From Cereibacter johrii (GTDB lineage Bacteria; Pseudomonadota; Alphaproteobacteria; Rhodobacterales; Rhodobacteraceae), in contig NZ_MABH01000138.1 of NCBI RefSeq assembly GCF_001720585.1, positions 1 through 40,252 of the forward strand: a stretch of 40,252 bases of DNA, read 5' to 3'. A program made the position numbers and the translations under genes. Below the pieces are notes generated by a model. That model was not told the origin of the DNA, did no database searches, and was given only the letters and a program-made list of their open reading frames with translations. Shown here piece by piece: positions 1 to 40,252 of the stretch (positions within the stretch are counted from its first letter, which is position 1; each line of letters opens with the position of its first letter).

Positions 1-157
1 TGCGCGGGTGCGGCCCCGGCCCGTCGGGCGCGGACGCACAGGATTTGGGCGCTCCGCCCCGCGCCGCCGGTTTTTTCGCCGCGCCCGGGCGATGGGCCAT
101 TGGCAGCCTGCCGCGATGCGTGAAACCGTCGGCCGGACCGGGCAAGGAACGCGCGAC

Positions 158-3100
158 ATGTCGATCAAGGCGAGCATTCACCACCTGACCCACTACCGCT
201 ACGACCGTCCGGTGACGCTCGGGCCGCAGGTGATCCGCCTGCGCCCCGCGCCCCATTCGCGCACGCGGGTGATCTCGCATGCGCTGAAGGTCTCGCCGGG
301 CGGGCATTTCGAGAACCACCAGCAGGATCCCTACGGCAACTGGCTGATGCGCGTCGTCTTTCCCGAGCCAGTGACCGAGTTCCGCATCGAGGTCGATCTG
401 GTGGCCGACATGACGGTCTACAATCCGTTCGATTTCTTCGTCGAGGAGGCGGCCGATCACTGGCCCTTCGACTATCCCGAGGAGATCGTCGAGGATCTCT
501 CGATCTACCGCAGCCCCGAACCTGCGGGGCCGCATCTTCGGGAATTTCTTCAGACGATCCCGCGCGACCGGCAGCGGACCGTCGACATGGTGGTGGGGCT
601 GAATGCGCGCCTCGCCCGCGAGATCGCCTATGTGATCCGCATGGAGCCGGGCGTCTTCAGCCCCGAGGAGACGCTGGCCCAGAGGCGCGGCTCCTGCCGC
701 GACAGCGCCTGGCTTCAGGTGCAGATCCTGCGCCATCTGGGCCTCGCCGCCCGCTTCGTCTCGGGCTACCTGATCCAGCTCAAGCCCGATCTCGAGGCGC
801 TGGACGGGCCGTCGGGCACGGATCACGATTTCACCGACCTCCATGCCTGGGCCGAGGTCTATCTGCCGGGGGCGGGCTGGATCGGGCTCGACGCCACCTC
901 GGGGCTTCTGACGGGCGAGAGCCACATTCCGCTGGCCGCGACCCCGCATTACCGCAACGCAGCCCCCATTGCCGGCATGGCGAGCTATGCCGAGGTGGAT
1001 TTCGCCTTCGACATGAAGGTGGCCCGCGTGGCCGAGCATCCGCGGATCACGAAACCCTTTTCCGATGAGAGCTGGGAGCGGCTCGATGCGCTGGGCCACC
1101 GCGTCGATGCGGCGCTGTCTGCGGGCGACGTGCGGCTTACCATGGGGGGCGAGCCCACCTTCGTCTCGATCGACGATTTCGAATCCGGCGAGTGGAACAC
1201 CGAGGCCGTGGGCCCCACCAAGCGCGCCTTTGCCGACCGGCTGATCCGGCGGCTGCGCGACCGGTTCGCGCCGGGCGGCTTCCTGCATTACGGGCAGGGG
1301 AAATGGTATCCGGGCGAGACCCTGCCGCGCTGGACCTTCTCGCTCTACTGGCGCGAGGACGGGGCGCCCATCTGGCGCGACGGGGCGCTGGTGGCGGCCG
1401 AGACGGGGCAGGGCGGCGTGGGCCCGGCCGAGGCGGAGCGGCTGATGCAGGGCATCGCGGCCGAGCTCGGGCTCGAGCCCGACCTCGTGGTGCCCGCCTA
1501 CGAGGATCCGGGCGAGTGGCTTCTGAAGGAGGCGAACCTCCCCGAGAATGTGACGCCCGAGAATTCGGAGCTGAAGGACCCCGAGGAGCGGCTGCGCATG
1601 GCCCGCGTCTTCGAGCGCGGCCTGACCGAGCCCTCGGGCTTCGTCCTGCCGGTGCAGCGCTGGCAGGCTGAGGGGCCGCGCCCGCGCTGGCGGTCCGAGC
1701 GGTGGCGGCTGCGGCGCAGGCACCTGTTCCTCGTGCCCGGCGACAGCCCGGTGGGCTACCGCCTGCCTCTGGGCGCGCTGCCCCACATTCCGCCCTCGCG
1801 CTATCCCTACATCAACCCGACCGATCCCACGGTCGAGCGCGGGCCGCTGCCGCCCTCGGACGGGGCGCGGATCGTGCCGCTCCAGACGCCCGAGGCCGCG
1901 GTGGCGAGCTTCACCGCCGCGGCGCCGGGCCAGACGATGGTCGAGCAGATCCTGGGCGACGAGGGCGCGGTGCGCACCGCGCTCGCCGTCGAGGTGCGGG
2001 ACGGGCGGCTCTGCATCTTCATGCCGCCGGTGGAGGCGGTCGAGGATTATCTCGACCTCCTGACCGCCGCCGAGGAGGCCGCGCGCAAGATGGGCCTGCC
2101 GGTCCATGTCGAGGGCTACGCGCCGCCGCACGATCCGCGGCTGAACGTGATCCGCGTGGCGCCCGATCCGGGCGTGATCGAGGTGAACGTCCATCCCGCC
2201 GCAAGCTGGGAAGAGTGCGTGTCCATCACGACGGCGGTCTACGAGGAGGCCCGCCAGTGCCGCCTCGGCGCCGACAAGTTCATGATCGACGGCAAGCATT
2301 GCGGCACTGGCGGCGGCAACCATGTCGTCGTGGGCGGGCGCACGCCCATGGACTCGCCCTTCCTGCGGCGGCCGGACCTGCTGCGCAGCCTGATCCTGCA
2401 CTGGAACCGGCATCCGTCGCTCTCCTACCTCTTCTCGGGCCTCTTCATCGGCCCGACCAGTCAGGCGCCCCGCATCGACGAGGCGCGCCACGACAGCCTC
2501 TATGAGCTCGAAATCGCGCTGTCCCGGATCCCCGGTCCCGACGATCCGCAGGCGCCGCTCTGGCTGCCCGACCGGCTCCTGCGCAACATCCTGACCGACG
2601 TGACCGGCAACACCCACCGCGCCGAGATCTGCATCGACAAGATGTTCTCGCCCGACGGGCCCACGGGGCGGCTCGGCCTCGTCGAGTTCCGCGGCTTCGA
2701 GATGCCGCCCGACCCGCGCATGAGCCTCGCCCAACAGCTTCTGATCCGCGCCCTCATCGCGCGCATGTGGCAGAGCCCCGTGACCGGGCCGCTCACCCGC
2801 TGGGGCACGGCGCTGCACGATCGCTTCATGCTCCAGCATTACGTCTGGGAGGATTTCCTAGATGTGCTGGCCGATCTCCGCGCACACGGGTTCGATCTCG
2901 ACCCCGAATGGTTCCGGGCGCAGGCCGAGTTCCGCTTCCCCTTCTGCGGCGAGGTGACCCTCGAGGGCGTGCATCTCGAGATCCGGCAGGCGCTCGAGCC
3001 CTGGCATGTGCTGGGCGAGACCGGCGCCATCGGGGGGACGGTGCGCTACACCGACAGTTCGACCGAGCGGCTGCAGGTGACGCTCTCGGGCGCCGATCCC

Positions 3101-3481
3101 GCGCGCTACCGCGTGGCCTGCAACGGGCGCGAGCTGCCGCTCGTGCCCGTGGCCAGCGGCCGCGCGGTGGCGGGGGGGCGATTCAAGGCCTGGCAGCCCG
3201 CCGCGGCGCTGCATCCGACCCTGCCCGTCGATGCGCCGCTCACCTTCGACATCTACGACACTTGGTCGGGCCGGTCGCTCGGCGGCTGCGTCTATCATGT
3301 GGCCCATCCCGGCGGACGCAACTACGAGACCTTCCCGGTGAACGGCAACGAGGCCGAGGCGCGCAGGCTTGCGCGCTTTCAGCCCCACGGGCACAGTGCC
3401 GGCCTCTGGCCGCTCCTGCCCGAGCGGCCGCATCCGGAGTTTCCGATGACGCTCGACCTGAGACGGCCCGCGGGGCTCTGA
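158..3481 (+). CDS. Transglutaminase-like / DUF2126 fusion protein
   Basis: A protein of about 1107 aa. Its N-terminal third is a bacterial transglutaminase-like domain with a visible Cys-His-Asp triad at C180 (RGSCRDS), H229 (LHAWAEVY) and D245. The rest is DUF2126, opening with MGGEPTFVS near residues 329-337. DUF2126 has been predicted to be a COOH-NH2 ligase (amidoligase) of the glutamine-synthetase-like fold, so the protein may join and trim peptide tags; this function is predicted, not shown. I chose the ATG at 158 because AAGGA lies about 9 nt upstream and because the protein from there starts directly with the conserved N-terminal region. The frame is open further upstream, but that part looks non-coding. 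It is the first gene of a three-gene operon; its TGA shares one base with the next ATG (TGATG). No signal peptide is seen, so it is probably cytoplasmic. Confidence 0.9.
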
Positions 3482-5865
3482 TGGAGCGGAAGACGCGCCT
3501 CGCGCCGGGCCTGACCGGACTGGCCGACGGCTACCGGCCCCAGCCCGGCGTGCCCGACGAGATGATGGATGCGTCAGGCGGGATCCGCCCGGTCTGGCGC
3601 GGCTTCCTGCGCCATCTGGCCGGGCTCTCGCCCGACGATCTCCACCGCCGCTTCGCCCGCGGCGACCAGTATCTGCGCGATGCGGGCGTGTTCTTCCGCC
3701 AGTATTCCGCCGAAGGCTCGGACGAGCGCGCCTGGCCGCTGAGCCATGTGCCGGTGCTGATCGACGAGGCCGAATGGCAGCGTCTGGGCGCGGGGCTGAT
3801 CCAGCGCGCGGACCTGCTCGAGGCGCTGATGGCGGATCTCTACGGCGCGAACCGGCTGGTGGCCGAGGGGGTCCTGCCGGCCGCGCTGGTGGCGGGCAAC
3901 CCCGAGTGGCTGCGCCCGATGGTGGGCATCGCGCCGCGCGGCGGGCACCATCTGCATTTCCTGGCCTTCGAGGTGGGCCGCGGCCCGGACGGCGACTGGT
4001 GGGTGCTGGGCGACCGGGCGCAGGCGCCCTCGGGCGCGGGCTTCGCGCTCGAGAACCGGGTCGCCACCTCGCGCGTCTTCTCGGACTTCTATGCCGAGGC
4101 CCATGTCCACCGGCTCGCGGGCTTCTTCCGCACCTTCCGCGACGCGCTGCAGGACTTGCAGGCCGATCCTCACGGCAGGGTGGGCATCCTCACGCCGGGA
4201 CCGCTGAACGAGACCTATTACGAGCACGCCTGGATCGCGCGCTATCTGGGCTTCATGCTGCTGCAGGGCGAGGATCTGACGGTTGACAGCGGTCAACTCA
4301 AGGTTCGCACCGTGGCGGGGCCCGAGCCCGTGTCGGTGCTCTGGCGCAGGCTCGACGGCGCCTATGCCGATCCGCTGGAGCTGGAGGGCGGCTCGCAGCT
4401 CGGAACGCCGGGCCTCGTCTCGGCGCTGCGCCACGGATCGACCGCGCTCGTGAACAACCTCGGCTCGGGCGTGCTCGAGACCCGCGCCTTCCTGGCCTTC
4501 ATGCCGCGCATCGCCCGCGCGCTTCTGGGCGAGGAGCTGAGGCTGCCCAACATCGCCACCTGGTGGTGCGGGCAGGAAGCCGAGCGCGCCCATGTCGCGG
4601 CCAATGTGTCCCGGATGCTGATCTCGCCCGCGCTCTCGACACGGCAGCCGATCGAGGACGATCTGGCGGCGCTGACCGAAGGCCGCCCCGCCCCGCGCGA
4701 TCCGGTGGCCTGGCTCGAGCGCGAGGGGGCGGGCCTCGTGGGGCAGGAGTCGGTGGTGCTTTCGACCACGCCCGCCCATATCGGCGGCGCGCTCGTGCCG
4801 CGCCCGATGAGCCTGCGGGTCTTCCTCGCCCGCACCCCATCGGGCTGGCAGGTCATGCCGGGCGGCTTCGCCCGGATCGGCCGGACGCCCGAGCCGCGGG
4901 CCGTGGCGATGCAGCACGGCGGTGCCGCGGCCGACGTCTGGATCGTGAGCGAGACCCCGGTCGAGGCGGCGAGCCTGATCCCCGCCCAGGGTCGCCAGCT
5001 TCAGGCGCGCGAGGGCGCGCTGCCCTCGCGGTCGGCCGACAATCTCTTCTGGCTCGGCCGCTATGTCGAGCGCACCGAGGGCCTCATGCGGCTCCTGCGG
5101 GCGCGCCATGTGCGGCTGGCCGAGACGGGCGATGCGAACGCGCCGCTTCTCGCGGCATTGGCGCCCCTCTTCCGCGGGCAGGGGGTGGATCCCGAGGAGG
5201 GCATCCCCAGGGGGCTGATCCAGACGCTGCGCTCGGCCATCGCGAGCGCAGGTCAGGTGCGCGACCGCTTCTCGCCCGACGGCTGGTCCTCGCTCGCCGA
5301 TCTCGACAAGACCATGCGGCGCATGGCCGAGCGGGTCGCCCCCGGCGATGACGCGGCCCGCGCCCTGTCGGCCCTCCTGCGCAAGATCACCGGCTTCTCG
5401 GGCCTCGTGCATGAGAACATGTATCGCGTGACCGGCTGGCGCTTCCTCGAACTCGGCCGCCATGTCGAGCGGGGGGCGGGCATGGCCGCGGTGCTGGCCA
5501 CGCTGGCCGATCCGTTCGCGCCCGACGGCGGGCTCGATCTGGCGGTGGAGGTGGGCGACAGCGTCATGACCCATCGCCGCCGCTTCGCCGTCACCACCTC
5601 GCGCGAGACGGTGGTGGATCTCCTGGCGCTCGATGCGATGAACCCGCGCTCGATCCTGTTCCAGCTCGACGGGATCGAGGAGCAGGTGCGCCTTCTGCCG
5701 GGTGCCACGGCGAGCCCGATGCCCGACCTCCTCCGGCTGGTCCTGCGCACCCGCACCAACCTTGCCACCGAACGGGCCGAGCAGCTCGACACTCAGGCGC
5801 TCTGGGCGCTGCGCGGCGCGATCTGGGAGATCTCCGACCTCATCACCGACAGCTGGCTGCGCTGA
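3481..5865 (+). CDS. Circularly permuted ATP-grasp / alpha-E domain protein
   Basis: A 794-aa protein that starts on the last base of the previous stop codon. Residues of roughly 50-490 form a circularly permuted ATP-grasp ligase (DUF404/DUF407 type), with the conserved block GPLNETYYEHAW near 240. From about residue 515 (SADNLFWLGRYVERTEG) to the end it is an all-helical alpha-E domain (DUF403). These two domains occur fused or side by side with transglutaminase-like and DUF2126 proteins in many bacteria, and the set has been predicted to make and attach a peptide or amino-acid tag. The ATP-grasp part would be the ligase; the alpha-E role is unknown. The next gene starts immediately after the TGA, with no gap, so the three are surely co-translated. 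Confidence 0.9.
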   Translation: MERKTRLAPGLTGLADGYRPQPGVPDEMMDASGGIRPVWRGFLRHLAGLSPDDLHRRFARGDQYLRDAGVFFRQYSAEGSDERAWPLSHVPVLIDEAEWQRLGAGLIQRADLLEALMADLYGANRLVAEGVLPAALVAGNPEWLRPMVGIAPRGGHHLHFLAFEVGRGPDGDWWVLGDRAQAPSGAGFALENRVATSRVFSDFYAEAHVHRLAGFFRTFRDALQDLQADPHGRVGILTPGPLNETYYEHAWIARYLGFMLLQGEDLTVDSGQLKVRTVAGPEPVSVLWRRLDGAYADPLELEGGSQLGTPGLVSALRHGSTALVNNLGSGVLETRAFLAFMPRIARALLGEELRLPNIATWWCGQEAERAHVAANVSRMLISPALSTRQPIEDDLAALTEGRPAPRDPVAWLEREGAGLVGQESVVLSTTPAHIGGALVPRPMSLRVFLARTPSGWQVMPGGFARIGRTPEPRAVAMQHGGAAADVWIVSETPVEAASLIPAQGRQLQAREGALPSRSADNLFWLGRYVERTEGLMRLLRARHVRLAETGDANAPLLAALAPLFRGQGVDPEEGIPRGLIQTLRSAIASAGQVRDRFSPDGWSSLADLDKTMRRMAERVAPGDDAARALSALLRKITGFSGLVHENMYRVTGWRFLELGRHVERGAGMAAVLATLADPFAPDGGLDLAVEVGDSVMTHRRRFAVTTSRETVVDLLALDAMNPRSILFQLDGIEEQVRLLPGATASPMPDLLRLVLRTRTNLATERAEQLDTQALWALRGAIWEISDLITDSWLR

Positions 5866-6750
5866 ATGCTCTATCAGGTCCGCCTCTCCGTCACCTACCA
5901 TTATGCCCGGCCCGCCTCGGGGGGGCGGCATCTGCTGCGGCTGCTGCCCGCCCATCTGCCCGGCCTGCAGGACGTGTCGCAGGACATGATCGCCATCAGC
6001 CCGCGGCCGGCCGAGCGGGGCGAGTTCACCGACTTCTTCGGCAACCGGACGGTCGAGGTGGCCATCGGCTGCGACCATTCCGAGATCGTCTTCACCGCCG
6101 CCTGCCGGGTGGACCGGCTGGTCGAGGGGCCGGGCCCCGACCGCTCGGGCCCGCTCGCGACGCTTGCCGCCGAGATCGCGGCGGTGCGGGATCTGGGCCC
6201 CGCCGCTCCGCACCATTTCCTGCCGGCCTCGCCCCGGATCCGCCCGGTGGCCGCCATCACCGACCATGCGCGCGAGGCGATGGCAGAGGCCTCCACCGTG
6301 CGGGGCGCGGTCGAGGCTCTGGGCCTGCGGCTTCACCGCGAGATGCGGTTCGACGGCAGTGCGACCTCGGTCGACACGCCGCCCGAAGAGGCGTTCGCCC
6401 ATCGCCACGGCGTCTGTCAGGATTTCGCCCAGATCATGATCGCGGGCCTGCGCGGCGCAGGCGTGCCCGCGGCCTATGTCTCGGGGTTCCTTCGGACCGT
6501 GCCGCCGCCCGGCCGCCCGCGGCTCGAAGGGGCGGATGCGATGCATGCCTGGGTGCGCGCCTGGTGCGGCCGGGCCGAGGGCTGGGTCGATGTCGATCCC
6601 ACCAACGGCTGTCTCGTGGGGTCCGATCATATCGTGGCCGCGGTCGGCCGCGATTACGGCGATGTGGCGCCGGTCTCGGGCATCCTGCGCATCGCGGGCG
6701 GCCAGAGGACGAGCCACGCCGTCGATGTGATCCCGCTGCCCGCCGGCTGA
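5866..6750 (+). CDS. Transglutaminase-like cysteine peptidase
   Basis: A 294-aa protein whose ATG follows directly on the stop of the alpha-E gene. The N-terminal half is the bacterial transglutaminase N-terminal region. The core carries C184 (VCQDFAQ), H227 (AMHAWVRAW) and D244 (DVDPTNG), the full papain/transglutaminase-fold triad. Length and order are normal for the stand-alone transglutaminase of alpha-E clusters. It is a likely peptidase or transpeptidase that removes or transfers the tag made by its two partners (inference). In related clusters a proteasome-like Anbu gene often follows; none is present here. A GC-rich hairpin at 6779-6804 follows the stop. Confidence 0.9.
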   Translation: MLYQVRLSVTYHYARPASGGRHLLRLLPAHLPGLQDVSQDMIAISPRPAERGEFTDFFGNRTVEVAIGCDHSEIVFTAACRVDRLVEGPGPDRSGPLATLAAEIAAVRDLGPAAPHHFLPASPRIRPVAAITDHAREAMAEASTVRGAVEALGLRLHREMRFDGSATSVDTPPEEAFAHRHGVCQDFAQIMIAGLRGAGVPAAYVSGFLRTVPPPGRPRLEGADAMHAWVRAWCGRAEGWVDVDPTNGCLVGSDHIVAAVGRDYGDVAPVSGILRIAGGQRTSHAVDVIPLPAG

Positions 6751-6778
6751 CGCGGCCCCGTCACGGGCCGGAACGGAG

Positions 6779-6804
6779 AGGGCGCCGCTGCGTGGCGGCG
6801 CCCT
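6779..6804. terminator. Hairpin between convergent genes
   Basis: Perfect 10-bp stem (AGGGCGCCGC / GCGGCGCCCT) with a 6-nt loop, 28 bases after the transglutaminase stop. There is no T-run, so intrinsic termination is plausible but weakly supported. It lies between two convergent genes and could act in both directions. Confidence 0.5.
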
Positions 6805-6865
6805 GCGGGCCGGTCGTGGCCGGGTGCGGCCTTGCCCGTCGGGCCGGAGCCCGGGGGCTGTGCCG

Positions 6866-7027
6866 TCAGTTGCTGTTCGGGGTCGCGGCGAAGAAGGCGG
6901 CGACGAGGCCGCCCACCACGAGGCCCACGAACCAGTGACCGCCGGCGAAGGCGAACATGATGCCGACGCCGACGAAGATGACGGCGGCCATCATCAGGCG
7001 AAAGGCGAATTCTGAGACTTCGGGCAT
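6866..7027 (-). CDS. Small membrane protein (53 aa)
   Basis: A 53-aa protein ([10 protein letters not shown]... to ...AATPNSN) with two hydrophobic stretches, about residues 11-28 and 32-47, separated by GGHW. It is therefore probably a two-pass inner-membrane hairpin. A textbook AAGGAGG stands 5-6 nt before the ATG, which makes translation likely despite the small size. I do not recognise a family. It is convergent with the transglutaminase operon and divergent from the RocB-like gene. Nothing in the context suggests a job. Confidence 0.75.
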
Positions 7028-7335
7028 TGTGCCTCCTTCAGATGCAAGCTGGGCCAGCCCTCACCGTTGCCGCCCGGCAGGGGATGCGTCAAGCCGAAGG
7101 GCGCCGCTGGGGCCCATGGGCGACATCACGCCGCCCCCTCTCACGCTTTCGTGGCGGCCGCTTCCCGGCAGAGGGGCACGGGAATAGCTGCGGGCGGAGC
7201 CCGCGCGGGGAAAGTCCGGGGGCTTCCGGTCGCCCCGGCCTTCGGCGCAGGATGGGGCCGGGCGCTGCGCACGAGACCCGCGCGCGCAAGGCACAGCCGG
7301 GCGGACGATCCGGCGGACGAGCAGGAGAGAGAGAC
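7028..7335. other. Intergenic region without a recognised gene
   Basis: 308 bases between the divergent 53-aa protein gene and the M20 peptidase gene. It must hold both promoters, but I see no clear -35/-10 pair. Frames stay open across it only because of high GC. A string GGGGAAAGTCCGG near 7205 resembles part of RNase P RNA but lacks the rest. Confidence 0.4.
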
Positions 7336-8946
7336 ATGGCCCATTATCGTGACCGCGCCCGGGACTGGGCGCTGTGGCTGACGCGGCAACGATCGGTCAC
7401 GGGCACGCCCGGCGAGGTGGCGCTGGCGCAGAGGCTCGCGGAGCGGATCAGGGCCACGCCCGCGCTGGCCGGGGCCGAGGTCTGGACCATCGGCTGCGGC
7501 GATGCGCTGGGGCGGGAGTGCTGCGCAGCACTCGTGCGCGGGCAGGGGCCCGATACGGTCCTGCTGACGGGCCATTTCGACACGGTGACGGATGCGGACT
7601 ATGGCGATCTCCAGCCCGTGGCCTGCGAGCCCGAGGCGCTACAGGGGGCGCTCCTGCGCCGTCTGGCCAGTCCCGGCACCAGCGCCGAGCGGCTGGCGAA
7701 GGCCGACCTCGCTTCGGGAGATTTCCTGCCGGGGCGGGGGCTTCTGGACATGAAGGCCGGTCTCGGCGCGGCTCTGGCGGCGCTGGAGGTCTGGGCCGCC
7801 GCACCCGAGCGCGCGGGCAACCTCCTCTTCGTGGCGGTGCCGGACGAGGAGGTGACATCGGTCGGCGCGCGGGCGCTGGCCGAGGCGCTGCCGCAGATCG
7901 CGGCCGAGAGGGGCCTCTCGGTCCGGGCCGCGATCAACTGCGACTGCGTGACCGACGAGGGCGACGGCAGCCTCGGGCAGGTGGTGGCGCTGGGCAGCGT
8001 GGGCAAACTTCTGGTGACGGCGCTCGTCGCGGGCGTGCCCGCCCATGCGAGCCAGCCCTACGAGGGGCTGAATGCCGGCGCCATCGCCGCGGCGCTGGTG
8101 GCGCGGGCGGAATGGGCGCCCGAGCTTGCGGACGGGCAGGAGGGCGCGGCGGGGATCCCGCCCGTCCTCCTCAGCCTGCGCGACGGGCGCGAGGGCTACG
8201 ACGTGACCACGCCCGCCACGGTCTTTGCGACCTGGAACGTGCTCTCGCAGGGGCGGGGCGCGATGGCCACGCTCGGCGCCTTCCGGGCCATCGCGCTCGA
8301 GGCGGCGGCGGGGCTGGCCGCGGCCCTCGCGGCCCGGCAGGAGGCGGTGACGGGCCGGCCCGCCGAGGTGCCGGGCATCCCGGTCTCGACCCTTGCGGAG
8401 CTGGTGGCGAGCCTTCCGGAGGCGGCGACGGAGCGGCTCGCCGCCCGCGCGAAGGCTTTGGGCGGCGAGGGCCTGTCGCTGCCCGACCAGAACCGGCTAC
8501 TCGCCGAGGAGGCCTGGCGGCTTTCGGGGCGCAGGGGACCGGCCATCCTCCTGGGCTTCGGCGCGCTCCCCTACCTGCCGGTGCATCTGGGTCACGGGCC
8601 CGAGGCGCAGGGCCTGCGGCGGGCCCTCGACCGGGCCCGCGCCGCGGTCGAGGCCGCGCACGGCTGCCGGATCGGGACGATGGAATTCTTCCCCGGCATC
8701 TCGGATCTCTCCTTCTTCGGCGAGGGGGATGCGTCGGAGGTGCCCTTCATGGCGGCCAACACGCTGGCCTGGGGCGCGACGGGATGGAGCGGGCGGATCG
8801 CCAACCTGCCTGCGGTGAATGTGGGGCCCTGGGGGCGGTCCTATCACACGCCGCTCGAACGCCTGCATGCGCCTTATGCCTTCGACGTGCTGCCGGACTT
8901 CTTGCTGCGGATCGCGCGGGAGGTTCTGGCGCCGGGCGGGCGCTGA
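7336..8946 (+). CDS. M20-family metallopeptidase, RocB-like
   Basis: A 536-aa zinc-dependent hydrolase of the M20 family, close in layout to RocB (arginine utilisation protein). Metal-site motifs are visible: LLTGHFDTV with H80 and D82, LLDMKAG with D138, the PDEE pair E171/E172, and a C-terminal GRSYHTPLE histidine. It has the extended length and the C-terminal PAVNVGPWG block of RocB proteins rather than the 370-400 aa of ArgE/DapE. The substrate is unknown; RocB itself is poorly characterised. The ATG at 7336 is preceded by AGGAGAGAG at a suitable distance. The gene appears to be single: the 53-aa gene is divergent, and otsB follows after a 169-bp gap with its own promoter. Confidence 0.85.
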   Translation: MAHYRDRARDWALWLTRQRSVTGTPGEVALAQRLAERIRATPALAGAEVWTIGCGDALGRECCAALVRGQGPDTVLLTGHFDTVTDADYGDLQPVACEPEALQGALLRRLASPGTSAERLAKADLASGDFLPGRGLLDMKAGLGAALAALEVWAAAPERAGNLLFVAVPDEEVTSVGARALAEALPQIAAERGLSVRAAINCDCVTDEGDGSLGQVVALGSVGKLLVTALVAGVPAHASQPYEGLNAGAIAAALVARAEWAPELADGQEGAAGIPPVLLSLRDGREGYDVTTPATVFATWNVLSQGRGAMATLGAFRAIALEAAAGLAAALAARQEAVTGRPAEVPGIPVSTLAELVASLPEAATERLAARAKALGGEGLSLPDQNRLLAEEAWRLSGRRGPAILLGFGALPYLPVHLGHGPEAQGLRRALDRARAAVEAAHGCRIGTMEFFPGISDLSFFGEGDASEVPFMAANTLAWGATGWSGRIANLPAVNVGPWGRSYHTPLERLHAPYAFDVLPDFLLRIAREVLAPGGR

Positions 8947-8965
8947 GAGAGGCGCCGGCCCTGCG

Positions 8966-8986
8966 GCCTCCGGTCGCGGCGGAGGC
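8966..8986 (+). terminator. Hairpin after the M20 peptidase gene
   Basis: Stem GCCTCCG/CGGAGGC with a 7-nt loop, 20 bases past the stop codon. There is no T-run, so it is only a candidate. Confidence 0.35.
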
Positions 8987-9058
8987 GCCAGATCCCTGCA
9001 GGGCAAGGCTGCTGCGCGGTGGCGGAGCGCCTTTTCCTGCATTCGTCCCACTTTTCCG

Positions 9059-9084
9059 TGAACCCGATCGGCCTCTGGCGCGTT
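9059..9084 (+). promoter_or_regulatory. EcfG-like promoter of otsBA
   Basis: TGAAC at 9059-9063 and CGTT at 9081-9084 with 17 bases between: one mismatch from GGAAC-N16/17-CGTT. The right half continues as CGTTCCC, so the minus strand reads an exact GGAAC-N17-GGTT; the site is a partial dyad. Start of transcription would be near 9091, giving a leader of about 25 nt before the otsB ATG. Confidence 0.55.
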
Positions 9085-9115
9085 CCCTTCTGTCCGCAAC
9101 TTCGCTGGAGGCTTC

Positions 9116-9898
9116 ATGCACCAACCTGCCCTGCATCCCGACCAAGATGACGGCGCGGCGGCCCTGCGATCCGCGCTGCGCGACGCGCCCGATGACTGGG
9201 CGCTCTTTCTCGACATCGACGGGACGCTGGTGGACATCGCCGAGCAGCCGCACGACGTGCGCGTGGCCGCGGGTCTGCCGCAGGATCTGGCGCGGCTGGC
9301 CGAACGGCTCGGGGGCGCGCTCGCCCTCGTGACCGGGCGGCGGGTCGACTGGATCGACGCCAACTTCGGGCCGCATCTCTTTCCCGCCGCGGGTCTTCAC
9401 GGGGTCGAGCGGCGCCGCGCCTCGGGAGAGCTCGACCGCGCGGGTCTCGCGCCGTCGCTGAACGCGCTGCGCAAGGATCTGGGGCGGCGCACGGCGCGGA
9501 TGCCCGGCGTCCTCCTCGAGGACAAGGTGGCTGCGGTGGCGCTGCATTACCGGCAGGCGCCCGAGCGCGAGCCCGATGTGCGGGCGATGATGGAAATGGC
9601 CTTGAAGGTGATGGGAGACGGTTGGGTGCTGCAGCACGGCAAGATGGTGGTGGAACTGCGGCCGGCCTCGGCCAACAAGGGCACGGCGCTTGAGGCCTTT
9701 CTGGCGGAGCCGCCCTTCGCGGGGCGCAGGCCCGTGGCGGTGGGCGACGACGTGACCGACGAGGAGATGTTCCGGGTGGTCAACGCCCGCGGCGGCCTGT
9801 CGGTGCGGATCTGCGAGACCGAGGCGCCGACGCTGGCCCGGGCGCGGCTCGCCTCGCCGCAGGCGCTCCGCGACCTCGTGGTGGAGCTTGGCGCATGA
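9116..9898 (+). CDS. otsB: Trehalose-6-phosphate phosphatase
   Basis: A 260-aa HAD-superfamily phosphatase that removes phosphate from trehalose 6-phosphate, the second step of the OtsA-OtsB trehalose pathway in the cytoplasm. Motif I is FLDIDGTLVD with D33 as nucleophile and D35 as acid/base; LVTGR follows as motif II, and VAVGDDVTDEEMF is the Mg-binding motif IV. Length matches E. coli OtsB (about 266 aa). The ATG at 9116 has GGAGG 4 nt upstream. Its last four bases (ATGA) overlap the otsA start, so the two are translationally coupled. An EcfG-like promoter lies directly upstream. Trehalose is a compatible solute, so osmotic or drying stress is the expected setting. Confidence 0.96.
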   Translation: MHQPALHPDQDDGAAALRSALRDAPDDWALFLDIDGTLVDIAEQPHDVRVAAGLPQDLARLAERLGGALALVTGRRVDWIDANFGPHLFPAAGLHGVERRRASGELDRAGLAPSLNALRKDLGRRTARMPGVLLEDKVAAVALHYRQAPEREPDVRAMMEMALKVMGDGWVLQHGKMVVELRPASANKGTALEAFLAEPPFAGRRPVAVGDDVTDEEMFRVVNARGGLSVRICETEAPTLARARLASPQALRDLVVELGA

Positions 9899-11307
9899 GC
9901 CGTCTCGTCGTCGTCTCGAACCGTGTGCCCCTGCCGGACGAGAACGGCAACCCGCCGCCCGGCGGGCTGGCCGTCGCCGTCCATGCCGCGCTGCGCAAGA
10001 ACGGCGGGATCTGGATGGGCTGGTCGGGCCGCTCCACCGGCGAGGAAGAGCCGCAGGGCCTGACCACGCTGGAGCAGGACAAGATCAGCTATGTGCTGAC
10101 CGACCTCTCGCAGGCGGACCTCGACGAATATTACAACGGTTTCGCCAACCGGGTGCTCTGGCCGATCTTCCACTGCCGTCTCGATCTGGCCGAATATGCC
10201 CGGCAGGAGATGGCGGGCTATTTCCGCGTCAATCGCCTCTTCGCCGACCGTCTGGTGCCGATGCTCGAGCCCGACGATGTGATCTGGGTGCATGACTACC
10301 ATCTGATCCCGCTGGCGCAGGAGCTTCGCAAGCGCGGGGTGCGCAACCGGATCGGCTTCTTCCTGCACATCCCGTGGCCGCCGGCCGACATCGTGACCGC
10401 GCTGCCGGTCTACGAGATCATCATGCGGGGCCTTGCGGCCTACGACCTCGTGGGGTTCCAGACCGACTACGACCTCGACAATTTCGTGGGCTGCCTGCGC
10501 CGCGAGGGCTGGGGCGACTGGTCGACGCCGGGCTGGCTCCGCGCCTTCGACAAGGAGGTGGCGGCGGCGGCCTTTCCCATCGGCATCGAGACCGGGGATT
10601 TCGCGCGGCTCGCGGCCAAGACGGACGGGCTCGATCTGGTCACCGACATGGAGCAGAGCCTCCATGGCAGTGCTCTCATCATCGGGGTGGACCGGCTCGA
10701 CTATTCCAAGGGCATCGCCGCGCGGATCGACGCGTTCGAGCGGTATCTGATGCGCAACCCAGACCAGGCGGGCAAGGTCACGCTGCTGCAGGTGGCGCCC
10801 CATTCGCGCTCGGACGTGCCGGAATATCTCGAGATGCAGGGGCAGGTGGAGTCGCATTGCGGGCGGGTGAACGGCGCGCACGGCACCATCGAGTGGGTGC
10901 CCATCCGCTATGTGAACCAGTCGCTCACCCGCCCGGTGCTGGCGGGCCTCTATAGGCTGGCGAAGGTGGGGCTCGTCACCCCGCTCCGCGACGGGATGAA
11001 TCTGGTCGCGAAGGAATATGTGGCCTCGCAGGATCCGGCGGATCCGGGCGTTCTCATCCTCTCGCGCTTCGCGGGGGCCGCGCGCGAACTGGACGGGGCC
11101 ATCTTCATCAACCCCTACGACACCGAGCAGACGGCGGGGGCCATCGGCCGCGCGCTCTCGATGCCGCTCGACGAGCGGATCGCGCGCTGGCGGCGCATGA
11201 TGGACCATCTCGAGTCCCATGATGTGCTCTGGTGGTGCCGCACGTTCCTCGCTGCCCTGAACGAGGCGCCCGAGGACAATGGCGCCCTGATCCGCGAGAG
11301 CGACTGA
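9895..11307 (+). CDS. otsA: Trehalose-6-phosphate synthase
   Basis: A 470-aa GT20 glycosyltransferase that joins UDP-glucose and glucose 6-phosphate to trehalose 6-phosphate. Family blocks are all present: SNRVPLP at the N-terminus, GGLAVAV, WVHDYHLIPLA near 140, FLHIPWP, GVDRLDYSKGI near 265, and RDGMNLVAKEYVA near 365. Length equals that of E. coli OtsA (474 aa). It overlaps otsB by ATGA, so the gene order is phosphatase first. The stop codon is the first part of a hairpin (11306-11324). No feature departs from the family. Confidence 0.97.
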   Translation: MSRLVVVSNRVPLPDENGNPPPGGLAVAVHAALRKNGGIWMGWSGRSTGEEEPQGLTTLEQDKISYVLTDLSQADLDEYYNGFANRVLWPIFHCRLDLAEYARQEMAGYFRVNRLFADRLVPMLEPDDVIWVHDYHLIPLAQELRKRGVRNRIGFFLHIPWPPADIVTALPVYEIIMRGLAAYDLVGFQTDYDLDNFVGCLRREGWGDWSTPGWLRAFDKEVAAAAFPIGIETGDFARLAAKTDGLDLVTDMEQSLHGSALIIGVDRLDYSKGIAARIDAFERYLMRNPDQAGKVTLLQVAPHSRSDVPEYLEMQGQVESHCGRVNGAHGTIEWVPIRYVNQSLTRPVLAGLYRLAKVGLVTPLRDGMNLVAKEYVASQDPADPGVLILSRFAGAARELDGAIFINPYDTEQTAGAIGRALSMPLDERIARWRRMMDHLESHDVLWWCRTFLAALNEAPEDNGALIRESD

Positions 11308-11324
11308 CCGGAGGCGCTCCGGTC
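11306..11324 (+). terminator. Hairpin at the end of otsA
   Basis: Stem GACCGGAG/CTCCGGTC, 8 bp with a 3-nt loop, beginning inside the otsA stop codon. It has no T-run. It sits between otsA and the convergent DUF4142 gene. Confidence 0.5.
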
Positions 11325-11365
11325 GCGTCGCGCGGCCGGAGAGCGGCGATCATCCGGGGCAGAGG

Positions 11366-11890
11366 TCAGCCGCGGGGGGCGGCAAGGGCACGGACCTGTT
11401 CCTGTCCCGCCACCATGCGCGGCAGAAGCGCGCCCGCCGTCTCGCGCAGCGCGCTCTCCTGACCCGCGGTGGCGAAGCCCTGGTAGAGCGTGACCTCCTC
11501 GTCGATGGCGCGCCGCTGGCCCGCGAGATAGAGGTCGTCGAACATCTGGTCGTCCGCCCCGCGCAGGGACTGCGCCTCGGCCTCGTGACGCGGCGACATG
11601 CGCGGCGTGATCGCCAGCGCGTCGGCCTCGGCCGCCTTCACCAGCCGCTCCGCCGTCTCGCGCCGCTCCTGCAGCACCTTCTCGGCGAAGGCGCGCACCG
11701 TTTCGTTCCGGGTGCGGGAGAGGGCGGTCTCGCTCGCCTCGACGCCGAAGAGCGCCGAGGAGACGGCCATGCCGGCAAAGACCTGTGCGTCGTCGACCAC
11801 CACCAGCGGCGGGGGCGGCGCCTCGGATTGCGAGAAGGCCACGGGCGTGGCGAGAAGCAGCGCCCCGAGGGCGAGCGGAACAAGTCTCAT
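11366..11890 (-). CDS. DUF4142 domain secreted protein
   Basis: A 174-aa protein with a clear signal peptide (MRLVPLALGALLLATPVAFS) and a helical body matching the DUF4142 layout: VFAGMAVSSALFGVEASETA, then SRTRNETVRAFAEKVLQER, and a C-terminal helix ending AGQEQVRAL. DUF4142 proteins are predicted ferritin-like four-helix bundles of the periplasm with no established activity; they often appear among stress-induced genes of alphaproteobacteria. The gene is convergent with otsA and divergent from the DUF3008 gene. An exact GGAAC-N17-GGTT motif lies 53 nt upstream of the ATG, so it probably shares stress control with its neighbours (inference). Confidence 0.85.
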   Translation of the reverse strand: MRLVPLALGALLLATPVAFSQSEAPPPPLVVVDDAQVFAGMAVSSALFGVEASETALSRTRNETVRAFAEKVLQERRETAERLVKAAEADALAITPRMSPRHEAEAQSLRGADDQMFDDLYLAGQRRAIDEEVTLYQGFATAGQESALRETAGALLPRMVAGQEQVRALAAPRG

Positions 11891-11942
11891 CTTTCGACTC
11901 CGGAACTTCGGATCGGATCAGTGTCGCGCTGGACAGGGGATC

Positions 11943-11968
11943 AACCGCGCTGGCCTCGGGCAGGTTCC
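11943..11968 (-). promoter_or_regulatory. EcfG-like promoter of the DUF4142 gene
   Basis: Reading the minus strand: GGAAC (11968-11964), 17 bases, GGTT (11946-11943). This fits GGAAC-N16/17-[C/G]GTT exactly. Transcription would start near 11936, about 45 nt before the ATG at 11890. Confidence 0.65.
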
Positions 11969-12055
11969 GGCAGGGCTCCTGTCGGCGGCATCCTGCCGAG
12001 CATCGCCGGATTTCCGCCGGTGTCGAAAAACTCGCCCGAAAGGCGAGCCGGCGCG

Positions 12056-12080
12056 GGAACCGGCTGCGCGCCCTGCGGTT
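12056..12080 (+). promoter_or_regulatory. EcfG-like promoter of the DUF3008 gene
   Basis: GGAAC (12056-12060), 16 bases, GGTT (12077-12080). The flanks make a perfect 8-bp inverted repeat, GGGAACCG and CGGTTCCC. Transcription would start near 12088, about 60 nt before the GTG start. Because of the symmetry, the minus strand also reads GGAAC-N16-GGTT. Confidence 0.65.
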
Positions 12081-12149
12081 CCCTGCCCTGAGAATGAGGC
12101 CGGGCTGTCCGGCAGCCGGGCCTCCTGACACGAGCCTGCGAGGTGAACG

Positions 12150-12335
12150 GTGCCAGCAAAGTCCAAGGCCCAGCAGAAAGCCGCCGGAGCCGCCCTGTCG
12201 GCGAAGCGCGGCGACACGAAGAAGAGCGATCTGAAGGGAGCCTCGCGGAGCATGGAAGAGTCCATGACCGAGAAGGAACTGAAGGAATTGGCCGCGACCG
12301 AGCGGAAGGGCAAGCCGGAGCACAAGTCCGGCTGA
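12150..12335 (+). CDS. DUF3008 family small basic protein
   Basis: A 61-aa lysine-rich protein (start MPAKSKAQQKAAG, end RKGKPEHKSG) that fits DUF3008: an N-terminal PAKSKAQQ motif, a Gly/Ala-Lys stretch, and the SMTEKELKELAAT helix. It has no membrane segment or signal peptide, so it is presumably cytoplasmic. The start is GTG with AGGTGA 4 nt upstream; no ATG in frame gives the conserved beginning. Function is unknown. The family is common in soil alphaproteobacteria and often accompanies stress genes. It is a single gene between an EcfG-like promoter and a strong terminator. Confidence 0.85.
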   Translation: MPAKSKAQQKAAGAALSAKRGDTKKSDLKGASRSMEESMTEKELKELAATERKGKPEHKSG

Positions 12336-12353
12336 TCCGCGCGAGCGAGGCCT

Positions 12354-12393
12354 GCGCCGCGCCGTCGCTCCCCGGCGCGGCGCATCTGTTTTT
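12354..12393 (+). terminator. Intrinsic terminator of the DUF3008 gene
   Basis: Perfect 10-bp stem GCGCCGCGCC/GGCGCGGCGC with a 10-nt loop, followed within 6 bases by TTTTT (12389-12393). This is among the best-formed terminators in the window. Confidence 0.85.
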
Positions 12394-12443
12394 CGCCAGA
12401 CACAGCCTTGCCGCCAGAGTTGCCCGTGTGCGCGTGCGCTGTC

Positions 12444-12480
12444 CCGTGCCGGCGGCACGGCAAAGGCCCGATCACGGGCC
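12444..12480 (-). terminator. Terminator region of topIB
   Basis: On the minus strand, 26 nt past the topIB stop: stem GGCCCG/CGGGCC with a 4-base loop, then TTT. A second hairpin, CCGTGCC/GGCACGG, follows at 12444-12460. Together they probably end the topIB transcript. Confidence 0.6.
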
Positions 12481-12506
12481 GGGCGGTCGGGAGCCTGCGT
12501 TGGAGG

Positions 12507-13541
12507 TCAGCCCAGCAGGAAGCCGAGCATCCGGCGCTCGTCGCTGCGCAGGTCGGGCAGGTCGGCAGGCTGCACGGCCTCGAGCTGGGCTGTGCGCTCA
12601 TGGGGTTTCAGGTCCGCAAGGCCGAGGATCCGGGGATGGATGTAGGAGGTGCGGCTGATCGTCGGCGTGTTGTGCAGCCGCTCGGCCGCGCCTTCGGCCA
12701 TCATCTTCACGGTGAGCTTGCCCTCGGTCGCGCGCGCCACGGCGAAGGCCGCCAGCGAGCCGCCCCAGGTGCGGAAGGTCTTTGCGGAAGCGCCCGAAAG
12801 GCCCGTCGCCTCGGCCAGATACTCGTTCACATGATGCGAGGCCACGCGCCGCACATGGCCCTCCTCGTCGATCCAGGTGAAGAGGTTGCGGCCCGGCAGG
12901 TCCTCGATCTCCTGCAGGATGCGGTGCAGGCGGCGGTCTTTGAGCACCTGACGCACGCGCTTGCCGCCCTTGGCGCGGAAATCGAGCCGCACCTCGCCGT
13001 CCTTGAGCTTCACATGTCGCGCCAGAAGCGTGGTCGCGCCGAAGGTCTTGTTCTCCTCGGCATAGGCCGAGCTGCCCACGCGCAGGAAGGTCCGGTCGAT
13101 CAGCATGGTGAGGGCCGCGAGCGAGAAGGCGAGCTCGCCCGCCTCGGCCTTGAGATCGCGGCCCACGCGGCGGCGCAGACGGGGCAGCGCCTCGCCGAAG
13201 GCCGGCAGGAGGGCGTATTTCGCCTGCGACCGCCAGCTGCCCCAGTCGGGATGGTAGCGATATTGCTTGCGCCCGCGCGCATCGTAGCCGGTGGCCTGCA
13301 GATGGCCGTTCTCGAGCGGGCAGATCCACACCTTCTCATAGGCGGGCGGGACCCCGAGGCGCAGGATGCGGGCGCGCTCCGCGCGGTCCAGAAGCCTGCC
13401 GTCGGGGCCGCGGAAGACGAAGCCGCGCCCGCAGCGCCGCCGGGTGATGCCGGGCTCGGCATCGGTCACATAGACGAGGCCGCGCGGCACGATGGCCTCG
13501 CTGCCGTCCGACATCTCGACCAGAACGCAGCCATCCTTCAC
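12507..13541 (-). CDS. DNA topoisomerase IB
   Basis: A 344-aa type IB topoisomerase (poxvirus/bacterial class), which relaxes DNA through a 3'-phosphotyrosine nick. Visible active-site parts: YDARGRKQYRYH (Arg/Lys region), a strand with AKGGKR, TFRTWGG (Arg), and the nucleophile Y300 in SRTSYIHP. I chose a GTG start at 13541 because AGGAGG lies 7 nt upstream and the length then matches the family (about 340-350 aa). The frame stays open to 13721 and contains ATGs, but without a ribosome site and with low-complexity sequence. An exact EcfG-like promoter at 13720-13745 would give a leader of about 170 nt. Bacterial TopIB is often part of the alphaproteobacterial stress regulon. Confidence 0.93.
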   Translation of the reverse strand: MKDGCVLVEMSDGSEAIVPRGLVYVTDAEPGITRRRCGRGFVFRGPDGRLLDRAERARILRLGVPPAYEKVWICPLENGHLQATGYDARGRKQYRYHPDWGSWRSQAKYALLPAFGEALPRLRRRVGRDLKAEAGELAFSLAALTMLIDRTFLRVGSSAYAEENKTFGATTLLARHVKLKDGEVRLDFRAKGGKRVRQVLKDRRLHRILQEIEDLPGRNLFTWIDEEGHVRRVASHHVNEYLAEATGLSGASAKTFRTWGGSLAAFAVARATEGKLTVKMMAEGAAERLHNTPTISRTSYIHPRILGLADLKPHERTAQLEAVQPADLPDLRSDERRMLGFLLG

Positions 13542-13652
13542 CTTGCAGCCCTCCTGTGATCCGGCCCGCGGCACCTGCCGCCGACCGCTGCCGCCCCGCC
13601 CCCCTGAGAAAGACGACCTCCTGCGGGGAACGGGCCGCGCCGTTGCCGCGCC

Positions 13653-13689
13653 GGACATGTCGGGATCGCCCCTCGCCCCCGACATGTCC
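13653..13689. repeat. 12-bp inverted repeat with two GACATGTC sites
   Basis: GGACATGTCGGG (13653-13664) and CCCGACATGTCC (13678-13689) are exact reverse complements, separated by 13 bases. Each arm contains the 8-bp palindrome GACATGTC, with centres 27 bp apart. It lies between the topIB start and the predicted topIB promoter, so it would be a hairpin in the topIB leader RNA or a paired operator. Confidence 0.7.
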
Positions 13690-13719
13690 ACGCATCGGCG
13701 GTCGCCTGTCGCCGCGCTC

Positions 13720-13745
13720 AACCGGCGGAACGGGCCGAGGGTTCC
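13720..13745 (-). promoter_or_regulatory. EcfG-like promoter of topIB
   Basis: On the minus strand: GGAAC (13745-13741), 17 bases, GGTT (13723-13720); an exact motif match. It overlaps the divergent motif for the MFS gene (13727-13752). Confidence 0.65.
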
Positions 13746-13752
13746 CGGCGTT
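13727..13752 (+). promoter_or_regulatory. EcfG-like promoter of the MFS gene
   Basis: GGAAC (13727-13731), 17 bases, CGTT (13749-13752); an exact match to the stricter form GGAAC-N17-CGTT. Transcription would start near 13760, about 93 nt before the TTG start. Confidence 0.65.
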
Positions 13753-13852
13753 GGACCCGCGGCTGCGCCGATAGCGCCGGAGGGCGCTCCCTTGTCAGCC
13801 GTCCTCGCGCGACCTATCCCATGGGGCAGCCGGCCCGACAGAAGGTTTTCCC

Positions 13853-15478
13853 TTGCCCGACCGTGTCTCTCCTCTCGCGCCCTTCCGACTGCCCACCTAC
13901 CGCAACCTCTGGATGGCGAGCATCGTCTCGAATTTCGGCGGGCTGGTGCAGGCGGTGGGCGCGGGCTGGATGATGACCGAGCTCACCCATTCCGCCGGGA
14001 TGGTGGCGCTGGTGCAGGCTTCGACGACCCTGCCGATCATGCTCTTCTCGCTGCCCTCGGGCGCGCTGGCCGACAGCCTGAACCGGCGGCGCCTGATGCT
14101 GACGGCGCAGCTCTTCATGCTGACGGCCTCGGCCGCGCTGGCGCTGGCGGCCTTTGCGGATCTGCTGACGCCGTGGCTTCTGCTGACCTTCACCTTCCTG
14201 ATCGGCGCGGGCGTGGCGCTTCACAACCCCTCGTGGCAGGCCTCGGTCGGCGACATCGTGCCCCGCAAGGACCTGCCCTCGGCGGTCGCGCTGAACAGCA
14301 TGGGCTTCAACCTGATGCGGAGCGTGGGCCCCGCGCTGGGCGGGATCATCGTGGCGGCGGGCGGCGCGGCGGCGGCCTTCGCGATCAATGCGGCGAGCTA
14401 TCTGCCGCTCGTCCTCACGCTCTTCCTCTGGCGGCCCGACTATGCGCCGCGGCGGCTGCCGCGCGAGACGCTGGGATCGGCCGTGGCCGCGGGCCTGCGC
14501 TATGTCTCGATGTCGCCCGTCCTGCTCAAGGTGCTCTTCCGCGGCTTCCTCTTCGGCCTTGCGGCGGTGAGCCTGCTTGCGCTGCTGCCCGTCGTGGCGC
14601 GCGACCTCGTGGGCGGGGGCGCCTTCACCTACGGGGTGCTGCTCGGCTGTTTCGGGGTGGGCGCCATCGGCGGGGCCTTCGCGGGCGCACGCCTGCGCGA
14701 GCGGTTCCAGAACGAGACCATCGTGCGGGCGGGCTTCGTGATCTTCGCGCTGGCGCTGACCGGGCTCGGCCTGTCGCGCGCGCTGTGGCTGTCGGGGCTC
14801 ATGCTGCTGCCGGCGGGCGCGGCCTGGGTGCTGGCTTTGTCGCTGTTCAATGTGAGCGTCCAGCTTGCGACGCCGCGCTGGGTCGTGGGGCGGGCGCTGG
14901 CGCTCTATCAGACGGCCACCTTCGGCGGGATGGCGGCGGGCAGCTTCCTCTGGGGGCAGGCGGCCGAGGCGGGCGGCGTGGACGGGGCTCTGTTCGGCGC
15001 GGCCGGCGTTCTTGTCGTGGGGGCGCTCGTGGGGCTGCGGATGCCGCTGCCGGCCTTCGGGATGCAGGATCTCGACCCGCTGGGGCGGTTCGTGGAGCCG
15101 AGCCTGCCCGTGGATCTGCGCATGCGCTCGGGGCCGATCATGGTGACGGTCGAATATGACGTGGTGCCCGAGAATGTGGACGCCTTCCTTGCCGCCATGG
15201 CGGACCGGCGCCGGATCCGGATCCGGGACGGGGCGCGGCAGTGGGTGCTGTTGCGCGATCTGGAGCGGCCGGGGATCTGGGCCGAGAGCTACCATGTCGC
15301 GACCTGGGCGGAATATCTGCGCCACCACGAGCGGCGGACGAAGGCGGATGCCGAGGTGACGGACCGGTTGCTCGCGCTGCACGAAGGGCCGGGCAAGCCG
15401 CGCGTGCGCCGGATGATCGAGCGCCAGACGGTGCCGCTGCACGACGATCTGCCGCTGAAGCCCGAGGATCTGACCTGA
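13853..15478 (+). CDS. MFS exporter with C-terminal ABM-like domain
   Basis: A 541-aa major facilitator of the DUF894/enterobactin-exporter type (MFS_3), with about 10-12 hydrophobic segments in residues 15-400 and the cytoplasmic-loop motif GALADSLNRRRLM after helix 2. Residues from about 425 (GPIMVTVEYDVVPEN) to the end form a soluble alpha/beta domain resembling the dimeric barrel of antibiotic-biosynthesis-monooxygenase-like proteins, as is usual in this family. Substrate unknown. The start is a TTG with GAAGG 7 nt upstream; no ATG is in frame near it. It is transcribed away from topIB from an overlapping promoter pair and ends at a hairpin plus a dispersed repeat. Confidence 0.85.
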   Translation: MPDRVSPLAPFRLPTYRNLWMASIVSNFGGLVQAVGAGWMMTELTHSAGMVALVQASTTLPIMLFSLPSGALADSLNRRRLMLTAQLFMLTASAALALAAFADLLTPWLLLTFTFLIGAGVALHNPSWQASVGDIVPRKDLPSAVALNSMGFNLMRSVGPALGGIIVAAGGAAAAFAINAASYLPLVLTLFLWRPDYAPRRLPRETLGSAVAAGLRYVSMSPVLLKVLFRGFLFGLAAVSLLALLPVVARDLVGGGAFTYGVLLGCFGVGAIGGAFAGARLRERFQNETIVRAGFVIFALALTGLGLSRALWLSGLMLLPAGAAWVLALSLFNVSVQLATPRWVVGRALALYQTATFGGMAAGSFLWGQAAEAGGVDGALFGAAGVLVVGALVGLRMPLPAFGMQDLDPLGRFVEPSLPVDLRMRSGPIMVTVEYDVVPENVDAFLAAMADRRRIRIRDGARQWVLLRDLERPGIWAESYHVATWAEYLRHHERRTKADAEVTDRLLALHEGPGKPRVRRMIERQTVPLHDDLPLKPEDLT

Positions 15479-15504
15479 GCGTCCGGGGGAAGAGCGGGGG
15501 AAGA

Positions 15505-15523
15505 GCGGGGGCGCTGCCCCCGC
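15505..15523. terminator. Hairpin between MFS gene and purU
   Basis: Stem GCGGGGGC/GCCCCCGC, 8 bp, 3-nt loop, between convergent genes and immediately before a 26-bp dispersed repeat. A short tandem repeat of GGGGGAAGAGC precedes it. It probably ends both transcripts. Confidence 0.6.
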
Positions 15524-15528
15524 ACCCC

Positions 15529-15554
15529 CGGGATATTTGGGCAGAGTGAAAGCG
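15529..15554 (+). repeat. 26-bp dispersed repeat, copy 1
   Basis: The sequence from CGGGATATTTGG to GAAAGCG is identical to 31614-31639. Both copies lie just behind a G/C hairpin and between convergent genes. It appears to be a short intergenic repeat family; the two copies are seen directly, genome-wide abundance is not. Confidence 0.75.
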
Positions 15555-15558
15555 GGGC

Positions 15559-16443
15559 TCAGCCCATCCGCTCGGAGGCGTGGGCGCCGGGGGAGGCGGG
15601 GAAGACCACGGTCTTGTTGCCGTTGAGGAAGACCCGGTGATGGATATGGGCGTGGATGGCGCGGGAGAGGACCGAGGCCTCGACGTCGCGGCCGAGGCTC
15701 ACATAATCCTCGGGGCTCTGGGCATGGGTGATGCGCACCGTATCCTGCTCGATGATCGGGCCTTCGTCGAGATCGGCGGTGACATAGTGCGCCGTGGCGC
15801 CGATCAGCTTCACGCCGCGCTGGTAGGCCTGCTTGTAGGGGTTGGCGCCCTTGAAGGAGGGCAGGAACGAATGGTGGATGTTGATGATCCGCCCCGACAT
15901 GCGGGCGCAGAAGGCGTCCGACAGGACCTGCATGTAGCGGGCGAGCACGACGAGTTCGGCCCCGGTCTCGTCGACCAGCGCCATGAGGCGGGACTCGGCC
16001 TCGGGCTTGTTGTCCTTGGTGACCTTGATGAGATGGAAGGGGATGTCGTGGTTCACGACGACCTTCTGGTAGGTCAGGTGGTTGGAGACGACGCCCACGA
16101 TCTCGATCGGCAGGGCGCCGATGCGCCAGCGGTAGAGCAGGTCGTTGAGGCAATGGCCGAAGTTCGACACCATCAGCAGGACCTTGATCTTGCTGGCGCT
16201 GTCGAAGATCTGCCAGTCGGCCTCGAGCGTCTCGCCCACGGCGGCGAAGTCCGCGGTGAGCCCGTCGAGCGTGGCGCCGGTCTCGGACTGGAAGCCCACG
16301 CGCATGAAGAAGCGCCCGGTCTCCTGATCGTCGAACTGGGCCGAGTCGGTGATGTTGCAGCCATGGTCGGCGAGGAAGGTCGAGATGGCGGCGACGATGC
16401 CCCGGCGGGTCGGGCAGGTGACGGTGAGGACGAACTTCGGCAT
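15559..16443 (-). CDS. purU: Formyltetrahydrofolate deformylase
   Basis: A 294-aa enzyme that hydrolyses 10-formyl-tetrahydrofolate to formate and tetrahydrofolate, balancing one-carbon pools. Residues 1-80 are an ACT domain (FVLTVTCPTRRGIVAAIS), the regulatory part that senses methionine/glycine in E. coli. The catalytic formyltransferase-fold part follows, with SNFGHCLNDLL, NIHHSFLPSFKGANPY (Asn/His active site) and LDEGPII (Asp). Length is normal. The ATG at 16443 has GGGAG a few bases upstream. It appears monocistronic, with a 512-base gap upstream and a convergent MFS gene downstream. Confidence 0.96.
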   Translation of the reverse strand: MPKFVLTVTCPTRRGIVAAISTFLADHGCNITDSAQFDDQETGRFFMRVGFQSETGATLDGLTADFAAVGETLEADWQIFDSASKIKVLLMVSNFGHCLNDLLYRWRIGALPIEIVGVVSNHLTYQKVVVNHDIPFHLIKVTKDNKPEAESRLMALVDETGAELVVLARYMQVLSDAFCARMSGRIINIHHSFLPSFKGANPYKQAYQRGVKLIGATAHYVTADLDEGPIIEQDTVRITHAQSPEDYVSLGRDVEASVLSRAIHAHIHHRVFLNGNKTVVFPASPGAHASERMG

Positions 16444-16923
16444 GGGGCTCCCTCGCGGTGGTCTTTCCGAAGGGGCTATAGCGCCGGGGGCTGCGCGGCA
16501 CATCACAAAGCGACCTAGGGTGAGCGGAATCTGACATCGGGTCGCAGGGTGGGGTGGGGAGGGCCCGCGGCCCCGGCCGGGCTGGAAGGTCTCAGGCTTC
16601 GCGGGCGGGGCCCTGCGGGTGGGCGCAGGCGGCAGGGGCGGGCGGTGCGACCGGTCGCGTCTCTTCTCGAGGAGCTTCGGCCGGGATCGACCCGGGCCGT
16701 GGCCTTCGGCCTTTGCGCGCGGAGGGTTGCGCAGGCCTCGGTCTGGCCGCTGTCGGCCAGCAGGGTGCCGGTTCAAGAGGTCGAGGGCCACTTCGGGGGC
16801 GGCCTCGCGGCGTCGGCGCGGCGGCAGATGCGGCGGGCGGGCTTGCGCCCGGCGATGCGGCGGTGACAGGCGGGGCGCAGGACCCGGGCTCGGGCTGGAG
16901 GGCCGGACCCCGGGGGCGGGAGG
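16444..16923. other. Long gap without a recognised gene
   Basis: About 480 bases upstream of purU and downstream of the aminotransferase gene. It must hold the purU promoter; CTATAG at about 16476-16481 (minus strand GCTATAGC) could be its -10. Several frames are open, the longest about 100 residues, but their arginine/glycine-rich composition matches no family I know and I see no convincing ribosome site. I cannot exclude a decayed gene or an RNA. Confidence 0.4.
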
Positions 16924-16949
16924 GGGCGCCCGCCGGGGGGCGGGCGCCC
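16924..16949 (-). terminator. Terminator of the ABC importer/aminotransferase operon
   Basis: Perfect 10-bp stem (GGGCGCCCGC / GCGGGCGCCC) with a 6-nt loop, 6 bases past the aminotransferase stop on the minus strand. There is no clear T-run. Confidence 0.6.
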
Positions 16950-16955
16950 GCAGGA

Positions 16956-18338
16956 TCAGCCGAAGACGCGGGTCAGGGCGCGGTCGATGGCATCCGTGAT
17001 CTGGTCGATGTCGTCGGGCGTGGCGACCAGCGCGGGCGAGAGGCAGAGCGTGTTGTTGAAGCCCGGCAGGCTGCGGTTCGTCATGCCGATGATGACGCCC
17101 TGCGCCATCACGTCGGCCACCACGGCTGCCACACGCTTCTCGTCCATGGGCTCCTTCGTGGCGCGGTCGGCCACGAGCTCGGCGCCGCAGAACAGGCCCT
17201 TGCCGCGCACGTCGCCGATCACGGCATGCTTCTCCTGCAGCGCGGAGAGGTTCTCGATCACCCGCGCGCCCATCTTCAGCGTGTTCTCGAGCAGGCCCTC
17301 GTCTTCGATGATCCGCATGTTCTCCAGCGCCGCCACCGGGCCCGCGGTGCAGCCGCCGAAGGTCGAGATGTCGCGGAAGTAGCTCATCGGATCGGCGGGA
17401 TCGTCCTTGAACATGTCGAAGACGGCCTCGGTCGTGACCGTGCAGGAGATGGCCGCATAGCCCGAGGCCACGCCCTTGGCCATGGTCACGAAATCGGGTT
17501 TCACGCCGAAGTTCTGGTAGCCGAACCAGGTGCCGGTGCGGCCGAGCCCGCAGACCACCTCGTCGATATGGAGGAGGATGTCGTATTTCCGGCAGATCTC
17601 CTGCACGCGCTCCCAGTAGCCCGCGGGTGGCACGATCACGCCGCCGCCGGCCGTCACCGGCTCGAGGCAGAGCGCGCCGATCGTGTCGGGGCCCTCGCGC
17701 AGGATCACCTCCTCGATGGCGTCGGCCGCGCGCAGGCCGTAATTCTCGACGTCCCACTGCTTGCGGTATTCGAGGCAGTGCGGGACCATCACGAAGCCCG
17801 GCGTCAGCGGCCCGTATTGCTCGGCGCGCTGCGGCTGGCCCGAGGTGGCGAGCGCCGTGATGGTGGTGCCGTGGTAGTCGCGCTCGCGGAAGAGGATCTT
17901 GCCCTTCTTGCCGCCATGGTGCCGGTGCGAGATCTGGCGCACCATCTTGAACACCTTCTCGTTCGCCTCGGAGCCCGAGTTCGAGTAGTAGACGCGCGAG
18001 AGGCCCGGCATCTTCTCGATCAGGCGCTTGGAGAAGCGCGAGGCCGGGATCGAGCCTGCAGAATGGGCGAAATAGTTCATCTTGATGAGCTGGTCGCGCA
18101 CGGCATTGGCGATGCTCTCGCGGCCGTAGCCCACGTTCACCGTCCAGACGCCGCCCGAGACCGCGTCGAGATGCTCCTTGCCGGCCGCATCCCAGACCCG
18201 CATCCCCTTGCCCTCGACGATGATCCGGGGATCCACCGTCTCGTACTGTTTGTGCTGGCTCAGGTGGTGCCACATGTGAGCGCGGTCCGCCTCGATCACC
18301 TCGCTGAGGTCGTTCGCCTGCGCCAAGCCTTCCATCAT
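16956..18338 (-). CDS. Class III aminotransferase (omega-amino acid/taurine:pyruvate type)
   Basis: A 460-aa fold-type I PLP enzyme. Visible: SGSEANEKVFKMVR (phosphate-binding region near 121-134), the YHGTT loop, HIDEVVCGLGRTG with the PLP-contacting D259, and the Schiff-base lysine K288 in TMAKGVASG. Overall style resembles omega-aminotransferases that use taurine, beta-alanine or similar amines with pyruvate as acceptor; the exact substrate cannot be read from sequence. It is last in a minus-strand operon behind an SsuA/NMT1-type ABC importer, so it probably deaminates the imported compound. Start: two tandem ATGs (18338 and 18335) after GGGAGA; either could be used. A 107-base gap separates it from the permease gene. 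Confidence 0.88.
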   Translation of the reverse strand: MMEGLAQANDLSEVIEADRAHMWHHLSQHKQYETVDPRIIVEGKGMRVWDAAGKEHLDAVSGGVWTVNVGYGRESIANAVRDQLIKMNYFAHSAGSIPASRFSKRLIEKMPGLSRVYYSNSGSEANEKVFKMVRQISHRHHGGKKGKILFRERDYHGTTITALATSGQPQRAEQYGPLTPGFVMVPHCLEYRKQWDVENYGLRAADAIEEVILREGPDTIGALCLEPVTAGGGVIVPPAGYWERVQEICRKYDILLHIDEVVCGLGRTGTWFGYQNFGVKPDFVTMAKGVASGYAAISCTVTTEAVFDMFKDDPADPMSYFRDISTFGGCTAGPVAALENMRIIEDEGLLENTLKMGARVIENLSALQEKHAVIGDVRGKGLFCGAELVADRATKEPMDEKRVAAVVADVMAQGVIIGMTNRSLPGFNNTLCLSPALVATPDDIDQITDAIDRALTRVFG

Positions 18339-18445
18339 CTTCTCCCTGCCGTGATTCCTGACCGTTCGGTCGAGTTTGAGACGCGATCCGGCGAAAAGGC
18401 AACAGGGCGGTATGGTGCGGCCCTGTCATCGCGCTTCGTGAAATT

Positions 18446-19210
18446 TCAGTGCTGCGGACGCTCGGCCCATCCGGCGAAGATCCGCTCGAGCGCGACCACG
18501 GCATAGTAGAGCAGGATGCCGAGGAAGGCGAGCGCGATGAGGACGGCGAACATCAGGGGATAGTCGCCGTTGGTCTCGCCCGACTTGAAGAGCGCGCCGA
18601 GGCCGCGGCCGTGCGGGCTCACGATCTCGACGAGGTTCGTGCCGATGAAGGCGAGCGTGACCGAGACCTTCAGCGCGCCGAAGAACTCGGGCAGGGTCTT
18701 GGGCAAGGCGATCTTCCAGAAGATCGTGAGCTTCGAGGCCCCGAGCGAGCGGAGGATGTCGCGATATTCCGGCTCGAGCGTCGAGAGGCCGATGCCCACC
18801 GACACGGCGATGGGGAAGAAGGAGATCAGGAAGGCCATGAGCACGGTGTTGAAATCGTGCTGGCCGATGAAGATCAGCGCCAGCACCGGCACGAGCGTGG
18901 CCTTGGGAATGGCGTTGAAGCCCACGAGCAGCGGATAGAGCCCGTCGCGGGCGGTGCGCGAGAAGCCCATCACCATGCCGAGGAGGGTGCCGAAGACCAC
19001 GGCGAGGCCGAGACCCGCCACCGTGCGCCAGAGCGTCTGCCAGCCCATCGTGAGGAACAGCTGCCAGTAGCGGGCATAGGCGGGCGGCAGGTCAGAGGGC
19101 GAGGCCATCTTGTAGTTGGGCCAGCCGTTCCACCAGACGATCCCCTCCCAGAGCGCGAGGAAGATCAGGATCGCGGCGAGCGGCACGCCGATCCTGTGCA
19201 GGAGATCCAT
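18446..19210 (-). CDS. ABC transporter permease (SsuC/TauC-like)
   Basis: A 254-aa inner-membrane permease with about six hydrophobic segments and the EAA cytoplasmic loop RSLGASKLTIFWKIALP (near 160-176), where the ATPase docks. Length is typical for the nitrate/sulfonate/taurine class. The ATG shares one base with the stop of the ATPase gene (TGATG), so the two are coupled. Together with the ATPase and binding protein it forms one complete importer, presumably as a homodimer. Confidence 0.9.
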   Translation of the reverse strand: MDLLHRIGVPLAAILIFLALWEGIVWWNGWPNYKMASPSDLPPAYARYWQLFLTMGWQTLWRTVAGLGLAVVFGTLLGMVMGFSRTARDGLYPLLVGFNAIPKATLVPVLALIFIGQHDFNTVLMAFLISFFPIAVSVGIGLSTLEPEYRDILRSLGASKLTIFWKIALPKTLPEFFGALKVSVTLAFIGTNLVEIVSPHGRGLGALFKSGETNGDYPLMFAVLIALAFLGILLYYAVVALERIFAGWAERPQH

Positions 19211-20085
19211 CAGCGGGCCCCTCCGTCGCGGGGCGAAAGGGCCGGAGAGGTTCTGTCGCGGGCGGGGGCGGCCTGCCCATCGCGCGGCGCCGCGCCCCCT
19301 GCCACGGTCTCCTCGCGTCCCTGCGCGATGCGGATCTGGTCGCGCAGGAGATGCAGCATGTCGGTGGCCTCGGGGGTATAGAGCACGTCGATGCGCCGGT
19401 CGGCGGGCAGACCCACGTTCAGGATGAACTGGGTGGAGGCCGGCCGGCCCGACAGGACGATGACCTGATCGCCGAGGAAGACGCTTTCGCGCAGGTCGTG
19501 GGTGATGAGCACGCAGGTGAAGGGCTCGGCCGCGCGCAGATCGCGCATGGTCTGCCACAGATCCTCGCGGGTGAAATTGTCGAGCGCGCCGAAGGGCTCG
19601 TCCATGATGAGCACGTCGGGCCTGTGCACGATCGCCCGGCAGAGCGAGGCGCGCTGGCGCATCCCGCCCGAGAGCTGGCTCGGCCGCTTGGCCTCGAAGC
19701 CCCTGAGCCCCACCATCTCGAGGAGAGCCATCGCCCGCTCGACCCGGTCCTTCCGCGGCATCCGCGGCGCCACGATCTCGAGCGGCAGGATCACATTCTC
19801 GAGGATGGTGCGCCATTCGAGCAGCACCGGATTCTGGAAGGCCATGCCCACCGTGCGGCGCGGCGAGGTCACGCGCTCGCCATGCAGCCAGACCTCGCCG
19901 CGGTCGGGCTTCATCAGCCCCGCCACCAGCCGGGTGAGGGTGGACTTGCCGCAGCCCGAGGGGCCCACGACCGCGCAGAAGGTGGCCTCGGGGACCGAGA
20001 TGTTCAGATCCTCCAGCACCGGCAGCGGGCCGGCGGGCGTCCTGTAGGCGTGGCTCACGCCGCGGATGTCGATGAGGTCGGGCAT
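19210..20085 (-). CDS. ABC transporter ATPase (SsuB/TauB-like)
   Basis: A 291-aa nucleotide-binding subunit. Walker A is GPSGCGKST (about 42-50), the signature is LSGGMRQRASL, and Walker B is VLIMDEPFGALD, with the H-loop in LITHDLRES. It is about 30 residues longer than usual; the tail (AAPRDGQAAPARDRTSP...) is low-complexity and probably disordered. It lies 57 bases after the binding-protein gene and overlaps the permease start by one base. Confidence 0.93.
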   Translation of the reverse strand: MPDLIDIRGVSHAYRTPAGPLPVLEDLNISVPEATFCAVVGPSGCGKSTLTRLVAGLMKPDRGEVWLHGERVTSPRRTVGMAFQNPVLLEWRTILENVILPLEIVAPRMPRKDRVERAMALLEMVGLRGFEAKRPSQLSGGMRQRASLCRAIVHRPDVLIMDEPFGALDNFTREDLWQTMRDLRAAEPFTCVLITHDLRESVFLGDQVIVLSGRPASTQFILNVGLPADRRIDVLYTPEATDMLHLLRDQIRIAQGREETVAGGAAPRDGQAAPARDRTSPALSPRDGGAR

Positions 20086-20142
20086 GGTCTTCCCGTCGGG
20101 GAGGAGGCGGGGCCCATGGCCCGCGCCCCGGTCACTCGGACG

Positions 20143-21150
20143 TCACTCGAAGGACAGGCTGCCGTCGGCGGGCAGCCACTGCGGATCGAAATAGAGGGCG
20201 GCGTCGGGGGCGTTCCGGAACTCGTAGACGGATTTCGTCTGTTCGATGGCGCGCGCCATGCGTTCGGGGTCGATGTTGCCCATGCCGTTGGCCTTCACCC
20301 AGTCGGTCACCACATTGTCGCGGATCGCCATGCCGAGGCGGCGCTCTTCGAGCGCGGCATCGGCGGCCGGGTTGCGCTCGATCAGGGCCGCGATCGCCGC
20401 GCCGGGCTCGGCCACCGCATCCTTCCAGCCCTTCGCCACGGCGCGCAGGAAGCCCGTCACCGCCTCGGGGTGATCCTTGGCGAAGTCGGTGTTGACGATG
20501 ATCGCATTGCCGTAGAGCGCCACGCCGTGATCGGCCATGAGCAGGGTCGAGATATCCTCCTCGGGCACGCCCAGCCGCACGAGGTTCAGGACCGAGGAGA
20601 AGGAGAAGCCCGTGACCGCAGCGACCTGACCTTCGGCCAGCATCGGCTCGCGCACGGGAAAGCCCACCGGCTCGACGGCGATGGCAGCCATGTCGAGCCC
20701 GTTCTCGGCGGCGAAGATCGGGAACTGCGCCCAGGCCCCGTCGGGGGGCGGCGCGCCGAGCTTGCGGCCCTCGAGGTCCTTCGGCGCCTCGACGCCCTGC
20801 GACCTGCGCCCGACCACCGCGAAGGGCGGCTTGTCGTAGATCATCATGGCGGCGGTGACCGGCGCGCCCGGGTTCTGGTCGAGGAACTTCATCAGGCTGT
20901 TGATGTCGGCGAAACCCACCGGAAAGGCGCCGGTCGCGACCTTCGGGATCGCATCGAGCGAGCCCGCGCCCTCGGAAATCTCCACCGTGAGATCCTCGGC
21001 CGCGAAATGGCCCCTGTCGAGCGCCACGAAATAGGGAGCGGCCGGGCCCTCGAACTTCCAGTCGAGCGCGAAGGGCATGGCGGTCTCGGCCCCGGCCAGG
21101 GTGGCGGTGACGGTGAAGGCCGCGGCGAGGGCGGCGGAGGCGCGGAACAT
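20143..21150 (-). CDS. ABC transporter substrate-binding protein (NMT1/THI5-like)
   Basis: A 335-aa periplasmic binding protein with a signal peptide (MFRASAALAAAFTVTATLAGA). The mature part has the NMT1/SsuA-type layout: an N-terminal WKFEGPAAPYFVALDRGHFAAE block, then GSLDAIPKVATGAFPVGFADINS and a LMADHGVALYGNAIIVN segment. This family binds sulfonates, taurine, nitrate or pyrimidine precursors; the ligand here is not readable. First gene of the importer-aminotransferase operon. The upstream gap (21151-21299) contains an A/T-rich island, CTTAAATATCTC near 21249-21260, which is unusual in this DNA and probably marks the promoter. Confidence 0.88.
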   Translation of the reverse strand: MFRASAALAAAFTVTATLAGAETAMPFALDWKFEGPAAPYFVALDRGHFAAEDLTVEISEGAGSLDAIPKVATGAFPVGFADINSLMKFLDQNPGAPVTAAMMIYDKPPFAVVGRRSQGVEAPKDLEGRKLGAPPPDGAWAQFPIFAAENGLDMAAIAVEPVGFPVREPMLAEGQVAAVTGFSFSSVLNLVRLGVPEEDISTLLMADHGVALYGNAIIVNTDFAKDHPEAVTGFLRAVAKGWKDAVAEPGAAIAALIERNPAADAALEERRLGMAIRDNVVTDWVKANGMGNIDPERMARAIEQTKSVYEFRNAPDAALYFDPQWLPADGSLSFE

Positions 21151-21299
21151 GGCTCTCTCCCGATCGTGACGTTGCAGGCGAGGCTGACCGGCTGGCGGGC
21201 AGGTGCAAGCGGGCCGCCGGCACGGCAGGAGGCTCCGCGGCCGATGTGCTTAAATATCTCTCGAAAGTGGATGCCGTGCCCGCGAAACGGGCGCCCCGG

Positions 21300-22079
21300 T
21301 CAGCGCAGACGGGCGAGCAGCGCCTCGGCCGCAGCCGGGTTCGCGACCTTGTGGCCCGAGATGACATAGAGGAACACATCGCGCGGCCGCTCGGGCGCCT
21401 CGGTCACGCGGGCGAGCCCCTCGGGGGCGCGGCCGGCCTCCCAGTCGCGGGCGCGGGTGGCCCATCGGTCCAGCGCTTCCGGCGGATAGCCCTCGGCGGG
21501 ACCCTCGCGGGTGCCCATGATGCGGGCATAGACGAAATCGGCGGTGGGATCGGCGATCTGCGGATGCTCGCTGTCGCCCTCCACCACGATCGCCACGTTT
21601 CGCTCGGCCGCCAGCGCCACGAAGGCCGGGTCGCGGAAGCTCTCGTGGCGCACCTCGACGGCATGGCGCAACCGCCGGCCCCTGTGCTCGGGCGGCAGGA
21701 GCGCGAGGAAGGCTGCGAAATCCTCGGGGTCGAAGGCCTTCGTCGGCAGGAACTGCCAGTTGATCGGCCCGAGCTTGGCGCCGAGCCGCAGGATCCCGCT
21801 GTCGAGGAAGCGGTCCACCGATGCGCCCGCCTCGGCGAGCTTCCTGCGGTTGGTGGCGAACCGGGGCGCCTTGAGGGCGAAGACGAAATCGTCCGGCACC
21901 TCGTCATGCCAGCGCGCGAAGCTCTCGGGCTTCTGCGAGCCGTAGTAGGTGCCGTTGATCTCGAGGGTGGTCAGGCGCGAGGCGGCATGGCCCAGCTCAC
22001 GCTTCTGCGGCAGCCCCTCGGGGTAGAAGGTGCCGCGCCAGGGCTCGAAGACCCAGCCGCCGATGCCGATGCGGATCAT
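21300..22079 (-). CDS. DUF72 (YecE-like) protein
   Basis: A 259-aa TIM-barrel-like protein of the DUF72/YecE family: starts MIRIGIGGWVFEPWRGTFYP, then LEINGTYYGSQKPESFARW, FALKAPRFATN, FLPTKAF, AVEVRHESF and VVEGDSEHP, which are the typical family blocks. No biochemical role is established. The ATG at 22079 is chosen because GGGAGGA is well placed and the family begins there; the frame is open further upstream without such support. It lies between the importer operon and the tiny-protein operon, on the same strand but behind a strong hairpin, so it is probably transcribed on its own. Confidence 0.88.
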   Translation of the reverse strand: MIRIGIGGWVFEPWRGTFYPEGLPQKRELGHAASRLTTLEINGTYYGSQKPESFARWHDEVPDDFVFALKAPRFATNRRKLAEAGASVDRFLDSGILRLGAKLGPINWQFLPTKAFDPEDFAAFLALLPPEHRGRRLRHAVEVRHESFRDPAFVALAAERNVAIVVEGDSEHPQIADPTADFVYARIMGTREGPAEGYPPEALDRWATRARDWEAGRAPEGLARVTEAPERPRDVFLYVISGHKVANPAAAEALLARLR

Positions 22080-22157
22080 GGCGTCCTCCCTGCCGCGAAA
22101 AGCCGAGCATGGCCGGGCCTGTCCGGCGGCGCAACCGCCCATCTGCGGTGGCCTTGC

Positions 22158-22189
22158 GGCGCGGGCGCGGGGGATGGCGCGCCCGCGCC
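22158..22189 (-). terminator. Terminator of the tiny-protein operon
   Basis: Perfect 12-bp stem GGCGCGGGCGCG/CGCGCCCGCGCC with an 8-nt loop, 5 bases past the last stop of the operon. There is no T-run. Confidence 0.65.
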
Positions 22190-22194
22190 TGCCG

Positions 22195-22383
22195 TCATTT
22201 GCCGTCGGGATCGTGGGTGTGGTGGCGGTCCTTCTCGCCGCCGCCGCCCGAGACCTTGCTCTGTTTGCGCGCGTCGCTGTCGGCGCCGGGCTTCGTCACC
22301 TCGAGCGGCGCGTCCGCATCCTGATGCGAGGAGCCGGGGCCGCCCTGACGGATGCTGGCCGGAGTCTTCTGGGAGGTCGACAT
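22195..22383 (-). CDS. Small hydrophilic protein, third gene of operon (62 aa)
   Basis: A 62-aa protein (MSTSQKTPASIRQGG ... HHTHDPDGK) rich in Gly (9 of 62), Ser, Asp, Lys and His, without Cys, Trp, Tyr or Phe and without a hydrophobic stretch. It is probably disordered and meets the glycine criterion of hydrophilins (over 6%). It starts one base after the stop of the second gene (TGACATG), with AGGAC upstream, so it is coupled. I do not recognise a family. A role as a stress protectant is inferred from composition and the shared promoter. Confidence 0.7.
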   Translation of the reverse strand: MSTSQKTPASIRQGGPGSSHQDADAPLEVTKPGADSDARKQSKVSGGGGEKDRHHTHDPDGK

Positions 22384-22384
22384 G

Positions 22385-22564
22385 TCAACGGTCCTGCTGA
22401 TGACCCTGATGGGTCGTGTTGATCTTGCTGTTCGCCTGCTGGCCCTGCTTGTCGGGATCCGGCCGGGATGCGGCCCCCGAGGTCTCGGGCGTCTCGTGGG
22501 CAGCGCCGCCGGGGCCCTTGTCGCTGCGGTTCGCGGGCGGGATAGGGGGCATTTTCGCGGTCAT
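22385..22564 (-). CDS. Small hydrophilic protein, second gene of operon (59 aa)
   Basis: A 59-aa protein (MTAKMPPIPPANRSDKGPGG ... HQGHQQDR). Gly 6 of 59, many Pro, Gln, Asn, His and charged residues, no aromatic residue and no Cys. It is probably disordered. The ATG overlaps the stop of the first gene (ATGA) and is preceded by GAGGAG, strong evidence that it is translated. No family recognised. It is flanked on both sides by proteins of similar composition. Confidence 0.7.
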   Translation of the reverse strand: MTAKMPPIPPANRSDKGPGGAAHETPETSGAASRPDPDKQGQQANSKINTTHQGHQQDR

Positions 22565-22788
22565 GGGCGCTCCTCGTCGTCGGTCCTGCGGTTGCCGGCA
22601 TGGTCCTGATACTGCTGCGTCTTGACGTAGCCGCCATCCTTGCCGCGGCTTTCGCTGCCCTGCTTGTCGCGGTTGGACAGCACGCCATTGGCCGGGATCT
22701 CGGCGGTCTCGGCTTCGGTCATGGCGCCGGTGCCGTCGCCCTTGCCCTTCACGCCCTGACCGAAGTGCTTCTTGTCCGCATGTGCCAT
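22561..22788 (-). CDS. Small hydrophilic protein, first gene of operon (75 aa)
   Basis: A 75-aa protein (MAHADKKHFGQGVKGKGDG ... RRTDDEERP). Gly 12 of 75, very rich in Lys, Asp, Glu, Gln and Arg, with no Cys or Trp and no membrane segment. A perfect AAGGAGG lies 5-6 nt before the ATG. The middle TEAETAEIPANGVLSNRDKQG and the end GGYVKTQQYQDHAGN look conserved in style, as in small stress proteins of Rhodobacteraceae, but I cannot name a family. It has its own EcfG-like promoter 42 nt upstream, inside the gap behind the GH13 gene. Confidence 0.75.
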   Translation of the reverse strand: MAHADKKHFGQGVKGKGDGTGAMTEAETAEIPANGVLSNRDKQGSESRGKDGGYVKTQQYQDHAGNRRTDDEERP

Positions 22789-22829
22789 CTGGTCCTCCTT
22801 GCGGCGCGTTGCTTCGCCGTCAGGGAGCC

Positions 22830-22854
22830 AACCGGAGGTCGGGGCGGATGTTCC
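22830..22854 (-). promoter_or_regulatory. EcfG-like promoter of the tiny-protein operon
   Basis: On the minus strand: GGAAC (22854-22850), 16 bases, GGTT (22833-22830); an exact match. Predicted start near 22822, giving a leader of about 34 nt that includes the AAGGAGG. Confidence 0.65.
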
Positions 22855-22880
22855 CGCAAGCCTGCGTGAGGGGCGCGCGA

Positions 22881-24527
22881 TCAGCTCTCGAACCGCAGCC
22901 AGCGCAGCCCGTAGCCTCCGAGCTCGACCGTCAGCTCGTCCTTGCGCAGCGAGGCCTTGCCTTGGCCCAGGACGGGCCGCAGCCGGCCCAGCCCCGAGGC
23001 CTTCGGCAGCGTGAGCGTCACCGTCTGCGGCTCGGGCCCGAGATTGGCGAGAGCGATGAGGGTGCGGCTCTCCCAGTCGTGGCGGATGGCGAAGATCGAG
23101 GCTTGGGGCAACGGCAGCACGGCATGGTCGCCGAAGGCGATCTCGGGGCATTCCCGCCGCCGCCGCAGGAGATGCTCCATGAAATGGAACATCGTGTCCG
23201 GCCGGTCCTGCTGGTCGGTGGCATTGACCTTGTCCGGGCCCCAGCGCGGATCCGAGACCATGGGCCGGTGCAGGGCCTCGGTGCCCGCGTCCGAGAAGCC
23301 GCCGTGCGGGCCGGCCTCCCACTGCATCGGTGCGCGCACGGCGAGCCGTCCGGGGATCTCGAGATTTTCCGCCATGCCGATCTCCTCGCCGTAGAAGATC
23401 ACGGGCGATCCCGGCATCGAGGCCATCAGCGCATAGGCCATGCGGAGCCGGTCGGAATCGCCCTTCAGCATGGTGGGCATCCGCCGCCGCAGCCCGCGTC
23501 CAAAGAGCTGCATCGAGGGTTCGGGCCCGAAGGAGGCGAAGCCCTCCTGCCGCTCGGCCTCGGTCAGCTTGTCGAGCGACCATTCGTCATGGTTGCGCAG
23601 GAAATGGGCCCAGCCATCGTCGGGCGCGAGTTCGGGCATGTGGCGCAGCCCGTGGACGATGGGCCCCGCGTCCTCGCGGGCGAGCGCCAGCGCCATCGCC
23701 TGATTGAGGTTGAAGTCGAGGCACATGTGCAGCTCGTCGCCGTCCTCGTCGCCGAAGAAGCGGCGCACGTCCGGATAGTCGAGGTTCACTTCGCCCAGAA
23801 GCACCGCATCGCCCGACCGGCGGTTGATGAAGGCGCGCAGGTCGCGCAGCCAGCGGTGGGGCGTGAAGCCCGTGTCCACCGTCGACATCTGCTCGAGCAG
23901 GAACGGCACGGCATCCACGCGGAAGCCCGAGAGACCGAGCTGGAGCCAGAATCCCACGATCCGCCGGATCTCGTCGCGCACCGCGCGATTCTCGACGTTG
24001 AGGTCCGGCTGGTGGCTGTAGAAGCGGTGGAGATAGTATTTCCCGGCCTTCGCATCCCAGGTCCAGCTACTGTTCTCTTCTCCGGGGAAGACCAGCGAGG
24101 CGGCATCCTCCTCGGGCTTCTCGTCGCGCCAGACATACCAGTCGCGGTAGGGCGAATCGGGGTCGGCGCGCGAGGCCTGGAACCAGGGATGCTCGCGCGA
24201 GGTGTGGTTCACCACGAGGTCCGCGATCACCCGCATCCCGCGATCCTGGGCCGCGCGCAGGAATTCGACGAAATCGCCCAGCGTGCCCAGCCGGGGATCG
24301 ACGGCATAATAGTCGGTGATGTCGTAGCCGTCGTCCTGGTTCGGGCTCGGATAGAAAGGCATCAGCCAGATGCAGCTCACCCCCAGCCGGTCGAGATGGT
24401 CGAGCCGCCGGGTGAGCCCCGGGAAATCCCCGATCCCGTCGCCGTTGCTGTCCTGAAAGGTCTCGACATCGAGACAATAGAAGACGGCGTTCTTCCACCA
24501 GACATCGCTCGTGCGGCTGATATCCAT
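22881..24527 (-). CDS. GH13 alpha-glucan enzyme, trehalose-synthase-like
   Basis: A 548-aa GH13 enzyme. The start WWKNAVFYCLDVETF, then DSNGDGIGDFPGL and YSHQPDLNVEN, resemble trehalose synthase (maltose-trehalose isomerase). Counting from the alternative GTG at 24557 (10 residues more), region I is DLVVNH (113-118), region II GFRVDAV with nucleophile D215, region III GEVNLD with acid E256, region IV NHD with D324, so it should be active. The exact reaction (TreS isomerase, alpha-glucosidase or glucosyltransferase) is not certain. The ATG at 24527 is preferred because the GGGAGG at 24557-24562 is too close for the GTG; instead it fits a 6-codon leader (24550-24530) ending 2 bases before this ATG. 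An exact EcfG-like promoter lies upstream. Confidence 0.85.
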   Translation of the reverse strand: MDISRTSDVWWKNAVFYCLDVETFQDSNGDGIGDFPGLTRRLDHLDRLGVSCIWLMPFYPSPNQDDGYDITDYYAVDPRLGTLGDFVEFLRAAQDRGMRVIADLVVNHTSREHPWFQASRADPDSPYRDWYVWRDEKPEEDAASLVFPGEENSSWTWDAKAGKYYLHRFYSHQPDLNVENRAVRDEIRRIVGFWLQLGLSGFRVDAVPFLLEQMSTVDTGFTPHRWLRDLRAFINRRSGDAVLLGEVNLDYPDVRRFFGDEDGDELHMCLDFNLNQAMALALAREDAGPIVHGLRHMPELAPDDGWAHFLRNHDEWSLDKLTEAERQEGFASFGPEPSMQLFGRGLRRRMPTMLKGDSDRLRMAYALMASMPGSPVIFYGEEIGMAENLEIPGRLAVRAPMQWEAGPHGGFSDAGTEALHRPMVSDPRWGPDKVNATDQQDRPDTMFHFMEHLLRRRRECPEIAFGDHAVLPLPQASIFAIRHDWESRTLIALANLGPEPQTVTLTLPKASGLGRLRPVLGQGKASLRKDELTVELGGYGLRWLRFES

Positions 24528-24529
24528 CC

Positions 24530-24550
24530 TCAGCCTGCCCAGATCCGCAT
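24530..24550 (-). CDS. Possible leader peptide of 6 codons before the GH13 gene
   Basis: ATG CGG ATC TGG GCA GGC TGA, encoding MRIWAG. GGGAGG stands 6 nt before its ATG, the ideal distance, and its stop ends 2 bases before the GH13 ATG. Such spacing suggests translational coupling by re-initiation. Nothing shows that the peptide itself has a function. Confidence 0.4.
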   Translation of the reverse strand: MRIWAG

Positions 24551-24579
24551 CGGTCACCTCCCGGAAAATCAGGGAAGGG

Positions 24580-24605
24580 AACGCGCCGTGCAGAGGCGAG
24601 GTTCC
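24580..24605 (-). promoter_or_regulatory. EcfG-like promoter of the GH13 gene
   Basis: On the minus strand: GGAAC (24605-24601), 17 bases, CGTT (24583-24580); an exact match to the strict form. It continues as CGTTCCC, so the site is a partial dyad. Predicted start near 24573, about 10 nt before the ribosome site. Confidence 0.7.
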
Positions 24606-24707
24606 TAAGTCTCGACAGAGGTTGGGGGAAACGGTCAGGGTCGGCCGTGCGCCAACGCACCGCAGGGACCGCAGTCCCCATCGATTCCGTCCTGCCTGTC
24701 AGGAAAT

Positions 24708-24782
24708 TGGTGAGCGGGGTGGGTATCGAACCCACGACCAGCTGATTAAAAGTCAGCTGCTCTACCACTGAGCTACCCGCCC
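24708..24782 (-). tRNA. tRNA-Lys (anticodon UUU)
   Basis: 75 nt on the minus strand with CCA encoded (24710-24708). Acceptor GGGCGGG pairs with CCCGCTC (one G-U), the D arm is AGCTCAGTGGTAGAGCA, the anticodon stem-loop GCTGA-CTTTTAA-TCAGC has UUU at 24750-24748, and the T arm carries GGTTCGATA. UUU reads AAA and AAG. It has its own sigma-70-like promoter and lies between the divergent GH13 and dapF genes. Confidence 0.96.
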
Positions 24783-24830
24783 TCACCATGTCGAAATCGC
24801 GGTTGCGACCGTCGATCTCGACTGCGCCGC

Positions 24831-24859
24831 TCTCTACGCAACCGGCTGCGGGGGGTCAA
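24831..24859 (-). promoter_or_regulatory. Sigma-70-like promoter of tRNA-Lys
   Basis: On the minus strand: -35 TTGACC (24859-24854), 17 bases, -10 TAGAGA (24836-24831). Start near 24824, about 40 nt before the mature tRNA 5' end. Confidence 0.7.
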
Positions 24860-24925
24860 GGGCCAAATGCGCAGAAAGATCGCCTGCTCTGGCAAAAAGA
24901 TCCTGACGGGCGTATAGGGTGCGCC

Positions 24926-25765
24926 ATGATGGACATGGGCGCTTCCTCCGGCCTCGGCTTCATGAAGATGCATGGGGCGGGCAACGATTTCGTGGTGATC
25001 GACTCGCGCGGACGCGGCGGGGCGCTGGTGACGGCCGGCCTCGCGCGGGGGCTGGGCGACCGGCACCGCGGCGTGGGGTTCGACCAGCTTGCCGAGATCC
25101 GCGATCAGGAGGGGGCGGATTGCGCGCTCGACTTCTGGAATTCGGACGGCTCGCGCTCGGGCGCCTGCGGCAACGCCACGCGCTGCGTGAGCGATTACCT
25201 GATGCGGGATCTGGGCCGGGACGAGGTGACGCTCGTCACCGCGCGCGGCCGCCTGCACGCGCGTCGGCGCGAGGACGGGCTCGTGGCGGTGAACATGGGG
25301 GCGCCGCAGCTCCTGTGGTCCGAGATCCCGCTCGCCCGCGCGATGGAGACGGACAGCCTGCCGCTCGAGGGCGGGCCCTCGGCGGTGGGCATGGGCAACC
25401 CGCATTGCGTCTTCTTCGTGGATGACGCCGAGGCGGTCGATCTGGCGGGGCGGGGGGCCTCGGTCGAGACCGATCCGCTGTTTCCCGAGCGCACCAATGT
25501 GGAATTCGCAAGCCTGATCGGCCCCGACCGGCTGCGGCTGCGCGTCTGGGAGCGGGGGGCGGGCATCACGCTCGCCTGCGGCTCGGGCGCCTGCGCCACG
25601 GCGGTGGCGGCGGCCCGGCGCGGCCTGACCGGGCGGCAGGTGCGGCTCGAGATGGACGGCGGCGTGCTGGAAGTGGACTGGCGCGACGAGGGCGTCTGGC
25701 TCTCGGGGCCGGTCGCGCGGGTGTTCGAGGGGCATCTCTCGCCCGAGATGATGGCGCTGGCATGA
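24926..25765 (+). CDS. dapF: Diaminopimelate epimerase
   Basis: A 279-aa enzyme converting LL- to meso-diaminopimelate for lysine and peptidoglycan. Two-cysteine racemase mechanism: C81 in [10 protein letters not shown] and C218 in [10 protein letters not shown] are the acid/base pair. [13 protein letters not shown] is the typical N-terminus. The ATG at 24926 (or 24929) is chosen because upstream sequence overlaps the tRNA promoter; TATAGG at 24913-24918 lies so close that the mRNA may be almost leaderless. Its stop overlaps mtaB (ATGA). First gene of a six-gene plus-strand run. Confidence 0.96.
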
Positions 25766-27039
25766 GCGCGCCGATCTTCTCCACCCTCGGCTGCCGGCTC
25801 AATGCCTACGAGACCGAGGCCATGAAGGAGCTCGCCACCGCGGCGGGCGTCGACAATGCCGTCGTGGTCAACACCTGCGCGGTCACGGCCGAGGCGGTGC
25901 GCAAGGCCAAGCAGGAGATCCGGCGCCTGCGCCGCGAGAATCCTGAAGCCACGATCATCGTCACCGGCTGCGCGGCCCAGACCGAGCCCGCGACCTTCTC
26001 GGCCATGCCCGAGGTCGACCGGGTGATCGGCAATACCGAGAAGATGCAGCCCGCCACCTGGGCCGCGATGGCGCCCGACCTGATCGGCGAGACCGAGCGG
26101 GTGCAGGTGGACGACATCCTGTCGGTGCGCGAGACCGCGGGCCACCTGATCGACGGCTTCGGCCGCCACCGCGCCTATGTGCAGGTGCAGAACGGCTGCG
26201 ATCACCGCTGCACCTTCTGCATCATCCCCTACGGGCGCGGCAATTCGCGCTCGGTTCCGGCGGGCGTGGTGGTGGAGCAGATCCGGCGGCTCGTGGACCG
26301 CGGTTTTGCCGAGGTGGTGCTGACGGGCGTGGACCTCACCTCCTGGGGCGCGGATCTTCCGGCCGCCCCGCGCCTCGGCGATCTGGTGATGCGGATCCTG
26401 CGGCTGGTGCCGGATCTCGCGCGGCTCAGGATCTCCTCGATCGATTCGATCGAGGCGGACGAGGCGCTGATGGGGGCCATCGCCACCGAACCGCGGCTGA
26501 TGCCGCATCTGCATCTCAGCCTCCAGCATGGCGACGACCTGATCCTGAAGCGGATGAAGCGCCGCCACCTGCGCGACGATGCGATCCGCTTCTGCGAGGA
26601 GGCGCGGCGGCTGCGGCCCGACATCGTGTTCGGGGCCGACATCATCGCGGGCTTCCCGACCGAGACCGAGGCGGCCTTCGCCAATTCGCTGAAGCTGGTC
26701 GAGGAGTGCGGGCTCACCTTCCTGCATGTCTTCCCCTTCTCGCCGCGCCAGGGCACGCCCGCCGCGCGGATGCCGCAGCTGGCCGGACCCACGATCCGCG
26801 AGCGGGCGGCGCAGCTGCGCACCTTGGGCGAGGCGCGGCTTCTGGCCCATCTCGAGGGCGAGCGCGGCCGGACGCACCGGGTGCTGATGGAGGGCCCGCG
26901 CATGGGCCGCACCGAGCAGTTCACCGAAGTGGCTTTCGCCGCCGACCAGCCCGAGGGGCGGATCCTTTCCGCCACCGTGACGGGTCATGCGGAGGGGCGC
27001 CTGACCGCCACGGTTGCCGAGGCCGGGCTCGCGGCGTAA
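25762..27039 (+). CDS. mtaB: tRNA (t6A37) methylthiotransferase
   Basis: A 425-aa radical-SAM enzyme that adds a methylthio group to t6A37 of tRNAs reading ANN codons. The N-terminal UPF0004 domain has C11 (LGCRLN), C39 (NTCAV) and C70 (TGCAAQ) for the second Fe-S cluster. The radical-SAM cluster is C146/C150/C153 in [13 protein letters not shown]-like C-terminus follows. The LGCRLN start and the length fit MtaB rather than MiaB or RimO. Overlaps dapF by ATGA. Note that a substrate-class tRNA (Lys-UUU) is encoded just upstream on the other strand. Confidence 0.93.
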
Positions 27040-27069
27040 AACCCGGCCATTCCATCGAAAGGCCCTTCC

Positions 27070-28589
27070 ATGACCGCACCGAAACCCGTCGTCCTCTGCA
27101 TCCTCGACGGCTGGGGGCTCCGTGCCGAGCGCGAGGCGAATGCCGTGGCGCTGGCCCATACCCCGACCTTCGACCGGCTGATGGCGACCTGCCCGAACGC
27201 GACCCTTGTCACCCACGGCCCGGACGTGGGTCTGCCGCGGGGGCAGATGGGCAATTCGGAGGTCGGCCACACCAACATCGGCGCGGGCCGGGTGGTGGCG
27301 ATGGACCTCGGCGCCATCGACCTTGCCATCGAGGAGGGCTCGTTCCCGCAGAACCCGGCGCTGCGCGACTTCATCGCGCAGGTGAAGGCGAAGGGCGGCA
27401 CGGCGCATCTGATGGGCGTCGTCTCGGACGGGGGCGTGCACGGGCATATCCAGCATCTCATCAGCGCGGTCGAGGTGCTGGCGGGCGAGGGCATCCCGGT
27501 CGTGATCCATGCGATCACCGACGGGCGCGACGTGGCCCCCACCTCGGCGGGCGAGTTCGTGGGCCAGCTCTTGCGGGTGCTGCCCGAAGGCGCGCGAATC
27601 GGCACGGTGATCGGCCGCTACTGGGCCATGGACCGCGACAAGCGGTGGGATCGGGTGAAGCGCGCCTCCGATGCGATGCTCCATGCCGCGGGCGAGCGTG
27701 CGCCCGACGCCGAGGCCGCGGTGGCGGCGGCGCTGGCGCGGGGCGAGACCGACGAATTCATCGCGCCCACCGTCGTGGGCGACTATGCGGGCGCCCGCGA
27801 CGGCGACGGCTTCTTCTGCCTCAACTTCCGCGCCGACCGGGCGCGCGAGATCCTCGCGGGGCTCGGCCAGCCGGGCTTCGAGGCCTATGACACGGGCGCG
27901 CGGCCGGACTGGTCGGCCTTCCTCGGGATGGTCGACTATTCCAAGGAGCACGACCGCTTCATGACCGCGGCCTATCCCAAGCCCGTGATCCGCAACACGC
28001 TGGGCGAATGGGTGGCGAGCCATGGGCTGCGGCAGTTCCGCATCGCGGAAACCGAGAAATATCCCCATGTCACCTTCTTCCTGAACGGCGGCCGCGAGGC
28101 GCCGGAGACGGGCGAAGACCGCTACATGGCCAGTTCGCCCAAGGTCGCGACCTACGACCTGCAACCCGAGATGTCGGCCCCCGACGTGAGCGACCATCTC
28201 GTCGAGGCCATCGGCGCGGGCTACGACCTGATCGTGGTGAACTATGCCAACCCCGACATGGTGGGCCACACGGGCGATCTGAAGGCCGCCATGGCGGCCG
28301 TCGAGGAGGTGGACCGCGGGCTCGGCCGGGCGGTCGAGGCGGTGACGTCCGCGGGCGGGGCCATGATCGTGACCGCCGACCACGGCAATTGCGAGACGAT
28401 GGTCGATCCCGAGACCGGCGGGCCCCCACGGCGCACACGACGAACCCGGTGCCGGTGATCCTCGTGAACGGGCCTGCGGGCGCGCGGCTTCATGCCGGAA
28501 GGCTCGCCGATCTCGCGCCGACGCTCCTCCAGCTCATGCAGCTGCCCCAGCCCGAGGAGATGACCGGGCGGAGCCTGATCGACGGATGA
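27070..28589 (+). pseudogene. gpmI: 2,3-bisphosphoglycerate-independent phosphoglycerate mutase, frameshifted
   Basis: Glycolytic 3-PG/2-PG mutase using two Mn ions. D13 (CILDGWG) and S63 (GNSEVGHTN, phosphoserine) start the site, and DHGN (D437, H438) follows. In the first frame translation ends at 28458 as a 462-aa protein with a wrong tail (RRTRRTRCR). The true C-terminus ([12 protein letters not shown] ... GRSLIDG) continues in the next frame to 28589. One base is missing around the CCCCC run at 28423-28427. Restored, the protein would be 506 aa, the normal length, and its stop overlaps the envC start (ATGA). The lost part contains the TAHT histidine, a metal ligand, so the read product should be inactive. 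It is either a sequencing error or a real mutation. Confidence 0.9.
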
Positions 28590-29698
28590 TCCGCGCGCTC
28601 GTCCTTGCGCTGGGCCTTCTCGCCACGCCGGCTGCGGCCGTGACCGTGGCGCAGGAGGCGGCGCAGGCGGCGCGCGACCTGCAGGCGGCGGTGACGGCGC
28701 TGCAAGAGGCCAAGGGCGCGCGCGACCGGGTCTCGGCGCTGACCACCACGATCCGCGCCTACGAGCGCGGGCTCGCCGCGCTGCGCGAGAACCTGCGGCA
28801 GGCGGCGATCCGCGAGTCGGTGCTCGAGATGCTGCTCGAGGCCAAGCGGGATGAGATCGCGCAGCTTCTGGGCGTGCTCGCGCGGATGGATGCGCGGCCG
28901 GGGCCGCTCCTTCTGATGCATCCTGCGGGGCCGCTCGGCACGGCGCGGTCGGGGATGATCCTGTCGGATGTGACGCCCGCGCTTCTGGCGCAGGCCGAGT
29001 CGCTCCGCCAGCAGGTGAGCGAGGTGCGCGACCTGCGCGAGTTGCAGACCGCGGCCGGTAAGACGCTCGCCGAAGGGCTGGCCGCGGCGCAGGAGGCCCG
29101 GACGGCGCTGAGCCAGGCCATCGGCGACCGGGTGGACCTGCCCACGCGCTTCACCGACGATCCGGCGGTGCTGAAGGGGCTTTTGGAAAGCGCCGACACG
29201 CTCGACGCCTTCGCGGGCGGGCTGGCCACCGGCGATCCCGACGCCGCGGCGCGCGATTTCGAGGCGGCGCGCGGGCGGCTGCCGCTGCCGGTGCTGGGCA
29301 CGATCCTCCGGCGGGCCAACGAAGCGGATGCGGCGGGCGTGCGCCGGCCGGGCATCCTGATCGCGGCCCGGCCGCAGGCGCTGGTGACCGCGCCCTGGCC
29401 CGCCACGATCCGCTACCGCGGGCCGCTTCTCGACTACGGAAATGTGATGATCCTCGAGCCCGGCGCCGGCTATCTGCTGGTGTTGGCAGGTCTGGGCACC
29501 GTCTATGGTGAGACGGGAGAGGTGGTCGCCGCCGGCGCACCGCTCGGGCTGATGGGGGGCGAGCCGCGCCCTGCCGGTCCTGCGGCCGCAGGCGGAGAGG
29601 GCGCTGGCGCTCGGGATACGGAAACGCTTTACTTGGAATTGAGGCAAGGAGCCGAGCCGGTCGATCCGGCGGACTGGTTCGAGGCAAACGGGGAATAG
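28586..29698 (+). CDS. EnvC-like murein hydrolase activator
   Basis: A 370-aa exported protein: signal peptide [18 protein letters not shown], a long coiled coil (about 20-230, heptad-rich with Ala/Leu/Arg), and a C-terminal LytM/M23-like domain (about 250-360). The metal-binding HxGxD and HxH residues of active LytM are not visible: the matching stretch reads [14 protein letters not shown] and the end YLELRQG. The domain is therefore degenerate, as in EnvC, which activates amidases rather than cutting peptidoglycan. It is placed between gpmI and ctpA, the usual order in alphaproteobacteria. Its ATG overlaps the frame-restored gpmI stop. Confidence 0.85.
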
Positions 29699-29705
29699 GA
29701 CCGCC

Positions 29706-31052
29706 ATGAGGAAATACATGATGGCCGCGCTGGGCGGCACGGTGGCCGGCGTCCTGCTGGCGACCCAGGTGGCGGGGCCCCTCATCGCGCAGGAACAGCA
29801 GCGGTCGAAGTCGGTCTACGAGCAGCTCGACCTGTTCGGCGACATCTTCGAGCGCATCCGCGCGCAATATGTCGAGGAAGTCGAGACCGACAAGCTGATC
29901 GAGGCCGCGATCAACGGGATGCTGACCTCGCTCGATCCGCATTCGAGCTATCTGCCGCCCGACGATTTCGACGACATGCAGGTGCAGACCCGCGGCGAGT
30001 TCGGCGGCCTCGGCATCGAGGTCACGCAGGAGGAAGGCTTCGTCAAGGTCGTCTCGCCGATGGACGGCACGCCCGCGGATGCGGCCGGCATCCAGTCCGG
30101 CGACTTCATCACCCATGTGAACGGCGAATCCGTGCTGGGCCTCACGCTCGATCAGGCGGTGGACATGATGCGCGGGCCGGTCGGCTCCGAGATCCTCATC
30201 ACGGTGGTGCGCGAAGGCACCCCCGAGCCCTTCGACGTCTCGATCGTCCGCGACACGATCAAGCTGGTGGCCGCCCGCAGCCGCGTGGTGGGCAACACGG
30301 TCGTCGTGCGGCTGACCACCTTCAACGACCAGACCTTCTCGGGCCTGAAGGAGGGTCTCGAGAAGGAGATCAAGGCGCTCGGCGGCGAGGACAAGATCAA
30401 CGGCGTGGTGCTCGACCTGCGCAACAACCCCGGTGGGCTCCTGACCCAGGCGATCCAGGTGTCCGACGCCTTCCTCGACAAGGGCGAGATCGTCTCGACC
30501 CGCGGCCGCGCCGCGGGCGACGGCGAGCGGTTCAACGCGACCCCGGGCGATCTGATCGACGGCAAGCCCATGGTCGTGCTCATCAACGGCGGATCGGCCT
30601 CGGCCTCGGAGATCGTGGCGGGCGCGCTGCAGGACCATCGCCGCGCCATCGTCGTGGGCACCAAGAGCTTCGGCAAGGGATCGGTCCAGACCGTGATCCC
30701 GCTGCGGGGCGAGGGGGCCATGCGGCTGACCACGGCGCGCTACTACACCCCCTCGGGCCGGTCGATCCAGGCGCTCGGCGTGGCGCCCGACATCGTGGTG
30801 AACCAGCCGCCCGTGAAGCCCGCCGTCCCCGAGGAGGAGGAGAGCCCCGCGGCGAGCGCCGCCCGCAACCGGTCTGAGGCCGACCTGCGCGGCGTCCTGT
30901 CGAACGATTCGATGACCGAGGACGAGAAGAAGCAGCTCGAGGCCGATCGCGCCCGGGCGGAGGATTCCGCGAAGCTGCGCGACGAGGATTACCAGCTCGC
31001 CTATGCGGTGGACATCCTCAAGGGCCTCTCGGCCATCGAAGTGAAGCCCTGA
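29706..31052 (+). CDS. ctpA: Carboxy-terminal processing protease (S41)
   Basis: A 448-aa periplasmic protease with an N-terminal hydrophobic segment ([19 protein letters not shown]), a PDZ domain (about 95-180, starting [15 protein letters not shown]), and the S41 core. The catalytic dyad is S299 in GGSASASEI and K324 in SFGKGSVQT, 25 residues apart as in E. coli Prc. It trims C-termini of envelope proteins. The tail after 360 is Glu/Ala-rich and probably flexible. It lies 7 bases after envC and 7 before rppH; the link to EnvC suggests a role in cell-wall turnover (inference). Confidence 0.94.
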
Positions 31053-31059
31053 GGCGGCC

Positions 31060-31548
31060 ATGGAGCGCGCGATCGATCCCGAGACGCTGCCCTACCGCCC
31101 CTGCGTGGGCATCGTGCTCATCAACCGCGAGGGGCTGATCTTCGCCGGGCAGCGGATCGACAGTCCGGTGCCCGCCTGGCAGATGCCGCAGGGCGGCATC
31201 GACGAGGGCGAGAAGCCGCGCGAGGCCGCGCTGCGCGAGCTCCGGGAAGAGACCGGCATCCCGGCCGAGCGGGTGGAGTTCGTGGCCAAGGCCCCGGACT
31301 GGGTGACCTACGACCTGCCGCCCGAGCTTCTGGGCAAGGTCTGGGGGGGCAAATATCGCGGCCAGCGGCAGAAATGGTTCCTCTACCGCTATCTCGGGAC
31401 CGACGAAGAAGTGGGGATCGGCACGGATCACGCCGAATTCTCCTGCTGGCGCTGGATCGGGGCCGAGGAAATGGTCGCGGCGATCGTGCCCTTCAAGCGC
31501 GCGGTCTATGAAGAGGTGGTGGCGGTCTTCCGGCCGCATCTCGCCTGA
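31060..31548 (+). CDS. rppH: RNA pyrophosphohydrolase
   Basis: A 162-aa Nudix hydrolase that removes pyrophosphate from mRNA 5' ends and so starts decay. The Nudix box runs from G45 to I67 ([20 protein letters not shown]...), with the REXXEE glutamates at 60, 63 and 64. The N-terminus [14 protein letters not shown] and the WQMPQGG entry are typical for RppH rather than other Nudix proteins. Length is normal (155-175). It is the last gene of the run; a G/C hairpin with TTC loop follows. Confidence 0.95.
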
Positions 31549-31561
31549 TTGCCGGAGAAGA

Positions 31562-31578
31562 GGGGGGCTTCGCCCCCC
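31562..31578 (+). terminator. Hairpin after rppH
   Basis: GGGGGGC-TTC-GCCCCCC, 7-bp stem, 13 bases after the stop. It is followed by GC-rich sequence and the second copy of the 26-bp dispersed repeat. Confidence 0.6.
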
Positions 31579-31613
31579 CGCCGCCCCTCCCTGCGGGCGG
31601 GGCGACTCCCCCG

Positions 31614-31639
31614 CGGGATATTTGGGCAGAGTGAAAGCG
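31614..31639 (+). repeat. 26-bp dispersed repeat, copy 2
   Basis: Identical over 26 bases to 15529-15554, in the same position relative to its neighbours: behind a hairpin, after a plus-strand gene, facing a convergent minus-strand gene. Confidence 0.75.
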
Positions 31640-31652
31640 CGGTCGGCCGCTC

Positions 31653-31707
31653 TCGCGTCGGCGGGATGAGCGAGCCGCGGATCGGCGCGCGGGCGGCGGG
31701 GTCTTCG
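31653..31707 (-). repeat. Degenerate copy of the folC 3' end
   Basis: These bases align with 31738-31793 inside folC over about 55 positions with roughly seven mismatches and one indel; the core GAGCGAGCCGC ... GGGGTCTTCG is clear. On the minus strand folC reads EDPTARVLICGSLYLAG and the copy would read EDPAARAPIRGSLIP. It lies 11 bases beyond the folC stop, so it is probably the relic of a short tandem duplication. Confidence 0.65.
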
Positions 31708-31717
31708 TGAAGCGCGA

Positions 31718-32992
31718 TCAGCCGTTTTCGCGCAGGATCGCGCCGGCGAGATAGAGCGAGCCGCAGATCAGCACGCGGGCGGTGGGGTCTTCGGCGGCGA
31801 TGGCGGCGAGGGCGCCCGCGACCGAGGGCGCGGTCAGGGCCGCCATTCCTGCGGCGCGGGCGGCGGTGGCGGTGGCCTCGGCGGGGAGCGTGTTGGCCTC
31901 GCCCGGGATCGAGACTGCATGGAGGCGCGTCACATGGGGGGCGAGCGGGCGCATGTAGCCCGCCACGTCCTTGGTGTTCAGCATCCCGCAGATGAGATGG
32001 GTGGGCCGCGGCGCCATCCGTGCCAGTGTCGCCGCCACCGCGGCGCCGCCCGCGGGGTTGTGGCCGCCGTCGAGCCAGAGCTCGATGCCCGGCGCGCTCT
32101 GCGCGAGCGGCCCTCGACGCAGGCGCTGCATCCGGGCGGGCCAGTCGGCGCGGGTGAGGGCCGCCTCGCAGGCGGCCTCGGGCGCGCCGAGATGGCGCAG
32201 CGCCATCAGGGCCGCGCCGGCATTCTGGATCTGGTGCGGCCCGGGCAGGGCCGGGAGCGGCAGATCGAGAAGGCCCGCCTCGTCCTGGAACACCGTCCGG
32301 CCGCGCTCTTCCCACACCTGCCATTGCTGGCCGTGGGCGAGGAGAGGCACGCCCAGACGGGCGGCGCGCGCCTCGATGACCTCGAGCGCCGCGGCCTCCT
32401 GCGGGCCCACCACGCAGGGCACGCGGCGCTTGAGGATACCCGCCTTCTCGGCCGCGATCTCGGGCAGGGTCTCGCCCAGATACTGCTGATGGTCGATCGA
32501 GACCGGGGTCACGATGGTGAGCCGCGGATCCCCGATCACATTCGTGGCATCGAGCCTGCCGCCGAGGCCCACCTCGAGGAGCGTGTAATCGGCGGGCGTG
32601 CGCGCGAAGGCGAGGAAGGCCGCGCAGGTGGTGATCTCGAAGAAGGTGATGGGTTCGGGGCCGTTCGCCGCGAGACATTCGTCGAGGAGGGCTGCCAGCG
32701 CGGGCTCGGAGATCAGGCTGCCCGCGAGCCGTATCCGCTCGTGGAAGCGGGCCAGATGGGGCGAGGTATAGGCATGCACCTTCAGCCCCTGCGCCTCGAG
32801 ACCGGCGCGGATCATGGCCTGGGTCGAGCCCTTGCCGTTGGTGCCCGCGATATGGATCACCGGCGGCAGCGACCGCTCGGGATGGCCGAGCGCCTGCAGC
32901 AGCCGGTGCACGCGGTCGAGCGTCAGGTCGATGATCTTCGGATGCAGCGACATCATCCGCTGCAGGATGAGGTCGGAGGCGGGCAGGCTCAC
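31718..32992 (-). CDS. folC: Folylpolyglutamate / dihydrofolate synthase
   Basis: A 424-aa Mur-ligase-family enzyme adding glutamate to folates (and, in many bacteria, to dihydropteroate). The P-loop is HIAGTNGKGSTQAM (about 46-59); LEVGLGGRLDATN and DGGHNPAG follow, the latter being the C-terminal folate-synthase motif. The start is a GTG overlapping the accD stop (GTGA); MMSLHPKIIDLTLDRV is conserved shortly after, and the GTG gives the usual length. accD-folC coupling is common in proteobacteria. A decayed copy of its 3' end lies just downstream. Confidence 0.94.
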   Translation of the reverse strand: MSLPASDLILQRMMSLHPKIIDLTLDRVHRLLQALGHPERSLPPVIHIAGTNGKGSTQAMIRAGLEAQGLKVHAYTSPHLARFHERIRLAGSLISEPALAALLDECLAANGPEPITFFEITTCAAFLAFARTPADYTLLEVGLGGRLDATNVIGDPRLTIVTPVSIDHQQYLGETLPEIAAEKAGILKRRVPCVVGPQEAAALEVIEARAARLGVPLLAHGQQWQVWEERGRTVFQDEAGLLDLPLPALPGPHQIQNAGAALMALRHLGAPEAACEAALTRADWPARMQRLRRGPLAQSAPGIELWLDGGHNPAGGAAVAATLARMAPRPTHLICGMLNTKDVAGYMRPLAPHVTRLHAVSIPGEANTLPAEATATAARAAGMAALTAPSVAGALAAIAAEDPTARVLICGSLYLAGAILRENG

Positions 32993-33942
32993 TCGGCGGC
33001 CTTGTCGTCGACCACCGCTTCGGGCGTGGGCGGCGGCGGCAGGTCGATCACCGGCTTCGGCTCGGGCGCAGGCAGATCGCCCTTGATCGCCGGCGGCTGG
33101 TTCATCAGCATCCGGATGATCGTGACCAGCTCCTCGCGCATCGCCTTGCGGTGGGTCACCCGGTCGAGCATCCCGTGGTCGAGCAGATATTCGGCGCGCT
33201 GGAAGCCCTCGGGCAGCTTCTCGCGGATCGTCTGTTCGATCACGCGGGGGCCGGCGAAGCAGATCAGCGCATTGGGCTCGGCGATCTGCACGTCGCCCAG
33301 CATCGCATAGGAGGCGGTGACGCCGCCCGTGGTCGGGTGGGTCAGGATGCAGATGTAGGGCAGGCCCGCCTCGCGCAGCATCTGCACGGCCACGGTCGTG
33401 CGCGGCATCTGCATGAGCGACAGGATCCCCTCCTGCATCCGCGCGCCGCCGGCGGCGGCGAACAGGATGAGCGGGCACTTGAGCTTCACCGCGCGCTCGG
33501 CGGCGGCGATGATGGCATTGCCCACATACATGCCCATGGAGCCCGCCATGAAGCTGAAGTCCTGGGCCGCGGCCACCACCTGCGTCCGGGCGATCTCGCC
33601 CTCGACGACCAGCATGGCTTCCTTCTCGCCGGTGGTCTTCTGCGCCGCCTTCATCCGGTCGGGGTAGCGCTTCTGGTCGCGGAACTGGAGCGGATCGGCG
33701 AGCGGCACCGGCACCTCGACCTCGGTGAAGATCCCGCCGTCGAAGAGCGCGGTGAACCGGTCCCGCGGGCTGATGTTCATGTGGTGGTCGCAGGTGGAGC
33801 AGACGTTCAGGTTCTCGGCCAGCTCGCGGTGGAAGAGCATCGTCCCGCACTCCGGGCACTTGGTCCAGAGGTTCTCCGGCACCTCGCGGCGCGAAAAGAG
33901 CGAGTTGATCTTCGGGCGGACGTAGTTGGAGATCCAGTTCAT
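32989..33942 (-). CDS. accD: Acetyl-CoA carboxylase carboxyltransferase subunit beta
   Basis: A 317-aa subunit that, with AccA, moves CO2 from biotin-BCCP to acetyl-CoA, the first step of fatty-acid synthesis. The zinc ribbon is C29-P-E-C32 and C48-S-T-C51. The crotonase-fold core follows with GARMQEGILSLMQM and HPTTGGVTASYA (oxyanion/glycine loops). The C-terminal 25 residues are Pro-rich and probably disordered. The ATG at 33942 gives the standard MNWISNYVRPKI start. Overlaps folC by GTGA. Confidence 0.97.
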   Translation of the reverse strand: MNWISNYVRPKINSLFSRREVPENLWTKCPECGTMLFHRELAENLNVCSTCDHHMNISPRDRFTALFDGGIFTEVEVPVPLADPLQFRDQKRYPDRMKAAQKTTGEKEAMLVVEGEIARTQVVAAAQDFSFMAGSMGMYVGNAIIAAAERAVKLKCPLILFAAAGGARMQEGILSLMQMPRTTVAVQMLREAGLPYICILTHPTTGGVTASYAMLGDVQIAEPNALICFAGPRVIEQTIREKLPEGFQRAEYLLDHGMLDRVTHRKAMREELVTIIRMLMNQPPAIKGDLPAPEPKPVIDLPPPPTPEAVVDDKAAE

Positions 33943-34256
33943 GCGGGCAAGCCTTCCGGTCGCGGCGATGCTGCCGAAATAGTCCGGGGGGGCGGGAAAT
34001 GCAATCGCGCGGGCTGCCCCTGTGACGCCCGCGCGCGGGGGAGGAGGGCCGCGGGCCCGGGCACGGCGCGGACCGCCTCGGGACAGGGTCCGGCGATCCG
34101 GGGGGTGGTATCCGGGCGAAGCCTCCGTGACGGTGTCGCGGATCCGGGGCCTGCGCGCGCCTGTCTGCGCCGAAAGCCGCCGGAGGGCCGGCAGGTCGCG
34201 CCTTGCCCGCTGCGGGAGCGGCCGCTATGCCCGTGCCCACCGATCGGAGACTTGCC
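33943..34256. other. Intergenic region upstream of accD
   Basis: 314 bases between the accD start (minus) and the possible 23-aa leader ORF (plus). It should hold promoters for both directions. Open frames exist only as GC artefacts; I see no gene, and no clear -35/-10 pair. Confidence 0.4.
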
Positions 34257-34328
34257 ATGAGACAGCCCTTCCTCGCGCCCCGTCCCCGCGTCCGAGAGTG
34301 CGGCGCCTGCTCGGGACGAGGCGCATGA
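34257..34328 (+). CDS. Possible 23-aa upstream ORF
   Basis: ATG at 34257 with CGGAGA 7 nt upstream; it encodes MRQPFLAPRPRVRECGACSG plus three residues and stops in an ATGA overlap with the next gene. It contains a CGAC pair and several Arg. It may be a leader that couples translation; no family recognised. Confidence 0.35.
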   Translation: MRQPFLAPRPRVRECGACSGRGA

Positions 34329-34855
34329 GACGTCTTCTCCTTGCCGGCCTTCTCGCCGTCCTACCGGCCCTGCCTGCCCTGGCGGAGGGCGTGCGCGTTG
34401 CGGCGCCGGCCGGCTACTGCATCGTCCGCGAGCCCGGCACCGGGCCCGGCCTCGTGCTGATGGGGCGGTGCGCGGGCGTGACCGATCGCCCGCCTGCGGT
34501 TCTGACCGCAACGGTCGGCACGCCCGGCTCGGGCATCGACGTGGCGCGGCGGGGGCAGGATCTGGCGGCCTATTTCCAGTCGGCGGCGGGGCGCAAGGCG
34601 CTGAGCGCCTCGGGCCGTGCCGGAAGCGTGCAGGTTCTCGAGGCGCTGGGTCGGGGGAAGGCCTTCCTGATCCGGATCCGGGACCGGAGCCGCGGGGCGC
34701 CGCCGGAGAGCTGGCGCGCGGTGCTCACGCTGAACGGGCGGATGGTGACGCTGACGGCCTCGGGCACGGGGAAGGCCCCGCTCGGGCGCGAGAACGGCAA
34801 GCGCCTGATGGTGAGCTTCGTCGATGCGATGGAAGCGGCGAACCGGAACCGTTAG
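34325..34855 (+). CDS. Small exported protein of unknown function
   Basis: A 176-aa protein with a strong signal peptide (MRRLLLAGLLAVLPALPALA, cut probably before EGVRVA). The mature part has two Cys (GYCIVRE and GRCAGV) about 20 residues apart that may form a disulfide, and a beta-rich pattern ending RLMVSFVDAMEAANRNR. I do not recognise a family. The ATG at 34325 is chosen for the signal peptide; only GAGG at close range precedes it, and it overlaps the stop of a 23-codon upstream frame, so coupled translation is possible. Confidence 0.7.
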   Translation: MRRLLLAGLLAVLPALPALAEGVRVAAPAGYCIVREPGTGPGLVLMGRCAGVTDRPPAVLTATVGTPGSGIDVARRGQDLAAYFQSAAGRKALSASGRAGSVQVLEALGRGKAFLIRIRDRSRGAPPESWRAVLTLNGRMVTLTASGTGKAPLGRENGKRLMVSFVDAMEAANRNR

Positions 34856-35004
34856 CGCGCCGGCGGTTCCCACGGGAGGCCGGCTGAGAGACCACGGTCT
34901 CGGGCTCCGAAGGCGGCGCGGCAGGCGGTCACGGAGGGGGGAAAATTGGGGGAGCCGGGCGTCGGGAGGGGCCTGCCTCGGAACCGCGCGGGGCTCCGCC
35001 GGGG

Positions 35005-35030
35005 ACGACGGGCCCTGTGCCCGCCGTCGT
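35005..35030 (-). terminator. Hairpin after the 46-aa gene
   Basis: Stem ACGACGG/CCGTCGT with an inner GGC/GCC extension, 12 bases past the stop of the 46-aa gene on the minus strand. No T-run. Confidence 0.45.
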
Positions 35031-35042
35031 GACAGCGAAGGA

Positions 35043-35183
35043 TCAGTCGCGGTTGTAGTAGCCGTACATCTGCTCCAGCGCGCTCAGGTTGCGGAGCTGA
35101 CGGGTGTTCCGCTCGGGCGTGAAATAGGCCGGAACGGTCTCGGCGGCCTGAGCGGCGGTCATCGGACGGGGATCGTGTTTCAT
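35043..35183 (-). CDS. Small protein of 46 aa, unknown function
   Basis: Encodes 46 aa (MKHDPRPMTAAQAAETVPAY ... EQMYGYYNRD), hydrophilic, with a C-terminal ALEQMYGYYNRD that looks like an amphipathic helix with aromatic residues. An AAAGGAG ribosome site stands 7 nt before the ATG, so translation is very likely. An A/T-rich stretch (CGATATAAACCCC on the plus strand, near 35205-35217) lies just upstream and may be the promoter. It is divergent from the LysR gene, with two palindromes between them, a classic layout for a LysR-type regulator and its target. Confidence 0.7.
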   Translation of the reverse strand: MKHDPRPMTAAQAAETVPAYFTPERNTRQLRNLSALEQMYGYYNRD

Positions 35184-35262
35184 TGTCGTTCTCCTTTGCC
35201 CCCCGATATAAACCCCTCAATTCCGATGACTTCTCCCAAAAGGCGCATGTCACCCATGCCGT

Positions 35263-35277
35263 CGCTGCAATGCAGCG
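35263..35277. promoter_or_regulatory. Palindrome CGCTGCA-A-TGCAGCG
   Basis: Exact 7-bp arms around a single A. It sits 80 bp upstream of the 46-aa gene; candidate operator. Confidence 0.45.
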
Positions 35278-35286
35278 CGACGCGAT

Positions 35287-35305
35287 GACGCAATTTTGTT
35301 GCGTC
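35287..35305. promoter_or_regulatory. Dyad GACGCAA-TTTTG-TTGCGTC
   Basis: Exact 7-bp arms around an A/T-rich 5-base centre, 24-25 bp from the first palindrome centre. The form (dyad with an A/T core) suits a LysR-type binding site. Confidence 0.5.
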
Positions 35306-35511
35306 TTAGCGCTTGGGGAGGTGACATTCTGTCCGACGCGGCCGCGAGCCTGCGGCGCGAGGGCGCAGGCCCTGTTTCCGGGCCCGGCGACTCACTCCGG
35401 TGCCTGCCAAGGCTGTCCGGTCATAAATCCCGGACTTGCCTGTTGCTTTCCCCAATCCTGCCCGATTTGCCGCCGATGAAAGCAGGGTCCGGACAGTGCA
35501 CGGGAGCCGCC

Positions 35512-36417
35512 ATGGATCGACTGACGGAAATGGAAGCCTTCGCCATGGTGGTGGATCAGGGCGGCTTCACCGATGCGGCGCGGAAGATGGGCATCTCCAA
35601 GTCTGCCGTCTCCAAACATGTCTCGGCGCTCGAGGCGCGGCTGGGGGCGCGGCTTCTCAACCGCACCACGCGCCGGGTCTCGCCGACGGAAATCGGGCTC
35701 GCCTATTACGACCGGGCGCGGCGGGTGCTGACCGACGCGGGCGAGGCGGATGCGCTGGTGACCTCGATGCAGACCGCGCCGTCGGGGCATCTGCGCCTCT
35801 CGGTTGCTGCGGATTTCGGCGCGGCCCTGCTCACGCCGATCCTGGCGGAGTTCCTGCTGGACTATCCGGACATCACCGTGACCATGGTGCTGAGCGACCG
35901 CAGCGTGGAGCTGATCTCGGAAGGGTTCGACATGGCGATCCGCGTGGGCGATCTCGAGGATTCGAGCCTGCGCGCGCGCAAGCTGACCGAGACCACCCGG
36001 CGGATGATCGCGTCGCCGGGCTACCTCCAGCGGCACGGGCGGCCGATGAAGATCGACGACCTGAACGATCACAGGCTGCTCTATCATTCGACGCAGCCGC
36101 ACGGCAACGTCTGGCGGCTCCTGTCGCCCTCGGGCGAGCCGCGGCAGGTGCGGGCGCCGGGATGGCTGACCGTGAACGACGGCCAGTCGCTGCTCAAGGC
36201 GGTCGTTTCGGGGCTGGGCATCGCCCATCTGCCCGAGTTCCTCTTCGCGGATGCGATGCGTGCAGGGCTGGTCGAGGAGGTTCTCCCGGAGCTGCCGGTC
36301 GAGACGCTGGGCATCCATGCCATCTATCCTTCGGGCCGGTTCACCCAGCCCAAGGTGCGCGCCTTCATCGACTTCCTCGCCCGCCGCTTCCTGGAAAAGG
36401 GGCCGGTCGGACATTGA
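35512..36417 (+). CDS. LysR-family transcriptional regulator
   Basis: A 301-aa regulator. Residues 1-60 are the winged helix-turn-helix (MEAFAMVVDQGGFTDAARKM, then SKSAVSKHVSALEARLGARL); the rest is the periplasmic-binding-like effector domain (GHLRLSVAADFGAALLTPIL, YPDITVTMVLSDRSVELISEG). It belongs to the group with the start MDRLTEMEAF, related to GcvA/DsdC-like and PgrR-type regulators; the effector is unknown. The ATG at 35512 has GGGAG 5-6 nt upstream. Divergent from the 46-aa gene, its most likely target besides itself (inference). Confidence 0.92.
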   Translation: MDRLTEMEAFAMVVDQGGFTDAARKMGISKSAVSKHVSALEARLGARLLNRTTRRVSPTEIGLAYYDRARRVLTDAGEADALVTSMQTAPSGHLRLSVAADFGAALLTPILAEFLLDYPDITVTMVLSDRSVELISEGFDMAIRVGDLEDSSLRARKLTETTRRMIASPGYLQRHGRPMKIDDLNDHRLLYHSTQPHGNVWRLLSPSGEPRQVRAPGWLTVNDGQSLLKAVVSGLGIAHLPEFLFADAMRAGLVEEVLPELPVETLGIHAIYPSGRFTQPKVRAFIDFLARRFLEKGPVGH

Positions 36418-36439
36418 GGCAGGGCCCTTCCGGGCAAGG

Positions 36440-37384
36440 TCAGCCGGCGAGCAGCATGACCTCGACCCGGCGGTTGCGGGCGCGGCCTTCCTCGGTGCGG
36501 TTCGGGGCGCGCGGAGCGAGATAGCCCACGCCTTCCGCCGTCACCTGCGCCGCATCGACCCCGTGCCGCGCGATCAGCCGCTCGCGCACCGAAGCGGCGC
36601 GGGCCCGGCTGAGCGTCACATTGCCCTCGAGCCCCCCCGACGCATCGGTATGGCCCACGATCACCACGCGTCGGGCCGGATCCTCTTTCAGCCATTGGGC
36701 CAGATCCGCCAGCGCGGGATAGGCGCGGTCCTCGAGCTCGGCCGAGCCGCTGCCGAAGACCAGCTCCTCGAGCACCGCAGCCCCCGTCTCCTCGAGCCGC
36801 GGGATCAGGGTTCCGGCGGCGGGAGCGGGAGCGGAGGCGGGGGCCTCCGCGGCGATGGGCTCGTCCGGCACGGCGATGGGAGCCGCGGGCGCGGCGGTCC
36901 GCGGGAGGGCCTCGATCACCTGCACGAAGCCCGTCGCATCCGACCGGCTGATGAGGAGGCTCACGGCCTCGGCACCTTCGGCCCCGTCGCGGATCGCCGC
37001 GAAGAAGCGGAAGTCGCCCAGATCCACATGCATTTCCGGCTCGGGCAGCACATCCGTCGCATAGCGGAAGTCGAAGCCGCCGCAGCCGCGCGTCTCGCAT
37101 TGAAAGAGCGGGCGGAAGCCCTCGGCCTCCAGCGCGGCGCGGAGCGGGGTCAGAAGGTCGAGCGTCGAGGTCTCGGCCAGATCGCGCTGCCAGACGCTGC
37201 GGACGATCCGGCCCTCGATCGGGCGCACGGGCAGGCCCGCCTCGGTCCAGGGGCCGGTCGGCAGCCGGTAGCTGGCAGAGGCCTCCTCCTGCCGTTCGAC
37301 GCGCGTCCAGGGCGCGCCGAGTTCGAGCGCGGCGGCGGCTCCCGGGCAGAGGATCAGGGCGGCGAGGACGAGCTGCCGGATCAT
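36440..37384 (-). CDS. OmpA-domain envelope protein (DUF4892-like N-terminus)
   Basis: A 314-aa exported protein: signal peptide MIRQLVLAALILCPGAAA; an N-terminal region (about 20-165) with an FQCETRGCGGFDF cysteine pair, resembling DUF4892; a Pro/Ala-rich linker (165-195); and an OmpA/MotB-like peptidoglycan-binding domain (about 210-314) with VVIVGHTDASGGLEGN, LSRARAASVRERL and a final NRTEEGRARNRRVEV. It is probably tethered between outer membrane and peptidoglycan. Last gene of a minus-strand operon; its ATG overlaps the stop of the GNAT gene (ATGA). Convergent with the LysR gene. Confidence 0.85.
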   Translation of the reverse strand: MIRQLVLAALILCPGAAAALELGAPWTRVERQEEASASYRLPTGPWTEAGLPVRPIEGRIVRSVWQRDLAETSTLDLLTPLRAALEAEGFRPLFQCETRGCGGFDFRYATDVLPEPEMHVDLGDFRFFAAIRDGAEGAEAVSLLISRSDATGFVQVIEALPRTAAPAAPIAVPDEPIAAEAPASAPAPAAGTLIPRLEETGAAVLEELVFGSGSAELEDRAYPALADLAQWLKEDPARRVVIVGHTDASGGLEGNVTLSRARAASVRERLIARHGVDAAQVTAEGVGYLAPRAPNRTEEGRARNRRVEVMLLAG

Positions 37385-38091
37385 TTCAGCCGGTAGTGGT
37401 AGTGGCCCACCTCTTCCATCCCGAGCGACGCATAGAGCGCGCGGGCGGGCGCATTGGCGGTGGTGACGACGAGCGAGAACCATTCCGCGCCGGCGGCCTC
37501 GGCCCAGCAGGCGCCGCGGCGGATCATCGCCTGCGCCGAGCCGAGCCTGCGCAGCGCGGGCGTGACCTCGAGCGCATGGAGCATGGCGAACGGGCCCGCC
37601 AGCGCCACGAAGGCCGCCCCGGAGGGCCGGTCGTTCTGCCGCCCGAGCAGGCAGCATTTCGGCCCCATAACCCGCTCCATCACCGCGACGCGTTCGGGGC
37701 CGATGCCGCTCTCGGCCCAGAGGTCGCGCACGATGCCGAGCGGCGGCCAGTGCGGAAAGGCCGCCATCTGCGCGGGTGGCTCGGCCGAGAGCCGCCCCAC
37801 CGGGCAGGCATAGGCGGTGACGGGATCCACGATCCGGTAGCTGCGCGCCGCGAGCGCCGCGTCGAGCGCCTCTTCGCCCGCGCGGATCATGAAGAGCGGC
37901 TCCTGCCCGAGCGCTGCCATCGCGGCCTCGGCGGCGGGCAGATCCGCCTCCGTCCAGCTCTGCGCGGCGGTTGCGGCCGAAACGCGCTTGCCGCCGCCCC
38001 GGCCCTCGCGGATCGTCCAGGGGCCCGAGCGGTCCAGCCGCGCCGCAGGCCAGGTGGCCTCGACGGTGGCGTAGATGTCCTCTGGGGTCAT
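37381..38091 (-). CDS. GNAT-family N-acetyltransferase
   Basis: A 236-aa protein whose C-terminal half is a GNAT domain: FAMLHALEVTPALRRLGSAQ (strand 4 and the acetyl-CoA pyrophosphate loop, a variant of Q/RxxGxG/A) and NAPARALYASLGMEEVGHYH (helix 4 and strand 6). The N-terminal 110 residues are less clear and may be a second, degenerate GNAT half. The substrate is unknown. It starts 3 bases after the stop of the cinA-like gene and overlaps the OmpA gene, so it lies in the middle of a tight operon. Confidence 0.85.
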   Translation of the reverse strand: MTPEDIYATVEATWPAARLDRSGPWTIREGRGGGKRVSAATAAQSWTEADLPAAEAAMAALGQEPLFMIRAGEEALDAALAARSYRIVDPVTAYACPVGRLSAEPPAQMAAFPHWPPLGIVRDLWAESGIGPERVAVMERVMGPKCCLLGRQNDRPSGAAFVALAGPFAMLHALEVTPALRRLGSAQAMIRRGACWAEAAGAEWFSLVVTTANAPARALYASLGMEEVGHYHYRLK

Positions 38092-38094
38092 GCT

Positions 38095-38826
38095 CTAGCG
38101 CGCCTGCGGGAAGAGGGCGGCCAGCCGGGTCATCGCCTCCGAGATCCGCCCGGCATCCGTGCCGCGGATCACGAGGTTCGCGCCGAAGGCGCCGTTCTGG
38201 ACGAAGGGATAGCTGCCCATCTGCAGGTCGGGAAACTCGGCCGCGAGCGCGCCGAAGGGCCCGGCGATCTCGCCCTCTCCGCGGTCCACCCGCAGCGACT
38301 GGCTGAGCAGCGGCTGGCCCCCGATGAGCGTCGGGATGACCGAGGCCACCATCGCCTGGAAGATGTTGGGCACGCCCGCCATCACATGCACGGTGCCCAG
38401 GGTAAATCCCGGCGCGGTCGATACGGGGTTCTCGATCAGGGTGGCGCCCTCGGGGATGCGGGCCATGCGCTGCCGGGCCTCGTTGAACTCGAGCCCGGTG
38501 CGCGCGTAATGGGCGGCCAGCAGGTCGTAGGCGTCCTGCCGGATGCCGATGGGCACGCCGAAGGCCTCGGCCACGGCTTCGGCGGTGATGTCGTCGTGGG
38601 TCGGGCCGATGCCGCCCGAGGTGAAGACATGATCCCAGCGCGCGCTCAGCGCCTGGACCGCCTCGATGATGGCGGCGCGGTCGTCGGCCACGCAGCGGAT
38701 CTCGCTCAGGCGGATGCCGTGGCGGGTCAGCTCGCCGGCGAGATAATGGCTGTTCCCGTCGCGGGTGCGGCCCGAGAGGATCTCGTCTCCGATCACGAGC
38801 ATGGCGGCGGTGGGGTTCGCGGGCAT
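38095..38826 (-). CDS. CinA-like molybdopterin-binding domain protein
   Basis: A 243-aa protein consisting of the MoCF-biosynthesis-like (COG1058) domain found at the N-terminus of CinA: AAMLVIGDEILSGRTRDGNSHYLA, FTSGGIGPTHDDITAEAVA and the MARIPEGATLIENPVSTAPGF block are all present. The C-terminal NMN-deamidase domain of full CinA is missing, as is normal for this short form; ADP-ribose pyrophosphatase activity is known from some full-length relatives. GAAGGAGAAG lies just before the ATG. A sigma-70-like promoter precedes it. First gene of the cinA-like/GNAT/OmpA operon. Confidence 0.9.
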   Translation of the reverse strand: MPANPTAAMLVIGDEILSGRTRDGNSHYLAGELTRHGIRLSEIRCVADDRAAIIEAVQALSARWDHVFTSGGIGPTHDDITAEAVAEAFGVPIGIRQDAYDLLAAHYARTGLEFNEARQRMARIPEGATLIENPVSTAPGFTLGTVHVMAGVPNIFQAMVASVIPTLIGGQPLLSQSLRVDRGEGEIAGPFGALAAEFPDLQMGSYPFVQNGAFGANLVIRGTDAGRISEAMTRLAALFPQAR

Positions 38827-38849
38827 CGGCTTCTCCTTCGGATCGCTCA

Positions 38850-38878
38850 GCTATAGGCCCCGCCGCGCGGCGTTTCAA
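38850..38878 (-). promoter_or_regulatory. Sigma-70-like promoter of the cinA-like operon
   Basis: On the minus strand: TTGAAA (38878-38873), 17 bases, TATAGC (38855-38850). The start would be about 16 nt before the ATG, enough for the ribosome site. Confidence 0.6.
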
Positions 38879-38963
38879 ACCTTTCGCGGCCGGCGCAGGT
38901 ATGGCAAAGGAGCGGAACCTTGACTATCTTGAGACGACACCGAGACCAGAAGGATCAGTCCCA

Positions 38964-39782
38964 GTGGACGAGTCGCGCGGCCGCATCACCAAGAACGGCA
39001 TCAGGATCTACGAGCCCGAGGATTATGCGGGCATGCGCCGGGCCGGACGGGCCGCGGCCGAGATCCTCGATCTCGTGGGGCCGCTGGTCGTGCCCGGCGC
39101 GACCACGGCCGAGATCGACCGCTTCATCACCGACGAGATCGAGCGGCGCGGCGTCACCTCGGCCACCATCGGCTACAAGGGCTACCAGCACGCCTCCTGC
39201 ATCTCGGTCAACCATGTCGTCTGCCACGGCATTCCCGGCTCGAAGGTTCTGAAGGACGGCGACATCCTCAACATCGACGTGACGGTGATCGTGGATGGCT
39301 GGTTCGGCGACACGAGCCGGATGTATGTGGCGGGCACCCTCGGCCGCAAGGCCGAGCGGCTGCTCGAGGTCACGCATGACGCGCTGATGAAGGGCATCGA
39401 GGTCGTGAAGCCCGGCGCCACCTTCGGCGACATCGGCGCGGCGATCCAGACCTATGTCGAGAACAACCGCATGTCGGTCGTGCGCGACTTCTGCGGCCAC
39501 GGTCTCGGGCGGGTCTTCCATGCGCCGCCGAACGTGCTGCACTACGGCCGCCCCGGCACCGGGCCCGTGCTGGAAGAAGGCATGATCTTCACCATCGAGC
39601 CGATGGTGAACCTCGGCCGCCCCGAGACGAAGGTGCTCGCCGACGACTGGACCGCCGTCACCCGCGACAAATCGCTGTCGGCCCAGTTCGAACATTCGGT
39701 GGGCGTGACCGCCGACGGCTGCGAGATCTTCACCCTCTCGCCCGCCGGCCTGTTCTACCCGACCTGGCCCACAGCCGACTGA
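38964..39782 (+). CDS. map: Methionine aminopeptidase, type I
   Basis: A 272-aa enzyme that removes the first methionine from new proteins. Metal ligands and pocket are visible: HASCISVNHVVCHGIPG (His), LNIDVTVIVDGWFGDTSR (two Asp), FCGHGLGRVFHAPP (His), FTIEPMV (Glu) and AQFEHSVGV (Glu). The start used is GTG at 38964, with AAGGA 9 nt upstream and the length then normal for type I. An in-frame ATG at 38901 would add 21 residues of unclear sequence and cannot be excluded. Divergent from the cinA-like operon; ends in a good terminator. Confidence 0.94.
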   Translation: MDESRGRITKNGIRIYEPEDYAGMRRAGRAAAEILDLVGPLVVPGATTAEIDRFITDEIERRGVTSATIGYKGYQHASCISVNHVVCHGIPGSKVLKDGDILNIDVTVIVDGWFGDTSRMYVAGTLGRKAERLLEVTHDALMKGIEVVKPGATFGDIGAAIQTYVENNRMSVVRDFCGHGLGRVFHAPPNVLHYGRPGTGPVLEEGMIFTIEPMVNLGRPETKVLADDWTAVTRDKSLSAQFEHSVGVTADGCEIFTLSPAGLFYPTWPTAD

Positions 39783-39805
39783 CCCCTGCCGCCTGGCATG
39801 GATCG

Positions 39806-39836
39806 AGGCCCGCTCCCCGTGAGGCGCGGGCCTTTT
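39806..39836 (+). terminator. Intrinsic terminator of map
   Basis: Stem AGGCCCGC/GCGGGCCT, 8 bp, 12-nt loop, followed by TTTT, 23 bases past the map stop. Confidence 0.8.
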
Positions 39837-39937
39837 GCTTGGGCCAAGACCCGCATCCGGCACCGCGGACCTGACCGCGGGCAGGCTGACGTCGAGACCG
39901 TCGAGATTCGGGATGCCCCCCGCCGTCGCGGAGGGGC

Positions 39938-39964
39938 AGGCGCGCCCCTTGCCGGGGCGCGCCT
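39938..39964 (-). terminator. Terminator of the tonB gene
   Basis: Perfect 11-bp stem AGGCGCGCCCC/GGGGCGCGCCT with a 5-nt loop, 12 bases past the tonB stop on the minus strand. No clear T-run. Confidence 0.65.
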
Positions 39965-39976
39965 CGATCCGCGGCC

Positions 39977-40252
39977 TCAGCGCGCGAAGGTGATCGGCAG
40001 CGTGAAGGTATATTGCGGATCGGTCAGCGCCGCCGGCGCGGCCGGGAAGCGGCCCGCCGACTGCACCGCGCGTAGCGCGAGCTGGTCGATCCGCGGATTG
40101 CCCGACGAGCGGACCACCGACGCGCCGCCGAGCGCGCCGCCCTGCGACACCGTCAGCCGCACCGTCACCTCGCCCGACTGACCGCGCGCGCCGCGCGTGT
40201 GGCGCTGGATGCGCTTGCGGATCTCGGCGCCCCATTTCGCCGTCAGGTTCTG
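39977..40252 (-). CDS. TonB-family energy transducer, C-terminal part
   Basis: The last 91 residues of a protein that runs off the window edge. The visible part is the TonB C-terminal domain: WGAEIRKRIQRH, SGEVTVRLTVSQGGALGGAS, SSGNPRIDQLALRAVQSAG and the final YTFTLPITFAR. This domain contacts the TonB box of outer-membrane receptors and transmits energy from the ExbBD complex. The N-terminal anchor and proline-rich spacer must lie beyond 40252. Convergent with map, each with its own terminator. Confidence 0.9.
   Translation of the reverse strand, partial: QNLTAKWGAEIRKRIQRHTRGARGQSGEVTVRLTVSQGGALGGASVVRSSGNPRIDQLALRAVQSAGRFPAAPAALTDPQYTFTLPITFAR

Follow-up and report, generated by a model that had tools for sequence, protein, structure and literature searches.

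The window, a stretch of 40,252 nucleotides of the Cereibacter johrii genome, contains three small genes that follow each other on the minus strand between positions 22195 and 22788. Gene 1 (o1, 22561-22788) encodes a protein of 75 aa (P0001, MAHADKKHFGQG...VLSNRDK...), gene 2 (o2, 22385-22564) a protein of 59 aa (P0002, MTAKMPPIPPANRS...NTTHQGHQQDR), and gene 3 (o3, 22195-22383) a protein of 62 aa (P0003, MSTSQKTPASIRQGGPG...SGGGGEKDRHHTHDPDGK). The first two genes overlap by ATGA, and o2 is separated from o3 by a single base (TGA-c-ATG). On the same strand, a ribosome-binding site (AGGAGG, 22794-22799) stands 5 nt ahead of the ATG of o1, and an EcfG-type promoter of the three genes, GGAAC-N16-GGTT, occupies 22830-22854. 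Past o3 lies a GC-rich hairpin (22158-22189, minus strand) with a 12-bp stem and without a T run; its z-score is -2.2, 7 of 200 shuffles fold equally well or better, and its stem arms recur past the corresponding genes of the relative G004 (L010). Gene sizes, junctions, ribosome site and hairpin are all as the original prediction had read them. Upstream is a TreS-like GH13 gene (22881-24557, minus strand, 558 aa, GTG start, Pfam Alpha-amylase PF00128) with an EcfG-type promoter of its own, GGAAC-N17-CGTT (24580-24605, minus strand), which is found at the same place in the relatives L110 and L111, three species in all. Downstream is a DUF72 gene (21300-22142, minus strand), which follows the o1-o2-o3 cluster also in G002 and G004. 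The expectation that the middle gene would often be missed by annotation did not hold, as o2 was annotated in all five of the gene-table records examined that contain it.

Homologues of the three genes have a wide but patchy distribution. Matches to o1 were found in 4 of 61 relatives, and profile searches in which the best 14-16 candidates were scored per genome placed o1 in at least 6 of 394 genomes of the family, o2 in at least 8 of 385 sampled genomes of the class (four of the eight being weak, E 5e-5 to 5e-4) and o3 in at least 6 of the same number of sampled class genomes, the own genome being counted each time; because scoring was confined to those candidates, absence from the other genomes is unproven. 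A scan of genome_contigs for o1, with two short peptide patterns as the query, returned 63 loci, all of them alphaproteobacterial by their titles and organism names. Among 72,556 plasmid records, 148 matched o2, 68 matched o1 and 146 matched o3, and the genera of these records are alphaproteobacterial as well. The best place for o3 had 60-80% identity in 142 of the 146 plasmid records, and in the best 40 of them identity to the window o3 was 69-79%; homologues of o1 were up to 96% identical to it. A phage origin was considered for o3, and no record of the phage collection matched it at E 0.01.

Conservation of the gene order, which had been proposed as a check, is found in part of these loci. 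The order 1-2-3 is kept in Rubellimicrobium, Rhizobium, Xaviernesmea and Tabrizicola, and is rotated in Methylobacterium and others. When the 63 loci were read with the three profiles, o1 stood alone in 40, 1-2-3 occurred in 10 and 2-3-1 in 7 (in some with a gap before o1), followed by 1-2 in three, 2-1 in two and 1-3 in one. On plasmids, 1-2-3 was present in R. leguminosarum WSM1325, R. etli CIAT 652 and R. laguerreae, and the stretches examined from Sinorhizobium, Ochrobactrum, Neorhizobium, Rhizobium sp. 11515TR and Azospirillum carried 2-3. Since o1 is solitary in 40 of the 63 loci, the three genes need not act as a set. The window o3 is 76-79% identical to the Rhizobiaceae copies, 66% to that of Tabrizicola and 54-61% to those of Rubellimicrobium (L024, L027, L130, L026 and the Rubellimicrobium loci), and this greater closeness to three Rhizobiaceae copies hints at horizontal transfer.

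To describe the promoter we used 89 clusters from 85 loci, hand-chosen from search results and including many related species, so that the counts are phylogenetically non-independent. In 49 of the 89 clusters, the 300 nt upstream contained the motif GGAAC-N15-18-(C/G)GTT, compared with 2.7% of 12,596 controls taken from those loci and 0.75% among 17,800 shuffled sequences. When the first base of the -10 element was left free (GGAAC-N15-18-NGTT), the motif was found in the 300 nt upstream of 64 clusters, and at -110 to -45 in 57 clusters, compared with 0.66% of 6323 controls. The spacing was 16 or 17 in all 57 sites, and the -10 element was GGTT in 33, CGTT in 11, TGTT in 8 and AGTT in 5. The motif published for R. 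etli is GGAAC-N16-CGTT (PMC3892343), from which the window promoter of o1 differs by one -10 base. The 'exact' EcfG-like promoter of the original prediction is indeed an EcfG-type promoter, and the word exact calls for this qualification. We also dropped an initial requirement of CGTT for a valid promoter, as GGTT is the commonest form before the homologues. The GGAAC motif was absent from 25 of the 89 clusters, and in 9 of these 25 it was replaced by GGATC (25 of 6214 in the control), with 8 of the 9 being o1-only loci from Rhizobium-type records. In these eight (L040, L045, L046, L047, L051, L052, L053 and L055), GGATC stands at the -35 position upstream of o1 with similar spacing and a similar -10 element, and it may be read by a different sigma factor.

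The own genome encodes NepR, PhyR (with the receiver and PhyR sigma-like domains) and an adjacent sigma-70 family protein, and GGAAC-N16-CGTT is present on both strands between them. We name this sigma factor EcfG from its position next to NepR and PhyR, and from an arrangement like that of RSP_1272 (PMC5830050), not from a model of its own. The arrangement in R. sphaeroides is the same, with 45% identity between RSP_1272 and RpoE2, and 25% between NepR and a protein of 68 aa (PMC5830050). With PhyR, NepR and a putative EcfG all present, the idea that the genus is without EcfG proved wrong.

In the same genome, GGAAC-N16-GGTT occurs 58 times, compared with 6 for the reversed pattern, and GGAAC-N16-CGTT occurs 44 times, compared with 20. 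We examined 30 of the 58 GGTT sites and 8 of the 44 CGTT sites, which gave 29 gene rows; with duplicates (L134, L160 and, twice, L163), the window operon itself (L161), a gene distant from the motif (L004) and doubtful frames (L136, L141, L148) omitted, 20 of these genes were scanned, and 16 belonged to a Pfam family. Cu/Zn superoxide dismutase (SodC), Mn-catalase, DUF892 (twice), DJ-1/PfpI and DUF3008 were among them, and genes of this kind are usual members of a general stress regulon. The motif also stands ahead of genes without an evident stress role, such as Vsr and PHB depolymerase, and sites of this type may be due to chance. Within the window, a gene for a small DUF3008 protein (12150-12332, plus strand, GTG start) is preceded by GGAAC-N16-GGTT at 12056-12080, and this unit (12056-12332, plus strand) is a probable further EcfG target; in Tistrella, a DUF3008 gene lies immediately ahead of an o1 homologue. 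The likeness to the known PhyR-NepR-EcfG regulons (RpoE2 of S. meliloti, EcfG1 of R. etli) extends over the motif, its spacing, the cassette and the presence of sodC, catalase and DUF892 among the genes preceded by the motif, whereas the -10 element before o1-o3 clusters is mostly GGTT instead of CGTT and dependence on the sigma factor is predicted from sequence. A strong caution comes from R. sphaeroides, whose PhyR mutant did not differ from the wild type in its response to salt, heat or oxidative stress but was defective in membrane stress and UV survival (PMC5830050), so that the relevant stress may be membrane damage instead of drying.

Because spurious frames abound in GC-rich sequence, the three genes might in principle be chance reading frames. 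A dN/dS near 1, which the original prediction had named as one result that would overturn it, was approached in few cases: the ratio could be used in 35 of 37 gene comparisons between related species and was below 0.5 in 32 of the 35, the three exceptions being 0.64, 0.75 and 1.00. For the window genes, dN/dS was 0.20 for o1 against its nearest relative G004 (seven changes), 0.41 for o2 against C. changlensis, and 0.26 and 0.15 for o3 against a C. azotoformans fusion and Xaviernesmea, respectively. A simple binomial test gave p < 0.05 in 7 of 9 window comparisons, and 0.068 and 0.075 in the two short ones. The third-position GC content is 0.85-0.89. Homologues, gene order, dN/dS and promoter are all conserved, which places the locus beyond chance. 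We judge from this conservation that o1, o2 and o3 are real genes under mostly purifying selection; the chance reading is refuted by it, and its probability is practically nil.

The genes have nevertheless been lost or rearranged within the genus. G004 has kept o1 but carries a deletion that joins the beginning of o2 with the final codons of o3. Luteovulum (Cereibacter) azotoformans ka25 has a natural in-frame fusion between the first half of o1 and o3 (L043 3001-3279, the same as L011 1360-1638). No o1 match was found in G001 or G003, of which G003 still has the DUF72 gene and G001 has no match to it. The trio is therefore dispensable in some species. Such losses in sister species, together with the patchy distribution described above and the many plasmid copies, would fit decaying or selfish plasmid-borne remnants without a cell function. 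Purifying selection and the conservation of order and promoter speak against this explanation, and we consider it very unlikely.

The three proteins are rich in glycine (16.0, 10.2 and 14.5% for o1, o2 and o3) and poor in hydrophobic residues (V+I+L+M+F+W+Y+C 13.3, 6.8 and 8.1%, compared with 28-34% in ten other window genes), as had been predicted, and their mean Kyte-Doolittle values are -1.46, -1.49 and -1.43. The hydrophilin rule asks for more than 6% glycine and a hydrophilicity index above 1.0 (PMC7448490, restating Garay-Arroyo et al. 2000), and o1, o2 and o3 all satisfy it, so the hydrophilin-like look stands. Among distinct homologues that scored above 40 bits with the profiles, the same composition was found in 68 of 69 o1, 37 of 37 o2 and 34 of 34 o3 proteins, compared with 15 of 311 neighbour ORFs. 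A disorder prediction had been suggested as a further check: all three proteins are predicted to be disordered by the charge-hydropathy rule, and AlphaFold2 models of o1 and o3, built from natural alignments of 42 and 18 sequences, had a mean pLDDT of 58.8 and 59.5, respectively, and contained no helix as long as four residues.

P0001-P0003 had no family match in Pfam or NCBIfam. When 42 o1, 23 o2 and 18 o3 proteins (the window's included) were searched against Pfam, one weak match per set was returned (QueG_DUF1730, MethyTransf_Reg and Coleoptericin, E 0.014-0.052, one protein each), which we judged to be chance. No PDB chain matched the three profiles up to E = 1, and when the o3 profile was compared with those of o1 and o2, it showed kinship to neither. 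The proteins thus resemble hydrophilins in composition, predicted disorder and stress-type promoter, and differ from them in carrying conserved sequence blocks and in forming one operon of three different families. We class them as hydrophilin-like by composition and predicted disorder. LEA proteins and the bacterial stress families of Pfam are likewise small, hydrophilic and disordered, and o1-o3 differ from these in the lack of a family match. A comparable case comes from Zymomonas mobilis, which is also alphaproteobacterial. Its Zmo0994 is reported as an LEA-like bacterial stress protein (PMC7448490), and we liken it to o1-o3 by description only.

The upstream TreS-like protein matches TIGR02456 best, over nearly its full length, with 545.1 bits. 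Since this is below the equivalog cut-off of 678, the gene cannot be called TreS outright; the trehalose-synthase-like neighbour of the original prediction is present, with the same kind of promoter. Other clusters have other enzymes of this type beside them. R. etli and R. laguerreae have TreZ as the neighbour (704 and 711 bits, cut-off 539), and in R. etli MalQ comes next; two Neorhizobium plasmids have a TreC-like protein (588 and 616 bits, above the NF008183 subfamily cut-off of 535 and below the 799 of TIGR02403), and a Rhizobium MAG has TreY (901 bits, cut-off 499). In WSM1325, a short TreC/TreS-like GH13 gene fragment (L081 950-1357, minus strand), probably a remnant, lies near the 1-2-3 cluster. 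Of 43 loci that contain o2 or o3, 9 have a GH13 relative of the TreS-like protein, a count that mixes unequal flanks and includes plasmid loci hand-picked from hit lists, compared with 0 of 40 genome_contigs loci that contain o1 only; when flanks were held equal at 3 kb, the genome_contigs loci gave 2 of 23 versus 0 of 40. The strength of the trehalose link is in the four different trehalose-type enzymes (TreS-like, TreZ, TreY and TreC-like), not in the bare count. In a Pfam scan of 100 of the 311 neighbour ORFs, which had been predicted with a rough rule and come from o2/o3 loci only, Alpha-amylase appeared 4 times and MFS, the commonest, 5 times among the 25 commonest of 104 families; the clusters have no fixed neighbour among these 100 proteins. 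DUF808 was seen in three of the 100, and a DUF808 gene lies behind the 1-2-3 cluster of Rubellimicrobium aerolatum (L020 3754-4719).

The family alignments contain many residues that are invariant or almost so. The mean frequency of the majority residue in successive thirds is 0.76, 0.70 and 0.52 in o1, 0.75, 0.38 and 0.80 in o2, and 0.85, 0.53 and 0.71 in o3; o2 and o3 are conserved at their ends and variable in the middle, and o1 is conserved in its first two thirds. Such strictly conserved short blocks are more than a bulk protectant needs, and they count against a plain-protectant reading. The blocks hint at specific binding, which is the main rival reading: the proteins would be adaptors or scaffolds whose conserved blocks bind particular partners, be it an enzyme, RNA, a membrane or one another, with a variable linker in o2 and o3 and with disorder as the means. 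The conserved outer thirds and variable middle of o2 and o3, the near-invariant residues and the natural o1-o3 fusion of C. azotoformans all favour it, and the fusion lends weak support to a shared task of o1 and o3, although it may be a mere deletion. Against specific adaptors, every family among the 100 scanned neighbour proteins appeared five times or fewer. We regard this rival as a genuine but tentative possibility.

Another rival would make o3 a metal or ligand binder through its tail, SGGGGE-D-HHTHD, and the trio a system that handles metal or oxidative stress. D52 is invariant and H54 and H55 are nearly so in 18 aligned o3 proteins, and the genes for SodC and Mn-catalase stand behind the same motif in the own genome. 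The HHTH stretch, however, is missing from o3 of Rubellimicrobium roseum (L021), and the window o1 and o2 have three scattered histidines each, which makes metal binding an unlikely function.

The reading that we prefer, and consider moderately probable, is an EcfG-driven stress operon of disordered hydrophilins that protect together with trehalose. Its description as stress-induced hydrophilins with trehalose is well supported by the predicted regulation and by composition. Activated PhyR would take the anti-sigma factor NepR off the EcfG-type sigma factor, and the freed sigma factor would read GGAAC-N16/17-(G/C)GTT ahead of the TreS-like gene and, separately, ahead of o1-o2-o3. Three small, soluble, disordered hydrophilins would then accumulate in stress, most likely as protectants that bind water, prevent aggregation or shield membranes or proteins, and they would act with the disaccharide pool set by the trehalose-type enzyme. 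It is in this way that we infer EcfG transcription of the operon, accumulation of the proteins and protection, and o1-o3 with the trehalose-type gene are probably part of a kit that protects against stresses such as drying or membrane damage. The original prediction is supported in part, namely in the three conserved genes, their composition and predicted disorder, an EcfG-type promoter with its cassette and trehalose-type neighbours; protective activity, induction by drying or salt and dependence on EcfG are its predicted side. It is also conceivable, if rather unlikely, that o1-o3 are unrelated disordered partners of one stress assembly, in which the blocks would dock among themselves or on a single client, with a mesh set by the linkers and filled by trehalose. 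If so, the product of the general stress response would be a defined protein-sugar matrix and not loose protectants.

Hydrophilins and EcfG targets are known kinds, and the three families and their operon appear, from the comparisons made here, to be new members of both. No description of these three proteins was found in open-licence papers, searched without supplements. For S. meliloti, we guessed SMb20333-SMb20341 and SMb22021 as locus tags of homologues, which may be wrong; SMb20338-SMb20341 and SMb22021 were not found in open-licence papers. The o2-o3 pair of S. meliloti strain 1021 is placed at about 345349-345724 on pSymB. The main text of a study of the S. meliloti small proteome (PMC10117765), as far as it was available, has no 'RpoE2', 'hydrophil' or 'disorder', and the available parts of PMC3518184, on R. 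etli trehalose genes, and of PMC6180224 have nothing on the o1-o3 genes. The families may be listed unnamed in published regulon tables.

Overexpression of rpoE2 in S. meliloti raises a set of protein-coding genes of which the majority (150) are without a predicted function (PMC3616915). For much of the alphaproteobacterial general stress regulon no function is known, and o1-o3 are probably families of this kind that are now defined by alignments, a conserved promoter, a recurring gene order and a link to trehalose-type enzymes. Their carriers include bacteria of soil and plants, Rhizobium and Sinorhizobium among them, in which survival of drying is of practical interest.
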